64,000 bases of DNA, from positions 1 to 64,000 of the IMG/VR virus record IMGVR_UViG_3300036759_000122. One strand, 5' to 3'. A model generated the notes under the pieces. That model worked only from the letters and a program-made list of their open reading frames with translations. It made no database searches and had not been told where the DNA came from. Made by a program: the position numbers and the translations under genes. Source of the DNA: a virus. This document shows, in pieces, positions 1 through 64,000 of this stretch; position 1 is the stretch's first letter, and each line of letters opens with the position of its first letter.

Positions 1-649
1 CCGGTGTGTCTGTTGAGGCGTTCGGATCTGCCGGTGCGGTGTTGCCGCCGTCTGCAGCGCCAGCGTCCGGGTCGGGCTGGACCACATTGCCGGTCGCTGG
101 GTCGATACCTCCGCCGGTCGCCGGGTCACCTCCTGCGGCCGGGTCAGCGCCCTGTGAGTCGTCACCGGTATCTGGTGCGGCTGCGTCAGCGGCACCCGAG
201 TCGGTCGTCTCACCGTCACCTGCGTCGGGTGTCTCGGGAGCCGTGGAGGCTCCGCCCGCGTCCTCGGTGGCCTGGTCCTGGTCCGCACTCGCATGGGCGG
301 AGAGCTGGTCGACGGCCGACTGGAGCGCGGACAGGTCGATGTCGCCGCCCTGCTGGGCCGAGTCGATCTGGGCCTGCAGCGTCTGCACCGCCTGTTGGAT
401 GGTCTGGTCGGCGGCCTGCACCTGCTGGGTGAGGGCGTCAACATCGGCTTGGGTGGCGCGGGCTTGGGTCATGAGCTGGTCGACCTTCCTGTCGAGATGG
501 TGGAGAAGGAGGTGAGTGCCCGATTCAATCTTTAGGAGCCGAGTCATGGCCCGCACCAGTAGCCCGAGCAGCACATCGTTCGAGGGGACGCCGTAGAGCT
601 GGTCGTCGGCGATGTCGGTGAAGTCATCCGGGGCATCGGGAGTGCTCAC
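1..649 (-). CDS. Partial leftward gene: coiled-coil protein with Pro/Asp/Gly-rich tail
   Basis: Reading leftward from a GTG at 649-647 gives an open frame that runs off the window edge. It starts MSTPDAPDDFTDIADDQLYG. Residues about 20-110 are helical with Q/A/L-rich heptads (DVDALTQQVQAADQTIQQAV), suggesting a coiled coil. The rest is a disordered D/G/A/P/T tail with near-repeats such as GGDPATGGGIDPATGN. The Shine-Dalgarno sequence is weak. It diverges from the gene at 679 with only 29 bases between them. Function is not recognisable; a scaffold-like or minor structural role would be a guess. The rightward frames in the same DNA are Trp/Ser-rich shadows. Confidence 0.7.
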   Translation of the reverse strand, partial: MSTPDAPDDFTDIADDQLYGVPSNDVLLGLLVRAMTRLLKIESGTHLLLHHLDRKVDQLMTQARATQADVDALTQQVQAADQTIQQAVQTLQAQIDSAQQGGDIDLSALQSAVDQLSAHASADQDQATEDAGGASTAPETPDAGDGETTDSGAADAAAPDTGDDSQGADPAAGGDPATGGGIDPATGNVVQPDPDAGAADGGNTAPADPNASTDTP

Positions 650-678
650 GTCTGGCGATCCTGGCACGATCTCGGCCC

Positions 679-924
679 ATGACACAGCCCTCGCGCGCAG
701 GCCGTCTTGGAGACTCCCAGCAGATGCCGGTGCCCAACGGTTCCCCAGACATCCAGAGCATGGTGATCGCGGACATCGAGAAGCGGCGCGAGCTGGGGAT
801 CAGCAGGTACGGGACCGCGCTGCAGGCACACAACGGGAGGGATGCACTGCTCGATCTCTACGAGGAGCTGATGGACGCGTTGGTCTACCTCAAGCAACTG
901 CTGGTGGAACGCGAGACGAACTGA
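679..924 (+). CDS. Small conserved-looking phage protein
   Basis: This 81-residue protein has a compact helical C-terminal half (IEKRRELGISRYGTALQ, then LYEELMDALVYLKQLLVE). The EExxDAxxY pattern faintly recalls MazG-type helical bundles, but the set of metal-binding acidic residues is incomplete, so I make no enzymatic claim. The start follows the divergent gene by 29 bases. Its 3' end is followed immediately by the first copy of the promoter-like element. The gene is likely real; its function is unknown. Confidence 0.65.
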   Translation: MTQPSRAGRLGDSQQMPVPNGSPDIQSMVIADIEKRRELGISRYGTALQAHNGRDALLDLYEELMDALVYLKQLLVERETN

Positions 925-928
925 CCCC

Positions 929-960
929 TGTCCCTATCTGAGTCCCACGCGCGGAAGTAG
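929..960 (+). promoter_or_regulatory. Promoter-like element copy 1 (TGTCC-N20-GAAGTAG)
   Basis: TGTCC at 929-933 and GGAAGTAG at 953-960 lie in the gap after the stop codon at 924 and 35 bases before the start at 995. It is one of seven copies in the window, and the only one with a 20-base rather than 19-base gap. The repeated position at gene-block borders supports a promoter role; that role is inferred. Confidence 0.6.
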
Positions 961-994
961 TGCACGCGTCCAGCGCACAGTGGGGATCTCAGTC

Positions 995-2836
995 ATGGGC
1001 AACGACGTCGACCGGATGCTGGCCGAGTACGAGAACGCCTCGGACCGGGAGCCGATGCATGGCAAGACCGGCGAGATCCGGCGCAATCCGAGCACCGATC
1101 AGAAGAAGGCTCGACGCCGTCAGGAGGAGACCCGGTTGCTGCGCACCGCCGCGACCGCGTCCACCCTGGACGAGCAGCGCCAGGCCATGGTCGAGCTGGA
1201 GACGCTCCGCACCGAGGCAATGCGCGAGGACGACGAGGAGCGCGCACTCGACATCACCGCCGCCCGGATCGACGACACGTTGATCCCCGGGCACGTGCAC
1301 GAGCTGCACACCGCCGCCACCGACTGGCTGCTGGAGATCCCCGAGCACACCGCATCACGCCAGGATGCCGAGCACGCCCTGATCGCCGAGGCGGTGCTGT
1401 GGTACGGCCGGGTGGATTCCGTCATCAAGGCCGATGGCGAGGAGTTCGCCGAGCAGGCCCGCAACAAGGCCCGGCACGTGGCCAGCCAGTACGGCGAGCA
1501 CGCCGAGTCCGCCGCCCAGGCGTTCCTGACCGAGGCGTCCCGGCTGTTGGAGCAGGAGGTCCGCACCGGCACGTTGAGTCACACCGCCGCGCTGATGGAC
1601 GTGCACGACCTGGGGGATCCCGAAGGCGGCATGGTGTCCCATGACGTGCCCGAGACGCCCGCCGAGACGGCCGAGCCGCAGGCCAGGCCGGTGCACGCCC
1701 CGGAGCTGGAATCGCCCAAGGTGGACCGCCCAGCGTGGGCGCACCACCTGCAGGGCGACACCTCCGGGCTGGAGGAGATGAGCCACAACTTCGCCCAGCA
1801 CGTGCTGGGCAAGGCCTCTGCGCTCTCCCGCGAGCCGGAGCGCTTCCCCGAGCACGTGGGCGTCGGTGGGCCGCCCATCTCCGCCCAGGACGCTTCGGCG
1901 TCCCCGGGTGTCTACCCGCCTGAGCCGGATACCAGCTCCAACCGCGCCCCGGCACTGCAGGAGATGCAGAACTACGAAGGCTTCGAAGGCACCTCCGTGG
2001 TGCCCGACCCGTCCGGCCAGTCCGAGCAGATGAATGGCGACCAGCGCGCCAGCGAGGACTACGCCCGTCCCCAGGCCGGATTCCCGGTCAGCGGCAGCCA
2101 CACCCAGAAGGAGTCATCCGTGACTGATCACGCCCAGTGCCCGACCTGCGGTGGTCTGGGCAGAGTCGCCGTGCGCAAGCAGGCCTATTCCGGCCTGCCC
2201 CAGGTCGACCAGATCGTGAACGCCGACGAGTCGCCGGGCGCGACCCCGTTGCCCACCGACGTGGCATGGCCGATCGTCTGGGACCCGAACGAGATCAACC
2301 GGGCCATCCAGGAGACCGAGGGCCAGATCGCCCGCCGTCCGGAGGGGTTGCCCGGCCCGCCCGGGGCACCCGGGCACAAGGGTGCGTCCCGCCACGAGGC
2401 GCAGGGTCGAGACAACTCCGGCTGGATCGGCGACATGGGCGCGAAGGGGCCGGACTATCCGGGCTACTCCTACCCGGCCGGTTACGACGGCTCGAACAAC
2501 CTGGGCCAGCCGGACCCGGTGTACGGCTACGGCGGGGACGAGCCGCAAGGCCCGAAGCTGCCCTACGGCAACGCCGAGGCGGACGATTTCACCAACAACC
2601 CGGGCGAGCCCTACAACCCGAGCGTGCCGCACAACAACGACCAGGGCTTCCAGGAGGTTGCGCCGGGCTTCGCCACCGCGCCGCCCGGTGGGTCCACCAG
2701 TGCCCCCGGTTCGGTCGGTTCGTCCCGGCAGTCCGCATTGGCCGACCCGTTCATCGCCGCCGCGCAGGAGGAGATCGCCCGTCAGCAGCAGTTGATCCAG
2801 ACCCGTTCTTCGATGCTGGCCAGGCAAGGTTCGTGA
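995..2836 (+). CDS. Large modular protein with helical N-terminus and CxxCGGxG zinc ribbon
   Basis: I chose the ATG at 995 over an in-frame GTG at 980 because GGGGA at 982-986 sits at good spacing before it. The 613-residue product has a charged helical first half (residues about 1-240) and Pro-rich linkers. A CPTCGGLG half-ribbon lies near residue 382, and a Gly/Pro-rich tail follows with a short collagen-like run (LPGPPGAPGHKG). An SRHEAQ linker at about residue 466 resembles the RHTA motifs of the next large gene. No enzyme fold is recognisable. The position upstream of the portal and the modular make-up suggest a virion-internal or polyvalent protein (inference). The stop overlaps the next gene's start (GTGA). 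Confidence 0.75.
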   Translation: MGNDVDRMLAEYENASDREPMHGKTGEIRRNPSTDQKKARRRQEETRLLRTAATASTLDEQRQAMVELETLRTEAMREDDEERALDITAARIDDTLIPGHVHELHTAATDWLLEIPEHTASRQDAEHALIAEAVLWYGRVDSVIKADGEEFAEQARNKARHVASQYGEHAESAAQAFLTEASRLLEQEVRTGTLSHTAALMDVHDLGDPEGGMVSHDVPETPAETAEPQARPVHAPELESPKVDRPAWAHHLQGDTSGLEEMSHNFAQHVLGKASALSREPERFPEHVGVGGPPISAQDASASPGVYPPEPDTSSNRAPALQEMQNYEGFEGTSVVPDPSGQSEQMNGDQRASEDYARPQAGFPVSGSHTQKESSVTDHAQCPTCGGLGRVAVRKQAYSGLPQVDQIVNADESPGATPLPTDVAWPIVWDPNEINRAIQETEGQIARRPEGLPGPPGAPGHKGASRHEAQGRDNSGWIGDMGAKGPDYPGYSYPAGYDGSNNLGQPDPVYGYGGDEPQGPKLPYGNAEADDFTNNPGEPYNPSVPHNNDQGFQEVAPGFATAPPGGSTSAPGSVGSSRQSALADPFIAAAQEEIARQQQLIQTRSSMLARQGS

Positions 2837-3141
2837 ACTTCACGGCCGCGCTCGCCAAGCTGCAGCGTGAGGCGGGTTACGACGACGCGTTGGGCATCGG
2901 CCCGCAACAGCCGACGCCCATCTCGCCGCACACCCTGAACCGGCCGGTCAAGCACCAGCCGCCGGTGCAGACGGACGGCTTGGACCCGGCGGCCGAAAGC
3001 GGCCCGAGCCCGTTCAACTCCGGGCAGGGGCCGTACGGGCGGCCGGTGGTCACCGACCCATTGGTCGACCAGCCGATCCGCCCTGGCGCACCGGTGCCGT
3101 ATCTGCCCGGTCCTGATCTTGACACCACGACGCTGAACTGA
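2833..3141 (+). CDS. Small Pro-rich hypothetical protein
   Basis: The GTG start at 2833 overlaps the upstream stop in a GTGA arrangement, implying translational coupling. The 102-residue product begins with a short helix (NFTAALAKLQREAGYDDALG) and continues as Pro/Gly/Gln-rich sequence without secondary structure. It ends 14 bases before the next gene. No family is recognised. Confidence 0.65.
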   Translation: MNFTAALAKLQREAGYDDALGIGPQQPTPISPHTLNRPVKHQPPVQTDGLDPAAESGPSPFNSGQGPYGRPVVTDPLVDQPIRPGAPVPYLPGPDLDTTTLN

Positions 3142-3155
3142 TGTAGGAGCGGGCC

Positions 3156-6100
3156 ATGCCCAACGAGATCGCGGCGACTGCCTTGTGGACGGATGCGGTG
3201 AGCGACCACGACGCCGATGCGCACCGGCGCACCGTGGTGGCCGCCAAGGTCGCCCTGTCCGGCACCTGGCCGTTCTTGGCTGCGGCCAGTTCCGAGGAGG
3301 AGTTCGAGCACCGCCTCGCACTCGTCACCGCCCAGGTGGAGGAACACACCCCGGCCGAGGCGCTCGATGACGTGGTGGCCTCGTTGCGCCAGGACTTCGC
3401 CACCCTCGCCTCGGCCCGTGCCGCCGAAGCTGCCGCCGCCGCCGAGGTGACCGCCGAGGAGGGCATCGGCCTCGCCGAGCGGTACGCGCACGTGCGGCAC
3501 CGTGGCGGGGACGAGGACGGGTACTTCCAGGTGGACCTGATCGGCCCGCAGACGGTGCAGACGCTGGCCCGGGCCGCCTCCCGGGACGAGGCGTTCACTG
3601 CCGCGCGGGCGCACCGGGTGCCGATCTACGAGAACGGCCGCCATGCCGAGCTGCCGCCGGTGGAGAGCGGTCAAGAGTTCTTCCACGCCGCATCCGGGCG
3701 GTGGGTCAACGCCCGCGAGTTCGCCGAGCGCGCGCAGCACCTGGGCGCGGCCGAGGACGACGACGACGAGGGGGAGGCGGGCCTGTCCCACCAGCAGCGG
3801 GTGGCCCAGGAGTACGCCCAGTTCCACCGGTCCCCGGACTGGGAGCTGAAGAACATCCACAAGGCCCTGAACATGCTGCCGTTCCTCAACGGCCCGCAGG
3901 AGAACGCCCGGCTGGACGCGATCAAGCAGATCCGTTCCGAACGCCGCCGCCGCCAGGGTGTGTTCACCCCGGACCCCACCGACGCGATGCGCTACAACCG
4001 GTACCCGACGATCCCCTCGCCGGACTTCGGCGGTTCGCCTGCAGGGCCGGGTGACCACCCCACCGGGCCGGACGGCTTCCCGCCCGATGTGGCCCAGGGC
4101 GAACAACGCTCCGAAGAGGCCTACGCCCGGCAGACCACGCCCGGTCCTTGGGTGGTGCCCCCGGACGCCGCGTGGCGCGACTCGATGCTGCCCAATGCAG
4201 CCACCGGCCTGCCGCAGGGCCAGTACCCGGCACCGGGCAACCCGGCGGTGAATGCATCTCGGTACATGGCCAGCGGCACCTCCGACGACTTCCACGGCGG
4301 CCGGGAGCGGGACGCCAAGTGCAGTGATTGCGGGGAGAACTACTCCTCCTCGCTGAGCAAATGCCCGAACTGCGGCAAGAAGACCTCCTCCCGGCACACC
4401 GCGCAGGAAGGGGTCGCGCCGTCCACGCACGCGCCCAACCCGAACTATTTCTGGCAGGGAGCCCAGATCGCCGGGCCGCCGACGTTCCCGCCTGACCCCG
4501 GCCCGGAACCCAAGACCAACAACAACGTCGACGACCTCTACGGCGCGGTGCCCCCGGAACAGTCCTCCGGCTCCCAGATGGGCCAGGTCGACGGTGCGGG
4601 ATACTCCCGGCAGGGCACGCTGTCCCGTGAGGCGGTCCGCGAGGCCGCTTGGTGGTGGGGCATCACCCGCACCGGCGGCATGTACTACCACGGCCGCGAG
4701 TTCGACCAGGCTGCGCGCGACAAGGCGGCCAAGTCCGGGCACGCCCTCTCCGACGGGTCGTTCCCGATCTACAACGCCAAGGACGTGCAGAACGCGAAGA
4801 ACCGGATCGGCACCTCCGACCACGACCGGGCCACGATCGTCAAGCACATCAACCACTGGGCCAAGGAGTACGGCGAGCCGCCGGTCGGCGAGGAGAAGGA
4901 CGCTTCCCGGCACACCGCCGCCTCCCTGGAGGGGTTCCTGCACGGCCTGCAGTCCGGGCAGGAGGCCACCGTCGGCGAGCACTCGGTGCGTTACGACGCG
5001 CAACAGGCCCTGGACGACTACGGCCGACCGGCACGCGGGTTCACCGTCGGCACCTACTCGGTGACCGCCCCGGGCGGGGGCATCAAGTACTTCTCGCACT
5101 CGCCGTACAAGCCCGACTCCTGGGCGGGTCAGGCCAAGCGCGCCGCCGCCGAGGACGCCGCCCGGCACATCTGGGACACCCAACGGCAACGCCAGTCCTC
5201 GGTCCGGCACACCGCACCGGGCGGCGGGGAGCACGCGCCGTACCGGATCAAGAAGGTGGACGGCGGGTACGCGGTCTTCAACGACAAGGGCGAACGCAAG
5301 AACGACGAGGCGAAGTCCTACCCCGAGGCCCGCCGCTTCCAGAAGGCGCTGTACCGCAACGTGCCCGGCGCGCGGCAGTCTGCCGAGGAGGACGAGGCGC
5401 ACAAGGCCGCGTCCCGGGGCCGCCTCCCTTTCGCCCAGGCTGACCGGAGCACCGAACAACTGCGCGAGGAGGAGTACCGGGAGGGCCGTGAACACGCCGA
5501 ACGCGGCCTGCCGCCGGAGACGTCCATCCCCGGCATCGACGACGTCTACGACGCTGGGTACGCCGACCGCCGTCACGACCTGGGCCGGATGGCCGCCCAC
5601 CAGGCCACCTGTCCGGAGTGCGAGGGGACCGGCAAGGACTGGAACGACTACGACCCGTGCCCGCGTTGCCAGGGTTCGGGGCAGGCCTCTGCCAATACGC
5701 TGAGCCCTCCGGAGCTGGACAAGGACCACCGGCCGGTCAGCGTGGCCGGATGGCGGTGTGACGTCTGCGGGCACGAGGTCAACGGCCAGACCGACGAGGA
5801 GGGCATCCCGACCCAGCGCGGAGACAGCGTGCGGCACACCGGATCCCGCCGGATGGCCAACACCTCCGGGCAGATCGTGGGGCATTGCGATCACTGTCAC
5901 GCCCCGGTGCGCTGGCACGACGGCGACGATTCGGACGCCGGTCACCTGGAGCATCTGCACAACGCGTCCAACCGGTGCAGCGACGGGTCCCGCAACGTGG
6001 CCAAGACCTCCGGGTTGACCCACCTCCCGCAGTTCTTCGACCCGTTCTGCGTCCCTCCGTCCCGGACCGCCTCCGGCCCGTTGGCCATGCAACCGGCGGC

Positions 6101-6539
6101 CCCTTCCGCCCCGGTCGCGCCCATTGCACCCGGACCCCCGGGCACGGCCACTCCGGCCGTGCCGAGCCCGGGTGGGCCGGGAGGTGCCGGAGGTACCGCC
6201 GTACCGGGCGGAGATTCCAACGTGCCGCAGGCATCCAGTGCAGACCTATCGCGCATTTCATCCGATTTGAAGGCATATGCCCTGCAGACGTTGACTGCAC
6301 CCACCCCGGAGAACCCCACCGGGCGGGACCCCGACGAGTACCGGTCCAACACCTGGGAGGGGCTGGTCCGGCAACGGCCCATGCAGTCCGCCGAGGAGCG
6401 CAACGTGAACACCCCGACGCTGGCCCCGGAACCGATCCGGACCAGGAACGTGAACACGCCGACACCGGGCCTCGGGGACTGGGACGGGTCCACCCGCGAC
6501 GAGGACGACCTGGAAGGCGAAGAGGAGCGCGAGGACTGA
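3156..6539 (+). CDS. Giant modular zinc-ribbon protein (polyvalent type) with DUF6582-like segment
   Basis: The 1127-residue product begins at an ATG 7 bases after a GGAGCGGG ribosome site. It is a string of modules: a helical N-terminus; a zinc ribbon (CSDCGEN...CPNCGKK, about residues 389-407); a segment near 528-575 with ALSDGSFPI and a following helix that resembles DUF6582; a DnaJ-like double half-ribbon (CPECEGTG...CPRCQGSG, about 818-840); CDVCGHEV near 869; and a Pro/Ala/Gly-rich tail with the repeat RNVNTPT. Exact RHTA tetrapeptides occur at about residues 413, 585 and 684, and RHTG at 893, each between modules. No catalytic site is recognised. The architecture fits polyvalent proteins found beside phage head genes (inference). 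Alternative: a minor capsid or internal head protein. Confidence 0.75.
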   Translation: MPNEIAATALWTDAVSDHDADAHRRTVVAAKVALSGTWPFLAAASSEEEFEHRLALVTAQVEEHTPAEALDDVVASLRQDFATLASARAAEAAAAAEVTAEEGIGLAERYAHVRHRGGDEDGYFQVDLIGPQTVQTLARAASRDEAFTAARAHRVPIYENGRHAELPPVESGQEFFHAASGRWVNAREFAERAQHLGAAEDDDDEGEAGLSHQQRVAQEYAQFHRSPDWELKNIHKALNMLPFLNGPQENARLDAIKQIRSERRRRQGVFTPDPTDAMRYNRYPTIPSPDFGGSPAGPGDHPTGPDGFPPDVAQGEQRSEEAYARQTTPGPWVVPPDAAWRDSMLPNAATGLPQGQYPAPGNPAVNASRYMASGTSDDFHGGRERDAKCSDCGENYSSSLSKCPNCGKKTSSRHTAQEGVAPSTHAPNPNYFWQGAQIAGPPTFPPDPGPEPKTNNNVDDLYGAVPPEQSSGSQMGQVDGAGYSRQGTLSREAVREAAWWWGITRTGGMYYHGREFDQAARDKAAKSGHALSDGSFPIYNAKDVQNAKNRIGTSDHDRATIVKHINHWAKEYGEPPVGEEKDASRHTAASLEGFLHGLQSGQEATVGEHSVRYDAQQALDDYGRPARGFTVGTYSVTAPGGGIKYFSHSPYKPDSWAGQAKRAAAEDAARHIWDTQRQRQSSVRHTAPGGGEHAPYRIKKVDGGYAVFNDKGERKNDEAKSYPEARRFQKALYRNVPGARQSAEEDEAHKAASRGRLPFAQADRSTEQLREEEYREGREHAERGLPPETSIPGIDDVYDAGYADRRHDLGRMAAHQATCPECEGTGKDWNDYDPCPRCQGSGQASANTLSPPELDKDHRPVSVAGWRCDVCGHEVNGQTDEEGIPTQRGDSVRHTGSRRMANTSGQIVGHCDHCHAPVRWHDGDDSDAGHLEHLHNASNRCSDGSRNVAKTSGLTHLPQFFDPFCVPPSRTASGPLAMQPAAPSAPVAPIAPGPPGTATPAVPSPGGPGGAGGTAVPGGDSNVPQASSADLSRISSDLKAYALQTLTAPTPENPTGRDPDEYRSNTWEGLVRQRPMQSAEERNVNTPTLAPEPIRTRNVNTPTPGLGDWDGSTRDEDDLEGEEERED

Positions 6540-6543
6540 GGCC

Positions 6544-7494
6544 ATGAGCATCGCCATCTTCTGTGCCGACTGCCACGCCACCGGCGAGGTCGAGCGGGTC
6601 ACCCCTGGCCTGATGTGCCGGTGCGGGTCGGCCAACCTGGGCCTGGACGGGGTGGACCCGAAGCCCTCCATCCACACCGCCGCACCCACCGGTCCCGGCA
6701 CCGGGTGGGGACGGCCGCGACCGGACCCCACCGCCGGGTGGGACCAGTACCAGGGCCCGCCGCCCACCCCGAACCCGTACGGGCCACGGGACGGCAACCA
6801 TCCCGAGGACAGCTGCCCGGAGTGCCTGGGGTCCGGCTACGACCTGATCGACAAGTGCCCGTGCCGGGCCTGTTTCGGCACCGGTCGGCGCAACCCGACC
6901 ACGTCCGCACCGGCCGACGCCACGCACCCGCTCACCTGGGATTCGCACCAGGGCCCACCGGCGGGCGGGGCACGCTGGCAGGGCACCGCCACACGGCAGA
7001 TCACCTACCCGGCGGGCAGCCCCACCCCTGAGTCCACTCAAACCGGACATGGCCCGGGAACGCGCGTGAGCAGGGCACAGAGCCACGCGACCCCCCATCC
7101 CAGTGTCTCTGCCCAACCAACCCCTGTTCGTGCGCCTGGCGACACCTCCGCACCCCGCACGGCGGCCCATTTCCCGTTGGTCACCGCGTCGTGTCCCAAG
7201 TGCGGGCAACGCAACGCGACCCAGCTCACCGCCGACCTGGCCAACCACGCGTGGTGGGACTGCCGCCGGTGCGGCGGGCTCGCCGACCTGGACCGGCACC
7301 CGGAGATCGACCCGTTCGACCCGCCGCCCGCACTGCCGTCCGAACGACGCCGCAAGGCCTCCAGGCTGCGCCGTGCGCCCAAGCCGGACGGCCGCCTGTT
7401 CCCGATGTTGGACGCGATCACGGCGGCCAACGACATCTCGCCGCGCGAGGCCCTTACCCTGGCCCGCCGGGCGCTGACGGCGCACCCGGAGTAG
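6544..7494 (+). CDS. Multi-zinc-ribbon protein
   Basis: The start lies 4 bases after the previous stop. The 316-residue product carries three Cys4-type motifs: CADCHATG with CRCG at the N-terminus, CPECLGSG with CRACFGTG near residue 95, and CPKCGQRN with CRRCGG near residues 217-242. A basic, Pro-rich C-terminal helix follows. Short IHTA and PRTA linkers precede the second and third sections, like the RHTA linkers of its neighbour. It is probably a nucleic-acid or protein-binding structural accessory; nothing more can be said. It is the last gene before a hairpin-containing spacer. Confidence 0.7.
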   Translation: MSIAIFCADCHATGEVERVTPGLMCRCGSANLGLDGVDPKPSIHTAAPTGPGTGWGRPRPDPTAGWDQYQGPPPTPNPYGPRDGNHPEDSCPECLGSGYDLIDKCPCRACFGTGRRNPTTSAPADATHPLTWDSHQGPPAGGARWQGTATRQITYPAGSPTPESTQTGHGPGTRVSRAQSHATPHPSVSAQPTPVRAPGDTSAPRTAAHFPLVTASCPKCGQRNATQLTADLANHAWWDCRRCGGLADLDRHPEIDPFDPPPALPSERRRKASRLRRAPKPDGRLFPMLDAITAANDISPREALTLARRALTAHPE

Positions 7495-7526
7495 ACGACC
7501 ATGGGGCTTGCCAAACTTGACGGACC

Positions 7527-7589
7527 ATCGGTACCCTCAACGGGTACCGATCGCCCAGAGCGCAAAAAGCTCCGGCGGTCGGTTTTTTG
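7527..7589 (+). terminator. Inverted repeat followed by a T-run
   Basis: ATCGGTACCC at 7527-7536 pairs perfectly with GGGTACCGAT at 7542-7551 around a 5-base loop. About 30 bases on is a run of six T at 7583-7588. The 212-base spacer 7495-7706 otherwise shows no gene. It may terminate the zinc-protein block or be a protein-binding palindrome; the distance to the T-run makes a classical intrinsic terminator uncertain. Confidence 0.5.
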
Positions 7590-7706
7590 GTACCTCTCCC
7601 CCCGGTCGGCACCGGAACACTCCGGAAGCGTTATCGGCCCCGCATTTCCTGCCTCAGGGGCATTTGCGATCATGTCGTGTTACTCGCCGGTAGAAGGATC
7701 ATCGTC

Positions 7707-8177
7707 GTGAGTGGGACGACGAGCTTCTACGAAGGCGACACGGTCGCCTACGTCGGGGACGCTTTGGATGGGATTGCCCCGGCTTCGGGCACGCTTCTGG
7801 CGTTCGCGTCCTCCTCCGCCGCGCACGTGAAGTGGACCTCCGGCCCGCATCTCGGCCAGATCGAGATCGTTGATCTCTACGACCTGATGCCGACCGCCTC
7901 GGTGGCGGCCCTGGAGTCGCCGCAGATCACTGCGCACTCGGTGCGCCGGGTGATGAACGCCGAGGGCGAGACCGGGGTGTTGAACTTCCTGTCCAGCGCC
8001 CGCCAACTCGACACGTGGCCCACCATCGCCGCCGACGCGTTGGACTACGTCACCGGCCGCCTCAAGGCCGACACGTCCATGGAACTGGTCTGGGAACAAC
8101 TGCGCCCGGACGAGGTCGAGAAGGTGGCCGCACTGGCCGCCGTGGTGTTGTTGCGCGACTCGTTGCCGGAGGAGTGA
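7707..8177 (+). CDS. Hypothetical protein with SH3-like N-terminus
   Basis: The GTG at 7707 was chosen because AAGGA lies 8-9 bases upstream; longer in-frame starts would translate the terminator spacer. The 156-residue product begins with a beta-rich segment (YEGDTVAYVGDAL...GTLLAF...HVKWTSGPHLGQIEIVDLYDL) of the KOW/SH3 style. It ends with a helical half (LDYVTGRLKADTSMELVWEQL). No family is recognised. The stop overlaps the next ATG (TGATG). Confidence 0.7.
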   Translation: MSGTTSFYEGDTVAYVGDALDGIAPASGTLLAFASSSAAHVKWTSGPHLGQIEIVDLYDLMPTASVAALESPQITAHSVRRVMNAEGETGVLNFLSSARQLDTWPTIAADALDYVTGRLKADTSMELVWEQLRPDEVEKVAALAAVVLLRDSLPEE

Positions 8178-8392
8178 TGGACACCCTCGTGCACTACCTG
8201 CGCACCATGGATGCGGCACACCCGGAACCGATCGCGAACCCGTTGATCACTATCCAGAAAAGCCAGACGACCTGCCCCGAGTGTGTGACCGTCCGACGAC
8301 GGCGCAGACGGACGACGGTCTGTTTGCACAAGCACGAGCATCTGCCCGCCGGGCAGTACATCTGCCGGTGCGGTGGCCGGTTCGAGGTCTGA
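8177..8392 (+). CDS. Small Cys/Arg-rich protein
   Basis: The start ATG shares one base with the upstream stop and follows GGAGG. The 71-residue product has CPEC, a run of Arg, CLHKHEHL and CRCGG, which together could bind one or two zinc ions. The basic middle would suit nucleic-acid contact. Function unknown. Confidence 0.6.
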   Translation: MDTLVHYLRTMDAAHPEPIANPLITIQKSQTTCPECVTVRRRRRRTTVCLHKHEHLPAGQYICRCGGRFEV

Positions 8393-8402
8393 GGAGGCCG
8401 TC

Positions 8403-8576
8403 ATGTTCGCACTCGTCGCCTGCGTGTTGTTCATCATCGCCGCCGTGAAGCAGGGCCATCCGTCCACGGCCCTGTTCTGGGTCTACCTGGCCCTGGCCGC
8501 GTGGTCGTTGCACTTCTTCCTCGACCCGTGGTTGAGCCCGTACTACCCGCGCCGCCGTACCCGCACCGCGCCCTAG
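8403..8576 (+). CDS. Small two-helix membrane protein
   Basis: The ATG at 8403 follows GAGGAGG at ideal spacing. The 57-residue product has two hydrophobic stretches (MFALVACVLFIIAAV and STALFWVYLALAAW) and a basic tail (PRRRTRT). It could be holin-like or a membrane anchor for the neighbouring large proteins. A separate holin candidate lies at 49663, so I do not name this one. Confidence 0.65.
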   Translation: MFALVACVLFIIAAVKQGHPSTALFWVYLALAAWSLHFFLDPWLSPYYPRRRTRTAP

Positions 8577-8586
8577 GATCCTCACC

Positions 8587-11500
8587 GTGCTGCTCACCGA
8601 GGCCGAGCTGGCCCGGAAGGCCGCGCACCAGAGCGACAACGAGCTGAACTACGCGCGGTTCGGGTGTTACCACACCGCGTTGGGCCGGGTGTTGAAGGGC
8701 CACCGCCGTGCCCTGCTCGAAGACGCCGCGATGGACCGCCCGCCGCCGGGCATCGAACCGGTCCGCCACGTCATCGAGGGTGCCCGCGCGTTCAACGCCC
8801 ACCACGGCCTGGGCGACCCGCACGGCGACGTCGACTACCACCGGGTGCGCACCCACCGGGGGTTGTTGACCGACCTGGCCAAGGCCTACGACCGGATGCC
8901 CGAGGACGACCCCGAGGCGCACCGGCACTTCGCCGCCATGGGCCGCGAGGTGGACCGCCAGTACGAGCACATGACCAACCGGATGGGCATCCACGTCCAG
9001 GTCACCGACCACGACCCGTACCGCGACGTGCACGAACTGCGCGAGGATGTGGCCAACAACCACCGCATCAAGGTCCTTGGCACGCACGCGACCGGCGGGC
9101 ACCCGTTCTTCTCCAACGAACAGAACGACCGGTTCCGTGCGGTGCACGACCTGTTCGGGCACCTGGGCACTGGGCGCGACTTCGACCGGCACGGCGAGGA
9201 GGCCGCCTTCCAGGCGCACGCCCGGATGTTCACCCCGCAGGCTCGTGGTGCGCTCGCCTCCGAGACCCGCGCGCAGAACGCCCACCTGATCACCACCGGG
9301 CGTTTCGGTGCCCAGAAGATCGCGTTGATGCCGAAGCGGTTGTGGCACCCCGGCCTGGCGCACATGGCGGCTTCGGACCCGTCATGGGAGAATGATTTTC
9401 ATGCGATCCAGCGAGCTGCCTCCGGATCATCGGGACTACATGCATCCCGAGGTCGAGGCCGAGTTGGAACGGCGGATGAACGACGGGTACCGCTGGGACG
9501 ATCCGAGTCGAGTGGCACATACCGAACGCGAGTTGCGCGAGCAGATGGACCGCGATCTGGCAGTGGCCGAAGAACACGAACGGCGACGCAGGACAGCCAG
9601 TTCGACTTCCGCGTCCGTAGGCATCCGGGACTCGAATCCGACATCCTGAACCTGCCGTCTGAACTTCGGCCCAAGCTGCATAACCGCATTATCGAGATGG
9701 CGCGCGGCCATGAGCCGCCTGATACGCACGACCTTGACGAAGAACCATTGTCACGAGGCAGATGGCGTGCCGGGACGATCATGGACGAAACCGATCCCCA
9801 GCACGAGCAAGATCGTTGGAGGTGGATCCACCGCTACCACGGCGGCGACCTGCAGATCTTCGCCGCCGGGGCACACCATAAGCCGGGAGAGCCGGTCGAT
9901 CCCGATGCTCCTCCCGACATTTATCGACATGCCCGGGAGCGATGGGAAGACCCCGATCGGCGGTATTTCGCCGCCATCGAGTACGTCGCCATGGGCCACG
10001 CCGGACCGGACTACACCGGGTTGAGTTTTACCGACACACAGCACCACCAGTACCGCGAGATCTCTTACCGGCGCTTACAGGCATACCATCCCGACCACGA
10101 TACGCCGGTCGGCGAGATCTCCTTCTCGGTGTCCCCGCCGCACGCCAAGCGCCCGTTACCGTTGATCCAGATCGACAACGTCGGGGTGCCCGCCGAACAC
10201 CGCCGCCGGGGCGTGGCCACCGCCTTGATGAACGAGCTGGAGCGGCAGTATCCGGACCACGTCATCGACCACGGGGAACGCACCAAGCCGGGGGCGGACT
10301 GGGCGAAGTCGAAGTACGGGCCGGGCCAGACCCGGGGTTGGTCCAAGGCCCGGGAACGGTTCACCACCACCGACCTCACCCTCAACGGTCGGCCCTACAC
10401 CGCCATGGGCCAAGCAGGACCGGACTACGAGGGCCTGACCTTCAAAGACATGTCCGGGTTCGAGTACGGCGCGCACCCGGACCTGCACCACCATCGATTG
10501 TTGTTCGCCAGACACCCGGACGAACCCGGGTACCTGGGCCACGTCCAGTACGAACAACACCCGCACGAGATCGAGATCCACAACCTGACCGTGCACCCGG
10601 AGTACCAACGCCGGGGGGTGGCCAGTGCGTTGATGGGCGAACTGGAACGGCGCAATCCCGGCGTCGTGATCAACCACGGGATGCGGTCCTCGTCCGGCAC
10701 GCAGTGGGCCAAGGACTTCTACGGCCACGAGGGCCCACCATTGAACAACGGCCAGCAAGGGTGGACGGTCGCCCCGCGCACCCGCGACCGGGAGAGGGTC
10801 GCCAAGCACGTCGCCGCCGAGGGATTACCGCCCGGTTACACCATGGCGGTGCGCGAGGACCCGAGCACCGAGCGGTGGGGCCTGCCCGCGCTGCACGTCA
10901 AGGTTCGCCACGGCGGTCGAGAAGTCGGCGCGTTGAGCGTGCACCAACGCGACATCGACGACGAGCGGGTCGGGCACCCGAACATCTACGTGGACCCCGA
11001 GCACCAACGCCAGGGTCTGGCCAGTGCCATGTACGCCGAGGTGCACCGGCGGTGGCCGAAGGTACCGGTGGTGCATTCCGAACACGCCAGCGATGCCGCC
11101 AAGGCGTTGAACCAGCGCCTGCTGGAGCACTTGCCGCAGTTGCACCGGCAGGCCGCCGCCGAGCGCTACTACCACGCGACGCCTTATGACTTGGATCGAG
11201 AGACGCATGTCCGGTCACCGATGGAGACAGGTCGGGAGCCGCATTGGGGTGGAATGGGCGACCAAGAGGACGCTCAGGTCTTCGGCACCCACTCCATCGA
11301 GAACGCGCACGAGTGGGGCGGCGAGATTGCCGACTCGTCCCACTACCGCATTTACGAGGTGCAGTCCGAAGGAAATGTGGAAGACCACTCTCACACCTGG
11401 GCCGCACCCCGGGCTCGGATCCTGCGTCGGGTGCACCCTCCGGTTGCCAAGCAGGCCGCCGCCAGGCACACCATGTCATTAGCCGAACTGCGCACGTTGC

Positions 11501-13329
11501 CTACCGAGGACTACCGGGTGCGGGTGGACAAGGTGCGGGCCAAGATGGAGCACGAGTGGCGGCACGGCACGGACACCCAACGCACCTCCTGGCGCGTACA
11601 CGGCGGCCCGTCGGGGTACCTGGATCAGCTCGGTGCCGACATCACCGCGCACGGCATCACCGAACCGATCGTCATCGGGCACCGGCCCAATGGGCGCACC
11701 ACGATCTACGACGGCACGCACCGGGCCCTGGTCGCGCACGAACAGGGCATCGACCCGGTGCCGGTCACCCATCTGGATCTGGTGCCGGGTCAGCACATTG
11801 CGTGGGACAATGGGAACCATGGCCGAGGACAAGCCCCGCCGGTACCCGTTGGACGAGAACGGGCGACCGGATCTGGCCGACGAGTGGGATCTGCCCGAGG
11901 ACTGGCCCAAACCGGAGGACAATCCGTACGCGGTACGACCGGGCGAGGATCATCGCGAAGTGTTCAACCGGATGCGTACCGACGGTCGTCGCGAGAGAGA
12001 AGCTCGGGAAGCCGCCGAGAGGGAGCGCGCGGTCAAGAGCTGATTGTCCATCTCCCAGATCCGCATCCTCATCTGAAGAACGATCTCGATCGCCTCAGTG
12101 ATGACGATCATGAGCATTACCTAGATCGTATTGACGTCCTCAGGACTCATGATCTCGGTGGCAATACTCATTTACTGACTCACGGTCGACTTGCTGGGTG
12201 GTCTGGTACGTACCTGCACGATGACGCCCAGACACACGTAATCGTGCATCGCCGTCGTCGATACACAAGAGTGCCTCGATTACAGGTGTTGGCGGTTGGC
12301 CCCCATGACGAGGCATACGCGAATGCCGAGCGGCGATTGTCCAATCCCTCACGACGGTTCGCCGCCGCCGACTGGGACGAGTTCCGGCGCATCCAGGACA
12401 CTCAACGCCGCCGGTACGAGCGGCCCGGCGTCGGTGGCGACCAGGAAGACCGGGACCGGTACTTCGGCACCGGTGAGATGCGCGGGGTCGGCGAGGAACG
12501 CCTGATCACGCCCAAGGACTGGATCACGCACTCGCGCAACCAGCGCTTCGAGGACACCGACCCGCACTTCCAGGAGCACTGGCGCGGGTACGAGCTTGGA
12601 CACGCGCACGGTGCGAGCGGCAGGGTGGACGCCGAAGAGTTGGAACGCGAACACGCCCGCAGCCCGCACCAGGACCATTTCCGGGCCGGGTACGGGGAAG
12701 GACTGGAGGCCGCGATGGACCGGGTGGCGGTGTTGGTTGGACCGGGTACGCCCACGGCGGTGACCATCCCGAAGACCGCGCACGTGTCCGGCAACACCGT
12801 GGACGCCCTGCACTGCCCGTTCTGCGGTAGCGGTTCGGTCACGGCACGTTCGGACGGGTCGATCGAATGCAGCTTCTGCACCGCCGCCTACACGGTGCAG
12901 GTGCAGCCGCAGTACTCGGCGTTCCCGCAGACCGTCAACGACATGCCCTACCCGTGGCCGGGCCGCGACGACCTGGGTGCGGGCGGCCTACCGGGTGGCG
13001 TAGTAGACGAACAGGACGGCGAGCAGGACGAAGCCGACGGCGAGCAGGATGGCGACGGGTCGGTCCCGCCCTGGTTGGGTGGCGGTGAAGGAGATGACCA
13101 GGACGCCGAAGACGAGGCAGACGAGGGCGAGGATGAGGACGAGCCCGAGGATGACGAGGCGTCCGTCCATGGCAGCAAGGCTCCTCCGTTCGGCAAGAAG
13201 AAGTCCTACCTGAACACACGTGGGCAGGAATTGTCCGAAGAGGACTACTTGCGGCACTTGGCGATCCTGGTCAGCCCGGACCCGGCGGCCATGGCGGCGA
13301 AGGTCAGGAAGCAGCGGGTGGGTGCGTGA
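8587..13329 (+). CDS. Polyvalent protein: GNAT x3, ART-like, ParB-like, two RelE/ParE-like domains, zinc ribbon
   Basis: An uninterrupted 1580-codon frame starts at a GTG. Residues about 180-236 carry a conserved phage segment (FRAVHDLFGHLGTGRDF, GEEAAF, ETRAQN). About 338-465 is RelE/ParE-like. Three GNAT acetyltransferase folds follow at about 469-582, 607-725 and 751-853 (RRRGVA, QRRGVA, QRQGLA). An ADP-ribosyltransferase-like YHAT domain spans about 859-959, and a ParB-like domain 965-1068 (GITEPIVIG, YDGTHRALVA). A second RelE-like domain is at 1152-1262. A zinc ribbon (CPFC...CSFC) and an acidic tail end it. Two stretches, about 272-335 and 1078-1150, read as G/R/S-rich low complexity in this frame but as normal protein in the +1 frame; see the nested genes. 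Whether one 1580-residue chain or several products is made is unresolved. The domain mix matches polyvalent proteins, thought to be packaged and injected. Confidence 0.7.
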   Translation: MLLTEAELARKAAHQSDNELNYARFGCYHTALGRVLKGHRRALLEDAAMDRPPPGIEPVRHVIEGARAFNAHHGLGDPHGDVDYHRVRTHRGLLTDLAKAYDRMPEDDPEAHRHFAAMGREVDRQYEHMTNRMGIHVQVTDHDPYRDVHELREDVANNHRIKVLGTHATGGHPFFSNEQNDRFRAVHDLFGHLGTGRDFDRHGEEAAFQAHARMFTPQARGALASETRAQNAHLITTGRFGAQKIALMPKRLWHPGLAHMAASDPSWENDFHAIQRAASGSSGLHASRGRGRVGTADERRVPLGRSESSGTYRTRVARADGPRSGSGRRTRTATQDSQFDFRVRRHPGLESDILNLPSELRPKLHNRIIEMARGHEPPDTHDLDEEPLSRGRWRAGTIMDETDPQHEQDRWRWIHRYHGGDLQIFAAGAHHKPGEPVDPDAPPDIYRHARERWEDPDRRYFAAIEYVAMGHAGPDYTGLSFTDTQHHQYREISYRRLQAYHPDHDTPVGEISFSVSPPHAKRPLPLIQIDNVGVPAEHRRRGVATALMNELERQYPDHVIDHGERTKPGADWAKSKYGPGQTRGWSKARERFTTTDLTLNGRPYTAMGQAGPDYEGLTFKDMSGFEYGAHPDLHHHRLLFARHPDEPGYLGHVQYEQHPHEIEIHNLTVHPEYQRRGVASALMGELERRNPGVVINHGMRSSSGTQWAKDFYGHEGPPLNNGQQGWTVAPRTRDRERVAKHVAAEGLPPGYTMAVREDPSTERWGLPALHVKVRHGGREVGALSVHQRDIDDERVGHPNIYVDPEHQRQGLASAMYAEVHRRWPKVPVVHSEHASDAAKALNQRLLEHLPQLHRQAAAERYYHATPYDLDRETHVRSPMETGREPHWGGMGDQEDAQVFGTHSIENAHEWGGEIADSSHYRIYEVQSEGNVEDHSHTWAAPRARILRRVHPPVAKQAAARHTMSLAELRTLPTEDYRVRVDKVRAKMEHEWRHGTDTQRTSWRVHGGPSGYLDQLGADITAHGITEPIVIGHRPNGRTTIYDGTHRALVAHEQGIDPVPVTHLDLVPGQHIAWDNGNHGRGQAPPVPVGRERATGSGRRVGSARGLAQTGGQSVRGTTGRGSSRSVQPDAYRRSSRERSSGSRREGARGQELIVHLPDPHPHLKNDLDRLSDDDHEHYLDRIDVLRTHDLGGNTHLLTHGRLAGWSGTYLHDDAQTHVIVHRRRRYTRVPRLQVLAVGPHDEAYANAERRLSNPSRRFAAADWDEFRRIQDTQRRRYERPGVGGDQEDRDRYFGTGEMRGVGEERLITPKDWITHSRNQRFEDTDPHFQEHWRGYELGHAHGASGRVDAEELEREHARSPHQDHFRAGYGEGLEAAMDRVAVLVGPGTPTAVTIPKTAHVSGNTVDALHCPFCGSGSVTARSDGSIECSFCTAAYTVQVQPQYSAFPQTVNDMPYPWPGRDDLGAGGLPGGVVDEQDGEQDEADGEQDGDGSVPPWLGGGEGDDQDAEDEADEGEDEDEPEDDEASVHGSKAPPFGKKKSYLNTRGQELSEEDYLRHLAILVSPDPAAMAAKVRKQRVGA
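9401..9649 (+). CDS. Nested out-of-frame small ORF 1, antitoxin-like
   Basis: Inside the polyvalent gene, one frame over, an ATG at 9401 (alternative 9392) follows GGGAG. It encodes 82 residues whose first 65 look like genuine protein (ELPPDHRDYMHPEVEAEL, then REQMDRDLAVAEEHERRRR). The overlapping main frame is low-complexity G/S/R sequence there. Its end overlaps the start of a RelE/ParE-like domain in the main frame, the order usual for antitoxin then toxin. That pairing is inferred from position and size; no antitoxin family is recognised. Confidence 0.5.
   Translation: MRSSELPPDHRDYMHPEVEAELERRMNDGYRWDDPSRVAHTERELREQMDRDLAVAEEHERRRRTASSTSASVGIRDSNPTS
11819..12043 (+). CDS. Nested out-of-frame small ORF 2, antitoxin-like
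   Basis: In the same relative frame as nested ORF 1, an ATG at 11819 gives 74 residues: a Pro/Asp-rich front (YPLDENGRPDLADEWDLPED) and a charged helix (REREAREAAERERAVKS). The bases before it (TGGGACAATGGGAACCATG) closely resemble those before nested ORF 1 (TGGGAGAATGATTTTCATG). It stops at 12043, exactly where the second RelE-like domain begins in the main frame. That domain has no ATG, GTG or TTG of its own nearby. Confidence 0.55.
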   Translation: MAEDKPRRYPLDENGRPDLADEWDLPEDWPKPEDNPYAVRPGEDHREVFNRMRTDGRREREAREAAERERAVKS

Positions 13330-13640
13330 CCTCCTCGGCCACCGTCACCGCGTTGCTCGCCGACTACGACCTCGGCGAGTTCGCCCGCGCCTCCGAGCAT
13401 CCGTGCCAGGCGTCCCGGTTCCACTCACCGCGCCCGTTGTTGACCCGCCATTACGACTTCGGCACCCATTACGTCTCGTACTGGTTGTGCGGCACCTGCG
13501 CGGGCAACATCCAGATGTTCCTGTTGGTACACGAGAACGAGGGCGAGCTGCCCTGGTCCACGCTGCGCGAGTTCGGCAACGAAGTACGCCGTATCGGCAA
13601 CACCATTATCCTGCGCCGCCAGCAGGCCAGCCGTGGCTAG
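13326..13640 (+). CDS. Small hypothetical protein upstream of portal
   Basis: The GTG start overlaps the polyvalent gene's stop (GTGA). The 104-residue product has HPCQASRF and, later, WLCGTCAGNIQ, which could form a Cys/His metal site, and a helical C-terminus. It overlaps the portal start by 8 bases. No family is recognised. Confidence 0.65.
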   Translation: MTSSATVTALLADYDLGEFARASEHPCQASRFHSPRPLLTRHYDFGTHYVSYWLCGTCAGNIQMFLLVHENEGELPWSTLREFGNEVRRIGNTIILRRQQASRG

Positions 13641-16428
13641 TTTCGTCGTCACCGACAACCGGGGCCGCCGGGTGCCGTTGCCCAACGGCACGGCAGGCCC
13701 GCCAAACGGGTTCTCGCGGATCTCCACCCGGCGGGTCACCGAGGCCGACCAGCAGGGTTTCTCCTCGCGCGGGTTGCCCTTCGGCACGCCGGACGTCAAC
13801 GCCGCCGTGACGCACGCCCGGGCGCAGAAGCTGACCCACGCCTCACGGATGCGCCGCACCGGGGCGTACGGCGGCGGCACCGCGTCGATGCAGTTGGCCA
13901 CCTCCCGGCCGCGCGACCCGATGTGGTACTGGAAGCAGAACAACATCCCCTTCGACTTCACCGAGCCGGAGGAGCTGGCCAAGATCCGGGAGTTCTGCAC
14001 CACGCCGGACACCCCGGTCACCATGGCCGACAACTCCAGCAAGCCGATCGGCACCGTGGCGGTCGGCGAATCGGTGTACGGGTGGACCTACCGGTTGCAC
14101 GTCAACGGCGGTTTGGAACGCAACTGGGTCGCCTCGAAGGTGATCGCGGTCGGGGTGAAGCAGGCCCCGGTGGTCACCGTGACGCTGGCCAGCGGGGCCA
14201 CGGTCACCTGTACCGCCGACCACCGGTGGGCGAACCCGAACTTCACCAAGTTGCAGCGCACCGAGCGGATCGGGCCGTGGGTGCAGGCCGACTCGGCCAC
14301 CGAGTACCAGAGCGCGCAGGTCGGCACCGCGTTGTTGGCCGCGTCCAACTGCCGGGTCGAGCACAACGCGCGTGGGTACGGCTACCCGGCCGCCGACACG
14401 TTCGAGGACAAGGTGATCTCGGTCGAGCCGGTGCTCGACGAGGACGGCGTGTTGGTCTACACCGACGTGGTCTCGCTGCAGACGCTGACCGGCAACTACA
14501 TCGCGGGCGGGTACTGCAGCAAGAACTGCCGCCTGCTCTACGTGACGCACCCGATCGTGAGTGCCTGCATCGACGTCTACTCCAAGCTGCCTATGCAGGG
14601 GATGGCATTCACTTGTAAGGACCCGCAGCTGGTCGACTTCTACACCGACCTGTTCTTCGACCAACTGAATTACGAGGACTTCCTGCTCGACCTGGGCACC
14701 GAGTACTGGCTCTCCGGGGAGAGCTGGGGCCTGGGCGGTTGGAACGACACGCTGGGCGTGTGGGAGTCCGACGCGCTGATCAACCCCGACGACGTCGAGG
14801 TGGAGAACTCGCTGTTCCAGCCCGAGCCGCGCTACCTGATGCGGTTGCCCGAGTCGCTGCGCAAGATCCTCACCACCCGCACCCCGCACTGGCAGTACAC
14901 CCAGCTGGTCACCAAGTGGCCGGAGCTGGCCAACTACGCGTCCGAGGACGCGCTGATGCCGGTCTCGAACTACATCCTCAAGCAGCTGCGGTTCAAGGCG
15001 GATCGGTTCTCCAACCGGGGCATCCCGATTTTGATGCGCGGGTTCCGCACCCTGATCCAGGAGGAGATGCTCAACTCCGCGCTGGATTCCATCGCGGACC
15101 GGCTCTACACCCCGCTGATCCTGACCAAGCTGGGCGCGACCGCGCAGGACCTGGGCACTAACGTGCCGTGGATCCCTACCCAGGACGAGATGGAGGACTT
15201 CAACGCGGTGCTGGACGCCGCGCTGGCCGCCGACTTCCGCGCCTTGACCTACCACTGGGCCGTCGACATGCAGCCGGTGTTCGGCCGGGAGAACGTGCCG
15301 GACCTGTCCAACGACTTCGACCGGATCGTGGAACGCATCCTGATGGTCTTCGGGCTGAGCCAGACCATGCTCACCGGAGCCGAGGCGGGCGAGACGTACG
15401 CCGCCGACGCACTGAACCGCGACGTGGTCACCCAGCTGCTCTCGCACTACCAGAAGATGATCTCGCGCTACGTGCACGACCGGGCCGCGATCGTCGCCGA
15501 GGCGCAGGAGCACTACGACTACGAGGTGCGCCAGGGCCGCCGGTACCTGGTCACCGAGGAGATCTACGAGGTGGACGAGGAGACCGGCGAGGAGCGCATC
15601 GTCGAGCAGCCCAAGCTGTTGGTGCCCGACCTCGAATTCAAGACGCTCAACATCTCCGACGAGGAGGACGAGCGGCAGTTCGTCGAGACGCTGGCCGCAG
15701 CGGGCGTGCCGGTGCCCTACCGAGCCCGGCTGACCACCACCGGCATCGACTTCGACGAGGCGATCGAGGAGCGCTCCCAGGAGGACGTGGCGCTCGCGGT
15801 GGCCGAGCAGGAGACCCGCAAGAAGACATTCCAGGCGTTGCAGCGGGCCGGTCTGCCCATCGCCGCCGACCTGGCCCAGGACTTCTCCCCGAAGGCGATC
15901 CAGCCCGGCAACGAGCCCGCGCTGGGCATGGACGGGCAGGACGCGCTGCTCAACCCGTTGGGTCTCGCCCCCACCGACCTGCCCGCGCTCGCGCCGACCC
16001 AGGACGACCTGGACCAGGACACCGGCATCGAGGACACCAATGCGCCGCCGTCCGACCAGGGCGACGGGTACGGGCCCGGCGGTGAGGGTGACTACCCGGG
16101 CCGCCCGGAGGAGTCCGACGAGGAGCGTGACGGCATGCCGACCTCCAACCAGCGCGCGGCCAGCCTGGCATCCGGTTCTCCGGACACCAAACCGCCGATC
16201 ACCAAGATCTCCGGCTACCAGATCGGGCAGCGCTTCGGGATCCGCCAGGCGGTTGCCGAGCACTACGTCGCGCCGGACAACTCCGAGGAGGAGAACGCCC
16301 GCGACTTCCGGCCCACCGGCCGGTTCGGCGCGCCCCGGGTGCTCGGCATGCGCCAGTACCTGAACCTGGGCGGCGTGCCGACCCGGGTGGCCAAGCGGCC
16401 CCGTGGCGAGGAGGACGCAGATGGCTAA
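13633..16428 (+). CDS. Portal protein containing an intein
   Basis: The 931-codon frame starts at a GTG that overlaps the upstream gene by 8 bases. Outside the intein, the protein has typical portal features: an N-terminal arm; a core with CIDVYSKLPMQGMAF, LDLGTEYWLSGESW and VFGLSQTMLTGAEAGETYAADALNRDVV; a long helical stem; and a disordered acidic tail. Portals form the dodecameric ring through which DNA enters and leaves the head. Residues 122-298 are an intein, leaving about 754 residues after splicing. The last 8 bases overlap the next gene. I am confident in the portal call from length, order and motif pattern; there was no database search. Confidence 0.85.
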   Translation: MASFVVTDNRGRRVPLPNGTAGPPNGFSRISTRRVTEADQQGFSSRGLPFGTPDVNAAVTHARAQKLTHASRMRRTGAYGGGTASMQLATSRPRDPMWYWKQNNIPFDFTEPEELAKIREFCTTPDTPVTMADNSSKPIGTVAVGESVYGWTYRLHVNGGLERNWVASKVIAVGVKQAPVVTVTLASGATVTCTADHRWANPNFTKLQRTERIGPWVQADSATEYQSAQVGTALLAASNCRVEHNARGYGYPAADTFEDKVISVEPVLDEDGVLVYTDVVSLQTLTGNYIAGGYCSKNCRLLYVTHPIVSACIDVYSKLPMQGMAFTCKDPQLVDFYTDLFFDQLNYEDFLLDLGTEYWLSGESWGLGGWNDTLGVWESDALINPDDVEVENSLFQPEPRYLMRLPESLRKILTTRTPHWQYTQLVTKWPELANYASEDALMPVSNYILKQLRFKADRFSNRGIPILMRGFRTLIQEEMLNSALDSIADRLYTPLILTKLGATAQDLGTNVPWIPTQDEMEDFNAVLDAALAADFRALTYHWAVDMQPVFGRENVPDLSNDFDRIVERILMVFGLSQTMLTGAEAGETYAADALNRDVVTQLLSHYQKMISRYVHDRAAIVAEAQEHYDYEVRQGRRYLVTEEIYEVDEETGEERIVEQPKLLVPDLEFKTLNISDEEDERQFVETLAAAGVPVPYRARLTTTGIDFDEAIEERSQEDVALAVAEQETRKKTFQALQRAGLPIAADLAQDFSPKAIQPGNEPALGMDGQDALLNPLGLAPTDLPALAPTQDDLDQDTGIEDTNAPPSDQGDGYGPGGEGDYPGRPEESDEERDGMPTSNQRAASLASGSPDTKPPITKISGYQIGQRFGIRQAVAEHYVAPDNSEEENARDFRPTGRFGAPRVLGMRQYLNLGGVPTRVAKRPRGEEDADG
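13996..14526 (+). mobile_element. Mini-intein in the portal protein
   Basis: The insert begins with Cys (CTTPDTPVTMADNSSKPIG, block A) and contains VTCTADHRW (block B, TxxH). It ends GNYIAGGYCSKN, followed by a +1 Cys in the extein. It is 177 residues long with no LAGLIDADG or HNH domain, so it is a splicing-only mini-intein. The residue before the terminal Asn is Lys rather than the usual His. Exteins join as EELAKIREF plus CRLLYVTHP. Confidence 0.88.
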
Positions 16429-16594
16429 GTGGCGGGTCGGCCGCAAGGTCGGGCGGACGATCTATATCCAGTCCGGTGACACGCCTTCCGACGGTGACGA
16501 GTTGATCGGCCTGATGGACTCCATCGAGCTGGCCCAGGAGGCCGTGGACGCGGTGAACGCCCTCGACGAGCCGGAGCCCGACGATGACGATTGA
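16421..16594 (+). CDS. Small hypothetical protein
   Basis: The ATG at 16421 overlaps the portal stop by 8 bases and follows GAGGA. The 57-residue product starts MAKWRVGRKVGRTIYI and ends in a helix and an acidic tail (EPEPDDDD). It is plausibly a head-associated accessory coupled to the portal; function unknown. Confidence 0.6.
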   Translation: MAKWRVGRKVGRTIYIQSGDTPSDGDELIGLMDSIELAQEAVDAVNALDEPEPDDDD

Positions 16595-16961
16595 GGCGTT
16601 CGCGCCACCCGAGCCTGAGTCGCCGCGTTGCCCGGAGACCGGTGACATCTGTGTCCGGGATTGTCTGGTGGGATGTTTCGAGCGGTGGTCGCACCGGGAA
16701 CGTCATCAGGAACAGACCACCAGACTGATCGGAAAGACCGAGGAGTTGGTGCGCACCTCGGCGACACTTGGGCATCGGTGCAGTTTGCGGCGTTGGTACG
16801 ACCCTGCGCGCCGTATGACCTACATCCAGTGCGACGATGTCCGGCAGCCTGTGACCGATCAAGCGCTGTTTGTCGCCGAAGACCCGGAGTACGTCGTAGC
16901 GCTCGCCACTTATCGAGTAGTGCGTGATGCGCATCCGGAACCTGAGCCCCGTGATGTGTGA
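16584..16961 (+). CDS. Hypothetical Cys-containing protein
   Basis: The start overlaps the upstream gene by 11 bases. The 125-residue product has CPETGDICVRDCLVGC near the N-terminus, a central helix, and a beta-rich end. The four closely spaced Cys could bind metal. No family is recognised. Confidence 0.6.
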   Translation: MTIEAFAPPEPESPRCPETGDICVRDCLVGCFERWSHRERHQEQTTRLIGKTEELVRTSATLGHRCSLRRWYDPARRMTYIQCDDVRQPVTDQALFVAEDPEYVVALATYRVVRDAHPEPEPRDV

Positions 16962-17121
16962 GGTCGGCGCGCGCTGCCCGAACTGCGGCCAGCCCGAACT
17001 GGACGCCGACGAGGTGCACTGTTGCACCATCAACGGCCGGGCGCAGCGCATCTACATCTGCCACGACTGCGAGGCCGAGGTGGTCGTCAGCGTGCTCGTG
17101 CCGGAGTCGGTGCGGGCATGA
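16954..17121 (+). CDS. Small zinc-ribbon protein
   Basis: The ATG at 16954 gives an 8-base overlap with the upstream stop; in-frame starts at 16924 and 16927 are possible and would add up to 10 residues. The 55-residue product has CPNCGQPE, then CC and CHDC, a compact zinc ribbon. The rest is beta-strand-like (IYICHDC, VVVSVLVPE). Function unknown. Confidence 0.6.
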   Translation: MCEVGARCPNCGQPELDADEVHCCTINGRAQRIYICHDCEAEVVVSVLVPESVRA

Positions 17122-17231
17122 TCGTCGGGCCGGTGCCCACCTGGACCTACGGGCGGACCATCACCCGGTGCTTCAGGTTCGTCCCGGTCACCGTCAACGG
17201 TCGGCTGTGGTGGTTCATGTGGACCCCGTGA
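17118..17231 (+). CDS. Very small hypothetical protein
   Basis: The 37-residue frame starts at an ATG overlapping the upstream stop (ATGA) and ends overlapping the next GTG (GTGA). Coupling at both ends is the main support. The product is beta-like (TRCFRFVPVTVNGRLWWFMW). Confidence 0.5.
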   Translation: MIVGPVPTWTYGRTITRCFRFVPVTVNGRLWWFMWTP

Positions 17232-17449
17232 GCACCGCCGCGCCGGAATGGCTGCCCGAGCGTGCGCTGTACTGGGAGCAGCTGCCGTTCCTGGTGCACG
17301 ACGGCGACACGGTCCAACCCGGCCAGCTGGAGTGGCAGCGCCCGGACGGGCAGGTGTTCACCTTCCGCGCGATGCGCTGGCATCTGGAGCGTCACGACTG
17401 GGTCGACTACCTGGTCATCGACGCGTGGGAGAAGATCGCGCGGCCATGA
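17228..17449 (+). CDS. Small hypothetical protein
   Basis: The GTG start is in a GTGA overlap. The 73-residue product (YWEQLPFLVHDGDTVQ, then DWVDYLVIDAWEKIA) looks like a small alpha/beta fold. Its stop overlaps the ATG of the Acb2-like gene (ATGA), so both are probably made from one message. Function unknown. Confidence 0.55.
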   Translation: MSTAAPEWLPERALYWEQLPFLVHDGDTVQPGQLEWQRPDGQVFTFRAMRWHLERHDWVDYLVIDAWEKIARP

Positions 17450-17727
17450 GGATCACCGAGGGCGAACTGCGCGAGCGGTTCGGGTACTCGCCCAACCCGG
17501 ACCGCGCACACGCCGCCGCCCAGGCCGACGTGCACCGCCGCCTGTTGCAGGTGGCCGTAGTGATGTCCAACGTGCTCCCGCAGGGCCGGGAGGCCACTTT
17601 GGTCATCACCAAGCTGGAGGAGGCACTGTTCTGGGCGGACGCCGCGATCGCGCGCACCGAGCACCTGCCGGTACGGCGCGGACGCCCGCCCCGCGAGATC
17701 ATCGATCAGCCGTTGCCGGAGAACTGA
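17446..17727 (+). CDS. Acb2-like anti-CBASS cyclic-nucleotide sponge candidate
   Basis: The 93-residue protein has an N-terminal FGYSP segment, a helix, then VLPQGREATLVITKLEEALFWADAAIAR. The tail of that segment closely matches the hallmark of Acb2 (T4 Vs.4-like) proteins as I remember it: P-x-x-RE, then TKLEEAxxWAxAAIAR. Acb2 proteins form hexamers that bind cyclic di- and trinucleotide signals and so block CBASS immunity. Length is typical. The basic tail (RRGRPPREI) is extra. It is the last gene of the rightward portal block and converges with a leftward gene, overlapping it by 29 bases. The family call rests on pattern recall only. Confidence 0.7.
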   Translation: MRITEGELRERFGYSPNPDRAHAAAQADVHRRLLQVAVVMSNVLPQGREATLVITKLEEALFWADAAIARTEHLPVRRGRPPREIIDQPLPEN

Positions 17728-17881
17728 CCCGCTGATCCAGACCCAACATCTGCAAGACGAGCAGCACGTCCTTACGCGGTACCCGGTCGCAGACCACCAA
17801 CTGCGCCTTGTGCGCGACCCAACCGGGCAGCTCGACCGCCCGCGTTGTGGCCCACTCGTCCTGGCCGTAGGCGCGGGTCAT
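17699..17881 (-). CDS. Small hypothetical protein, last gene of leftward operon
   Basis: The 60-residue product starts at the ATG at 17881, 7 bases after the vWA gene's stop. It has a compact middle (ELPGWVAHKAQLVVCDRVPRKDVLLVLQMLGL). Its 3' end overlaps the Acb2-like gene tail-to-tail. The ribosome site is weak. Function unknown. Confidence 0.5.
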   Translation of the reverse strand: MTRAYGQDEWATTRAVELPGWVAHKAQLVVCDRVPRKDVLLVLQMLGLDQRVSSPATADR

Positions 17882-17888
17882 CCGTGCG

Positions 17889-18542
17889 TCACTTGCTGAT
17901 GTCCTCGCGTTGCTCGTCGGTGAACGCCAGCGACTCCTCGGCGACGGACACCGACTGCCCACCGCCCCGCACGCCCCGATAGGCCGACACGTTCTGCGAG
18001 ACGGTGGCGTAGGTGCCGATCATGTTGTTCTTGTCGAACACCGCCGAGGTGTTGGCGTTCATCCCGTAGGACTTGGCCGTCTCGATGGCGTTCTCGTCCG
18101 CGCCCAGGAAGATGAACTGCCAGCCGTAGTCGTTGCGCTGCTGGAGGATCAGCTTGCGGACCTGTTCGGCGGTCCACTCCTTCGAAGAGTTCTCCAGCCC
18201 GTCCGTGACGATCACCACGATGATGCTGGCGGGCCGCTTGTCCTCATCGAGCGCGGCCAGCCGCTCGCCCAGCTTGGTGCAGGTGAACCCGATCGCGTCC
18301 AGCAGCGCAGTCATGTTGCGCGGCACCAGCTGATAGGCCGGGGCCGACGACGCGGGCTTGTCGAGGTAGACCACGTCGTGCTTGTCATCGAACTGGCTCA
18401 ACGACACCAGGCACTGTCCGGGCTGCTTGGCCTGCTCGGCGACGAAGCTGTTCCAGCCGCCTTCGGCGTCTTCGCGGATCGACTGCATCGACCCGGATCG
18501 GTCCAGGATGCCCTGGATGTAGGTGAGATTCTGGTCGGTCAT
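17889..18542 (-). CDS. von Willebrand factor A domain protein
   Basis: The 217-residue product is a single vWA fold. It has the metal-ion-dependent adhesion site: DRSGSM at residues 14-19 (DxSxS), the Thr in NMTALLDA near residue 78, and TDGLEN near residue 114. Beta strands (IIVVIVTDG, QFIFLGAD) alternate with helices. It has no signal peptide, so it acts in the cytoplasm or virion. vWA proteins of this kind occur in large actinophages; their partner is not known. The start overlaps the upstream zinc-finger gene's stop by 4 bases. Confidence 0.85.
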   Translation of the reverse strand: MTDQNLTYIQGILDRSGSMQSIREDAEGGWNSFVAEQAKQPGQCLVSLSQFDDKHDVVYLDKPASSAPAYQLVPRNMTALLDAIGFTCTKLGERLAALDEDKRPASIIVVIVTDGLENSSKEWTAEQVRKLILQQRNDYGWQFIFLGADENAIETAKSYGMNANTSAVFDKNNMIGTYATVSQNVSAYRGVRGGGQSVSVAEESLAFTDEQREDISK

Positions 18543-18946
18543 TTCTCGAACACCTCCGGGTGTTTGGTGTGCATGTGCCGTTCGACGTTGTCGAAATGCC
18601 TTCTACAGTGCGGGCAGACGCCGTGCTCGGCGCGGGCGATCTGCTTCTTGGCCCGGGTCAGGTGACCACGGGTGGTGACGTGGCTGGCCCGTTCGGCACG
18701 CAGGTCCTCGTCCCGGTTGGCCACCCTGCGGTTGAGCCGTTCGATCTCGGCCCGGGCATCGCGCAGCTTCTCCTCATCCGACTTGGCGGTGTAGTGCTGC
18801 TGGTGCCCGGACGGGCAGTAGAACATCGCGTGCGACTTGCGCAATTCGCGCTGCATGTCTGCGGTGATCGCGAACAGCACCCCGCATTCGACGCAGCTCT
18901 CGGTGACGAGGGTGACCTCCTCGATGATGGTGTGCCCGCGCATCAT
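18539..18946 (-). CDS. Coiled-coil protein with N-terminal Cys pair and C-terminal C2H2 finger
   Basis: The 135-residue product starts with ATGATG after GGAGGAG. The N-terminus has CVECG and a later CPSGH, likely one zinc site. A charged coiled coil follows (EEKLRDARAEIERLNRRVANR). It ends with a C2H2 finger (CPHCRRHFDNVERHMHTKH). A DNA-binding role is likely from the finger; the target is unknown. It is translationally coupled to the vWA gene. Confidence 0.75.
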   Translation of the reverse strand: MMRGHTIIEEVTLVTESCVECGVLFAITADMQRELRKSHAMFYCPSGHQQHYTAKSDEEKLRDARAEIERLNRRVANRDEDLRAERASHVTTRGHLTRAKKQIARAEHGVCPHCRRHFDNVERHMHTKHPEVFEK

Positions 18947-18968
18947 GACTCCTCCTTGTCCGTGGTGA

Positions 18969-19160
18969 TCATTGGTTGCGCACGTTCCATCTGATGACGG
19001 ACGTGAGCGGGAACGTGGTCACTTCGCTGCCCTGGATGATGCGCAGCAGCCCGTCGCGTATGTCGTAACGCCATTCGTTGCCCGAGTAGGTGTAGTTGCT
19101 GGCCAGCGTGAACTCCTCGGTGCTGCCGTCGTTGAGCGTCACGATCAGCTTCTTGGTCAC
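18969..19160 (-). CDS. Small beta-rich hypothetical protein
   Basis: A GTG at 19160 overlaps the upstream stop (GTGA). The 63-residue product (KKLIVTLNDGSTEEFTL...WRYDIRDGLLRIIQGSEVTTFPLTSVIRW) looks like a small beta barrel. Function unknown. Confidence 0.6.
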   Translation of the reverse strand: MTKKLIVTLNDGSTEEFTLASNYTYSGNEWRYDIRDGLLRIIQGSEVTTFPLTSVIRWNVRNQ

Positions 19161-19351
19161 TCGTCCCTCGCCAACCCTGGTATCGAGTGCAGGTTGGCAT
19201 GGGATGCGAGCACCTCGCGGATGGTCGGTTCGTGACCTTCGGCGAAGTGGGTCTGGCACCCGTCCGGATACCGCACGTGGATGCGCTTCTCGTCCAGCCG
19301 ACCCGGTTTGCCGGGCAGCAACAACACGATGTCGAGCGGGTCCTCGGTCAT
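19157..19351 (-). CDS. Small hypothetical protein, MTEDP start
   Basis: The 64-residue product starts MTEDPLDIVLLLPGKPGR and overlaps both neighbours by 4 bases. It has a strand-helix look (RIHVRYPDG, then PTIREVLASHANL). Its first residues belong to the MTxDP family of starts seen in this operon. Confidence 0.6.
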   Translation of the reverse strand: MTEDPLDIVLLLPGKPGRLDEKRIHVRYPDGCQTHFAEGHEPTIREVLASHANLHSIPGLARDE

Positions 19352-19545
19352 GGGTTCTGTCCCAGCATCTCGGCAGTCACCTGCACGGGGTTCATCCGTG
19401 TGACCTCCAGCGACTCGTCGGTCTCGGTGATCGCGATCGGCTTGGTGTTTTGGTAACGCTCGATCGCGTCACCGAAACCCTCGGCCTTGACCACCCACGA
19501 GGTGCGGACCGTGATGGTTTTCGTGACCTGGAACTTGTCGGTCAT
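19348..19545 (-). CDS. Small beta-rich hypothetical protein
   Basis: The 65-residue product (KFQVTKTITVRTSWVVKAEGFGDAIERYQ, then IAITETDESLEVTRMN) starts at the ATG at 19545, in an ATGA overlap with the upstream gene. It has a two-strand-plus-helix pattern. Function unknown. Confidence 0.6.
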   Translation of the reverse strand: MTDKFQVTKTITVRTSWVVKAEGFGDAIERYQNTKPIAITETDESLEVTRMNPVQVTAEMLGQNP

Positions 19546-19856
19546 GACTGCACGCCTTGGCAATCCGGGCAGGTGTATCCGCCGTGCGGTCCACCGTGAC
19601 AATCGCAGGAGGCAGGAGCTGCCGTTACCTTCAGTGCTTCGGCGACGGCCAGCAACTCACGCACGTCCGAATCGGTGGACCAGTCGTAATGCTTTCCCGC
19701 CGATGCGCGCTTGTGCCGTGCGATCACGCCGTCGATGTGCTTGGCCTGCGCTGCGTGATAGTTAGAGATCGCCCGGTTCGAGCCCTTCCACTCACGCACC
19801 ATCTGCCGCTCCCACGCCGCGAGCGCGGTCAGCGTCGCCACCGGATCATCGGTCAT
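19542..19856 (-). CDS. Small protein with MTDDPVAT start and CxC/CPDC tail
   Basis: The 104-residue product starts MTDDPVATLTALAAW. A helix-rich body contains DVRELLAVAEALKV, nearly the same as DVRKALAVAEALRL in the gene at 20762-21037. The C-terminus (CDCHGG, CPDC) could bind zinc. The two genes look like paralogues. Confidence 0.65.
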   Translation of the reverse strand: MTDDPVATLTALAAWERQMVREWKGSNRAISNYHAAQAKHIDGVIARHKRASAGKHYDWSTDSDVRELLAVAEALKVTAAPASCDCHGGPHGGYTCPDCQGVQS

Positions 19857-20109
19857 TACGTTGCCTCTGCTTCCGTCGCAACCGGCGCATCAGTTCGTCA
19901 CCCTTCTTCTCTCCGGCCAACGTCCCGCGACGCAGTTCCACGCCGTCTTCATCCAGATAGACCTCTGGCGGTAGTTTGGCGACAGCCTCAGCTGCTGCGG
20001 GGAGACTGTCGGCTGCGACGTAGAACACGCGCCTGCCGTACCAGTCGGCATCTTCAGAAATCCAGCTATCGACGGTGATCCGCCAGGTCGCCACCGGATC
20101 GTCAGTCAT
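19846..20109 (-). CDS. Small protein with MTDDPVAT start
   Basis: The start is the ATG at 20109, in an ATGA overlap. The 87-residue product begins MTDDPVATWRITVDSWISEDADW, followed by a strand-helix-strand body (RRVFYVAADSLPAAAEAVAKL) and a basic tail. The first 8 residues are identical to those of the next gene in the operon, although the bodies differ. Confidence 0.65.
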   Translation of the reverse strand: MTDDPVATWRITVDSWISEDADWYGRRVFYVAADSLPAAAEAVAKLPPEVYLDEDGVELRRGTLAGEKKGDELMRRLRRKQRQRNDR

Positions 20110-20333
20110 TGGCCCCGGTCCTTCCGAACCAGTTCGCGTTGCTTGAAATCTTCGAGCGCTCTCTTTCCCCGTGTGCGGGACTTGATCCGATCGGCAACAC
20201 GCCACTGCGCGCGGGCCAGCGTCATGAGGTAGAACGCCAGCGCTTCGTGGTACTCCGGTGTGCCGTAACCGAGGTCGTTGATGGCCTGTTCGATCTGGGC
20301 GACAGTCGGTGCCGCCACCGGGTCGGCAGTCAT
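20106..20333 (-). CDS. Small helical protein with MTADPVAA start
   Basis: The 75-residue product (MTADPVAAPTVAQIEQAIND, then EYHEALAFYLMTLARAQWRVADR) is helical with a basic end (KSRTRGKRALEDFKQREL). It overlaps both neighbours by 4 bases and shares the N-terminal tag of the next two genes. Function unknown. Confidence 0.65.
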   Translation of the reverse strand: MTADPVAAPTVAQIEQAINDLGYGTPEYHEALAFYLMTLARAQWRVADRIKSRTRGKRALEDFKQRELVRKDRGQ

Positions 20334-20539
20334 TGCTTGCTCCCCGGTCGAGGGATCAGCTCAAGGTCGATGAACGTGCCATCCCGGGCAACCCGGTACG
20401 ACCGGAGCGTCATCGCCGGACCCAGGCCGTTGATGTCCGCACCGATTTGACGGTCGAGGCAACCAGGCGCGAACACCTCACCGTCGGCGGCCTGCCAACG
20501 TATCTGAACACTGTGCGTGAACGTCACCGGGTCGCTCAT
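20330..20539 (-). CDS. Small beta-rich protein, MSDPVTF start
   Basis: The ATG at 20539 was preferred to the in-frame ATG at 20545 because it gives the ATGA overlap. The 69-residue product (SVQIRWQAADGEVFAPG, then MTLRSYRVARDGTFIDLEL) is beta-rich. Its start is a looser version of the MTxDPV tag. Confidence 0.6.
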   Translation of the reverse strand: MSDPVTFTHSVQIRWQAADGEVFAPGCLDRQIGADINGLGPAMTLRSYRVARDGTFIDLELIPRPGSKQ

Positions 20540-20769
20540 GTCCACACCATCCCGGGTCCGTAGTACCCGAGCTGTTCATCCAGGTCGGCACGGTGCTGCT
20601 CGCGGATCGGATGTGCATCCCAGTCCCGGTCGACGCAGTCTTCGGGTGCCGATACGAGGTAGTAGCTCAGGTGCGCGTTGTCATACCAGTGCATGAACCG
20701 GTTCTTGTCCCGGAACGGCCCGGCTCCGCAGTCCTCCTCGGCGCAGACGAACCACTCCTCGTCAGGCAT
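20536..20769 (-). CDS. Small C2H2-like zinc protein
   Basis: The start is the ATG at 20769. The 77-residue product begins MPDEEWFVCAEEDCGAGPF and continues RFMHWYDNAH, a C2H2-like finger with the His pair in HWYDNAH. The remainder is Asp-rich. It overlaps the upstream gene by 8 bases. Function unknown. Confidence 0.65.
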   Translation of the reverse strand: MPDEEWFVCAEEDCGAGPFRDKNRFMHWYDNAHLSYYLVSAPEDCVDRDWDAHPIREQHRADLDEQLGYYGPGMVWT

Positions 20770-21037
20770 GGTTGATCCGGCCCTCCGGGTTGAGCAACCG
20801 CAACGCCTCGGCCACGGCCAGTGCCTTCCGCACGTCCGGGCAAGGCATATCGACATCGCCACACCAGGAGCAACGCCATTGGTCGAGCGGTCGGTGCCGT
20901 TCGGCGATGCTCTCGACCAACTCGCTCAGCGCCTTCAGCCCGCGCCGGTCGTTCTGCAGGTGCACCCCTTTGGACCACCGGCGCAGATAGGTGGCGAGGT
21001 GGGTCAGCGTGGCGGTGATGTCGACGTCGTCAGTCAT
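20762..21037 (-). CDS. Small helical protein with CxWC motif
   Basis: The 91-residue product has a long helical front (ITATLTHLATYLRRW, KALSELVESIAERH), then CSWCGDVDMPC and DVRKALAVAEALRLL. That last segment is shared with the gene at 19542-19856. The Cys residues may bind zinc. Overlaps of 8 bases on both sides suggest coupled translation. Confidence 0.65.
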   Translation of the reverse strand: MTDDVDITATLTHLATYLRRWSKGVHLQNDRRGLKALSELVESIAERHRPLDQWRCSWCGDVDMPCPDVRKALAVAEALRLLNPEGRINHA

Positions 21038-21230
21038 TGGCCCAGATCACCGGTTCACCGAAGTCATCGAAACGCACCCGGCCGCCCGCCTCGATATAGC
21101 GCTTCGCGCCACGCTGCTCGCCGTGGACCAGCACCAGCGCCTGTGCGAGCGCCAACTCCTCCATGGCGGTCGCCAACAGCTCGACACGCTCCGGCCGGGA
21201 GGAGAGGTTGGCGATGCGTACCCAGCTCAT
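21030..21230 (-). CDS. Small hypothetical alpha/beta protein
   Basis: The 66-residue product (WVRIANLSSRPERVELLATAMEELALAQALVLVHGEQ) has a strand then a long helix. Its start overlaps the upstream stop by 4 bases. No family is recognised. Confidence 0.6.
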   Translation of the reverse strand: MSWVRIANLSSRPERVELLATAMEELALAQALVLVHGEQRGAKRYIEAGGRVRFDDFGEPVIWAND

Positions 21231-21388
21231 CGCGGATCCGGGTCACGCGGAGGGCGGTCGCCGACCATGATGCGCCACGACGCACGATGGTTCTCGTAGA
21301 CGTGCCAGGACGCCTCGCGCCCGGCCTGGTCACGGGTCGGCCACTCGTAGGAGCGCCATCCGCAGATCTGGCAGGTGCTGTGTGCCAC
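21227..21388 (-). CDS. Small CxxC/H zinc-finger protein
   Basis: The frame begins at a GTG at 21388 and ends in an ATGA overlap with the next gene. The 53-residue product is MAHSTCQICGWRSYEWPTRD, then AGREASWHVYENH: a CxxC pair followed by a HxxxxH pair, a classic small finger. It is below 60 residues and easily missed. Confidence 0.6.
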   Translation of the reverse strand: MAHSTCQICGWRSYEWPTRDQAGREASWHVYENHRASWRIMVGDRPPRDPDPR

Positions 21389-21391
21389 CGG

Positions 21392-21472
21392 TCAGTTCTC
21401 CGGGTCCACGAGTTCGGCCGTCACGTCCGGGGTGAAGTCCGGTACCTCGATCTTCTGGGTGCTCATGCTCAC
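21392..21472 (-). CDS. Micro-protein of 26 residues
   Basis: A GTG at 21472 overlaps the upstream stop (GTGA) and encodes MSMSTQKIEVPDFTPDVTAE plus LVDPEN, acidic and beta-like. The coupling and the lack of space for another gene support translation. It is weakly supported and of unknown function. Confidence 0.4.
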   Translation of the reverse strand: MSMSTQKIEVPDFTPDVTAELVDPEN

Positions 21473-21699
21473 CCCGCGTTGAGGTCGTCGGCGAACTGGT
21501 ACCAGCAGCGTTGTGAGCAGACCGTGCCGTCGGACCAGGCCTCGGTGAGCTGGTAGGGCTCTCCGCAGTTGGCACACTTCGCCCACCGCTCACCACGGTC
21601 CCGGATGCCTATGTTGATGTACGCGTATCTCTTGTGGATGGGGTGTGCGGTCGGGTCAGCCAGGATCGCGTCCGGGTCATAACCGGCGTCGTTTGCCAC
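21469..21699 (-). CDS. Small zinc-ribbon protein
   Basis: The 76-residue product has a helical N-terminus (DPDAILADPTAHPIHKRYAYINIG), then CANCGEPY and CSQRC, a zinc ribbon. It lies 45 bases downstream of the next gene, the widest gap in this operon. Function unknown. Confidence 0.65.
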   Translation of the reverse strand: MANDAGYDPDAILADPTAHPIHKRYAYINIGIRDRGERWAKCANCGEPYQLTEAWSDGTVCSQRCWYQFADDLNAG

Positions 21700-21744
21700 G
21701 AGGTAAGCCTTCCGACGTAATGGGTTGTGCGTTGTCCCGTGAGA

Positions 21745-21963
21745 CTATCCCCAACCCGGGCTCTGCGGCACCCGGAACATCTTCGCCCGCGCCACCAGCA
21801 GGTGCAGCTTGGCCAGTTCCAGCTTCGGCACCACCCCGGGCACCTCGTCGTCCTGGTTGCGGGCGTACCAGTTGCCGTTCTCCACCTGTGCGATCAGCTC
21901 ACAGGCGTGCCGGATGTGCTCGTTGGGCCGCCAGGCGGCGATGTCCACGTCAGACTTGGTCAT
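21745..21963 (-). CDS. Small helical hypothetical protein
   Basis: The start is the ATG at 21963, in an ATGA overlap. The 72-residue product (VDIAAWRPNEHIRHACELIAQVENGNWY, then PKLELAKLHLLVARAKMF) is helical. No family is recognised. Confidence 0.6.
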   Translation of the reverse strand: MTKSDVDIAAWRPNEHIRHACELIAQVENGNWYARNQDDEVPGVVPKLELAKLHLLVARAKMFRVPQSPGWG

Positions 21964-22214
21964 ATCGGTGGTTCTTCCCGCCTGCCGGTGATCATCTGGC
22001 CGACTTGAGAATCCCACCACCCGCACCGGTAGGCCAGCACCGTACGGCGGTGCATCAGCATCACCGCGCTCCCCAGCAGCACCAGGAGCACAGTTGCCAG
22101 CCATTGCCTGTTGACGGCGTTGATCACGGCCGCGACCAGGCACGTCGCCAGCACCACGCACGAGCCGATCAGGCTGAACCGGAACGGGAAAGAGGGCTTG
22201 ACCGGATCTCCCAT
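21960..22214 (-). CDS. Two-helix membrane protein, first gene of leftward operon
   Basis: The ATG at 22214 opens the leftward operon that runs to 17699. The 84-residue product has two hydrophobic helices (SLIGSCVVLATCLVAAVI and LATVLLVLLGSAVML) and a basic cytoplasmic end. A perfect 15-base palindrome lies just upstream. Its role is unknown. Confidence 0.65.
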   Translation of the reverse strand: MGDPVKPSFPFRFSLIGSCVVLATCLVAAVINAVNRQWLATVLLVLLGSAVMLMHRRTVLAYRCGWWDSQVGQMITGRREEPPI

Positions 22215-22215
22215 C

Positions 22216-22230
22216 CGGTCAGTCTGACCG
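22216..22230. promoter_or_regulatory. Perfect palindrome in a divergent intergenic region
   Basis: CGGTCAG-T-CTGACCG sits 2 bases from the start of the leftward operon and about 90 bases from the divergent start at 22318. It could be an operator or a small hairpin. The 103-base gap must contain the promoter for the left operon, but I cannot identify clear -35/-10 boxes. Confidence 0.45.
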
Positions 22231-22317
22231 AATCCTGCCGGGTGACCTCGTGAGCGGGCGGAAGCAGGGGACGGTCCAGTGCGACACTCGCTGGTCGCCG
22301 GGTGAGGGAGGTACGCG

Positions 22318-22665
22318 GTGGCCGAGCCCAAGGTGGCCGCGTTGTTGGAGCGCCGGTGCCGGGCCCGGGTGGAGCGTTTCCGGATCCGGGGACGCGGCCG
22401 GTGTATCTACCCACAGCTGCATTCGGGTGATCACGGCGTGGTGCGACGCAAGCAGACCTTCCGGTGGTCCACCAGGTGGGTCGTGCCGGTCGACAACCGG
22501 CATGTCGACGATCTGGCCAGGACCTTTCACGCCGCCTACGGCGAGGCGTCCCGCAACACCGGCTGGGGCGGTCCCGGGTGGCAGGCCTGGGATGTGCTGC
22601 CCGAGGCCGGGCGGGAAGCGACCCGGACCGGCGTGTTGGCACTGTTGCGTGAACTGGACCCGTAA
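22318..22665 (+). CDS. Hypothetical basic protein
   Basis: The GTG follows GAGGGAGG at good spacing. The 115-residue product is Arg-rich with a folded middle (RCIYPQLHSGDHGVVRRKQTF, WVVPVDNRHVDDLARTFHAAYG). No family is recognised. The stop shares bases with the next ATG (TAATG). Confidence 0.65.
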   Translation: MAEPKVAALLERRCRARVERFRIRGRGRCIYPQLHSGDHGVVRRKQTFRWSTRWVVPVDNRHVDDLARTFHAAYGEASRNTGWGGPGWQAWDVLPEAGREATRTGVLALLRELDP

Positions 22666-23150
22666 TGCTCACCGTACTGGCCGCCGATCCGGCCACCGCG
22701 ACATCGGTCACCGCCACCATCGTCGCCATTGCCACCGGTGCGGGCGCGATCGTGACGGCGATCGGCGGTGTCCTGCTGGCCATCCGCACCGTGCGGTCCC
22801 GGGAACGGATGGCCGCACAGAAGGAGACCGATCAGATCATCGGCGAGATGGCCTACGTGGAGGACCTACTCGCCTGGGAACGCTCCGAACGGGTCGACGT
22901 GGAAACCTGGGCGCACCAGATGAGCCTGGACATGGCACGGGCGAACATGCCCATCCCACCGCCGCCGATGTCCCGGCCACGCCCGAAACGCTCGATGCAC
23001 AAGAAGGACGACGACGGCGGCAAGCAAGGAGGCGATGATGAGCCCGACGAACCTGGCACTGGCGGTGCTGAAGACTCCGGTGATCGCGTTCCTGATGGCG
23101 GGGATACTGGGGGCAACGTGCATCGGTTCCGTCGTCGTAGCAGCGGCTAA
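22665..23150 (+). CDS. Membrane-anchored protein with long disordered tail
   Basis: The 161-residue product has one strong transmembrane helix (about residues 16-40, [20 protein letters not shown]) and a helical segment. A Pro-rich and D/G-rich tail follows. Its last 116 bases overlap the start of the collagen-like gene in another frame, unusually long for this genome. The tail in the overlap is low complexity ([15 protein letters not shown]) and may be tolerated rather than selected. Confidence 0.65.
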
Positions 23151-23814
23151 CGCCACCCCGGAGACCAAGATCGGTCCCACCGGCCCTGCCGGACCCACCG
23201 GGCCATCGGGTTCCCGGGGACCGACCGGGCCTGCCGGTCCCACCGGTTCGCCGGGACCGACGGGTCCCACCGGAGCGAAAGGCTCGCGAGGACCGACCGG
23301 AGTGACCGGCCTGCAGGGTCTGCCCGGCGGTCAGGGAGTTCCGGGAGTCCAAGGTATCGCGGGTGCGCAGGGGCAACAGGGACCGGCCGGTCCGCGCGGA
23401 GCCACCGGCCCTCGCGGCAGTCGCGGGCCGCGCGGTGCGACCGGCAGTACGGGGCCACGCGGCCCGGCGGGCCCGAAAGGCTCTCCCGGCCCTACTGGTC
23501 CTGCCGGAATCACCGTGGTGGAGGGCATCGTCAACGCTGACGGGTCGGTGAACACCGGCACCGGGTACACCGTCACCGTGCTCGGGCCCGGCCGGTACCA
23601 GCTGAACTTCACCACCCCGTTCAAGGGCGTGCCGACCGTGCTGGTGACCAACGTGTACGGCTCGATCGGCGTGGATGCCGGGGCCGGGGTGCAGCCCGCG
23701 CAGAACGCCGTGGTCGACCAGGCCACCGCCGGTTTCGCGCTGGTCGCCACCGGCGACGCGAACGGTGTCCCGTCCGCCGAGAGCTTCGGCTTCATGGCGC
23801 TCACCAAGCCGTGA
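23035..23814 (+). CDS. Collagen-like protein with N-terminal membrane segment
   Basis: AAGGAGG precedes the ATGATG start. The 259-residue product has a hydrophobic segment at about residues 13-38 ([20 protein letters not shown]), then about 40 Gly-x-y triplets (residues about 47-162). A beta-rich C-terminal domain follows ([21 protein letters not shown]), resembling trimerising fibre tips. Collagen repeats are common in phage fibres, but an N-terminal membrane segment is not. It could be a leader for surface display or a stretch that inserts in a membrane. The next gene overlaps by 4 bases. Confidence 0.8.
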
Positions 23815-23990
23815 CGACCTTGGCGTGGCAGCAGCCCGCAGTCGCGATCCTGTTCATCTCGTTGGCGATCATCGTCGGGGTCGGCATCGTCTTCCTCATC
23901 GCAGTGGTCGTGATAACCCGAAGGCAGAGGCGTTTCGAGCGGCGCATCGAACGCCGCACTCGGGAATGGCGTCTGCCACCGCCGAAGTAA
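23811..23990 (+). CDS. Small single-pass membrane protein
   Basis: A GTG in a GTGA overlap starts a 59-residue protein: a hydrophobic helix ([20 protein letters not shown] and on) and a strongly basic tail ([13 protein letters not shown]). It sits between the collagen-like gene and a fibre-like gene. It resembles a small holin or spanin-like anchor, with no firm family. Confidence 0.6.
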
Positions 23991-23991
23991 C

Positions 23992-24735
23992 GTGACCACG
24001 CCGCCGGTGCATGCCCCCAGCTACTCGCTGGTGAGCCAGCCGCTGGAGCTGACCGTCCAGTCCGGTGCCGACTGGACCACCACGATGGCGGTGTACTCCT
24101 ACGACGGCATCACCCCGCTGGCGGTGGACGACCCGGTGCTGGAGATGCGCCGGGACCGCACCCCGAACTCGCAGCTGCTGGCCCACCTGGACTCCTCCGG
24201 CCAGGCCGACGGCACCATCGTCATCGGCACCGACTTGGTCTGGCACCTGTCGATGAGCGCGGCGACGACCGCCCAGATCCCCACCGGGCGCGGCTTCTGG
24301 GACGCGTTCGGCACGGTGTCCGGGCAGCAGCTGCTGATCGCCTCCGGCGTGGTGCTGGTGCAGCCCCGGGTCACCGGCACCACCACCAGCTACGTCCCGC
24401 CGACCCCGCCTCCGCCGCCGATCGTGGTGGACACCCAGCCGACCGAGGTCGACCTGGTCTTCCCGGCCGGGGACGACCTGTACCTGGACCTGGCGCTCAC
24501 CGAGGACGACGGCTCACCGGCCGACCTGTCCTCCTCCTCCGCGACCGCCGTGGTCACCACATCGACCGGCCAGGTGCTGGCCAGCTTCGACACCTCGATC
24601 ACCGACAACATCGTGCATCTGCACCTGGCCGCCGCCGACACGCAAGATCTCCCCGCCTCGGCGAGGTGGAAGTGCACGGTCACCGCGCCGGACGAGGTCG
24701 AGACGGTGGCGGCCGGAAGCGTGCGGGCGACCTGA
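23992..24735 (+). CDS. Baseplate/fibre-like protein with duplicated beta domain
   Basis: The GTG start is 1 base after the upstream stop. The 247-residue product contains two related beta domains joined by a Pro-rich linker (PPTPPPPP). Each has [10 protein letters not shown] or [10 protein letters not shown] followed by a strand-rich segment and a final WDAFGTVSG- or WKCTVTAPD-type strand. This resembles the N-terminal beta domain of BppU-type baseplate upper proteins. It probably supports the collagen fibre encoded next. The stop overlaps the next ATG by one base. Confidence 0.6.
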
Positions 24736-25880
24736 TGGCCCGCCACGTTGTCGTCACCACCCCGGAGGACAAGACCGCCTTCCCGTACACCCCGGGACCG
24801 CAGGGTCCACCCGGTCCGCCCGGGCCACAGGGCGATCCGGGCCCTACCGGTGATCCGGGCCCGACCGGACCCCAGGGTGCCACCGGCCCGGCAGGCCCGG
24901 CCGGTCCGAAGGGCGCGGACTCGACCGTTCCGGGCCCGCAGGGTGTCATGGGCCCGCAAGGCCCGGTGGGGCCACAGGGCCCGAAAGGTGCCGACTCCAC
25001 CGTCCCGGGGCCGCAAGGCATTCAGGGCCCTGCCGGTGCGACAGGCCCTACAGGGCCGACCGGGGCCGACTCGACGGTGCCCGGCCCGACCGGCCCGGTA
25101 GGTGCCACGGGGTCCACTGGGCCGCAGGGACCGAAAGGGGACACAGGTTCCCCCGGTGCCCAGGGCCCGCAAGGTGCCACCGGCAGCCAGGGACCGACTG
25201 GTGCGACCGGGCCCCAGGGTCTGCAGGGGCCGAAAGGAGACACCGGCGACACCGGTCCGCAAGGACCGTCCGGGTCGTCCTCGAACCTGTTCTTCTACCA
25301 GTTCTCCACGTCCACATCCGAACCGCCGACCGGCAGCCAGATCAGGCTGAACGCCTCCGACCAACTGGCTGCCACCAAGATGTGGGTGGTCAACACCACC
25401 ACGGACGGGCTGGACGCCTCGGTCCTTTTCAGCCAGGCGGACGCGACATCACGGCTGTACCTGCAGGACGCGGACGACCACACCAAGTACCAGGTCTACA
25501 ACCTGACCGACGTCGGCATTGCCAAGAGCGGCTACTTCGAGTTCCCGATCAACTGGAACCGTGGTGGCAGTGCACTCACCGCGCAGAAGGTCGTGTTGGG
25601 TGTCGTCAACACCGGGGCACAGGGTCCACAGGGACCACAAGGACCGAAAGGCGACACGGGGGCCACCGGGTCGACCGGTGCGACGGGACCTGCTGGTGCC
25701 ACCGGTCCGGCCGGTCAGAGTGCGGGGATGTACGCGATCCGCTACACCGGCACCCAGCCGCTACGCAACACGGTCACCTCCGACACCACCGCGCCGGTGT
25801 TCTGGTACGCCGCCACCGCGCCGACCATCGGTTCCGGGTACGCCATCTCCGGGCTCGACTACTGGGTGCCCACAGCCTGA
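24735..25880 (+). CDS. Collagen-like tail fibre protein
   Basis: The 381-residue product has an N-terminal strand, then a long Gly-x-y stretch (about residues 20-178) with repeated GPQGP, GPTGP and GADSTVPGP units. A globular beta domain follows ([18 protein letters not shown]), then a second short collagen run ([16 protein letters not shown]). A C-terminal tip ends [14 protein letters not shown]. This is a classic phage fibre layout. The start overlaps the upstream stop by one base and the stop overlaps the next ATG by one base. Confidence 0.85.
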
Positions 25881-27202
25881 TGGTCGTTTACACGGTCTTC
25901 AACCAGGCCAGTGTCGGTATCACGTCCAGCGCCGGGGATACCTCCGGCTACACCATGGCGATGACCTTCAAGGTCATCCAGGCCGCCGCGCTCACCGGTA
26001 TCTGGTTCTTCTCGCCGCCGGGTGCGGCGCACCTGCCGGTCACCTGCGGGGTGATGCGCGACTCGGACCAGGCCACCGTCGCGGTGAACAGCGCCCCGTC
26101 CTGGTCCGGCGCGGCAGGCTCCGGCTGGGTGAAATGCAGTTTCGACGGCTCGGTCACGCTGTCCCCGGCGCAGAGCTACAAGGCGTGCATCGTCGCCCAT
26201 TCCGGGTTCGACACCTACGGCGCGTCGGCGTTCTACTGGTCCGGTGCCGGGGCGGGCGCGAACGGGATCGTCAACGGGCCGCTGTACGCACCGGGCGCGG
26301 CGTATGCCAGCCCCGGCCAGGACTCGTTCGTCGGGCAGTCGACCGACACGCTGAGCTTCCCGACCGGCTCGTTCCACGACGGCAACTACGGCATCGACGT
26401 CGAGATCAGTGCCACCGTCGTGCCGTCCACGACGACACTGCTGGCCGCGTACTCCTTCGACGCCTCCAACGGTGCCGACGACTCCGGCAACGGGCACACC
26501 CTGACCGACACGACCGGCGGGCACGTCAGCTTCGTCACCGGTAAGGACGGCACCGGCAAGGCGATGCATGGTGATGGTGCCGGTGGGTTGGGTGCGGTGT
26601 CGTTCGGGCAGGCTGACTCGACCTCCTGGCTGAATTCGTCGGTCGGTGACCAGATCACGATCATGGCCTGGGCGAGCGTCAGTCCCGACGAGCACCCGGT
26701 CATCTCCTGCGGCAATACGGCGGACTGGGTCGACAACCTCGCATTGTGGATCATCGGCGGCAACATGTACGTGCTGGTGCCTGACTCCACTGCGTCACAG
26801 GCCACCCACGGAAGCTTCACCGCGAACACCTGGACCCACTTCGCCGTGGTCTACAACTCGGTGACCGGGGTGGTGCTGCTCTACATCAACGCCATCCTCG
26901 CGGCGGACACCGTGATCTCCGGCGTACTGAACTTCCCCAGCGCGAAATTCACCGTCGGCACCACCGCCGTCTACACCAGCGACAGTGTGGTCAACGGTTC
27001 GGTCGACGATGTCCGGGTCTACCACGGTGCCTTGACTGCGGCCCAGATCGCGACCTGCATGAACACCTCGGTCGGTACCAAGGCCGACCCGCTGGTGACG
27101 GTGGATCTCAAGCGCGCCACCGGTTCGGGATGGGCAGACACCGGGATGCAACTGGCCGGGTCGAGCGGCTGGGCGTCGGTGAAGGCACCCAAGCCGCTCT
27201 GA
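25880..27202 (+). CDS. Fibre-associated protein with LamG-type lectin domain
   Basis: The ATG at 25880 is coupled to the collagen gene (TGATG). The 440-residue product has an N-terminal domain with VGITSSAGDTSGYTMAMTFK and a body resembling DUF4082. A LamG/concanavalin-like domain covers about residues 190-395 (LLAAYSFDASNGADDSGNGH, WASVSPDEHPVIS, WTHFAVVYNSVTGVVLLYIN, DDVRVYHGALTAAQI). A short tip follows. LamG domains bind sugars, so this is a receptor-binding candidate. It converges on a leftward gene one base away. Confidence 0.75.
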   Translation: MVVYTVFNQASVGITSSAGDTSGYTMAMTFKVIQAAALTGIWFFSPPGAAHLPVTCGVMRDSDQATVAVNSAPSWSGAAGSGWVKCSFDGSVTLSPAQSYKACIVAHSGFDTYGASAFYWSGAGAGANGIVNGPLYAPGAAYASPGQDSFVGQSTDTLSFPTGSFHDGNYGIDVEISATVVPSTTTLLAAYSFDASNGADDSGNGHTLTDTTGGHVSFVTGKDGTGKAMHGDGAGGLGAVSFGQADSTSWLNSSVGDQITIMAWASVSPDEHPVISCGNTADWVDNLALWIIGGNMYVLVPDSTASQATHGSFTANTWTHFAVVYNSVTGVVLLYINAILAADTVISGVLNFPSAKFTVGTTAVYTSDSVVNGSVDDVRVYHGALTAAQIATCMNTSVGTKADPLVTVDLKRATGSGWADTGMQLAGSSGWASVKAPKPL

Positions 27203-27203
27203 C

Positions 27204-27341
27204 TCACGAGTGGATGCGGATCTTCTTCGGCAACGGGTGTTTCTTGTCCTCGTCGGGGAGGTATTTCTCGATCAGCCTGGCGAGGATGATGAAGAAGAAA
27301 CTCGAACCGGTCATGACGATCGAGGTGAGGGCGTCACTCAT
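27204..27341 (-). CDS. Small single-pass membrane protein
   Basis: The leftward ATG at 27341 follows GGAG. The 45-residue product has a hydrophobic helix (ALTSIVMTGSSFFFIILARL) and a basic end (DKKHPLPKKIRIHS). It lies alone, facing the fibre genes, next to the gene-free region. Function unknown. Confidence 0.55.
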   Translation of the reverse strand: MSDALTSIVMTGSSFFFIILARLIEKYLPDEDKKHPLPKKIRIHS

Positions 27342-27636
27342 TGCACTTGCTCCACAGCATTTGGGGGATTCCACGGAACCCGGCAGTGCACATGGAGTCC
27401 AGGTTGATCCGGGCAGGGCTGCAGCATATGTCGTCCCAGCCGCTCGATTGAACAAAGATTTTACAAGTGGAGCAAGATCCTCTAAAGACAGCCCGGGACG
27501 GCAGTCCTCTAGACCAATTCACAGGCGTCTGCGGCCTGGTTGGTCGATCAACGAAACCGCAAGTGTGACCTCCGCCACAATGAGATCACTGCGGCAACGG
27601 GCCCGGATTCGTCGAACCGTTTAGAATGATGCCGCC
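27342..27636. other. Gene-free spacer
   Basis: About 295 bases of ordinary, less G+C-rich sequence lie between the small membrane gene and the pentamer island. Open frames here have no ribosome site and no protein-like composition. I found no tRNA cloverleaf. It must hold the promoter of the leftward gene, but no clear boxes stand out. Confidence 0.5.
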
Positions 27637-28197
27637 CATGGCACGGCTTGGCCGGGCATGCCTTGGCGCGGTTTGGTTCGGCAGTCAGGGCGCGGCCTGG
27701 CCCGGCGCGGCTGGTCAAGGCTTGGCCTGGCATGGCAGGCGCGGCAACGGCTAGGCAGGGCTTGGCCGGGTTTGGTCAGGCTTGGCATGGCAGGCAAGGC
27801 GGGGCCCGGTTAGGTACGGCGAGTTAGGGCGGGGCAGGGCACGGCAGTCGCGGCAAGGCTAGTTAGGGTTCGGCCGGGCTTGGCCGGGTTTGTCAGGGCA
27901 GTCGTGGTTCGGCCCGGTTCGGCTAGTCGGGGCCTGGTTGGGCACGGCAGGCATGGTACGGCTTGGCGAGGCATGGCAACGCAAGGCGAGGCGCGGCAGT
28001 CGGGGTTTGGCTTGTCGCGGCCAGGCACGGTCCGTCCCGGCTCGGTAGTCGTGGTGCGGCTGGGTCCGGCAGGGCTAGGTGCGGCGCGGTGCGGCAGCCG
28101 TGGTTGGGCATGGTTCGGCAAGTCCAGGCTAGGCAGGTCGCGGCAGGCAAGGGCAGGGTCTGGCGGGTTAGGGCGCGGTTGGGCGTGGCAGGGCCCC
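27637..28197 (+). repeat. Pentamer-periodic repeat island, GGCNN type
   Basis: About 560 bases are built of 5-base units with GGC in a fixed phase and two variable bases (ggcac ggctt ggccg and so on), with occasional units changed or shifted. There is no exact tandem unit, only the period. Frames across it lack stops because of the composition and are not genes. The island ends at a hairpin at 28193-28223. Confidence 0.85.
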
Positions 28198-28223
28198 GGT
28201 TCTTCACTAAGTGGAACCGGGGC
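28193..28223 (+). terminator. Strong hairpin at the end of the GGCNN island
   Basis: GCCCCGGTTC at 28193-28202 pairs with GAACCGGGGC at 28214-28223; an inner CAC/GTG pairing extends the stem. No T-run follows, so it may be a transcription barrier or a structural boundary of the island rather than a true intrinsic terminator. Confidence 0.5.
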
Positions 28224-28244
28224 TCGTGTCATCATGTGCCGGTG

Positions 28245-28460
28245 ATGCACGAGCCCTGCCCGTCCTGCGGACACGCGATCATCGACCACCTTCCGGGCGG
28301 GTGTAGCAGATGGGACTCGGTGTGGGAACCATTCCTGAAGTACTACCGAAGGGTGTGGTGCAGGTGCCGACAGAATCTCGCTGTTACCCCACCGGCATCG
28401 CCCCGCAGTCCGGAGATGTACTCGGCATCTACTGCGACAAGTGTGATCACACCAACGTGA
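28245..28460 (+). CDS. Small CPSCGH-containing protein
   Basis: The ATG at 28245 starts a 71-residue frame. Its first 43 residues (MHEPCPSCGHAIIDHLPGG, WEPFLKYYRRVWCRC) look like a zinc-binding protein, while the end looks like shadow sequence. It overlaps the next frame by about 150 bases. One of the two frames may be truncated or the pair may be joined by a frameshift. Confidence 0.45.
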   Translation: MHEPCPSCGHAIIDHLPGGCSRWDSVWEPFLKYYRRVWCRCRQNLAVTPPASPRSPEMYSASTATSVITPT

Positions 28461-28609
28461 TCCACCGGCGCGAGGACGGCCAGTGCGCCGCCTGCCGCAC
28501 CGAGGCGATGACCGACGAGTTCATCGCCGACGCGGCCAGGGAACTGCGGGATGCCTGGAACGCCCTGTTGGCCAGCGCGGAGAAGCGCCAGGGCAATGTC
28601 CTGAACTGA
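28310..28609 (+). CDS. Small zinc-ribbon protein
   Basis: The 99-residue frame contains CDKCDHTNVIHRREDGQCAAC, a clear zinc ribbon, then a helix (DEFIADAARELRDAWNALLASAEK). The start is uncertain; in-frame GTGs at 28355 and 28358 are alternatives. Its 3' end contains the TGTCC half of promoter-like element copy 2. Confidence 0.6.
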   Translation: MGLGVGTIPEVLPKGVVQVPTESRCYPTGIAPQSGDVLGIYCDKCDHTNVIHRREDGQCAACRTEAMTDEFIADAARELRDAWNALLASAEKRQGNVLN

Positions 28610-28627
28610 GGCACGCGCCCGAAGTAG
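28597..28627 (+). promoter_or_regulatory. Promoter-like element copy 2 (TGTCC-N19-GAAGTAG)
   Basis: TGTCC at 28597-28601 and GAAGTAG at 28621-28627 are separated by 19 bases. They straddle the upstream stop codon, and the element ends 21 bases before the GTG chosen for the second polyvalent gene. Confidence 0.6.
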
Positions 28628-28648
28628 GGGATGGCTTCGGGAGGTCGC

Positions 28649-31600
28649 GTGCTGCGCCACGAAACGCGGGGATGGCAGAAGCACTCTGCCACCGACCCGG
28701 CCGACTACTCCGACTTCAAGGTCGGCGACCGGGTGATGACCTGTGACGGGTTCGCGGGTCAGGTCGTCGCGGTGGCCGACGGCCTGTACCAACAGACCGA
28801 GGCGTACACCGTAAGGCTCGACAACGGGATGGGCGGCGGCGATTACCAGGAGGGCCAGCTCTGGAAGGCCCCGGCCCGCTCGGCTGCGCGCGAGAATGGC
28901 GAGCCTGATCTGGAGCCGGTGGAGGCCGGGGAACACGTCTCGGCCGCGTACTACTACCCTGAGCTGGGCACCGTCTTGGACGACCGGCCGCCGATCGAAC
29001 GGATACGGGTGTTCGCCGCGTTCGTCGCCGCCGACACCACCGACGAGGACGACCCGCAACCGGAGGACGAAGAACCGGTCGAGGATGTCGACGAGGCCGA
29101 ACAGGGTGCGGAGGGTGCCGACCAACCCGACACCTGCTCGTACTGCGGCAACGACTCCTTCAAGGACTTCCAGGACACCGGGCGCGGTACCCGGGCCCGG
29201 TGCGCGCAGTGCGGCGGCACCATGGTCAAGCCGCACGACGGCGTGCAGTGGTCACCGGAGTTCCCCAACTCGCCGGAGAACGCCGCCTCCCGCCAGTCCG
29301 ATTTCCGCTCGGTGATCAACGACCCGCGCGCGGTGCACTCCTCGTTGGGGGTGGCCACCGGCGCGTTGTCTGCCCCGTGTGAGACTCCAGGTGCGCAGTA
29401 CTCCACTTCGGTTGGACCCGACTCGGTAGGAGTGGAGGTGCACCTGCCGTTTGAGCTGCCGGTGGAGACCAAGACCGAAGCGCAGGACTTGGAAGCCCGT
29501 ATGCACAACGGTATGGAGGCCATCTTGGCTCCCTACTTCGTAGGCCACACCGGTGCGCTCACGGTCGGCGCACTGAACGTTGCCGCCTCCGCCGAGGCCG
29601 GGTACCCGATCTTCACCGGCCTCGCCGTCCCGGACCTGCCCGAACCTCACTTCGAGTTCATCGCCACCTGGGCCGATGTGCGGGCCAAGGCGGTGCGGAT
29701 CCGCAAGGAGGGCGGGGTTCGGATCCTGGCTGCGAATGGCACCGGCGCGGTCGGTGAGGTGGACGGCGACAACTCGATCTATGAGACCGAGTTCAACTAC
29801 GTGCCCGGCACCAAGCGGGTGGCCTACTGGCACTGCGGTTGCCCGTGGAGCGCCTGGGCCAACAAGGAGCGTTTCGATGGTTTCAAGAAGTTCCAGAACC
29901 GACCGTGTTCGCACAATCTCGCACTTCGGTTCGAGGTAAACGCACGCGGCATGTTCGGCCGTGAGGTCACTCCCGACGAGGACCGGCTCCCTGGCCAGTA
30001 CCAGCGTTCCCCGGTGCAGGTGCAGTATCAACGGCCGGACGAGAAGTACCCGGAGGGTCGCGACCTGCGGCGGCGGACCGTGCCGCCGGGCAATGTGCGT
30101 ACCGAGTGGGGTCCTAGTTCGCGAGTGAGGGTCGAGGGATCTTATGATGACCCGGCGACGTGGCTAGGCGTGGCCAGGCTAGGCGAGTCAGGGCCCGGCA
30201 CGGCGAGGCACGGCATGGCAGGACAGGCTGGGCTGTCGCCGGTTCAGGCTTCCTGGATCGGCGACAACCCCGACGAGCCGACGTTGCACTGGCGCGCGCC
30301 GAATCTGCGATACGAGGTTCACATCAAGAACTACATGCCCAGCCGGGACCTGCGTGAGGGGTACGGCGCGGTGCCGCACCAGTACGTGTCGTTGCATGAG
30401 AACGATCTGCACAACCCGCACGCGAAGCCTTCGATCCGCAGTGTCGAGAACGGCGAGCTGCGCGCCGTCGACCAGTTCGGCAACCGGCCCGGCAAGCCGC
30501 CTGCGCATGTGATGCGGCACATCAACGACGCCATCGACCAGGTGCGCCAGCACGCCGACACACACGCCGACCTGTACGGCCAGCTCGCCGAGCAGCAGGA
30601 CATCCGTGACGACCTGGCCGCCGTGCCGCACCGGATGCAGCAGGAGGAGCGCGGCCGGGCGATGTTCGAGAACCTGCTGCGCAGCGCCGAGGAGCGTGGC
30701 GAGCACGAGGCGGCGCTCACCCCGGCGCACGAATGGGCCAGACTGTATCTGGCCGCCGGGGCGGGGACTCCAGCCACAGCCCTGGTGGCCCTCAGATCGT
30801 TGGGAATGGCCCACGAGGCCGCCCGAGGTGTATTGGACTACGCGACCTCGTCCTGGGCCGCCTGCGGCGTTCTGGTGTCCGGGGAACCGGACACCATCAT
30901 CGACGTCGACCCGATCGCCAAGACTGCCGTGCTCTATGACGGCCGGACGGTCGACACCGATCTGGTGCGGTATGCGGCCAGTCATCCGGAGGGCGAACAC
31001 CTCCGGCATCGACGGCGGCATTTCGCACCGTCCTACGCCCCGGCCTACGGGATGGCCTGGTGCCCGTGGTGTCTCGGCGACGGGTGCGAGCGGTGTGACG
31101 ACAACGGTCAGGTGCCCGCCGACTCCCAGGACGCCGCCGCCGGTGCCGATACGGGTATGGGCGGCACCGACGGCGGCACCACGGCGGCCCTGCAGGAACA
31201 ACCCGATTTCGGTGACGACCTCTCTGGCGGTGAGGAGGATTTCGTCGGTGATCCCGCCGACGGTTCGGGGAGCCAACAGGTCACCGGCATGTGGCACCAG
31301 GCCGACTACGAGGTCGGCGGGTTGGCCGCCGCCGGTCCCGCGCCGTCGTTCCGGCGTCGCACGCCGCATTCCGAGTCGGATAATCCCGGGTCGACCGGAT
31401 TCGCGACCTCCGCCGACCCGACCAACTGGACCTCCACGGTCGCCTCGCCGTCCAATTTGACCAACTGGAACGCGTCGTTGCACACCGCCAAGCAGGGCGA
31501 CGAGGTGACGCATGCCGGAGTGGCGTTGAAGGCCGCAGACACCGGCAGGGTGCTGATGATCCAAAGGTCTAACAAGGACGAGAAGGATCCGGCGCGCGGT

Positions 31601-32782
31601 ACCTGGGAGTTCCCGGGTGGGAGCCTCGAAGACGGTGACTCCACCTCGTTGCACGGTGCCATCCGGGAGTTCGAGGAGGAGGTCGGGTCGAAGTTCCCTG
31701 AGGGTGGCCACCTGACCCACGTGCATCGCAACAAGAACTATGTGCTGCACACGGTGGTTGTGCCGGAAGAATCCTCGATCAACTTCGCGGACGGCCGGAA
31801 AACCGTCAACCCTGACGACCCGGACGGCGATGATCACGAGCAGTCGGCATGGTGGCAGATCGGCGACGCGCAGAAGAACCCGGCGTTGCGCCGCGAGGTG
31901 AAGAAAACCCCGTGGGACGAGATCAAGAAGGCGGCGAATGTGACCTCGGTCACATTGTCAGGGGGTAATGGGGTCGCCGGTACCTATAAGCCCGCAGGGC
32001 GTACAACGGCCGAGCTGCGCAGCGACCAGGAGAAGGTCCTGGACCCGGACTGGAAGACCGGGTACACCCACGCGATCGACGACCAGCCCTATCAGCTGCC
32101 CGACTACACGCCCGGTGAGGGCGGCTTCATGCGGGCCACTCGGTATGCCCAGGGGTACTCCGACGGGCGTGACGACCAGGGCCAGAAGTGGGGCGTCCTG
32201 CACGACATCCCCGAACCCGCGTTGCCGTCCACCGACGGTGCCAGCGAGGACGCCGATGATATGAGTATCGGCGGCGACGTCCCGAGCGGGGCGCAGCCGT
32301 GGCAGGAGCCGGACGCCGGGTTGCCGGTGGACCGGGACGAGCCGTGGGGCTTCGAGCAGGGTTATCCACCGCAGGGCGCACACCTTGTGGACGCCGATGA
32401 CACCTCCACCGCCTCCGACGACCTGTCCAACGTGCCGTCCAGCACGCCGGACATCACCGCCAACGCGGTGTTGGCGCAGTTCTGGAAGTCGGCCGGAGGC
32501 GCGGCATTGCGCGCCGACGTGACCGAGGGCAAGAACTCCGGCCCGGCCGGTGAATCCACACCCGGCCGGGCCGATGACATCACCGACGGTGACATCGCCG
32601 CCACCGCGCGGGCGGTGTTGGCCAAGATGGGGGCCAAGGACTTCTCCTTCGCCGAGCAGCGCGAGCTGATCGACGAGGGGTTGACCAGCAACGCGCGGGC
32701 CCGCAACTTCGACGATCTCGACCTCGCAGGCACGCATTACGCGCACATGGCCGACGAGCAGGACGAGGATCTCTGGTTGTGA
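28649..32782 (+). CDS. Second polyvalent protein: SH3-like, zinc ribbons, SWIM finger, Nudix
   Basis: I chose the GTG at 28649 because GGGAGG lies just before it; an ATG at 28631 abuts the promoter-like element and has no ribosome site. The 1377-residue product has an SH3-like start (VGDRVMTCDGFAGQVVAV) and a zinc ribbon (CSYCGNDS...CAQCGG, about 162-190). A SWIM-type finger follows (CGCPW...CSHN, about 394-421), then a pentamer-repeat insertion (about 505-530), a helical region, and CPWCLGDGCERC near 805. A Nudix hydrolase domain covers about 949-1078 (WEFPGGSLEDGDS, REFEEEVG). Nudix enzymes cleave nucleoside diphosphate-linked compounds; the box has one extra residue and Asp for the first Glu, so activity is uncertain. 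The architecture fits an injected polyvalent protein (inference). Confidence 0.75.
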   Translation: MLRHETRGWQKHSATDPADYSDFKVGDRVMTCDGFAGQVVAVADGLYQQTEAYTVRLDNGMGGGDYQEGQLWKAPARSAARENGEPDLEPVEAGEHVSAAYYYPELGTVLDDRPPIERIRVFAAFVAADTTDEDDPQPEDEEPVEDVDEAEQGAEGADQPDTCSYCGNDSFKDFQDTGRGTRARCAQCGGTMVKPHDGVQWSPEFPNSPENAASRQSDFRSVINDPRAVHSSLGVATGALSAPCETPGAQYSTSVGPDSVGVEVHLPFELPVETKTEAQDLEARMHNGMEAILAPYFVGHTGALTVGALNVAASAEAGYPIFTGLAVPDLPEPHFEFIATWADVRAKAVRIRKEGGVRILAANGTGAVGEVDGDNSIYETEFNYVPGTKRVAYWHCGCPWSAWANKERFDGFKKFQNRPCSHNLALRFEVNARGMFGREVTPDEDRLPGQYQRSPVQVQYQRPDEKYPEGRDLRRRTVPPGNVRTEWGPSSRVRVEGSYDDPATWLGVARLGESGPGTARHGMAGQAGLSPVQASWIGDNPDEPTLHWRAPNLRYEVHIKNYMPSRDLREGYGAVPHQYVSLHENDLHNPHAKPSIRSVENGELRAVDQFGNRPGKPPAHVMRHINDAIDQVRQHADTHADLYGQLAEQQDIRDDLAAVPHRMQQEERGRAMFENLLRSAEERGEHEAALTPAHEWARLYLAAGAGTPATALVALRSLGMAHEAARGVLDYATSSWAACGVLVSGEPDTIIDVDPIAKTAVLYDGRTVDTDLVRYAASHPEGEHLRHRRRHFAPSYAPAYGMAWCPWCLGDGCERCDDNGQVPADSQDAAAGADTGMGGTDGGTTAALQEQPDFGDDLSGGEEDFVGDPADGSGSQQVTGMWHQADYEVGGLAAAGPAPSFRRRTPHSESDNPGSTGFATSADPTNWTSTVASPSNLTNWNASLHTAKQGDEVTHAGVALKAADTGRVLMIQRSNKDEKDPARGTWEFPGGSLEDGDSTSLHGAIREFEEEVGSKFPEGGHLTHVHRNKNYVLHTVVVPEESSINFADGRKTVNPDDPDGDDHEQSAWWQIGDAQKNPALRREVKKTPWDEIKKAANVTSVTLSGGNGVAGTYKPAGRTTAELRSDQEKVLDPDWKTGYTHAIDDQPYQLPDYTPGEGGFMRATRYAQGYSDGRDDQGQKWGVLHDIPEPALPSTDGASEDADDMSIGGDVPSGAQPWQEPDAGLPVDRDEPWGFEQGYPPQGAHLVDADDTSTASDDLSNVPSSTPDITANAVLAQFWKSAGGAALRADVTEGKNSGPAGESTPGRADDITDGDIAATARAVLAKMGAKDFSFAEQRELIDEGLTSNARARNFDDLDLAGTHYAHMADEQDEDLWL
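30161..30235 (+). repeat. Mini pentamer island (NGGCN) inside a coding region
   Basis: About 14 units of the same 5-base period as the large island lie in frame within the second polyvalent gene. They encode WLGVARLGESGPGTARHGM and so on, at a border between modules. The orientation matches the 27.6-kb island. Confidence 0.75.
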
Positions 32783-33111
32783 CCCGCCCGCAGCGCTGGA
32801 CGCTGCACCCGGACGGTGAGACCGGCGCGAGTTGGGCAGTAGCGCGGGGCAACCGGCCCGTCGCCGCCGGTCTCACCCAGGCGCAGGCGCAACAACTCGT
32901 GCAGTCCCGGATACGTCCCGGGGAACGGGTGTTCAGCGCCGACCGTGACGGCTATCTTACGGAGCTGACACCACGGTCTCGGAGGGGGCGACCGCATGCG
33001 ACTGTTGATCGACCTGTGGGTGGGCCTGTTCGGGACCCGGACGACCCGCCGGAACGCAGCGGTTGGCCGCGCCACGATTGGCGTCGGCACGACTGGGCCC
33101 GCCACACTTGA
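32779..33111 (+). CDS. Hypothetical protein
   Basis: The GTG start overlaps the polyvalent gene's stop (GTGA). The first 65 residues (RWTLHPDGETGASWAVARGN, TQAQAQQLVQSRI) look folded. The C-terminal third is Arg/Asp/Pro-rich and overlaps a second small frame, so the true 3' extent is less sure. Confidence 0.6.
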   Translation: MTRPQRWTLHPDGETGASWAVARGNRPVAAGLTQAQAQQLVQSRIRPGERVFSADRDGYLTELTPRSRRGRPHATVDRPVGGPVRDPDDPPERSGWPRHDWRRHDWARHT

Positions 33112-33118
33112 GCGGTGA
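32996..33118 (+). CDS. Small overlapping ORF of 40 residues
   Basis: An ATG at 32996 follows a good GGAGGGGG ribosome site and encodes MRLLIDLWVGLFGTRTTRRN and 20 more residues. It ends in a GTGA overlap with the next gene, the normal junction style of this genome. It overlaps the upstream gene by 116 bases. Support is the ribosome site and junction only. Confidence 0.45.
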   Translation: MRLLIDLWVGLFGTRTTRRNAAVGRATIGVGTTGPATLER

Positions 33119-33468
33119 ACCCCTTCGTCGCGGCGTTGCCCGACGCCCAGGTGATGATCCGCAACCTGGTTCGGGCCGGGTACGACGCCAGCATTTCGAT
33201 CGTTCATGACCTCTTCGATCCGGACGGACTGCAGTGCCCGATGCGCCGTATCCGCGTCCGGATCGGTTTCGCGCAGGTCGACCAGGTCGTGTTGGACTGT
33301 GATGCGGAAGCGTTCATCCCCGATCCCGGTTTGGTGGAGTGGGTGGCCCGCGAGGCCGTGATGGAGTGTCTTCGTCAATGGCCTGCCGAGCAGGTGTTCG
33401 GTAGTGGGTCTGATTGGTTGTGCAACGAACCCTCGGATCAGAGCAGATTGCCCACGAAAGTAGTGTGA
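33115..33468 (+). CDS. Hypothetical protein
   Basis: The 117-residue product starts at a GTG in a GTGA overlap. It has a helix-strand pattern (AQVMIRNLVRAGYDASISIVHDLF, RRIRVRIGFAQVDQVVLDCD, WVAREAVMECLRQW). The size and setting beside fibre genes suggest a chaperone or adaptor; this is a guess. Confidence 0.6.
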   Translation: MNPFVAALPDAQVMIRNLVRAGYDASISIVHDLFDPDGLQCPMRRIRVRIGFAQVDQVVLDCDAEAFIPDPGLVEWVAREAVMECLRQWPAEQVFGSGSDWLCNEPSDQSRLPTKVV

Positions 33469-34112
33469 CCCAGCCGCCACCCATCACCGCCGTCGTCGGA
33501 GCGGAGCAGCCGACCGTCGCGGTGTTGCCCGGTCCGCAGCAGCAGGTCGTGGTGTTGCCCCGCCAGCAGGGCCCGGTCGCGGTGGTCGGCGGCCCGAGCG
33601 CGTTGCGCGCCACGCTGGCCAGGACCGGTTCCCCGTCGGTCACCGTCGGGGCCAGCCAGGGCATCGACACCGATGCGGTGCACTGGCGCGGGCCGTGGAC
33701 GCCCGGCACCCAGTACAACCGCAACGACCTGGTGACCTACCAGGACAAGCTCTGGATCTGTGACACGCCGACGAACACGATCGGGTTCTCGACCGGCTAC
33801 TTCACCGAGATCGGCGCGATCCACACCGTGACCGGGACATTGCAGGCCGCCGACCCGAGCGACCCTGCCGACTTGGTCACGCTGCGCTACCTGCAGACCT
33901 CCGTGCCGGAGACGGTGCCGATCTCCTACCGGCACGTGCAGTCCACCCCGGCGGCAGTGTGGACGATCACCCACAACCTGGGGTTCCAGCCCAACGCCAC
34001 GGTGGTCGACTCGGCGGGCACCGAGGTGATCGGCGACCTGGACTACGTGGACGACCACACCGTGCGGATCACCTTCTCGGCCGCCTTCGGCGGCGAGTGT
34101 TACCTCTCGTGA
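33465..34112 (+). CDS. Tail fibre protein with carbohydrate-binding-like module
   Basis: The GTG start is in a GTGA overlap. The 215-residue product has a beta-repeat front (VAVLPGPQQQVVVLPRQQGP). A module with WRGPWTPGTQYNRNDLVTYQ follows, resembling small chitin-binding (CBM5/12) folds. The tip (ITHNLGFQPNATVVDSAGTE) is of a type repeated at the end of the next fibre gene. It is a receptor-binding candidate. Confidence 0.7.
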   Translation: MTQPPPITAVVGAEQPTVAVLPGPQQQVVVLPRQQGPVAVVGGPSALRATLARTGSPSVTVGASQGIDTDAVHWRGPWTPGTQYNRNDLVTYQDKLWICDTPTNTIGFSTGYFTEIGAIHTVTGTLQAADPSDPADLVTLRYLQTSVPETVPISYRHVQSTPAAVWTITHNLGFQPNATVVDSAGTEVIGDLDYVDDHTVRITFSAAFGGECYLS

Positions 34113-34132
34113 TGATCTCGTAGGAGACGGCG

Positions 34133-35596
34133 ATGCCCACCATGCTGGTCCCGCTGGACCTCAAGCAGAACGAGCTGCGCAACGCCTCCATCCAGAACTT
34201 GGGCACCCCGCCGTCCAATCCGGTCAAGGGCCAGATGTACTTCGATACTGGGTCGAACACGCTCTACTACTGGGACGGCACCGCGTGGCAAGCGGTCAAG
34301 TCCGGCACCGGCGGGCCGCCGACCGGTGCGGCGGGCGGTGACCTCTCCGGCACCTACCCGAACCCGGGTGTCGTGAAGATCAACGGGACGACACTGTCCG
34401 GGCTCGCCACCGGCATCCTGAAGAACACCACCGCCACCGGTGTGCCGTCCATCGCCACGGCGTCCGACATCCCTACCGTCGCGGCCGGGGGCACCGGCCC
34501 GCTGAATGCCTCTGACGCGTCCACCACGAACGCCCGCACGCCCATTGCGCACGCCACCACTCACCAGCCGGGTGGATCGGACCCGATGGCGGTCGACGCG
34601 GTGGTGGGCACCGGCAGCCTGCGCACCATCGGCACCGGTGCGCAGCAGGCGATGGCGGGCAACACGCGCCTGGACACCATCGCCATGCCGACCGGCAACG
34701 TCAACATCAACGGGCACTACATCAACAACGTGCTCGATCCGGTCAGCAGCAGCGACGCGGCGACGAAGAACTACGTCGACACCACCTCCCAGGGCCTGGA
34801 CGCCAAAGCCAGCGTGAAGGCCGCGTCGGCCGGGTCGAACCTCACCCTGTCCGGCACGCAGACGGTGGACGGCATCGCGCTGGTGGCCAACGACCGGATC
34901 CTGGTCAAGGACCAGAGCACCACCGCGAACAACGGCATCTACGTGGTCGCGGCCGGAGCGTGGTCCCGCGCGACCGACATGGACTCCTGGGCCGAGGTCC
35001 CGGCGGCGTTCACCTTCGTGGAGCAGGGCACCGTCAACGCCGACACCGGCTGGGTGTGCACCTCCGACCAGGGTGGCACGCTGAATACCACCGCGATCAC
35101 CTGGACGCAGTTCTCCGGTGCCGGTCAGCTCACCGCCGGGGCCGGTCTGACCAAGACCGGCAACCAGATCGACGTGGTCTCCAGCAATGCCGCGATTGCA
35201 GTGGCGGCAGATGCTCTCGCACTGACCCTCGATACCAGCGGTGCAGGCAATGGCCTGCTCGTCACCTCGGGCGGACTCACGGCCAAGGTAGGTCCGGGGC
35301 TGACGTTGAGCGGCCTTGGCATCGTCGTTGATTTTGTCAACACAGCCGGGGCCGCGAATACCTGGATTCCGCGTAAGTGGACGGGCGCGCTGGCCGGGTC
35401 GGTCGCCTACGCCACCGGCGAGGTCTTCACGCACAACCTCGGAACCCGCGATATCCAGGTCGCTGTGGTCAACAACGGCTCGCCCTACAACGCCATCGAG
35501 GTGGACTGGGAGGCGACCACGGTCAATACCGCCACCATCCGCTACAACTTCAACGTGCTCAACCCCACGGGGTACCGCCTAGTGATCGTGGGCTGA
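34133..35596 (+). CDS. Tail fibre protein
   Basis: TAGGAGACGGCG precedes the ATG. The 487-residue product starts with a fibre-type domain (KGQMYFDTGSNTLYYWDGTAW) found again in the next gene. It continues with Gly/Thr-rich beta repeats and a DAATKNYVD segment typical of fibre shafts. It ends with a tip (FTHNLGTRDIQVAVVNNGSP) like that of the upstream fibre gene. Confidence 0.8.
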   Translation: MPTMLVPLDLKQNELRNASIQNLGTPPSNPVKGQMYFDTGSNTLYYWDGTAWQAVKSGTGGPPTGAAGGDLSGTYPNPGVVKINGTTLSGLATGILKNTTATGVPSIATASDIPTVAAGGTGPLNASDASTTNARTPIAHATTHQPGGSDPMAVDAVVGTGSLRTIGTGAQQAMAGNTRLDTIAMPTGNVNINGHYINNVLDPVSSSDAATKNYVDTTSQGLDAKASVKAASAGSNLTLSGTQTVDGIALVANDRILVKDQSTTANNGIYVVAAGAWSRATDMDSWAEVPAAFTFVEQGTVNADTGWVCTSDQGGTLNTTAITWTQFSGAGQLTAGAGLTKTGNQIDVVSSNAAIAVAADALALTLDTSGAGNGLLVTSGGLTAKVGPGLTLSGLGIVVDFVNTAGAANTWIPRKWTGALAGSVAYATGEVFTHNLGTRDIQVAVVNNGSPYNAIEVDWEATTVNTATIRYNFNVLNPTGYRLVIVG

Positions 35597-35598
35597 CC

Positions 35599-38500
35599 GT
35601 GCCCCGCAGTCTTGGCACTGTCAATATCCCGGCGCTCGCCTCGGCCCCGGCCAGTCCGGTCACCGGCGACCAGTACTACGACACTGGGACTAAGCGTCGC
35701 TACATCTACAACGGCACCGCATGGGTGACTCCGGATGTGCTCGCGGGCGGCACTGCCGGGCAAGTGCTGACCAAGGTCGACGGCACCGACTACAACACGC
35801 AGTGGCAGACGATCAGCGGTGGCGGCGGTGGTTTCGCCGTCACTGACATCGCGGACGGAAGCACCTCGGCGAACACCTTGGTCAGCCCCGGTATCTACCG
35901 CATCCAGTTCACCCAACTCGGACTACCAAGTTGGTCGAGGTGGAACACCTCCAACGGAATCGGGTTCCTGGCCGTCTATAGCTTCGGGAGCAACATCACG
36001 CAGATGGTCGAATCCTCGATCGCTCCGGCTAGTGGGTTTCCTGGCGGTGGCGAATTGTGGATGCGCTCCAGCGGCAATACGGGCTCGTCGTGGTCCGACT
36101 GGCAGTCGATCAACTCGGCCAATAGCAACCTGATCTCCGACTTCAACCTCGCTCGCGGGCCTGGCTATTACTCTTTGCCAGGGGACAACGCCAACGGTCC
36201 CGGTGTCCCGGGGAACGGGATGTTGTTCGTGGACACCGACATGTCACCGAAGTCGGCGTTCTGGGCTAACACCGCGCAGACGTGGTTCTGTTCTGCTGGT
36301 GGCAACGCTGGGCAGGTATGGGCGCGGGCAGTGACCGCCGGTGGCGTGGCCGGGCCGTGGCGGCGCATCGACAGCGCGATGCTCACCGGGGGCAGCGCAG
36401 GCCAGGTGTTGTCCAAGGTCGACGGTTCCGACTACAACACGCAGTGGGCCACTCCGGCTACAGTTCCGGGATTCGCTGCACCAACGGCGGAAACTGCTTT
36501 CGGTACATCTTCGGCAGCCGGTTCCTCGACTTCAGTGCCTCGTGCCGACCACACCCATGGCAACCCTGCGAATCCATTGCCGACAGGCGGTGCGGCAGGG
36601 CAGGTGTTGTCCAAGATCAGTTCTGCCGACTACAACACGACGTGGTCGACGCCGTTACCGGCATACCGGGCCACGGTCACCTCTGACATGGCCGACCAGG
36701 GCACCGACCCCCTGTTCACCCGGTGGCCGTCCCAGTACGGCGTCATCCTCGCCAACAGCGGCGGGCAGTACCGGCTGACCGCTGCCGCCTCGAACCAGTA
36801 CACCGGGCTGAAGACCGATTTCACCAACACCCCGCTGGTGTTGGACTGGCTGGAGGCGAAGGTCACCGCAGATCTGGCCGGGACCGCGCCGCTGTTCTTC
36901 TTCGGGATCAAGGACTCCACCGACGGCAACCGGGCCGGGTTCACCCTGTCCGGCACCTCGGTCACCCCGGTGGACCAGACCAACTACACCGACAACCATC
37001 CGCAGGGCACGCCGGTCACGATCACCGCCAACACCCCGGTGTACCTGGCGTTGGCCATCGGGACCGACGCAGTCCGGTACGGCGAGGTCAACCCGAACCC
37101 GGCCAACCTGTACATGTACACCTCCACCGACGGGTTGGTCTGGACCCGGCGCTACGGCAACACCGCACCCACCATCGCCGCCGCCTGCCGGATCGCCTTC
37201 GACGTACAGAACTCTGGTGCAACCAGTCTGTTCTACATCTCCCAGATCAATCTTGTCTCGGTCGCGCCGTCCACGACGAGCCTGGATTCGGGTTGGCACT
37301 ACCTCAACGCACCGGGTGAGCCGACGTGCACCTATCCGCCCTACGACCTGGCCGGGAACTCTTATTCGCCGGGCCGGTTCCGCCGCGACGGGGCGGGATG
37401 TGTCTGGCTCGACGTGATGATCGTGCCGCCCACCGCGAGTGCGACAGCGGTGTTGTTCACTCTGCCGCAAGGTTTCCGTCCGGCGTACTCGATCTTCCTG
37501 TGTGTGTCGCACACTTCTGGTCCGGCAGTTATCCGGGTGGACCCGAACGGCGACGTGGTGTTCGCCTACTGCGTTACGGGCACACTTACCTGGACCCATC
37601 TCGGTTCGGCCACCTTCATGGCTGAGGACGCGCAGACGGTCAACTGGGTAACACCGGCACTCGGTGGCAGTTGGACCAACCTGGGCACACTCGGCGGCAA
37701 GACCTGCGCCCCGGCCCGGTACTTCGTGGACGCGGCAGGCGACATCCATCTGTCCGGCATGATTGCAGGCGGCGGCACGGGTTCTGCCAACGCACCTTTC
37801 TCGTTGCCCGCAAACCTGTGGCCGAACGGCACGGACGGTGCGATCATCAATCAGCCGACGTGTTGCTCACCAGGTTCGGCAGGCGCGCAGGCCCGTGTCG
37901 ATGTGAACAATGGCGCGTTGGGCGTCGTGGTCGTGAACAGCTACGGCGGCGGTGGCGGCAACGCCTGGGTGTCACTGGACGGCATCGTCATCGCCAACCC
38001 GAACGGCAACTGGTCAACCCCGGCGCTCATCAACTCGTGGGTCGCCTATTCGGCGTCCTATGTGACAACCCAGTTCTGTGTGAACAAGTTCGGCATCGCC
38101 GCGATGCGCGGGCTCATCAAGTCCGGCAGTGGTGGTGCGGTCGCGGCGGCGAGTATGTCCACCGAGATCGCACCGCGCTACACAGTCATCTTCTTGGGAT
38201 ATGCCAACGCCGGATGTGCCCGTCTGGACACGATATATGACGGGCGGATCACGCCGAGCACCTATTGGAACTCCGGTACGAATGCCTTCGTCTCCACGGT
38301 GGGCCGATGGTGGTCCGAGGCCGAAGGTGGCGGAAGTGGTCCGCAGGGACCAACCGGCCCACAAGGACCGTCCGGCGGGCCGGTGCCGTCCGGGGGACAG
38401 ACCGGGTTTGTGCTCGCCAAGAAGTCGGCCACCGATGGTGATGTGCAGTGGGCTAATCCAGTATCGGACACGGGTTGGAAAACGCTGCCCATCGCCAGCG

Positions 38501-38820
38501 GTTATGCCGCCTACACGAACACACCTGCCCCGGCGTACCGGATCATCAGTGGTGTCGTCTATTTCCGGGGCCAGGTCGGCAAGACGGATGGCACGGCGTT
38601 CGCAGCCACCTCGTTCAACCCAGTCACCGCACTACCCGCCGAGGCGCAGCCGACCCTGGCGAGCGGTGGTTACGTGATGGCGGCGATAGCCACCAGTTCG
38701 GGCTCGATCACCGCACGGCTTTACATCGGCTATTCCAATACCGCCCAGATGACCACCAACATGAGTGCCACAGGAGCGGTCTACATCGACATCGGCGGGT
38801 TCTCCTATCCACTTGGCTGA
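35599..38820 (+). CDS. Large tail fibre with pyocin-knob domains and GQVLxK repeats
   Basis: The GTG at 35599 is 3 bases after the upstream stop. The 1073-residue product begins with the QYYDTGTKRRYIYNGTAW segment. Copies of a linker repeat (AGQVLTKVDGTDYNTQW, AGQVLSKVDGSDYNTQW, AGQVLSKISSADYNTTW) alternate with two pyocin-knob-like domains (about residues 85-180 and 185-260). Several beta domains follow. A short collagen run ([15 protein letters not shown]) precedes the C-terminal tip. Pyocin knobs are found in phage fibres. It is probably the main host-range fibre. Confidence 0.8.
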   Translation: MPRSLGTVNIPALASAPASPVTGDQYYDTGTKRRYIYNGTAWVTPDVLAGGTAGQVLTKVDGTDYNTQWQTISGGGGGFAVTDIADGSTSANTLVSPGIYRIQFTQLGLPSWSRWNTSNGIGFLAVYSFGSNITQMVESSIAPASGFPGGGELWMRSSGNTGSSWSDWQSINSANSNLISDFNLARGPGYYSLPGDNANGPGVPGNGMLFVDTDMSPKSAFWANTAQTWFCSAGGNAGQVWARAVTAGGVAGPWRRIDSAMLTGGSAGQVLSKVDGSDYNTQWATPATVPGFAAPTAETAFGTSSAAGSSTSVPRADHTHGNPANPLPTGGAAGQVLSKISSADYNTTWSTPLPAYRATVTSDMADQGTDPLFTRWPSQYGVILANSGGQYRLTAAASNQYTGLKTDFTNTPLVLDWLEAKVTADLAGTAPLFFFGIKDSTDGNRAGFTLSGTSVTPVDQTNYTDNHPQGTPVTITANTPVYLALAIGTDAVRYGEVNPNPANLYMYTSTDGLVWTRRYGNTAPTIAAACRIAFDVQNSGATSLFYISQINLVSVAPSTTSLDSGWHYLNAPGEPTCTYPPYDLAGNSYSPGRFRRDGAGCVWLDVMIVPPTASATAVLFTLPQGFRPAYSIFLCVSHTSGPAVIRVDPNGDVVFAYCVTGTLTWTHLGSATFMAEDAQTVNWVTPALGGSWTNLGTLGGKTCAPARYFVDAAGDIHLSGMIAGGGTGSANAPFSLPANLWPNGTDGAIINQPTCCSPGSAGAQARVDVNNGALGVVVVNSYGGGGGNAWVSLDGIVIANPNGNWSTPALINSWVAYSASYVTTQFCVNKFGIAAMRGLIKSGSGGAVAAASMSTEIAPRYTVIFLGYANAGCARLDTIYDGRITPSTYWNSGTNAFVSTVGRWWSEAEGGGSGPQGPTGPQGPSGGPVPSGGQTGFVLAKKSATDGDVQWANPVSDTGWKTLPIASGYAAYTNTPAPAYRIISGVVYFRGQVGKTDGTAFAATSFNPVTALPAEAQPTLASGGYVMAAIATSSGSITARLYIGYSNTAQMTTNMSATGAVYIDIGGFSYPLG

Positions 38821-38835
38821 GATGAGGGGCCTGAC

Positions 38836-38865
38836 TGCCTCCTCCCGGCCCTGACCGGCGAAGTA
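38836..38865 (+). promoter_or_regulatory. Promoter-like element copy 3 (TGCCT-N19-GAAGTA)
   Basis: TGCCT at 38836-38840 and GAAGTA at 38860-38865 lie between the fibre stop and the 5' remnant of the protease gene. It is followed directly by a GGAGGAGG ribosome site and the ATG at 38880. Confidence 0.6.
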
Positions 38866-38879
38866 CGGAGGAGGCCGCC

Positions 38880-39119
38880 ATGCTGCGCAAGTACGGCACC
38901 CTGGAGGTGTTGTCGGCCGCGATCGGCCAGATCCCCCGGGGCACCCGGTCACTGGACCCCCGGTTGGGGCACCGTGCGGTGTTCTCCTTCGTGCCCCGGG
39001 CCGGGTTCCTCTACGTCCGGTCCCGGGTGCTGCGGTATCGCTGGCTGGCCTCTTGTCGACAGGTTCGGCAAGCCCGGACACCCTTGTACAGGTATGTGTT
39101 CTCGGCGGTGAACTCGTGA
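38880..39119 (+). pseudogene. 5' remnant of the maturation protease gene
   Basis: The ATG at 38880 has a strong GGAGGAGG site. The first 49 codons encode MLRKYGTLEVLSAAIG and HRAVFSFVPRAGFLYVRSR, the same start as the intact protease downstream at 39571. After about 39030 the homology stops, the DNA becomes the HNH insertion, and the frame ends at 39119. It is therefore the cut-off native 5' end, still attached to the native promoter and ribosome site. A 79-residue peptide could be made. Confidence 0.8.
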
Positions 39120-39544
39120 CCATGCTTACAGTGCGTCTTGGCGAGATTCCAGGCTTGAACCGAGTTGCCGCGCAGTGTGTTCTCCCGCGAGGTGACCGGT
39201 CGGACATGGTCAGGATTGACGCAGGCCCGGTTGTCGCAGACGAAGTGGTCGAGTACTTTTCCGACCGGTACGGGTCCGTATTTCCGTTCATAGTAGAACT
39301 TGGTCGCCTTGACGGTCTTGTGTCCCTTGGCGGGGTCGTTGGTCAGTCCGTACCCGTCGGCATTGAGGTGCTTCTGCCAGATCCAGCACCCGTTGCCCGC
39401 GACGATGTAGTCGATCTTTCGGGTGTTATGTCCGTGGACGAAGCGCATCGGTTCTCCACGCACCCAGCCGAATCTTCGGTGGGACTGTGGAGCGATCTTG
39501 GTGCGTTGTCCGCAGCCACACTCGCAGAGCCCATCACTTGCCAT
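39011..39544 (-). CDS. HNH homing-type endonuclease inserted in the protease gene
   Basis: The leftward ATG at 39544 (longer starts are possible) gives 177 residues: CECGCGQRTK zinc-like front; GCWIWQKHLNADGYG; and an HNH core (VLDHFVCDNRACVNPDHVRP). The C-terminal segment (CKHGHEFTAENTYLY, ACRTCRQ) is shared in pattern with the HNH protein at 57076. HNH enzymes nick or cut DNA and mobilise their own genes. The stop codon lies inside the antisense of the protease remnant, so the last few codons use host-gene DNA. Its G+C content is lower than its surroundings. Confidence 0.88.
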   Translation of the reverse strand: MASDGLCECGCGQRTKIAPQSHRRFGWVRGEPMRFVHGHNTRKIDYIVAGNGCWIWQKHLNADGYGLTNDPAKGHKTVKATKFYYERKYGPVPVGKVLDHFVCDNRACVNPDHVRPVTSRENTLRGNSVQAWNLAKTHCKHGHEFTAENTYLYKGVRACRTCRQEASQRYRSTRDRT

Positions 39545-39720
39545 GTGATGAATCTTTGCGGAGGTGAGTGATGTTCCGCAAGTTTGCTTCTGCTGAAGTG
39601 TTGGCCGTTGCAAAAGGTGAGTCATTGAAAAAGGATGCTCATCGAGCGGTCTTTTCATTTGTACCTCGACCTGGGTTTCTCTATGTAAGGTCTAGAAGTA
39701 TATCTAGTCGCTGCAACGAC
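39031..39720. mobile_element. HNH insertion carrying a replacement 5' end for its target gene
   Basis: The segment starts where homology to the protease leaves the remnant (after YVRSR). It contains the HNH gene in reverse and ends in a new, low-G+C version of the protease start that rejoins the native gene near codon 50. By hand count, bases 39601-39720 are 54 of 120 G+C, far below the neighbouring DNA. The edges are estimates from the protein alignment and composition. Confidence 0.7.
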
Positions 39721-42700
39721 AACTACGATTTTTTCGGCGCGGACGAGATCGCCAAGTCCTACCGGACCTTCATCGGCAAGCCGGTGTTCGTCAACCACAA
39801 CAACTCCGACCACCGCCGGGCCCGGGGGATGGTCATCGACGCGGTCCTGCACCGGGACCGCAACGCCGACGGGTCCCCGGATTTCTGGGTCGAAGCGCTC
39901 ATGGAGGTCGACGCCGAGACCTACCCGAAACTCGCCAAGTCGATCCTGTCCGGCGAGATCGACCGCACCTCGATGGGATGCGACGTCGAGTTGTCCAAGT
40001 GTTCCTACTGCGGCAACGAGGCGACCTCGCCGTTGGAGTACTGCCAGCACATTCCCGGCAAGAAGGGCAAGCGGATCTACAAGATGCTTCCCGACGGACG
40101 CCGGGAAGGACAACTCGTCTTCGAGATCTGTTCTGGTTTGTCGTTCTTCGAGAACTCACTGCTGGTGGAGCCTCCGGCAGATCCGACGGCTTATTTCCTT
40201 GGGCAGCCGGTATTGGGACCTGGTTTAGAGCATCTCAGGCAGAAAGCAGCGAATCTGCAGGCCGTTCTGGAGGAACAGCCTGCCGCGCCACGCCATGACA
40301 TGCCTAGCCGAGCCTCGACAAACCAAGCCCGGCCGTTGCAGCGTACGGCAGCGGCTGGTGACGACTGGCATGTCGGGATGGACCCTGAGCGCCGCCGCAA
40401 GGCCGAGGAGGCCGCAGGCAAGCTCTGGGAGGGGTTCCACCAGATCATGGATCCGGGGTCGACGCCCGCCTCACGCGTCTCCGACCGCAACATGCGGGTG
40501 ATGAACAACCTGCAGAACCTGGGATATCAGCCGCATCACATCAAGTTCGAGGACGACGAGGACGAAGGGCATCCGTACGCCCACATCCAGGGACCCAAGG
40601 GGTGGTACGGCGTCGACTACGGCGGCCCGCACATGGAGATCCGGCACCAGGCCACCGGCAACGAGTCCCACGACTTGATCAACTTGCAGCACTACGACAA
40701 GGAGACCCGCGAGCAACACCGGATGCCCGGGTACGGACCGCACGAGGCCGAGGCGGACCTGCACCACTGGGTACACGGCGACCCGGAGGAGACTGGCGGG
40801 AGCGCCGAGTACCTGGAGCACAACGACCCGCGCATCAAGCGGTGGATCGGCCGCCACCAGGCCGCGTTGCAGGTCGAGGCGGTCACCCAGGAGCATGCCG
40901 AGGACTACCTCAACGAGCACCCGATCAGCCCCACACACATCCTGAGCCGGGTCGAGCAGGCCGCCTCGGACCCGGCCACCCTGCACTCCGGGATGAAGTG
41001 GTACGACGACGCACACGGGATGGCCAAGACCATGGCCAGCCACCACGGCGTGCCGTTGCAGCACGCGGCAGGTGCACTGGGGGTCTACTCCTCCAGCTCG
41101 GCCCCGGCCCCGAACTTCCACATGGCCTCGATCGCCCTGCATGCCGGAAAGGGGATCTGGGCCCGTGAGTCCGGCGGTTCCGCCGAACACGGTTACAAGG
41201 GATCCCCGATGGCGTCCGAGGCCGATGCCAAGAAGGTGGACCGGATCTTCTCCGGAGAGCACTACAACGACGTCATCGGTTCGTCCAAGACCAAGCACTA
41301 CGCCCGGCTGATCCACGACCCGTCCAACGATCACGACGTGGTCATCGACCGGCACGCGGTGGCGGCGGCGATCGGTCATTACGGCAACTCCGGCGAGCCG
41401 TACAACAACGTGGCCGGGCCGATGGAGAACGTCAACGCCAAGGGGGCGGGCAAGCTCTACGACCGGTTCTCCGACGCCTACCGGCAGGCCACCCACCACC
41501 TGAACACGTCGCCCGAGTACAGCCCTCTGCGCAAGCACATGGTCCGGTCCGGACTGCTCGGCGAGGGCGAGAAGATCAAGCCGCACCAGGTGCAGGCGCT
41601 GGCCTGGATCGCGCAGAAGGACATCAGCGACCAGCATGCCCGCAACGACATGACCAACGCCAACCAGCGCGCCATCGACGACTGGCAGAACCACTACACC
41701 AGCCGGTACGGGGTGGACGCGCACCACCCGGTGTCCGGCAAGGGGTTCTACGGCCAGGAGCCGACCCCGGCGAAAGCGGCGAGCATGCAGCGCCTCTCCT
41801 ACGGGGAAACGAAAGCCCCTCAGGACGTCGACACGCTGCGCGACGAGCGGTGCGCGATCTGCGGTAACGACACGGCCTACGACGGGCGGGAGTGCCTGGT
41901 CTGCGGGTACATCGCGCCGCCCAAGGCGTTGGGTGACCCGGACGTCGACAAGGCCAAGCATCTGGACGAGTTGAAGCAGTCGGTCGACGACGCGCTCTCC
42001 GAGGTCGACCCGTCCCGGCCGGGTGCGGACTTCGACCCCGGCGACCTGGACGAGATCCAGGCCGAGATCGGTGAGGCGGGCACCCCGCCGATGGTGTGCC
42101 CGAACTGCGACTCGGTCTTCGACCCGGCCGAGGAAGAGATCAATGCCGGTGATACCTGCCCGGACTGCGGTCAGGCCGAGGTGGCGGAGGCCGAGCCGGA
42201 GGAGGGCGAGGGAGACGCCCAGGATGTGGCCGAGGACGAGGCCACCGAGGGGCTGCCCGGCGAACAGGCCGAGGACCAGGACGTGCCCAGCGGGGACGAG
42301 GACGAAGACGCCGACGAGGACGAGGAAGACGAGGACGGGGAACCAGACGACGAAGACGAGGAGGACGAGGAAGACAAGCGCAGACGTCGTCCTGTTGCCA
42401 GCCGGTCCGCGACCTCGAAGTACCGACCACCATCGAAGGGGTACGACATGCAGAAGGCACTGGCGGCACTGGCCGAGCTGCAGGCCCTGGTCGAGCACCA
42501 GCAGCACGAGAACCTGAAGCTGCAGCGGCGGCTCGCCGCCAAGGACAGCCAGATCCAGCGGTTGACCTACGGTCTGCAGGCGATCGCCCAGCATCTCGGC
42601 CCCGACGTGGACACCCTGGTGCGTTCGGCCATGCTGCGCAAGCGGGCCGACGAGCAGAACCCGGCCCAGCCGGTGCCCGAGCCCGCGCCGGAACCGCCGA

Positions 42701-43368
42701 CCGAGTCCACCGTGCAGGCCGAGACGCCGGAGGCGTTCGCCGACGTCACCGCGCCGGGCATGGTGCCGGGGTCCACCCAGGACGTGGCCGCCGACGCCGT
42801 CTCCACCGCGTACACGCCCGGTCAAGACGTGGGCGCGCCGCCACTGCGCCAGTTGGTCGACGTGACCCGGCCCATCGACGGCACCCAGGGACCGCGCCCG
42901 TTAAGCGAGACCAAGACCAACGTGGACGTGCGGGTGGGCAACCCGATGAACCCGCAGACCGCGTTCCCGCTCGGCGGTGACTTCGCCCAGGCGCAGCGCA
43001 CCGGTTCGGTCAACGGCGGCAGCGGGGACCTGAAGACGATGGCCTCGATCCGGCTGGCCAGGCTGCGCATCGCGGCCAACATCGAGGACGGCGAGGACCT
43101 GGCCATCGCGCAGCGCATCGCCGCCGAGCTGGACGTCCCGGCGATCAACGCCGAGATCGCCACGCTGTCCAACGTGATCAAGGCGAGTGCGGCGCGCCGC
43201 CAGCAGCAGCCACCGCCGCGCGGAGTGCCGCCGCGCCCGGCTCCGGGGGTGGGCCGCACCGTTCCGCCGATGACCCGTTCGGCCGGGTTGCGCACCGCAT
43301 CGCGGCCGGACGCCGAGGACGCCGACCTGGCGCTGGTTTTCCTCTCCGAGCAAGCCCTGTCCAGCTGA
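39571..43368 (+). CDS. Prohead maturation protease fused to modules and scaffold-like C-terminus
   Basis: The ATG at 39571 follows GGAGG at 6 bases. Residues 1-205 look like a head-maturation serine protease: FVNHNNSD with His near residue 76, and DRTSMGCDVE with Ser near 134. CSYCGNEA (about 142) is an added metal site. A pentamer mini-island encodes residues about 236-256. A domain with WYDDAHGMAKTMASHHGV and VIDRHAVAAAIG (about 474-600) follows. Zinc ribbons lie near 760-780 and 842-869, an acidic tract at 872-938, a coiled coil at 960-1010, and a helical tail ending before the capsid genes. Protease-scaffold fusions are known; the long modular middle is unusual. The first 50 codons come from the HNH insertion. 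Confidence 0.8.
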   Translation: MFRKFASAEVLAVAKGESLKKDAHRAVFSFVPRPGFLYVRSRSISSRCNDNYDFFGADEIAKSYRTFIGKPVFVNHNNSDHRRARGMVIDAVLHRDRNADGSPDFWVEALMEVDAETYPKLAKSILSGEIDRTSMGCDVELSKCSYCGNEATSPLEYCQHIPGKKGKRIYKMLPDGRREGQLVFEICSGLSFFENSLLVEPPADPTAYFLGQPVLGPGLEHLRQKAANLQAVLEEQPAAPRHDMPSRASTNQARPLQRTAAAGDDWHVGMDPERRRKAEEAAGKLWEGFHQIMDPGSTPASRVSDRNMRVMNNLQNLGYQPHHIKFEDDEDEGHPYAHIQGPKGWYGVDYGGPHMEIRHQATGNESHDLINLQHYDKETREQHRMPGYGPHEAEADLHHWVHGDPEETGGSAEYLEHNDPRIKRWIGRHQAALQVEAVTQEHAEDYLNEHPISPTHILSRVEQAASDPATLHSGMKWYDDAHGMAKTMASHHGVPLQHAAGALGVYSSSSAPAPNFHMASIALHAGKGIWARESGGSAEHGYKGSPMASEADAKKVDRIFSGEHYNDVIGSSKTKHYARLIHDPSNDHDVVIDRHAVAAAIGHYGNSGEPYNNVAGPMENVNAKGAGKLYDRFSDAYRQATHHLNTSPEYSPLRKHMVRSGLLGEGEKIKPHQVQALAWIAQKDISDQHARNDMTNANQRAIDDWQNHYTSRYGVDAHHPVSGKGFYGQEPTPAKAASMQRLSYGETKAPQDVDTLRDERCAICGNDTAYDGRECLVCGYIAPPKALGDPDVDKAKHLDELKQSVDDALSEVDPSRPGADFDPGDLDEIQAEIGEAGTPPMVCPNCDSVFDPAEEEINAGDTCPDCGQAEVAEAEPEEGEGDAQDVAEDEATEGLPGEQAEDQDVPSGDEDEDADEDEEDEDGEPDDEDEEDEEDKRRRRPVASRSATSKYRPPSKGYDMQKALAALAELQALVEHQQHENLKLQRRLAAKDSQIQRLTYGLQAIAQHLGPDVDTLVRSAMLRKRADEQNPAQPVPEPAPEPPTESTVQAETPEAFADVTAPGMVPGSTQDVAADAVSTAYTPGQDVGAPPLRQLVDVTRPIDGTQGPRPLSETKTNVDVRVGNPMNPQTAFPLGGDFAQAQRTGSVNGGSGDLKTMASIRLARLRIAANIEDGEDLAIAQRIAAELDVPAINAEIATLSNVIKASAARRQQQPPPRGVPPRPAPGVGRTVPPMTRSAGLRTASRPDAEDADLALVFLSEQALSS
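40278..40336 (+). repeat. Mini pentamer island (GCCNN) inside the protease gene
   Basis: About 11 five-base units with GCC in phase lie in frame between the protease domain and the next module. They encode PAAPRHDMPSRASTNQARPL. The orientation matches the 45.8-kb island and is opposite to the 27.6- and 30.2-kb islands. Confidence 0.75.
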
Positions 43369-43417
43369 CCGTGCTACCCGCCAAGCAATAGCAACGGCGT
43401 AGAGAGGAAAGATCACA

Positions 43418-43933
43418 ATGCTGAGGACGCCACTCAACCTCAACTACATGAAGCGCACCATCCGGCCGCTCTACGCCAACACCCAGGCCACCCCGAAGGG
43501 CATGTTCCTGGACCCGGCGTGGGCGTTCACGGTGGACATCTACCCCGGCATGGCGATGCAGAAGAACGCGGGCCAGCTGGTCGCGCCGCTCGGCTCCGGC
43601 GACCCGTACGGCCTGTCGGACTTCTTCGAGGCCCCCACCCTCGGGATCCGTCAGATCACCGATTCAGGCATCAACGCCTGCGCGGTGTGGGTGCTCGATC
43701 CCGATGCGGAGTTCCAGGTGCTGCCTCCGGCCTTCGACACCACGCTGGCCTGGGCCGAGGCGGGCGGAGGTGCGATGACCCCGGTGTTCGCCTACACCAG
43801 CGGCGCGAAGCAGGGCCAGCTGGCGATCGGCACCGGTGCAGGCATCGGCACCAAGGCGGTGGCCCGGCTGCTCAACGTGTCCGGCACCGGGGCCAATTCA
43901 GTGATCACCATCGGCGGGCTGCCGAGCAGCTAA
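43418..43933 (+). CDS. Probable capsid decoration or minor head protein
   Basis: AGAGGAAAGATCACA precedes the ATG. The 171-residue product (GMFLDPAWAFTVDIYPGMAMQ, GDPYGLSDFFEAPTLGIRQI, NACAVWVLDPDAEFQVLPPA) is beta-rich. Its place between the protease-scaffold gene and the major capsid gene is typical for a decoration or head-stabilising protein. No specific family is claimed. Confidence 0.6.
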   Translation: MLRTPLNLNYMKRTIRPLYANTQATPKGMFLDPAWAFTVDIYPGMAMQKNAGQLVAPLGSGDPYGLSDFFEAPTLGIRQITDSGINACAVWVLDPDAEFQVLPPAFDTTLAWAEAGGGAMTPVFAYTSGAKQGQLAIGTGAGIGTKAVARLLNVSGTGANSVITIGGLPSS

Positions 43934-43978
43934 GACGCCCGGACCATCGTTCCCGGCCCGAGAATCAGGAGAAGCGCA

Positions 43979-44953
43979 ATGACCCAGCTGATGGTCCCGC
44001 AGGGCGTCCAGGTCCCGATGAAGTCGGACGACTACGTCGCCCAGATCATGGCCAGGCACCAGGGCAAGACAGCCACCCACAACCAGAAGCTGCAGGCCAT
44101 CGCGCGGGTGCTCTCCGACGAGGTCTCCGGCTTCAAGCGGCTCGGTGTCGGCATGATCGGCCCGATCCAGCTCAAGCTGCGTTATCAGGGCATCACCCGC
44201 AACGTGCTGGTCGAGGACCCGGTCACGCCGGGCACCCCGGTCGAGTACGACGTGTGGGACGACCTGGGCCAGGCCTTCATCCTGTCCGGCAACGAGGGCG
44301 AAGTCGACATCACGATCTTCGAGGGCAAGCGGGTGCGGGTGGACTTCTACCGCATCGCGTCGCAGGCCCAGATCCGCAAGGAAGACCTGATGTACCTGCG
44401 CATCAACGCCGTCGAGCAGGCGCAGGACGAGACCAAGCAGTCCATCCTCAAGCAGGAGGACTCCCGGCTGATCATCGTGTTGCAGGCGGCGCTGACCAAC
44501 TACGCGACCCGGCCGGACCACGTGATCACCCCGAACCACACGGTGTCGGAGACCTCGGGCTACTACACCCCGGCCTCGTTCTATCAGGCGGTCGCGCAGA
44601 CCGACATGCACGAGCTGGTGTCCAGCCGCATGCTGGTCAACCCGATGGACTACCGGGACTTCTTCAAGTGGGACATCAACACCACCGGTTGGGCGTTCAA
44701 GGACCGCGTGGTGGCCGGTGAGACGATCACCAGCTTCGGCGAGTTCCAGGTGCAGCGCTCGATCATGGTGCCGCAAAAGTCGCTCTACCTGCTGCCCGAG
44801 CCGAACTTCCTCGGCGTCTTCCCGGTCCTGTACAGCTTGGACGTGGAGGAGAACCACCAGGTGGCGCGCTTCCTGCGCGGTTGGGTGTTCGACGAAATGG
44901 TTTGCCAATTGGTTCTCAACCCGAGAGGCATAGCGGCTGTTACCAAGCCGTGA
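43979..44953 (+). CDS. Major capsid protein (HK97 fold expected)
   Basis: AGGAGAAG precedes the ATG at 43979. The 324-residue product has a helical N-terminal arm (DDYVAQIMARHQGKTATHNQ). A long strand-rich middle (VEYDVWDDLGQAFILSGNEG, VDITIFEGKRVRVDFYRIAS) and DEMVCQLVLNPRGIAAVT at the end follow. Length, order after protease and decoration genes, and lack of any other candidate make this the major capsid protein. A strong hairpin follows the gene. Confidence 0.8.
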   Translation: MTQLMVPQGVQVPMKSDDYVAQIMARHQGKTATHNQKLQAIARVLSDEVSGFKRLGVGMIGPIQLKLRYQGITRNVLVEDPVTPGTPVEYDVWDDLGQAFILSGNEGEVDITIFEGKRVRVDFYRIASQAQIRKEDLMYLRINAVEQAQDETKQSILKQEDSRLIIVLQAALTNYATRPDHVITPNHTVSETSGYYTPASFYQAVAQTDMHELVSSRMLVNPMDYRDFFKWDINTTGWAFKDRVVAGETITSFGEFQVQRSIMVPQKSLYLLPEPNFLGVFPVLYSLDVEENHQVARFLRGWVFDEMVCQLVLNPRGIAAVTKP

Positions 44954-44970
44954 GACCATAGTTTTACGTT

Positions 44971-45004
44971 ACTACCCCTTCCCATTCGATGGTGAAGGGG
45001 TAGT
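44971..45004 (+). terminator. Hairpin terminator after the capsid gene
   Basis: ACTACCCCTTC at 44971-44981 pairs perfectly with GAAGGGGTAGT at 44994-45004; CCAT/ATGG extends the stem inside. ATCGTTTTA follows. It lies 17 bases after the capsid stop and just before the endonuclease gene, so it probably separates capsid transcription from the mobile gene. Confidence 0.75.
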
Positions 45005-45012
45005 ATCGTTTT

Positions 45013-45843
45013 ATGCCTCGGCCGCCGTCTCCAACGACTTCGAAGACGTGTCAACGTGACGGTTGCGATAACCGATTCGAAGTCACCCAAGCCAAAGCTC
45101 AGAGGGATCGTCGATTTTGTTCGAAAGATTGCTCGAACAAAGCCACCGCGCTAATCCGTGGCGCTTCGTATCGAGCCAGTCATGGGTATAAGCCGCCAGT
45201 TTGTCCATGTGGTCGTTCTATCCAACCGAGACCGGGCCAGCGGTACGTCTATTCGAAGAAATATTGCGACATGGAGTGTCGTGCTCGATTTAGCCCGAGG
45301 CGACAACCCAATCCTGAAAAGTGGGGTTCATACACGTGTCGCGTGTGTGGCACTGAATTCACCCGCCGGAAGAACTCTCGTAATGCCAAGATCTATTGCA
45401 GCCTTGCGTGTGCCAACAAGGAGACCAAGAAGAAGCATCACATCGTGTTGCGCGATGACGATGTTGTGTTCGACAGTGCCTGGGAGGCGTTCTTTTACGG
45501 CGCGTGCAAGATCGCGAAGATCCCGATCGAACGGTTCGACCGAGATCATGGTGTTGCCTACGACCCAGAATACCTGGATCGGTGGTACGCGCCAGACTTC
45601 TGGTTGCCCGACGTCCAGGCATGGGTCGGTCGCACCGGCGTTGCGATCGAAATCAAAGGTGTTGAAGACGACCGCGACGAAACCCGGTGGACCGCCTTCC
45701 GGTCGACGGGAGTCGACCTGGTGGTGATGGACCGGTACCGGATGGAGAACCTGTCTGCACACTCGTTGTCCGACATCCTGCGAGTCGCCACGATGAGGGA
45801 CAATCCCGCCTTGCCATGCCAAGCCGCGACACGCCTAGCCTAA
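45013..45843 (+). CDS. Zinc-finger PD-(D/E)XK homing-type endonuclease
   Basis: The 276-residue product has three Cys-rich fingers in its first half: CQRDGCDNRF...CSKDC, CPCG...CDMEC, and CRVCGTEF...CSLAC. A nuclease core follows: FDSAWEAFFYGACKIAKIPI, then APDFWLPD and GVAIEIKGVED. That is the E, D and ExK spacing of PD-(D/E)XK enzymes. Similar finger-plus-nuclease proteins act as free-standing homing endonucleases. The lower G+C content and the position between the capsid terminator and a repeat island support recent acquisition. The last few codons are already pentamer repeat. Confidence 0.8.
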   Translation: MPRPPSPTTSKTCQRDGCDNRFEVTQAKAQRDRRFCSKDCSNKATALIRGASYRASHGYKPPVCPCGRSIQPRPGQRYVYSKKYCDMECRARFSPRRQPNPEKWGSYTCRVCGTEFTRRKNSRNAKIYCSLACANKETKKKHHIVLRDDDVVFDSAWEAFFYGACKIAKIPIERFDRDHGVAYDPEYLDRWYAPDFWLPDVQAWVGRTGVAIEIKGVEDDRDETRWTAFRSTGVDLVVMDRYRMENLSAHSLSDILRVATMRDNPALPCQAATRLA

Positions 45844-47379
45844 CCTTGCCACGCCGAACCAGGACTGCCGCGCCCTGCCAAGGGTTGCCCCGCCCAACCC
45901 AACCGGGCCTCGCCTGGCACGCCGAGACGAACCCGGCCAAGTACCGCCGTGCCATGCCGCACCTTGGCAGCCTCACCGAGCCATGCCGAGCCATGCCCAT
46001 CCACGCCGTGCCCTGACCACCATGCCGTGCCTGCCGAGCCACGCCAAGCCTTGACCCGCCCTGACGGGCCGAGCCTTGCCCTGACTGCCGAACCACGCCA
46101 AGCCACACCAAGACCCGACCTGCCAAGCCGAGCCGTGCCGAGCCATGCCTGCCCCGCCGCACCACGCCGCACCATGCCGCTGCCCTACCGTGCCGCACCC
46201 TGCCCGCCTTGCCCAGCCAAGACGTGCCACTCCAGGCCAAACCCTGCCCGCCTTGCCTCACCTCGCCGTGGCCCGCCCAACCGCACCGAGCCCCGCCAAG
46301 CCTGCGTCGCCCCGCCGTGACCCGTCACGCCGGGCCCAACCAAACCACGCCTGCCCGACCGAGCCCTGCGTTGCCCTGCCTGGACCAACCGCGCCTCGCC
46401 TGCCATGCCCCACCTGGCCAGACCATGCCCAGCCGTGCCAGCCTGCCAAACCGAGCCCTACCGAGCCGTACCCAGACGAGCCAAGCCACACCGTGCCCGC
46501 CCAACCGGGCCGCACCGGGACTCGCCGAGCCCTACCTTGCCTGCCTTGCCGAGCCGAGCCTCGCCAAGCATTGCCATGCCCAGCCGTGCCTGCCGAACCG
46601 AGCCCTACCGGGCCGAGCGGTGCCCTGCCTGGCCTAGCCGCGCCGCGACTGCCCTGCCTTGCCTCACCCAGCCTTGCCGAGCCGCACCAAGCCTTGCCGC
46701 GCCTGCCGTACCTCGCCCAGCCGAGCCCGGACGGACCTAGCCCCACCGCACGGTGCCCTGCCGAGCCATGACTGCCCTGCCCTGCCGCACCGAACCGAGA
46801 CGTGCCGGACCACCCGGGCCAAGCCACGACTGCCGTGCCACACCCTGCCGACCATGCCCAACCCAGCCATGCCGAGGCTGCCCCGCCGTACCGGACCCGG
46901 CCGCACCAAACCAAGCCATGCCTGCCGCGACCTGCGATGCCCTGCGGTACCAGGACATGCCGTGCCTGCCGAGCCGGGACCCGCCCCGCCATGACTAGCC
47001 ATGACCGGACTTGCCCCACCGAGCCTGCCCAGCCACGCCTTGCCCAGACTTGCCAGGCCTTGCCGTGCGCTGCCAGCCGAGCCAAGCCTTGGCTGCCTCG
47101 CCACGCCGAGCCCTGCCGAGCCCACCTAGCCTTGCCCTGCCACGGCTGCCCTGACATGACCCGCCGTGCGATGCCGAACCGGGCCGGACCATGCCTGCCT
47201 ACCAGGCCACGCCCCGACTCGTCCCGCCTTGCCTTGCCTGCCGGGCCGAGCCTTGACTAGCCATGCCTAGCCACGCCATGCCGAGGCTGCCCAGCCATAC
47301 TGCGCCGTGCCGAGACTTGCCCCGCGACGACCCGACATGCCTGCCCGACCTCGCCACGCCCACCTAGCCGTGACTGCCA
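45806..47379 (+). repeat. Large pentamer-periodic repeat island, NNGCC type
   Basis: About 1.57 kb consists of 5-base units with GCC in a fixed phase (ttgcc atgcc aagcc and so on). It is the reverse-complement orientation of the 27.6-kb island. Units vary in their two free bases, and some are mutated. All long frames across it are low-complexity Pro/Ala/Cys or Gly/Arg/Trp strings, so I call no gene here. It begins inside the 3' end of the endonuclease gene and ends just before a hairpin. Confidence 0.88.
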
Positions 47380-47387
47380 CGAAGCGA

Positions 47388-47425
47388 ACCGCCGGGATCA
47401 TGCCCCACCACATGATCCCGGCGGT
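47388..47425. terminator. Long perfect hairpin between repeat island and leftward gene pair
   Basis: ACCGCCGGGATCATG pairs perfectly with CATGATCCCGGCGGT around an 8-base loop. It is 44 bases beyond the leftward gene's stop at 47469 and about 10 bases from the island edge. It could terminate the leftward operon or act in both directions. There is no clear T-run on either side. Confidence 0.65.
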
Positions 47426-47468
47426 CCAAAGCCACCCATTCCCTCCCGCGAGACGAGTGGCCGGTCTG

Positions 47469-47924
47469 TCAGCTCGCCTGATGCTCGCCGTTCAGGTCGT
47501 CGAGCACCATCCGGGTGAACTCATCCAAGTGACGGTACTGAGCTGCTAGCGCACGCCAGCGCCGTTCCGCCTCCTGCAGGATCAACCTCCGCTTGAGCGG
47601 GTCGAGCGCGATGTCCTCGACCGGTTCATAGTTCGGTTGGTGCGCCGTAGGGCGCGACACCGCGATGTACTTGCGGACCCGTTTCTCCTCGTCCGATGCA
47701 TCCCGGTAGACCACCTTCACCGAGGTGATCAGCTTGTGGGCCTGGGTGAGCCGGTGTTTCTCCCCGGCCACCCGGTTGTCCCACTCGAAACGCGAGTACA
47801 GCGGGTGTTTCCTGCCGAGCGACTGGACGTCGGCCAACACCGCCCGAGGAGTCAGCTCGCCCTGTCGTTGGCGAACCTCCTCAAGCTGGCGAGCCAACTC
47901 CTCGTGAGCGGTGAAGGCGGTCAT
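47469..47924 (-). CDS. Hypothetical phage protein
   Basis: The 151-residue product has a helical front (EELARQLEEVRQRQ), a conserved-looking core (HPLYSRFEWDNRVAGEKHRL, KVVYRDASDEEKRVRKYIAV) and a helical tail (RRWRALAAQYRHLDEFTRMV). It lies 3 bases after the partner gene upstream and is probably co-translated. I recognise the pair as a common phage arrangement but cannot assign a function. Confidence 0.7.
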   Translation of the reverse strand: MTAFTAHEELARQLEEVRQRQGELTPRAVLADVQSLGRKHPLYSRFEWDNRVAGEKHRLTQAHKLITSVKVVYRDASDEEKRVRKYIAVSRPTAHQPNYEPVEDIALDPLKRRLILQEAERRWRALAAQYRHLDEFTRMVLDDLNGEHQAS

Positions 47925-47927
47925 GGC

Positions 47928-48557
47928 TTAGTTGATGACCGTGATCTCGCGGGCCTGGTCGATCTCGAACGTCCCGTACTCGCCGTTCTTCTCCGGACGC
48001 CACTCACCGACACCGACGGTGAGACCGGCGGCGGAGATGATCGAGAGCACCGAGTCGCGGGTGATCGCGGACTTGACGTACTGCACGGTCAGCTCGGAGG
48101 TCCAGTCCGGGAACTCGGCGCGGTAGCGCAGGTCGGTGCCACTGATGCCAACCGTCACCATGTCCTCGCGCATCTTCGGCTCGCCGACGATCGGGAAGAG
48201 CGCCTGGTTGCAGTGTTCGCTCATCACGCCACGGAAGAACAGGAACTGGCGCAGCTCGGTCATCCGGACCGACTTGCCGTACAGCCGGGCGGCGGACACC
48301 GTCGCGGCCTTGAACGCGACGGACGGGAAGCCGTAGCCGTCGGCGGTGCGGTACAGCGAGGACTCGAACTCGGCCTCGGGGTCGCGGGGTTCCTTGATGG
48401 TCTTGCGGCCCTGCTGGGTGTCCAGCATCTGGCGCTTGGCCTTCTCCGACCAGTTGTGCACGATCAGCGGCATGGTGCCGACGACCGGCACGAGCAACGT
48501 CTCGACGTCGATCTTGGTGATGTCCAGTTGGGCTGGAGCGGCGGCTGCTGCGGGCAT
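47928..48557 (-). CDS. Hypothetical phage protein, partner of the preceding entry
   Basis: The ATG at 48557 was chosen for its AGGAGG site; a longer frame has none. The 209-residue product contains IVHNWSEKAKRQMLDTQQG, FPSVAFKAATVSAARLYGKS and a beta-rich C-terminus. It opens a two-gene leftward operon within a rightward region. The 131-base gap to the divergent endolysin gene must hold both promoters; a GTTGAC at about 48594 is a possible -35 for the rightward one. Function unknown. Confidence 0.7.
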   Translation of the reverse strand: MPAAAAAPAQLDITKIDVETLLVPVVGTMPLIVHNWSEKAKRQMLDTQQGRKTIKEPRDPEAEFESSLYRTADGYGFPSVAFKAATVSAARLYGKSVRMTELRQFLFFRGVMSEHCNQALFPIVGEPKMREDMVTVGISGTDLRYRAEFPDWTSELTVQYVKSAITRDSVLSIISAAGLTVGVGEWRPEKNGEYGTFEIDQAREITVIN

Positions 48558-48688
48558 GTAAGCCTCCTGGGGCTCGATACGTAATGGGTAGAACGTTGAC
48601 GAGGGGGAAGTTAGCACGGTGAAGAGGACTCCCGCAAAGCCAGTACGTTTTCTTCCTGTCCTTTGCTGGATACACACGCAGAAGCAAC

Positions 48689-49651
48689 GTGGATGCCGCC
48701 ACACTGGTCAAGGCGATGCCGGGGCTCAGCCTCACCCGGGCCAGCCAGCTGGTCAATGGGGCCAATGCCGCGATGTCCATCGGGCAGATCAACACCGTCA
48801 AGCGGTGTGCGATGTTCCTGGCGCAGATCGGCACCGAGTCCGCTTCGTTGCGTTACCAGCAAGAGATCCAGCCGCCGCCGGGCGCGCAGTACCCGCCCTA
48901 CATCGGGCGCACCTTCATCCAGGTCACCTGGCGGGACAACTATTCCGCGTTCGGCAAGTGGTGCAAGGCCAAGAACCTGCTCGCGGACGCGAATCTGTTC
49001 GTCAACAAGCCCGCCACCCTGGCCGCCGACCAGTGGGCCTGGCTCGGGCCGGTGTGGTACTGGACGGTGGCCCGGCCCAATCTGAACGCGATGGCGGACG
49101 CGGGTGACATCGTCGGGTGCACCCGGGCCATCAACGGCGGGCTGAACGGGCTGGAGGACCGCACCCAGCGTTACCACCGCTGCCTGAGCCTCGGCACCGC
49201 GATCCTGCCGACCACCGCCACGCCCCAGCCGGAGGACGACATGCCCACCCAGCTCTACCTCACCGCATCCTCGAAGAAGCCGACCAAGGTGCCCGCTGGC
49301 GGGAAATGGACCCCGGTGCTGTGGGACGGCTGGTCCCCGAAGGGCATCTCCGGCGGTGTCGGCGTGATACTCGGCAAGACGACCAAGTTGTTCAGCATGT
49401 CGGCGTGGCTCTACACCACCGGGCTGACCCCGGATGACAACATCTACTTCAAGGTGCAGACGCTGGCCACGAAGGACAACAAGCCGCTGGCCACTTTCCC
49501 TTACTCGGAGCAGCGTGGCACCACCGGCGGGTCCAACTTCAACTACAGCCAGGTCGGTTCGGTCAACCCCGGCACCAACCTGCGGCTGCTGGTCTCGGCC
49601 ACCCGCGAATGCACCGTCACCCAGGCCTGGTGGCGAATCTTTGTTTGGTGA
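48689..49651 (+). CDS. Endolysin, glycoside hydrolase family 19 type
   Basis: The GTG at 48689 has no strong ribosome site. Residues about 1-175 form a GH19 (chitinase/lysozyme-like) domain: CAMFLAQIGTESASLRY with Glu near residue 50, YIGRTFIQVTWRDNY, and GCTRAINGG. After a Pro/Thr linker, residues about 200-320 are a beta domain (GKTTKLFSMSAWLYTTG) likely to bind the cell wall. GH19 lysins cleave the glycan of peptidoglycan. A holin gene follows 11 bases later. Confidence 0.85.
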   Translation: MDAATLVKAMPGLSLTRASQLVNGANAAMSIGQINTVKRCAMFLAQIGTESASLRYQQEIQPPPGAQYPPYIGRTFIQVTWRDNYSAFGKWCKAKNLLADANLFVNKPATLAADQWAWLGPVWYWTVARPNLNAMADAGDIVGCTRAINGGLNGLEDRTQRYHRCLSLGTAILPTTATPQPEDDMPTQLYLTASSKKPTKVPAGGKWTPVLWDGWSPKGISGGVGVILGKTTKLFSMSAWLYTTGLTPDDNIYFKVQTLATKDNKPLATFPYSEQRGTTGGSNFNYSQVGSVNPGTNLRLLVSATRECTVTQAWWRIFVW

Positions 49652-49662
49652 GTGAGGTTGCC

Positions 49663-50004
49663 ATGCTCAACGCCTATGTCACCTCCGCGATCCGGACCGG
49701 CGTGCCGCTCCTGGTCGGTTGGATCGTCTCCTGGCTGGTGGCCAAGGGGATCGGCATCGACGACCAGACCCGCGACTGGCTGGTCTCGTTCCTGACCTTC
49801 GTGCTGTCCATGGCCTACTACCTGATCGCTCGCTGGCTGGAGCAGAAGAACCCGAAGCTGGGCTTCCTGCTCGGGGTACCGGTGCAGCCGGTCTACGTCG
49901 CGCCGGGTGCGACCCCGGCGGCCGTGTCCTCCACCACGGATACGGTGACCGAGGACGTGACCGTGACGAAGAAGGCGGCCAAGCCGCCCAACTCGGCTGG
50001 CTAG
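49663..50004 (+). CDS. Holin
   Basis: The ATG at 49663 follows GTGAGG. The 113-residue product has two hydrophobic helices (TGVPLLVGWIVSWLVAKGIG and LVSFLTFVLSMAYYLIARWL) and a charged, Thr/Lys-rich tail. Small size, two helices and position directly after the endolysin gene support a holin that permits lysin release. Confidence 0.75.
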   Translation: MLNAYVTSAIRTGVPLLVGWIVSWLVAKGIGIDDQTRDWLVSFLTFVLSMAYYLIARWLEQKNPKLGFLLGVPVQPVYVAPGATPAAVSSTTDTVTEDVTVTKKAAKPPNSAG

Positions 50005-50032
50005 GTCCTTCCGGCGTGGCTACTCTGCGCCC

Positions 50033-50419
50033 GTGCGACTACGGGTGCTGATCCTCGGCGACTACGACTACGGGCGGCCTGAGCGGGTCTACGCCGACCT
50101 GTCCCGGCTGTTCCTGCAGGACGGGCTGCAGGTGCTCACCGTGGTGCACGGCGGCGCGCTCACCGGCCCGGACCGGATGGCGCGAACGTTCGCCGAGGAG
50201 TGGCAACCCTGGTGCGTGTTCTTCGGCCGTGACGTGGTGCAGGAGGTGCACCAGGCGGCCTGGGCGGCCTTCCAGCTGGAGGCGGGTGGGATCCGGGACT
50301 GGGCCATGATCGCCACTCAGCCCGACCTGTGCCTGGCCTACCCCGGACCGTCCGGGCGGAGCCGGGGTCTACTGGACGAGGCGCGGCAGGTCATGGAGGT
50401 CTGGGATCGATCCGGTTGA
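50033..50419 (+). CDS. SLOG-like (DUF2493/YspA type) nucleotide-binding protein
   Basis: The 128-residue product begins RLRVLILGDYDYGRPERVYA and continues VLTVVHGGALTGPDRMARTF, a Rossmann-like fold with the GGAxGxD signature of the SLOG superfamily. It ends with CLAYPGPSGRSRGLLDEAR. SLOG proteins bind nucleotides or related ligands and some take part in phage-host conflict. The actual ligand is unknown. It starts at a GTG 28 bases after the holin stop. Confidence 0.65.
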   Translation: MRLRVLILGDYDYGRPERVYADLSRLFLQDGLQVLTVVHGGALTGPDRMARTFAEEWQPWCVFFGRDVVQEVHQAAWAAFQLEAGGIRDWAMIATQPDLCLAYPGPSGRSRGLLDEARQVMEVWDRSG

Positions 50420-50444
50420 GACAACTCCGGTTATGCGATACACT
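50416..50444 (+). promoter_or_regulatory. Sigma70-like promoter, shared-leader family copy 1
   Basis: TTGAGA at 50416-50421 and TACACT at 50439-50444 are 17 bases apart. A GACAACTC box overlaps the -35 at 50420-50427. The leader ends CGAGGAGCCACC before the ATG at 50484. The box and leader recur at 51349 and 52667. Confidence 0.6.
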
Positions 50445-50483
50445 GATGGAACAGTTACGACCCACTTTTACCGAGGAGCCACC

Positions 50484-51338
50484 ATGATGATCGAGTTGCT
50501 CAAGTACCGTCCCGGGATGCCGATCCATGCGGGGATGCGTGTACTCGTCTTCCGCAAGATCGCGGACTTCTGCTGCGAGTGGTCCCCCGCGCTCATCGTC
50601 AGTATCAATTCTGACGGCGATCCCGAGTTCCTATTCGATGGGGACGAACCGCGAGAAGGGCAGCTGCAAAAGCTGTCGATGGACGTACGGCAAGAGAATG
50701 GAGATGTGATCAATTACATCCACTCCTATCCGCATCTTTTGCACGGTAAGAGATTCTTGATGTGGGATCGCGATCGACAGGGGTGGGAACCCGGGACGAT
50801 TATCTTCGGCAACGGGGTGAACGGCGGAGGCTATTCGATCAGGTTCGATCACCCAGTTGTGCCGGTGCGTGTCAAGGCTGAGCTGACCCCTGCACAAGAG
50901 CGTTCCCGGAATCGTTGGGCGGGCTACCAGGTCGTGCTGGGCCTCATCTTCCTGTTCATCTATCTGGGCACTGTCGGCAACGCCAAGGGGGTACCGGGCG
51001 GTCTGTTCCTGCTCGGCCTGGTGTTCATCATCGGCTTCTTCTCGCTGTTGACCTATCTGGCCTACCGGTTCCCGACCGCGACCAAGGCCGTCGCCGTCAT
51101 CGGTGGCGGGGTCGCTGCCGCGAGCATGGCGAGCCGGGTCTACCGTGCAGCCGCGCATCCGAGCACCGGTGACTCCAGCACGTGGTTGCCGCCCGCACCG
51201 GTGCCGCCCGCCGTGCCTCCGGCCCCCTCGGGGCGTTACATCTACCACGAGATGAACACCCCGTACGCGCACGGCTCGAACGGGCAGACCTATGTCGGCA
51301 ACGGTGGTCCGCTCCAGTGGGTCCGCGATCCGCAGTGA
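50484..51338 (+). CDS. Membrane protein with SH3-like N-terminal region
   Basis: The start ATGATG at 50484 follows GAGGAG; an upstream in-frame ATG at 50433 lies inside the promoter. The 284-residue product has a beta-rich soluble front (GMRVLVFRKIADFCCEWSPA, YSIRFDHPVVPVRV). Two transmembrane helices follow at about residues 150-200 (YQVVLGLIFLFIYLG, LFLLGLVFIIGFFSLLTYLA), then a Pro-rich tail. Function unknown. Confidence 0.65.
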   Translation: MMIELLKYRPGMPIHAGMRVLVFRKIADFCCEWSPALIVSINSDGDPEFLFDGDEPREGQLQKLSMDVRQENGDVINYIHSYPHLLHGKRFLMWDRDRQGWEPGTIIFGNGVNGGGYSIRFDHPVVPVRVKAELTPAQERSRNRWAGYQVVLGLIFLFIYLGTVGNAKGVPGGLFLLGLVFIIGFFSLLTYLAYRFPTATKAVAVIGGGVAAASMASRVYRAAAHPSTGDSSTWLPPAPVPPAVPPAPSGRYIYHEMNTPYAHGSNGQTYVGNGGPLQWVRDPQ

Positions 51339-51348
51339 CCTGAGAAAA

Positions 51349-51389
51349 GACAACTCAGGTTGTGGTGACTCAGTTTATTGGGCTATGAT
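51349..51389 (+). promoter_or_regulatory. Promoter region, shared-leader family copy 2
   Basis: GACAACTC at 51349-51356, TTGTGG at 51360-51365 and TATGAT at 51384-51389 (18-base spacing) precede the leader CTGAGGAGCCACACTC and the ATG at 51420. Confidence 0.6.
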
Positions 51390-51419
51390 GGTGCTACCAC
51401 CTACTGAGGAGCCACACTC

Positions 51420-52373
51420 ATGAACGCCAGAACTGACGTCCACCGCCCGTCCGCCCCCGAGTTCGACCCGGCCCTGTACGACTGCCGGGGCGTCTTCGAC
51501 ACCTGCACCGACCCGCTCAAGGGCGGCGGTTCGCAGCAGCCCCGTCTGGACGCCGTTCGTGCGCTGCGCGAGCAGGGCTACACGTTCGGTCCGGGTTCCT
51601 CGCACCAGTGCGGGCACTGCGGTGCGCACATCCGCTACTGCGCGCTGATGGTCCGCGAGGACGTCAAGCAGTTCATCTACGTCGGCGAGACCTGCCTGGA
51701 CGGCCGCTTCGAGCTGACCAAGGGCGAGTTCGACGCGCTGCGCAAGGCCGCCCAGTTGGACCGGGAGAAGCAGCGGCTGCTGACCGCCTACCGCGAGCTG
51801 TGCGAGCGTCACCAGGCACTGGCCTACGCCTCGTACGCGATCGACATCATCGACGGCTACATCAACGAGGTGTCCGACCCGGAGCGGGCGCTGCACCTGC
51901 GTGCCGGTGCCGGGTGGGCGCTGTCCACGATGGCCGACATCGCCCGCAAGGCGCGCAAGTACGGCGACATCAGCGACAAGCAGGTCGCCTTCCTGGAGCG
52001 GCTCCTGGTCGAGGTGGACGAGAAGATCGCCGCCCGGATCGCCAAGGACGCCGAGATTGCCAACAAGCCCCAGGCTGTTCTGGTGGTCACCGGCAAGCGC
52101 CAGCTGGTCGAGGGCACCGTGATCAGCCGCAAGGACCAGGAGAACCCGTACAGCTACAACGGCGGCAGGATCTGGAAGATCTTGGTCGAGCAGGCCGACG
52201 GTTCCCGGGTCTGGGGCACCGAGCCGGGTGCGTTCGTCACGGACAAGGGTGACAGAGTCAAGTTCATGGCCGCCGTCAAGGTCTCCGACAAGGACCCGGG
52301 GTTCGGGTTCTACTCCCGGCCGACCGGCTTCGAGGTCGTCGAGCGCACCGCCGCCGAGGAGGTGGCGGTGTGA
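51420..52373 (+). CDS. Zinc-binding protein with helical core and beta C-terminal domain
   Basis: The ATG at 51420 follows TGAGGAG. The 317-residue product has CGHCGAHIRYCALM near residue 65, a helical core (residues about 95-220), and a beta domain at the end (KRQLVEGTVISRKDQENPYS, GDRVKFMAAVKVSDKDPGFG) that resembles an OB fold. A role in nucleic-acid metabolism is possible. The stop overlaps the next GTG (GTGA). Confidence 0.65.
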   Translation: MNARTDVHRPSAPEFDPALYDCRGVFDTCTDPLKGGGSQQPRLDAVRALREQGYTFGPGSSHQCGHCGAHIRYCALMVREDVKQFIYVGETCLDGRFELTKGEFDALRKAAQLDREKQRLLTAYRELCERHQALAYASYAIDIIDGYINEVSDPERALHLRAGAGWALSTMADIARKARKYGDISDKQVAFLERLLVEVDEKIAARIAKDAEIANKPQAVLVVTGKRQLVEGTVISRKDQENPYSYNGGRIWKILVEQADGSRVWGTEPGAFVTDKGDRVKFMAAVKVSDKDPGFGFYSRPTGFEVVERTAAEEVAV

Positions 52374-52576
52374 GCACCTGGCGGTTGACCCTGCGCGGGT
52401 ACGGCTTCGAGATGCGCGGTGTCGCGAGCGGGGACGTGCTGCACGAAGTCATCAGAGATCTGGACACCTTCGGCAACGCGCACCACATCCAGCTGATCTT
52501 CAGCAAGACCGGGGACGACTATCAGCCGTTCTCGGGTCCGGATCCGCAGGAGGACGTTCCGGGGTATCGGTCGTGA
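52370..52576 (+). CDS. Small hypothetical protein
   Basis: The GTG start is in a GTGA overlap. The 68-residue product (STWRLTLRGYGFEMRGVASG, LDTFGNAHHIQLIFSK) is strand-helix-strand. The stop overlaps the next GTG. Function unknown. Confidence 0.6.
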   Translation: MSTWRLTLRGYGFEMRGVASGDVLHEVIRDLDTFGNAHHIQLIFSKTGDDYQPFSGPDPQEDVPGYRS

Positions 52577-52668
52577 CCGCACTCATCGTGACTATCTGGG
52601 TCGTCGTCGCGGTCATGGTCCTGTACGTGGTCGGTGAGCACTGGCTGGACCACAAGCGCGACGATTGA
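52573..52668 (+). CDS. 31-residue single-pass membrane peptide
   Basis: A GTG at 52573 in a GTGA overlap encodes TALIVTIWVVVAVMVLYVVG followed by EHWLDHKRDD. It is one transmembrane helix with a charged end. The coupling and clean composition support it. Confidence 0.55.
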   Translation: MTALIVTIWVVVAVMVLYVVGEHWLDHKRDD

Positions 52669-52710
52669 CAACTCACGTTCTACAACTCATCTTGCGCCAT
52701 GGTGTATAAT
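52667..52710 (+). promoter_or_regulatory. Promoter region, shared-leader family copy 3
   Basis: GACAACTC at 52667-52674 is followed by TACAACTC at 52681-52688 and a consensus TATAAT at 52705-52710. ACAACT at 52682-52687 is 17 bases upstream of TATAAT. The leader TTGAGGAGCCACACTC before the ATG at 52751 is almost identical to copy 2. Confidence 0.65.
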
Positions 52711-52750
52711 GGTGCTGTACGTTTCATCAACTACTTGAGGAGCCACACTC

Positions 52751-53638
52751 ATGGACAAGCAACTGGATCGCATCAGCAAACTGCTCCGGCAGGCCGAGAA
52801 GGCCGGGACCCCGGAAGAGGCCGACGCCTTCATGGCCAAGGCGCAGCAGCTCGCCACCGCCACTGCCATCGATCTGGAGGTCGCTCGCCAGCACGTCGCC
52901 GACAAAGAGCGCCGCAAGGTGCCCACCATGCGCCAAGTCAAGATCGGCGAGCAGGGCAAGCGGCTGCTGCACACCTACGTCGAGCTGTTTTTGGCCATTG
53001 CCCGCGCCAACGACATCACCTGCGACATCGCGCACAACTCCACCTACGTCTACGCCTTCGGCTTCGACACCGACATCGACGTAGCCGAGGCGCTCTACGC
53101 TTCGCTGGTGGTGCAGATGGTGGAGGCCTCCAATGCCTATCTGCACTCTGGTGAGTTCAAGGCCGAGAAGATCTGGGTGCCTGGTGGTTACCGTCGCACC
53201 GGCAAGCGTTACTACAACGAGTGGACCGATCGCTATGTCCAGGACACGGAGTACGTCGAGGGGCGGTACAAGTCCACTCCCACCATCACCGCCCGCAAGT
53301 CCTTCCAGGTGGCCTTCGCCCGCAAGGTCGGCCAGCGGCTCACTGAGGCCCGTGGGCAGGCCATCGCAGCCGCCGAGGCGGCCGAGGCCGAGCTGATCAT
53401 TCCAGTGTCCGGAGTTCCGGATGCCGCCAGCACCGGGACCGCGCTGGTCCTGCGGGCCAAGGAGGTCGAGGTCCGCGACTTCTACAAGGCCACCTCGCGC
53501 GCACGCGGCTCCTACCGGGGCGGTCGTTCCTCAACCAGCTCCGGCCATGCCCGCAACGCGGGTCGCGAGGCCGGGGCCAAGGCTCGGCTCGGCGGGGAGC
53601 GGGCCATCGGCGGCGGCCGGAGGACGATCACCTCATGA
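52751..53638 (+). CDS. DUF2786-type protein
   Basis: The 295-residue product starts with the DUF2786 signature (DRISKLLRQAEKAGTPEEAD, FMAKAQQLA), then a central beta/alpha region (YVYAFGFDTDIDVAEALYAS). The C-terminus is Gly/Ser/Arg-rich. In actinobacteria this family is often next to a small HExxH protein, as here (overlap of 4 bases). The biochemical role is not established. Confidence 0.75.
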   Translation: MDKQLDRISKLLRQAEKAGTPEEADAFMAKAQQLATATAIDLEVARQHVADKERRKVPTMRQVKIGEQGKRLLHTYVELFLAIARANDITCDIAHNSTYVYAFGFDTDIDVAEALYASLVVQMVEASNAYLHSGEFKAEKIWVPGGYRRTGKRYYNEWTDRYVQDTEYVEGRYKSTPTITARKSFQVAFARKVGQRLTEARGQAIAAAEAAEAELIIPVSGVPDAASTGTALVLRAKEVEVRDFYKATSRARGSYRGGRSSTSSGHARNAGREAGAKARLGGERAIGGGRRTITS

Positions 53639-54129
53639 GCGGGCGCGACTTCCAGCGATCCAAGGTCTACGCCGCCGAGATCGAGATGATCAACCTGGTC
53701 GACACCGCGCAGAAGATGGGCATCACCACGCTGCGGATCGGCGCGTCGGACATCGCGGTGCCGATCGAGCGCAAGTTCGGCGACATGGACGGTGTGCAGC
53801 GCTACGTGGACCTGGTGCTCGGCGAGGTGGCCCGCGAGTACGGCGTCTCGGCAGACGTGCGGGTGCGTGAGCGCAAGGGCAACACCAAGGCGCATTACGA
53901 GTCCCCCGGCGGAGTGATCGCCGTGCCGCCGCACCAGGGCTCCCGGTCCTCGTGGGCGATGCGCGAGTTCGTGGTGCTGCACGAGATCGCGCACCACCTG
54001 ACCAACGGGCACCAGCACGACGGGGTGTTCGTGGCCGCCCTCGCCGACCTGTTCGGCCGCTTCGTCGGTCCCGAGGCGCAGTTCATGTTCACCGTCATCA
54101 CGCACCAGGGCAACGTGACGCACAGCTGA
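53635..54129 (+). CDS. Putative zinc metallopeptidase (TIGR04338-like)
   Basis: The 164-residue product contains LHEIAHHLTNGHQHD, an HExxH zinc-binding helix followed by further His residues, near residue 125. A strand with VIAVPPHQG precedes it. This pattern matches the small TIGR04338 metallohydrolases that accompany DUF2786 proteins. It starts in an ATGA overlap with that gene, so the two are probably made together. Confidence 0.75.
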   Translation: MSGRDFQRSKVYAAEIEMINLVDTAQKMGITTLRIGASDIAVPIERKFGDMDGVQRYVDLVLGEVAREYGVSADVRVRERKGNTKAHYESPGGVIAVPPHQGSRSSWAMREFVVLHEIAHHLTNGHQHDGVFVAALADLFGRFVGPEAQFMFTVITHQGNVTHS

Positions 54130-54132
54130 CCC

Positions 54133-54163
54133 TGTCCTGTCGGCCCCCTCCGGACGGAAGTAG
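54133..54163 (+). promoter_or_regulatory. Promoter-like element copy 4 (TGTCC-N19-GAAGTAG)
   Basis: TGTCC at 54133-54137 and GAAGTAG at 54157-54163 lie just after the stop at 54129 and 25 bases before the ATG at 54189, which has its own TGAGGAGG site. Confidence 0.62.
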
Positions 54164-54188
54164 CGACACCCGTCCTGAGGAGGCCGAT

Positions 54189-54755
54189 ATGCCGTTGGCA
54201 GCGCTGGAACTGGCTCGTCTGGCGAACGAGACCGACATGATCGTGTTGCGGAACACCCGACCCGGTTACACGGTGTTCCAGGACGACAACACCAAGGTCA
54301 CGTTGGTCTTCGCCGGAGCAGGTGACCCGGCTGGTGAGGATGTGCAGCAGTGCTCGGCGGCGCTGCTGAAGAACTCCCGGCTGGTGCGGGCCGTCTCCAT
54401 CGGGATCCTGCAGATCGAGGAAGCTCCCGAAGCGCTGCAGGCCGCTCTGGACGCTCAACGCAACGAGTACGAATCCCGTGAGGCGAAGATGGCCGAAGCG
54501 GCCGATCTCGCCCAGCGTGCGGCCGACCGGACCGTCGCCCGAGGCATCGCCTGCATCGCGCCGAAGGGGTCCCGAGGCGAGCTGTGCGGCTCCTACACGC
54601 TGGCTGCGCAGAACCCTCGGGAACGGCCTCCGTTGTGTGCCGAGCACCAGCACCTGGCCAGCCAGTACGCGATCATGGAGACGGACAACATCGACGACAA
54701 CGGCAAGGCTGAAGTGGTATGGCGGCGCGCGTCGCTGTCGCGGGCGCGCGGGTAA
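54189..54755 (+). CDS. Hypothetical protein, start of neck/tail block
   Basis: The ATG follows GAGGAGG. The 188-residue product has a mixed front (DMIVLRNTRPGYTVFQDDNT), a long helix (EALQAALDAQRNEYESREAK), and a Cys/His-containing end (ACIAPKGSRGELCG, PPLCAEHQH) that may bind zinc. Function unknown; it leads the block that runs to the sheath. Confidence 0.65.
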   Translation: MPLAALELARLANETDMIVLRNTRPGYTVFQDDNTKVTLVFAGAGDPAGEDVQQCSAALLKNSRLVRAVSIGILQIEEAPEALQAALDAQRNEYESREAKMAEAADLAQRAADRTVARGIACIAPKGSRGELCGSYTLAAQNPRERPPLCAEHQHLASQYAIMETDNIDDNGKAEVVWRRASLSRARG

Positions 54756-54785
54756 GAAACCTATCCGGAGAAGGAAGAGAAGGAC

Positions 54786-55391
54786 ATGACCGATCCCAGC
54801 ACCCCCGACGTCCCCACCACCTCCGAGGCTGCCGCCGCAGGACCGCCCTCCGGTGAGACACCGGTCGCCACGGCGCAGTCCGCCGAGACGCCCGCCGATG
54901 AGGAGTCCGGCCAGGAATTCGTGCCGAACCCGCTGTTCCAGACCGGCGTGGTGGACACCTCTGGCCTGGGGGTTCCCGACATCAGCTCGGTCAGCCCGGT
55001 GCTGGACCAGGCGCGGTCCGACTCGCTGCAGGCGGCCATCGACGACCTGGAGTCCGATGCCCCGAACACCGGCAACGTGGTGCTGGGCGATCGGGACAAG
55101 GACGAGGTGCTCGGTGAGCTAAAAGCCGCCCAGGAGGCGCACGAGGCCGCTGTGGCTGAGAAGGCCGGAGAGGGCGACGAGGCCGCCGAGGCCGCCGAGG
55201 CCGGTGAGGGCGAGGCTCCTGCCGCCGATGAGACGTCGGCGGGCACCGGGACCGCAGACAGCTCTGGCACTCAGGTGGAGGGCACCGTCGAAGGCACCGT
55301 GCACGGCACCGATGATCCGGCGTCCGAACCGGCCGCCGACAGTCAGGCCGAGGAGTCCGGGACTACCGACGAGTCCACGCCGCCAGCCTGA
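54786..55391 (+). CDS. Acidic, low-complexity protein
   Basis: AGAAGGACATG provides the start. The 201-residue product has a short ordered segment (NPLFQTGVVDTSGLGVPDIS, then KDEVLGELKAAQEAHEAAVA). Ala/Glu/Thr/Gly-rich sequence surrounds it. The composition is similar to the truncated gene at the window's left edge. It is possibly a structural accessory. Confidence 0.65.
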   Translation: MTDPSTPDVPTTSEAAAAGPPSGETPVATAQSAETPADEESGQEFVPNPLFQTGVVDTSGLGVPDISSVSPVLDQARSDSLQAAIDDLESDAPNTGNVVLGDRDKDEVLGELKAAQEAHEAAVAEKAGEGDEAAEAAEAGEGEAPAADETSAGTGTADSSGTQVEGTVEGTVHGTDDPASEPAADSQAEESGTTDESTPPA

Positions 55392-55422
55392 TCCTCGGGC
55401 CCTTCTCCCGGAGATCTGTCCA

Positions 55423-55464
55423 GACCGACCGGCACGCCACTGACCCTTGGCGTGTCGGTCGGTC
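55423..55464 (+). terminator. 17-bp hairpin between two gene blocks
   Basis: Bases 55423-55439 pair with 55448-55464 along 17 positions, one of them a G-T pair, around an 8-base loop. It follows the stop at 55391 and lies directly before promoter-like element copy 5. No T-run is present. Confidence 0.65.
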
Positions 55465-55466
55465 CA

Positions 55467-55497
55467 TGCCGGGGCCCGGCGCTCGGAGGCGAAGTAG
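55467..55497 (+). promoter_or_regulatory. Promoter-like element copy 5 (TGCCG-N19-GAAGTAG)
   Basis: TGCCG at 55467-55471 and GAAGTAG at 55491-55497 start 2 bases after the hairpin and end 46 bases before the ATG at 55544. Confidence 0.62.
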
Positions 55498-55543
55498 TGC
55501 GATGCGCGGCGGTTCCGGCCCAGGCCAGAGAGGCAGCGGATAG

Positions 55544-56188
55544 ATGACGGCCAATACCACGCCCCGGTTGGGGCTGATGCTGCCAGTCGGTTCCGACACC
55601 TTCACTCCGGATGACTTCATCTCCACCTTCACCAAGCTCGACGGAGTACCCGGGATCACTCCGGTGTCGAGCTATGCCGCATTGCCGACCGGCCTGACCG
55701 AGAAGCAGCACGGATCGGTCTACATGCAGACCGACAACCTGGCCCAGTGGATGTGGAACAAGCCGACCTCGACCTCGACCGGCGTGTGGCAACGGATCAA
55801 CTCGGTCGGTTTCCTCGGCAGTGCCCCGGCCATGACGAAGAGCTACACCAACAGCACCACTTCGGAGACCGGTGCGCCGACCATCCAGACCGTCACCGTG
55901 AAAGCGCCAGGTGGTCGCCGTCTCGGCGTCTACGCCCGTATCTCGTCGATGAGCCACAGCGCGTCGGGCGTCACCGAGATCTTTATCGTGTATAACGGCA
56001 CGACGGTCGTCGTCAGGGGTTATGGGAGTTCCGGCAATACCACCGGCAACTCGCAGGAACTTTACTACATCACCGGGGTGGCTTCGGTGGGCCAGAGCCT
56101 CCAATTCGACTTCAGGTTCCGGCCCTACAACGCAGGTACGTCAACTGCCAACAACGGCGGCAGCGCCCTGTACGTCTGGGAGATCTAG
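55544..56188 (+). CDS. Fibre-like or baseplate-associated beta protein
   Basis: The 214-residue product begins RLGLMLPVGSDTFTPDDFIS, a start seen in fibre and baseplate proteins. GSVYMQTDNLAQWMWNKPTS follows, then a beta-rich jelly-roll-like C-terminus (FIVYNGTTVVVRGYGSSGNT). It sits apart from the main fibre cluster, beside neck genes. A receptor-binding or head-fibre role is possible. Confidence 0.6.
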   Translation: MTANTTPRLGLMLPVGSDTFTPDDFISTFTKLDGVPGITPVSSYAALPTGLTEKQHGSVYMQTDNLAQWMWNKPTSTSTGVWQRINSVGFLGSAPAMTKSYTNSTTSETGAPTIQTVTVKAPGGRRLGVYARISSMSHSASGVTEIFIVYNGTTVVVRGYGSSGNTTGNSQELYYITGVASVGQSLQFDFRFRPYNAGTSTANNGGSALYVWEI

Positions 56189-56194
56189 TTCGCG

Positions 56195-57040
56195 ATGGCC
56201 GACAGCGACCGGGCCTACGTCTCTCAGTACTCGCAGGAGACGCTCGGCCTGATGCTCGCAGTGGCCTCGGTACCCACCGACGCCGACGGCACCGTGCTGG
56301 TCACCGTGTCCAACCAGGACACCCAGGCCACGCTGTTCCAGCGGGTCGCCGATCACGTCGGCGTCGGGCAGTACCAGATCGATCTGACGCCGGACGACAC
56401 GGCGGTGCTGGGCAACTACATCGCGCAGTGGGCCTACCAGCTCAACGGCGCGCAGAAGAGCTACAACGGCTACTACTCCATCGGCGGCGCAGAACCGGCC
56501 TACGACCAGCTCACCCCCGCGCTGAAGCAGATCGTGGACAACGTCTGGATCCGCTTCGCCGACCTGTTCGACTCGCCGTCCGGCGGCCCGAACCTGCAGA
56601 CCTACTTCCAGACCAACTGGAACCGGGGCCGTATCGCCCAGTTGATGGGGTTCGCGGTCGGCTACCTGAACACCATGGCGCAGCCGTACTCGACCTACAC
56701 GGCGGCCACCTTCCCGGTCGACCAGTGGGGTTCGCTGCTCGAACAAAGCACCTACGTGGAGTGCCTGAAGCACCTGCGGCGCAGCTACGTCGAACAGCCC
56801 GAATACCAGGGCGGCTCGATCTCCCGGCTGGACCGGCGTGACTACCTGCAACGCTGGGAGGACGTGCTCGCCGACGAACAGGCGCTGCTGAAGGGCCAGA
56901 TGGACACCTTCAAGATCAGCCAGATGATGCTCGGTCGTCCGGCCGTGCTCGTCTCCGGCGGAGTGTTCGGCAGGTGGGCCCCGTCCGCCTACCCGGGCAA
57001 CATGGGACGCCCCCGGCTGTGGTGGTCGAATTATTTTTAG
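56195..57040 (+). CDS. Hypothetical virion protein
   Basis: The 281-residue product has two halves: a beta-like front (DADGTVLVTVSNQDTQATLF) and a helical rear (YDQLTPALKQIVDNVWIRFA, YLQRWEDVLADEQALLKGQM). It ends in an aromatic tail (GRPRLWWSNYF). It lies 6 bases after the upstream gene. Context suggests a connector or tail-associated protein; no family is recognised. Confidence 0.6.
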   Translation: MADSDRAYVSQYSQETLGLMLAVASVPTDADGTVLVTVSNQDTQATLFQRVADHVGVGQYQIDLTPDDTAVLGNYIAQWAYQLNGAQKSYNGYYSIGGAEPAYDQLTPALKQIVDNVWIRFADLFDSPSGGPNLQTYFQTNWNRGRIAQLMGFAVGYLNTMAQPYSTYTAATFPVDQWGSLLEQSTYVECLKHLRRSYVEQPEYQGGSISRLDRRDYLQRWEDVLADEQALLKGQMDTFKISQMMLGRPAVLVSGGVFGRWAPSAYPGNMGRPRLWWSNYF

Positions 57041-57075
57041 ACTATTCAGTAATCTGACCGTGCTACGGTCCCACT

Positions 57076-57585
57076 ATGGTCAACCCGACATGGGACACCA
57101 GCAGGGTCGAGGACGTCACCGAGCACTTCTGGAGTCGGGTCGACGGATCCGGTGGGCAGGACGCTTGTTGGCCGTGGACTGGCCCTCCGATGAAGTCGGG
57201 ATACGGGCAGCTCAACCTCAAGGCGCTCGGCGGCCACGTCTACGCCCACCGGATGGCCTTCATCCTGTTCTACGGGCCGATCCCGGATGAGGCGTCCGTC
57301 GATCACGAGTGTCACAACCGCGATCACTCCTGTGCGGGCGGGAACAGTTGTCCGCACCGCCTGTGCTGCAACCCGAAGCACCTGAAGGCCAAGACGCGGG
57401 GCGAGAACGTCAAGGCCGCCTACGAGGGCCGCCAGCGCGGATCCAACATCACGCACTGCCCGCACAACCACGAGTACACGCCGGAGAACACCAAGACCAC
57501 CGGCCACGGTCGGCAATGCCGGACCTGCCTGCGGAAGAGAGCCAACGAGTACTACGCCCGGAAACGAGCCGAGCGCAATAGTTGA
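57076..57585 (+). CDS. HNH endonuclease (free-standing, mobile)
   Basis: The 169-residue product has ACWPWTGPPMKSGYGQL, HVYAHRMAFILFYGPIP and an HNH core (SVDHECHNRDHSC...CCNPKHLKAKT). The C-terminal tail (CPHNHEYTPENTKTT, QCRTCLRKR) matches in pattern the tail of the HNH gene at 39011-39544, so the two are related. It is placed between structural genes without breaking either. Element copy 6 follows its stop. Confidence 0.85.
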   Translation: MVNPTWDTSRVEDVTEHFWSRVDGSGGQDACWPWTGPPMKSGYGQLNLKALGGHVYAHRMAFILFYGPIPDEASVDHECHNRDHSCAGGNSCPHRLCCNPKHLKAKTRGENVKAAYEGRQRGSNITHCPHNHEYTPENTKTTGHGRQCRTCLRKRANEYYARKRAERNS

Positions 57586-57603
57586 TCTTGGTTTGGCCTG
57601 TCC

Positions 57604-57634
57604 TGCCGTGTGTACCGATCCCGCCGCGAAGTAG
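57604..57634 (+). promoter_or_regulatory. Promoter-like element copy 6 (TGCCG-N19-GAAGTAG)
   Basis: TGCCG at 57604-57608 and GAAGTAG at 57628-57634 lie between the HNH stop at 57585 and the ATG at 57665. Confidence 0.6.
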
Positions 57635-57664
57635 GGAGCGCGGACTGACGGACGGAGACCGGGC

Positions 57665-58009
57665 ATGGCCATCGCCACCGATACCGAGAAGAACTCGATC
57701 ATCACCAAGTACGGTTCCGACGTGGTGGCTTTTTCGCTGCACTCGGCCGACCCGGGAACCACCGGGGCGAACGAGTTGGGCGGCGGGTCACCCCCGTACG
57801 CCCGGAAGGCACCGGCCTGGTCCGCCCCGAACGCGGGTGTGATCACCAGCCAGACCGTCTTCGACATCCCTGCGGGGGCCACTGTGGCCTGGGTGGGGGC
57901 CTGGTCGTCGGTCTCCGGCGGCACCTTCCTGGACAAGGCCCAGGTCTCCCAGCAGCAGTTCAACAGCCAGGGCCAGTACCAGGTCAACGCCACGGCCACA
58001 GCGCAGTAG
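57665..58009 (+). CDS. Small tail- or neck-associated protein
   Basis: The 114-residue product (EKNSIITKYGSDVVAFSLHS, VFDIPAGATVAWVGAWSSVS) is beta-rich. It is similar in style to small proteins found among actinophage tail genes. The start follows GGAGACCGGGC. It lies 10 bases upstream of the repeat protein gene. Confidence 0.6.
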   Translation: MAIATDTEKNSIITKYGSDVVAFSLHSADPGTTGANELGGGSPPYARKAPAWSAPNAGVITSQTVFDIPAGATVAWVGAWSSVSGGTFLDKAQVSQQQFNSQGQYQVNATATAQ

Positions 58010-58019
58010 GGGGTGGCCC

Positions 58020-59630
58020 ATGGTCCCGCAGCAGCGGGACGTTCTGAACTATGACGCCACGTCGGTCTCCAACGCGTCTTTCAGCATCCCGCTACCTTCC
58101 ACCGTCACCGGCACCGACGGGGACGGCAACCCGATCTACACGATCACCATCCAGCCCGATGACTGGGGCATCGTGCTGGTGGTCTGGTCGGCGGTCAGTG
58201 GTTCCCCGCTCGCCGGGCTGAGCACCTCCTGGCAGGTGCTGCAACCGCCGACGGTGGCCAACCAGGTGTGTTTCGCGGTGCTGGCACGCCAATTCGTCGA
58301 TGGCGACACGGTCGTCGACATCGAGCTGACCGACAGCAGGTTCCTGCTCGCGGTCGGTATCTGGTACTCCGGCGCGGACCGGGTTGACACAGTGGGACAG
58401 CCGGGGATCAACCCGAGCGCGGTGCTGCAGACCTCGACCGCGCCGTCGATGGTCGCCTCTGGCGCGTCCGACGAGCTGGGCCTGTCGCTGTTCGTCTCGG
58501 CGATGCGGTCCGTGCCGCCGGTGGTGCAGGTCAGCCAGGGCACCGTGGTAGTCGGCAGGACCGGCAATCCGAACACGGTGCTCGGCCTGATCGCCGCCGG
58601 GCCGCTCTCAGGACCCGGGCCCACCGGGGACGTCATCGCCACCTACGACACAGGCGCACAGTCCCGCGCCGGGATCCAGCTCGGCCTGCTGACGCTCGGC
58701 GGGCAGATCGCCGGGACCGCCAGCTTCGGGACCCAGGTGACCCTCGCGGCCACCGGCGTCCCGGCACGGCCTACCGACGCCGCATTCGCTGTTGCGGTCG
58801 CACTGGCCGTCACCGGCCTATCCGGTAGTCAGGCCGCGTTCACCCCGACGGTCGTACTCAGCGCAGTGGGGCGACCGATCGTCCCGATCAACCTCAACCC
58901 GGTCGTCAACCTGAGCACCGTCGGGCAGATACGCGGCTTCGCCACGAAGACCATGACCATCGGGCTGGCCACCATCGGCTCGCCCCACTTCACCGGCACG
59001 CCCGCGTTCAACCCGAGGGTCGTCCTCGCCGCCACCGGGGTGAAGAAGGTCAGCGGCATGATCGGCCTCGGCCCCACCGTGACACTCTCCACGCGGGGTC
59101 GGGCGCTGACCTGGGCACGTCCCGGTTTCACCGTCACCGTCCGGCTGGCGGCACTGGGCACCCCGACCATTCCCGGCACCGCCCATTTCCGGCCCGGCGT
59201 CACGTTGTTCACCCGGCGCAACGGGGTCTTCATCCTCGGCACGGCGGGCTGGGGGCCGTTGGTCACACTGCGCGCCGCCGGTGTGTTGATGGCCACCTCC
59301 GGCAGTGCGGACTTCACCCCCGAGATCACTCTGACCGCCGACGGCACTCCGGACTTCACACCGGTCGGGGAAGTCGATTTCGGACTGCGGGTGACACTGG
59401 CCGCCGACGGGTTCTCGCTGCCGCGCGGCCCGGTGGGTGTCACCATCAAACCGGTGCTGCAGGAACCGGATCCGGACTGGCACGGGCGGCCCAAGGACGA
59501 GTACGACTGGCGGGTGGACCTGCCGGTCGGCACGGCCGGGTTCGATACTGAGGTCACCCTGATCGCCGAAGGCGGCGAGCTGCTCGGCGCGACCCAGCAC
59601 GCCGCGCACACGTGGAGCGTGGACGAATGA
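58020..59630 (+). CDS. Tandem beta-repeat structural protein
   Basis: Residues about 1-235 of the 536-residue product form a beta domain (WGIVLVVWSAVSGSPLAGLS). From about 240 to 500 there is a repeat of about 26 residues with the pattern AxFxPxVTLxAxGxP, at least nine copies (FGTQVTLAATGVP, FNPRVVLAATGV, FTPEITLTADGTP). Such repeats could form an extended rod or solenoid on the virion surface. The stop overlaps the next ATG. Confidence 0.65.
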   Translation: MVPQQRDVLNYDATSVSNASFSIPLPSTVTGTDGDGNPIYTITIQPDDWGIVLVVWSAVSGSPLAGLSTSWQVLQPPTVANQVCFAVLARQFVDGDTVVDIELTDSRFLLAVGIWYSGADRVDTVGQPGINPSAVLQTSTAPSMVASGASDELGLSLFVSAMRSVPPVVQVSQGTVVVGRTGNPNTVLGLIAAGPLSGPGPTGDVIATYDTGAQSRAGIQLGLLTLGGQIAGTASFGTQVTLAATGVPARPTDAAFAVAVALAVTGLSGSQAAFTPTVVLSAVGRPIVPINLNPVVNLSTVGQIRGFATKTMTIGLATIGSPHFTGTPAFNPRVVLAATGVKKVSGMIGLGPTVTLSTRGRALTWARPGFTVTVRLAALGTPTIPGTAHFRPGVTLFTRRNGVFILGTAGWGPLVTLRAAGVLMATSGSADFTPEITLTADGTPDFTPVGEVDFGLRVTLAADGFSLPRGPVGVTIKPVLQEPDPDWHGRPKDEYDWRVDLPVGTAGFDTEVTLIAEGGELLGATQHAAHTWSVDE

Positions 59631-60334
59631 CGCAGCCGAAACCGTTCCTCCCGGTGCAGCCGAACAACCAGCCCTACTACGTGCGCGAGGTGCAGAACTG
59701 GGCGATCCAGCAGGAACGGCAGAGGCATATCGAAGCAATCCTCTGGGTCGGAGAGCCGACTCTGTTTCTGTTGCTCTGGAAAGTGGAGGACTACGAGGCC
59801 GGGTACGTGGCCCGGTGCCCGCGTTGCCGCCTGTCCGACGACTCGCTCAACGACCGCATCGAGAAGGTCTACCAGCAGCCGGTACAGGCCACCTGCCCGT
59901 ACTGCTTCGGCACCACTTTCGACGGCGGGGTGCGGGCCAAGGTGGTCCGGCCCGCGATCTTCACCGACTCCAACGAGATCGAGCGCAAGTCGGCCCGGGG
60001 CGTGATCTATCCGGAGAGCTGCGTGGTGGAGAGCACCGACGACTTCCGGGCCCGGCAGGGCGACTACGCCTGTCGTCAGGACGGATCGCGCTGGCAGTTG
60101 TCCCAGCCGAACGGGATCCAGCTGCGCACCGGGTATGCACACCCGGCCCAGGCCAACGCCGCGCTCGGCTACGCGCAGATCCCGGCCACCCGCCAGGACC
60201 CGTCCAGCGTGGCTTTCCAGATCCCGCCCAACGACGCCGAGCTGGGTGGCTGGCTCACCTCGCCGCAGTACTGGCCCACACCGGCCAACGACATGGTCGC
60301 GGGCCCGGCCATCCCGGGTGGGGAGGTGCCGTAG
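59627..60334 (+). CDS. Zinc-ribbon neck/tail protein
   Basis: The ATG is in an ATGA overlap. The 235-residue product has a helical front, CPRCRLSD...CPYCFGTTF (residues about 64-90), and a beta-rich rear with RTGYAHPAQANAALGYAQIP. Its position before other neck genes suggests a head-tail connector component. The stop overlaps the next GTG by one base. Confidence 0.65.
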   Translation: MTQPKPFLPVQPNNQPYYVREVQNWAIQQERQRHIEAILWVGEPTLFLLLWKVEDYEAGYVARCPRCRLSDDSLNDRIEKVYQQPVQATCPYCFGTTFDGGVRAKVVRPAIFTDSNEIERKSARGVIYPESCVVESTDDFRARQGDYACRQDGSRWQLSQPNGIQLRTGYAHPAQANAALGYAQIPATRQDPSSVAFQIPPNDAELGGWLTSPQYWPTPANDMVAGPAIPGGEVP

Positions 60335-61065
60335 TGCCGCTGGAGATGCTGCCCGAGTCGCGGCTGAGCTGGGACCCGGACCGGATCGTGATCCTGGTCG
60401 ACTCGACCGGCGGGTTGGACACCAACCTGCTGGCTGAGCAGGCGGTGCACGAGGCACGGGTGGTGATGCCGAAGGTCACCGGCTATCTGGTGACCACGCT
60501 GCGGGCCATCCACGGCGACAACTTCTTCGGCATCTACTTCCCGGACAAGCGGGTCCGGTACCTGGAACAGGGCACCGGGCCGTTCACCATGAACAACCTG
60601 GCCGGGAAGACCGTCCCGATGTGGATCGACGACCCGAGCGGGAAGGAGCGGGCCGCCAACCCGAAAGCGAAGACCCGGACCACCGTGGACGGCCGGACCC
60701 AGGTGCTCATCTTCCGGCGCGCGGCGCTCAAGGGGTCGCGCCGCAACGTGCGCAGAACGCTCCCAGGCGGCCGTACCCGCGTCGTCAGCGTCCCGGCCTC
60801 CTATCCGGGTGCGGCGGGCCGGATCAGCCGCCGTGAGGCCTCTCAGCCCCTCACCACGGCAGGCCGTCAGGGCGGCCGGGTGGCACGCGGCAACGTCGGG
60901 GTGCGCTGGCGGCACCCCGGCATCACCGGACGCCAGTTCCTCAACTACGCGATGTCGGTCACCGCCATCACCAACGGATTGGGTGTGGACGTGGTCTACC
61001 TCGCCGACGCGGTGACCATCTTCACGCTGCTGCGCAAGTACACCCAGGGAGGTGGCAGCGCATGA
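60334..61065 (+). CDS. Neck or tail-completion-like protein
   Basis: The 243-residue product starts at a GTG sharing one base with the upstream stop. It has a helical front (DTNLLAEQAVHEARVVMPKV), strands (NFFGIYFPDKRVRYLEQGTG), and a basic stretch with SRRNVRRTLPGG. The general pattern recalls HK97 gp10-type proteins. It precedes the tail-terminator-like gene, the usual neck order. Confidence 0.55.
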   Translation: MPLEMLPESRLSWDPDRIVILVDSTGGLDTNLLAEQAVHEARVVMPKVTGYLVTTLRAIHGDNFFGIYFPDKRVRYLEQGTGPFTMNNLAGKTVPMWIDDPSGKERAANPKAKTRTTVDGRTQVLIFRRAALKGSRRNVRRTLPGGRTRVVSVPASYPGAAGRISRREASQPLTTAGRQGGRVARGNVGVRWRHPGITGRQFLNYAMSVTAITNGLGVDVVYLADAVTIFTLLRKYTQGGGSA

Positions 61066-61727
61066 CCGCACCGCACACCGGCTACCTGACCCGGCTCAAG
61101 GGCTGCGTCGTGGACGCGCTGTCCACGGTGTTCAATTCGACCTTCCCCGACCCGCGTTTCCGGGGTCTGAAGGTGTCCATCGAGTACCCGTTGGACCAGC
61201 AGAGCTACCCCTCGATCTGGGTGAACTACGACGACTCGGACTCGCTGGAGATCGCTTCGATCGACCATCGCGAGTTCCTGGTCGATACCGACGGCCTGCA
61301 TCACGAGGTAACCCGGTGGAACTTCGCCGGATCAGTCACCCTCACCGTGGTCGCGCTGAGTTCGCTGGAGCGCGACGCGCTCTATGACGAGGTGGTGCGC
61401 ATCTTCGCGTTCAGTCGGATCGAGGAGGCCAATCCGGACTTCCGCACCATTCTGGAGACCAACGACTTCCTGTATCTCGCGGTCAACTGGGACCAGTTGC
61501 GCCCGCACGGGGATGCCGCCGCCCCGGGTACCCCGTGGGGCAGCGAGGACGAGGTCATCTACGAGCGGTCGCTGGGCTTCGACGTGGAAGGTGAGTTCGT
61601 CTCCGACTGGCGTACCAACACCCTGGTGCCGCTGCGGGAGATCGTGGTGGTCGGCGAGGCGGTCAACGATGCGGGTGATCCGCTCGGGCTGGAACCAATG
61701 ATCCTCGGTATCGGCCGCACCGACTGA
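61062..61727 (+). CDS. Tail-terminator-like protein
   Basis: The 221-residue product (YPSIWVNYDDSDSLEIASID, TLTVVALSSLERDALYDEVV) alternates strands and helices like tail terminator proteins. It starts in an ATGA overlap and is the last gene before the sheath. The assignment rests on order and general shape. Confidence 0.55.
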   Translation: MTAPHTGYLTRLKGCVVDALSTVFNSTFPDPRFRGLKVSIEYPLDQQSYPSIWVNYDDSDSLEIASIDHREFLVDTDGLHHEVTRWNFAGSVTLTVVALSSLERDALYDEVVRIFAFSRIEEANPDFRTILETNDFLYLAVNWDQLRPHGDAAAPGTPWGSEDEVIYERSLGFDVEGEFVSDWRTNTLVPLREIVVVGEAVNDAGDPLGLEPMILGIGRTD

Positions 61728-61732
61728 CCTCC

Positions 61733-61762
61733 TGCCCTGCCACCGGGCCGCGCAGCGAAGTA
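61733..61762 (+). promoter_or_regulatory. Promoter-like element copy 7 (TGCCC-N19-GAAGTA)
   Basis: TGCCC at 61733-61737 and GAAGTA at 61757-61762 stand between the stop at 61727 and the sheath GTG at 61797. They are well placed to drive the sheath and tube genes. Confidence 0.62.
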
Positions 61763-61796
61763 ACGAGCCTTCGCGTCCATCAGCCAGGAGGGCCTC

Positions 61797-63314
61797 GTGA
61801 CCAGTGGCGTCAACTTCTCGGCGGGCTATGTCCCGCCCGGTGTCTACGTCTCCACCAAGTCCACCGGCTCGACCGGCGTGGTCGGGGTCGGCGACACCGT
61901 CGTCTGCCTGGTGGGACGGGGAATCGGCTATCAGACCTACACCGAGTCGATCAACTTCGGCAGCGGCGACAACGTCACCCTGGACAACCTGGGCATCGAC
62001 CCCACTTCGGTGGTGGTGACCAGCTCGGGCGCGGCACAGACGCCGTACACGCCGGATGAGCCGAGCCTGCCGCACGACTACTCGGTCAGCCAGAGCCAGG
62101 AACCGGACCTGCAGGACCGCAGCACGGTCATCACTCGCACGCCGAGCGGGGAGATCCCCACCAACGTCAACCTGCTGGTGCGTTACAACTACACCAGCGA
62201 GGCCTACAACGCGCTGCACAGCTTCACCGACTACGCCACGTTCGTCTCGGTGTACGGCCCGGCTCTGGACCCGGTGACCGGCGCGATCGTCAGCCCGCTC
62301 ACCCTGGCCGCTCAGATCGCGTTCCAGAACGGCGCGAACGTGCTCTACGCGGTCGCCCTGGACACCACCAGCGGCCTGTCGCTGCCCGACCAGTTCGCGG
62401 CGGCCTATGCACTGACCATCCCGAACTACGACATCAACATCATGGTGCCGCTGTTCGAGGACGCCATGGACGCGGGGTCTGCCAAGACCGAGATCGCCGC
62501 CCTGTCCTCGTTCCTGAACAGCGCCGAATCCAACGGCTTCCCCCGCATCGCGATCGTCGGCCCGGCGGCGGGATTCGTCGGCGATCCGGGCGAGGTTGCC
62601 ACCGACACGGCCTACCGGCGTGTCGTGTGGACCTGGCCGCAGGGGTTCCTGTTCTTCAACCCGGTGCGCACGGTCAACGGCACGGTGACCGTGGACGGCT
62701 TCTATGCGGCAGCCGGGGCGGCCGGGTACCTGGCCAACAATGACCCGAACCAGGGTCTGACCCAGGCGCAGCTGCGCAGCTTCTCGGGGATGCCGGTGAG
62801 CATCCTGTCCGCGATCGCCGACCCGACCAAGAAGAACATCTGGTCCTCCTCCGGGGTGGCCGTGTTCGAGATGAACCGGATCAACCAGATCATCTGCCGC
62901 CACGGGGTGACCACCGACGTGTCCAACGTCGGTACCCGGGAGATCTCCATCGTGCGGTGCCAGGACGCGCTGTTCGTGGAGATCGAGCTGACCCTGGTGG
63001 AGGCCAACCTGATCGGCACCCCGATCACGGCGAACACCCCGCTGATGGTCAAGTCCCTGGTCACCGGTGCGCTGGAGTCGGCGCTGGCCAACTACACCAT
63101 CGCCTCCTACGACTCGGTGGTGGTCAACCAGCAGGCACTCCCCACCGGCGACCCGACGGTGATCGAGGTCAGCTTCAACTACCAGCCCACCTACCCGCTG
63201 GACTACATCACCGTCACCTTCACCCTGGACCTGTCCACCGGCAACATCTCCAGCCCGATCACCGACACGGCCGGTTCCGGCGGCAGCAGCAGCGCGCTGC
63301 AGGTCGCGGGCTGA
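61797..63314 (+). CDS. Contractile tail sheath protein
   Basis: CCAGGAGGGCCTC precedes the GTG. The 505-residue product starts GYVPPGVYVSTKSTG, the usual opening of sheath proteins. It has an inserted beta domain (about residues 80-130), a core (IMVPLFEDAMDAGSAKTEIA, VVWTWPQGFLFFNPV), and the conserved sheath C-terminal region (NVGTREISIVRCQDALFVEI). The sheath contracts to drive the tail tube through the envelope. The tail-tube gene follows 16 bases later. Confidence 0.88.
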   Translation: MTSGVNFSAGYVPPGVYVSTKSTGSTGVVGVGDTVVCLVGRGIGYQTYTESINFGSGDNVTLDNLGIDPTSVVVTSSGAAQTPYTPDEPSLPHDYSVSQSQEPDLQDRSTVITRTPSGEIPTNVNLLVRYNYTSEAYNALHSFTDYATFVSVYGPALDPVTGAIVSPLTLAAQIAFQNGANVLYAVALDTTSGLSLPDQFAAAYALTIPNYDINIMVPLFEDAMDAGSAKTEIAALSSFLNSAESNGFPRIAIVGPAAGFVGDPGEVATDTAYRRVVWTWPQGFLFFNPVRTVNGTVTVDGFYAAAGAAGYLANNDPNQGLTQAQLRSFSGMPVSILSAIADPTKKNIWSSSGVAVFEMNRINQIICRHGVTTDVSNVGTREISIVRCQDALFVEIELTLVEANLIGTPITANTPLMVKSLVTGALESALANYTIASYDSVVVNQQALPTGDPTVIEVSFNYQPTYPLDYITVTFTLDLSTGNISSPITDTAGSGGSSSALQVAG

Positions 63315-63330
63315 GAAGGGAGCCTGAGCG

Positions 63331-63822
63331 ATGCCCAGTCCGAAGGTGCGGGTGGTCGGCAGCGGCTACTCGACGTTCACCTATGCCGGTCAGATCATCG
63401 CCTTCTTGGAGCAGGTCGACGACTCCGGACAGCGGGCTTTCTCCGACGCGGGCGCACCGTACCAGTTCATCCAGCCGATCGGGGCGATGCACCCGACCGA
63501 GATCGCCACCAGCCGGGTACTGCAGGGCGGCACCCTGAACCTGACCATCCGCGAGCTGTGGAACACCTACGTCTGGGAGCAGCTGGCCAACCTGACCGGC
63601 ACCCGCAACATCGTCGACATCTTCAACCGGCTCGCCGCGCAGAACACCTATGTGACCTGCCAGATGGTGATCCGGCCGCCCACCGGCTCCGGCAAGCCGC
63701 GCGGCAAAAACTACCACAACTGCACCATCGTCGACATCGGCGACAACGACACGATCACCGTCGGTGCACTCGCGGTCACCAAGGGCATCGTGGTCGCTTA
63801 CACGCACACGAGCGCGCTATGA
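63331..63822 (+). CDS. Tail tube protein
   Basis: The 163-residue product follows AGAAGGGAGCCTGAGCG. It is beta-rich (TFTYAGQIIAFLEQVDDSGQ, CTIVDIGDNDTITVGALAVT) and of typical length for a myovirus tube protein. Directly after the sheath gene is the standard place for it. Confidence 0.8.
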   Translation: MPSPKVRVVGSGYSTFTYAGQIIAFLEQVDDSGQRAFSDAGAPYQFIQPIGAMHPTEIATSRVLQGGTLNLTIRELWNTYVWEQLANLTGTRNIVDIFNRLAAQNTYVTCQMVIRPPTGSGKPRGKNYHNCTIVDIGDNDTITVGALAVTKGIVVAYTHTSAL

Positions 63823-64000
63823 CCACCGGGCCGAACGAGGCGGACCTGTTGCCGGTGGATGCACAGGCCACGTTCGGCCCGTCGTTCGTGCTTCCCATCA
63901 CCCCGGAGACCGAACCGGAGGAAGGCCCTTTCGACGACGTCGACACCGAGCTGGACCCGAAGATCCGGGAGGATTTCATCGGGCTCACCTATCTGGGCAA
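63819..64000 (+). CDS. Partial gene after the tail tube (tail-assembly chaperone candidate)
   Basis: The ATG overlaps the tube stop (ATGA) and the frame runs off the window end. The visible 60 residues are acidic (ITPETEPEEGPFDDVDTELD), then KIREDFIGLTYLG. Tail-assembly chaperones usually lie here, but only the start is visible. Confidence 0.55.
   Translation, partial: MTTGPNEADLLPVDAQATFGPSFVLPITPETEPEEGPFDDVDTELDPKIREDFIGLTYLG

Follow-up and report, generated by a model that had tools for sequence, protein, structure and literature searches.

Out-of-frame ORFs nested ahead of RelE-like domains in a polyvalent protein gene of a bacterial virus

Iyer et al. (2017; PMC5512222) described polyvalent proteins from phages and from conjugative elements, with PBECR domains among their modules; a term search of that paper brought up no nested out-of-frame genes. 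No account of partners nested out of frame in such proteins emerged from term searches of the literature either, which speaks for novelty to a limited extent only. In the MuF polymorphic toxins of temperate phages, the small ORF is a separate gene located after the toxin gene (Jamet et al. 2017, PMC5576092), and the intragenic antitoxin RpnS, encoded within rpnL, consists of the C-terminal domain read in frame (Zhong et al. 2023, PMC10327210). At the locus described here, the gene-within-gene arrangement is real and unusual: within one 1580-codon ORF (8587–13329), the coding signal moves from the main frame to the +1 frame at 9401–9590 and again at 11819–12040, each time immediately before a RelE-like domain.

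The window, i.e., the whole stretch of DNA analyzed, is bases 1–64,000 of the 73,172-base linear IMG/VR virus record IMGVR_UViG_3300036759_000122, which derives from a bacterial virus that is kin to mycobacteriophage cluster C; the polyvalent ORF with its parts and the portal gene lie on its plus strand. The 1580-codon ORF precedes the portal gene (13633–16428; phrog_2833, E 1.2e-137), from which a single 104-codon gene separates it; this position places it among virion genes. Several different effector domains are combined in this one long protein (three GNAT domains, ParB-like and RelE-like domains, a zinc ribbon, and a phrog_3170 domain), and the Pag-Yong1 protein that shares its N-terminal domain is annotated as “large polyvalent protein”. 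Its place beside the portal gene, together with the known polyvalent proteins (PMC5512222), suggests that the product is packaged and injected with the DNA. The portal gene itself carries an apparent intein of about 177 residues at 13996–14526 (CTTPDTPVT... to YCSKN/C); the portal of the cluster C phage JayJay is likewise annotated as intein-containing. Elsewhere in the window, at 39568–43368, is a 1266-codon ORF with an N-terminal match to a head maturation protease family.

The polyvalent ORF opens with a 265-residue phrog_3170-type domain (8587–9380; 47% identical to mycobacteriophage Alice gp99) and closes with a conserved part bearing a zinc ribbon (12367–13326; CPFCGSG...CSFC) that is common to its relatives. 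In three aligned relatives of 593–631 codons (L049, L059, and L073), this C-terminal part stands right behind the phrog_3170-type domain with only a short linker, identifying the intervening ∼1000 codons (9381–12366) as an insert. From its 5′ end, the insert consists of a first cassette of nested ORF and RelE-like domain, three GNAT acetyltransferase domains in the main frame (9991–11150; matched by Pfam Acetyltransf_1 in three stretches and also in PHROGs), an ART-like segment assigned by eye only and without a family match (11161–11460; YYHATP...), a ParB/sulfiredoxin-like domain (11461–11800; ParB_N, E 0.13; PHROG ParB-like, 2.9e-4), and a second cassette. The closest relatives thus lack the entire insert, both cassettes included, in agreement with the original prediction that the cassettes had been inserted. 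G+C content is 0.62 and 0.60 in the two cassettes, as compared to 0.67–0.70 in the remainder of the ORF. A-rich joints are found between modules (RRYFAA at 9958, HRQAAA at 11146, AKQAAA at 11449, and RRFAAA at 12352) and could be processing sites. In another relative of the polyvalent ORF (L053, 7167–10316), an apparent large intein lies in the zinc ribbon between VFHC and CPFCGSG, and the DWDEFRR part sits ahead of the N-terminal domain. The phrog_3170-type domain also stands alone, in small ORFs of about 220–265 codons in many Micromonosporaceae genomes.

Both nested ATGs (9401 and 11819) were confirmed to lie in the same +1 frame relative to the main frame, and the claim that the two stretches read as protein-like only in +1 was borne out by a codon score derived from genes of the phage itself. 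The +1 frame outscored the main frame by 0.66 bit per codon at 9401–9590 and by 0.64 at 11819–12040, whereas in control windows of the same size from 19 clean genes, the gene frame was never outscored by another frame (0/2869 and 0/2807 windows). Main-frame codon scores in both stretches fell below those of every window of the 19 clean genes. Main-frame GC3 drops to 0.4–0.5 in both stretches versus about 0.85–0.93 upstream, and coding-type GC3 shifts to the +1 frame, reaching 0.71–0.77 in the nested ORFs. Across these stretches, the main frame is G/R/S-rich and linker-like and, as predicted, has no stop, but its openness is not remarkable. It is the frame that begins on position 3 of the nested codons, and in this phage's genes such frames are stop-free over 64–74 codons in 50–54% of windows; at this G+C, about half are open by chance.

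The two domains that follow in the main frame, tox1 (9589–9975) and tox2 (12040–12366), had been predicted to be RelE-like, and structure prediction had been proposed as a check. The AlphaFold model of tox1 (pLDDT 78) was matched best in a Foldseek search of the PDB by DinJ-YafQ (9lew_B; E 2.3e-4, prob 1.00), and the top 19 matches were all RelE-superfamily toxins, e.g., YafQ, YoeB, HigB, and RelE (E 2.3e-4 to 3.5e-2, prob 0.97–1.00), supporting a RelE-like α/β fold for this domain as modeled. The model of tox2 was poor, being reasonable in only one of five runs, and neither it nor a fold predicted from three sequences had a match in the PDB, so that the fold of tox2 rests on homology. At the sequence level, tox2 is 47% identical to tox3, a domain of another phage described below, and about 30% identical to tox1, and these relationships together with profile matches support its assignment as a RelE/ParE-type domain. 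A profile of all three domains was searched in 296 and in 201 actinobacterial genomes, and tox3 by itself in 296; the best matches, all weak, were by Pfam ParE-like (PF15781), ParE (PF05016), YafQ (PF15738), and YoeB (PF06769) proteins, and one of the matched actinobacterial toxins adjoins a ParD-like antitoxin. Neither tox1 nor tox2 matched a curated toxin family at cut-off in Pfam, NCBIfam, or PADLOC, and searching the PDB directly by sequence was uninformative. Taken together, RelE-type toxin identity is well supported for tox1 and, through homology, probable for tox2, and toxic activity is predicted for both. The low G+C noted for the second domain was also verified (57/120 at 12061–12180).

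Neither toxin domain has the form of a separate gene with its own start; both are fused within the 1580-codon frame. The first main-frame ATG, GTG, or TTG codons after the toxin starts are at 9697 and 12244, within tox1 and tox2, respectively. The prediction that no start codon lies near the domains thus holds at both toxin starts, the one exception being a GTG at 11884, in the main frame of the second filler. Lacking start codons, the domains would be produced only as segments of the long protein, unless initiation is unusual.

Nested ORF 1 (9401–9649; 82 codons) is protein-like to about position 9592 and runs some 55 bases into tox1, while nested ORF 2 (11819–12043; 74 codons) stops exactly at the start of tox2, which its TGA overlaps. 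The ribosome-binding (Shine-Dalgarno) energy at the start of nested ORF 1 is −7.4, close to the gene median of −7.3; that of nested ORF 2 is weak (−4.5). The near-identical bases noted at the two starts (TGGGAGAATG...CATG and TGGGACAATG...CATG) are present, but they read W-E/D-N in the main frame, and at the first site the relative Alice gp99 reads W-Q-N, indicating that main-frame coding accounts for the similarity at least in part. On this ground, a shared element was rejected. The third case described below is also without these bases. A small ORF stands at the antitoxin position before each toxin domain, although neither nested product matched any known antitoxin family. No convincing homologue of either was found outside the cassettes in virus records or in 296 actinobacterial genomes. 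A viral match of nested ORF 1 was spurious, as the matched frame has stops and lies inside another long gene, and weak actinobacterial matches of both ORFs (E 1e-4 to 1e-2 per genome across the 296 genomes) were not significant. Judged from sequence, the nested ORFs are probably translated and are candidate antitoxins that may neutralize the toxin domains.

A third cassette was found by virus-record search in another phage (L142/L128; IMGVR_UViG_3300036773_000146), whose polyvalent ORF also carries an SprT-like peptidase. The order is the same, i.e., a domain, a +1 ORF with a good Shine-Dalgarno sequence (ribosome-binding score −9.4), and a RelE-like domain, tox3, which is 47% identical to tox2 and about 31% to tox1. 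In the filler before tox3, GC3 again shifts to the +1 frame. Between nested ORF 1 and the L142 nested ORF, similarity is confined to the pairing of their +1 frames (p about 0.003) and is marginal given that 27 frame pairs were tested. Nested ORF 2 resembles neither of them.

Capture of gene pairs in which the toxin became fused while the small gene stayed out of frame with its own start is the most economical reading of this arrangement, and we give the complete scheme somewhat less than an even chance. Two antitoxin-toxin-like pairs, each a small charged gene followed by a RelE/YafQ-type toxin gene, would have been captured with other effector domains by the gene for a polyvalent protein associated with the virion. 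The toxin frames would have fused in frame to the long protein, with the small partner genes remaining between domains in +1. In the producing cell, ribosomes would translate through the filler to yield the long protein, and internal starts at ATG 9401 and ATG 11819 would probably yield two small proteins too. As for neutralization, packaging, cleavage, and delivery, we infer that the small proteins most likely restrain the toxin domains in the producing cell and that the long protein goes into the virion, possibly is cleaved at its A-rich domain joints, and is delivered unaccompanied by the small proteins. The RNase-like domains would then become active in newly infected cells only.

The nested stretches may alternatively be relics, that is, partner genes trapped by the fusion whose translation has been lost or is needless, leaving the main frame to use them as flexible linkers. 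The linker-like composition of the main frame agrees with this possibility, as do the nested GC3 values, lower than those of most genes of the phage, and the weak ribosome-binding site of nested ORF 2; moreover, fusion would be the sole event required, since chance alone keeps about half of such frames open. Both +1 frames nonetheless remain open with good codon scores, and nested ORFs 1 and 3 retain adequate or good ribosome-binding sites. We regard relics as unlikely, though deserving serious weight.

It is also conceivable, at a lower level of probability, that the nested ORFs are translated small genes that have nothing to do with the RelE-like domains, polyvalent ORFs in general having taken up +1 genes of varied function. 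In favor of this is a frame-switch screen of 219 long ORFs from the retrieved G+C-rich loci, in which internal switches, every one of them to +1, were found in 5 of the 22 ORFs with a phrog_3170 domain versus 3/197 others (p 3e-4), an excess that weakens to p 0.03 when the comparison is restricted to ORFs of at least 900 codons. A 69-codon +1 ORF with GC3 of 0.99 and a strong Shine-Dalgarno sequence lies in an annotated large polyvalent protein (L006, 2558–2764; Pra-JY27, also OL906435.1 Pag-Yong1 and OQ594354.1), and another clear case, again with a strong Shine-Dalgarno sequence, is present in L030. In two giant ORFs, from a Halomonas contig and an uncultured freshwater bacterium, +1 products directly precede a phrog_3170-type domain (codons 2106–2172 of ORF 1578 in L033 and about 1135–1200 of ORF 4323 in L039); these products are homologous to one another, with a score of 64 against 26 ± 4 for shuffles, above the main-frame score. 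Apparent +1-nested ORFs thus recur in polyvalent proteins beyond RelE-like neighbors, and those in L006, L030, L033, and L039 adjoin domains with no known toxicity, so that an antitoxin should not be assumed from nesting by itself. Screen matches at ORF 5′ ends were discarded as tails of upstream genes, and one in a Pro/Gly-rich portal tail (L009) as low complexity. Against unrelated genes at the RelE-like domains stands the position of the nested ORF immediately before the toxin domain in 3/3 RelE cases. In type II modules, the antitoxin is usually encoded directly before the toxin.

A programmed −1 frameshift joining each nested ORF to the next domain, yielding a separate small protein plus toxin, had been offered in the original prediction as an alternative, and it does not stand up well. 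The passage from nested to main frame is indeed −1 in both cases, and the toxin domains are without a start codon of their own. Neither nested frame, however, contains a slippery heptamer, the nested ends differ (some 55 bases into tox1 versus the start of tox2) with no shared signal, and no frameshift is needed, as the main frame is free of stops from end to end; we consider this reading very improbable. Sequencing or assembly errors, raised by the source being a linear IMG/VR record and not an isolate genome of known quality, are the least credible explanation, as four compensating indels would be required, the independent assembly of L142 has a third cassette in the same order, and +1-nested ORFs also occur in the isolate phages Pag-Yong1 and Pra-JY27.

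To our knowledge, how a producing cell survives its own delivered toxic domains is unsolved for most polyvalent proteins. If captured pairs with neutralizing partners are the correct reading, a nested, undelivered antidote would explain this survival and would constitute an internal-gene counterpart of toxin-immunity pairs, made in the producing cell only. Such antidotes would be overlooked by gene callers that do not allow long overlaps. The broader generalization, that polyvalent phage proteins carry undelivered antidotes as +1-nested genes between domains, recurring across several phage lineages, we hold to be doubtful. Even without an antidote role, recurring +1 genes suggest that polyvalent proteins grow by swallowing gene groups, which needs only a stop-free frame, as supplied by high-G+C genomes.

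With respect to known systems, the protein resembles the polyvalent proteins of PMC5512222 in being long and mosaic, in lying by virion genes, and in its GNAT, ART-like, ParB-like, and BECR (RelE-fold) domains; it differs from the PBECR domains given there in that its own are without a Pfam match and appear nearest to YafQ/YoeB/ParE toxins. As in MuF toxins (PMC5576092), where the fusion partner is a structural protein, a toxin domain is fused to a phage protein and accompanied by a small putative immunity ORF, but here the small ORF precedes the toxin domain, within the same long ORF and in +1. The arrangement is further reminiscent of RelE/ParE-superfamily type II modules (dinJ-yafQ, yefM-yoeB, and parDE), in which a small gene stands directly before a RelE-fold toxin, and the predicted fold of tox1 is shared with them; unlike in those modules, the toxin is fused on both sides and without a start codon, and the nested protein matched no antitoxin family. 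The proposed antitoxin would resemble RpnS (PMC10327210) in being translated from a start within the gene that encodes its toxin. RpnS, however, is read in frame with its toxin, whereas the ORFs nested here are in +1, stand ahead of the toxin domain, and have no sequence in common with it.
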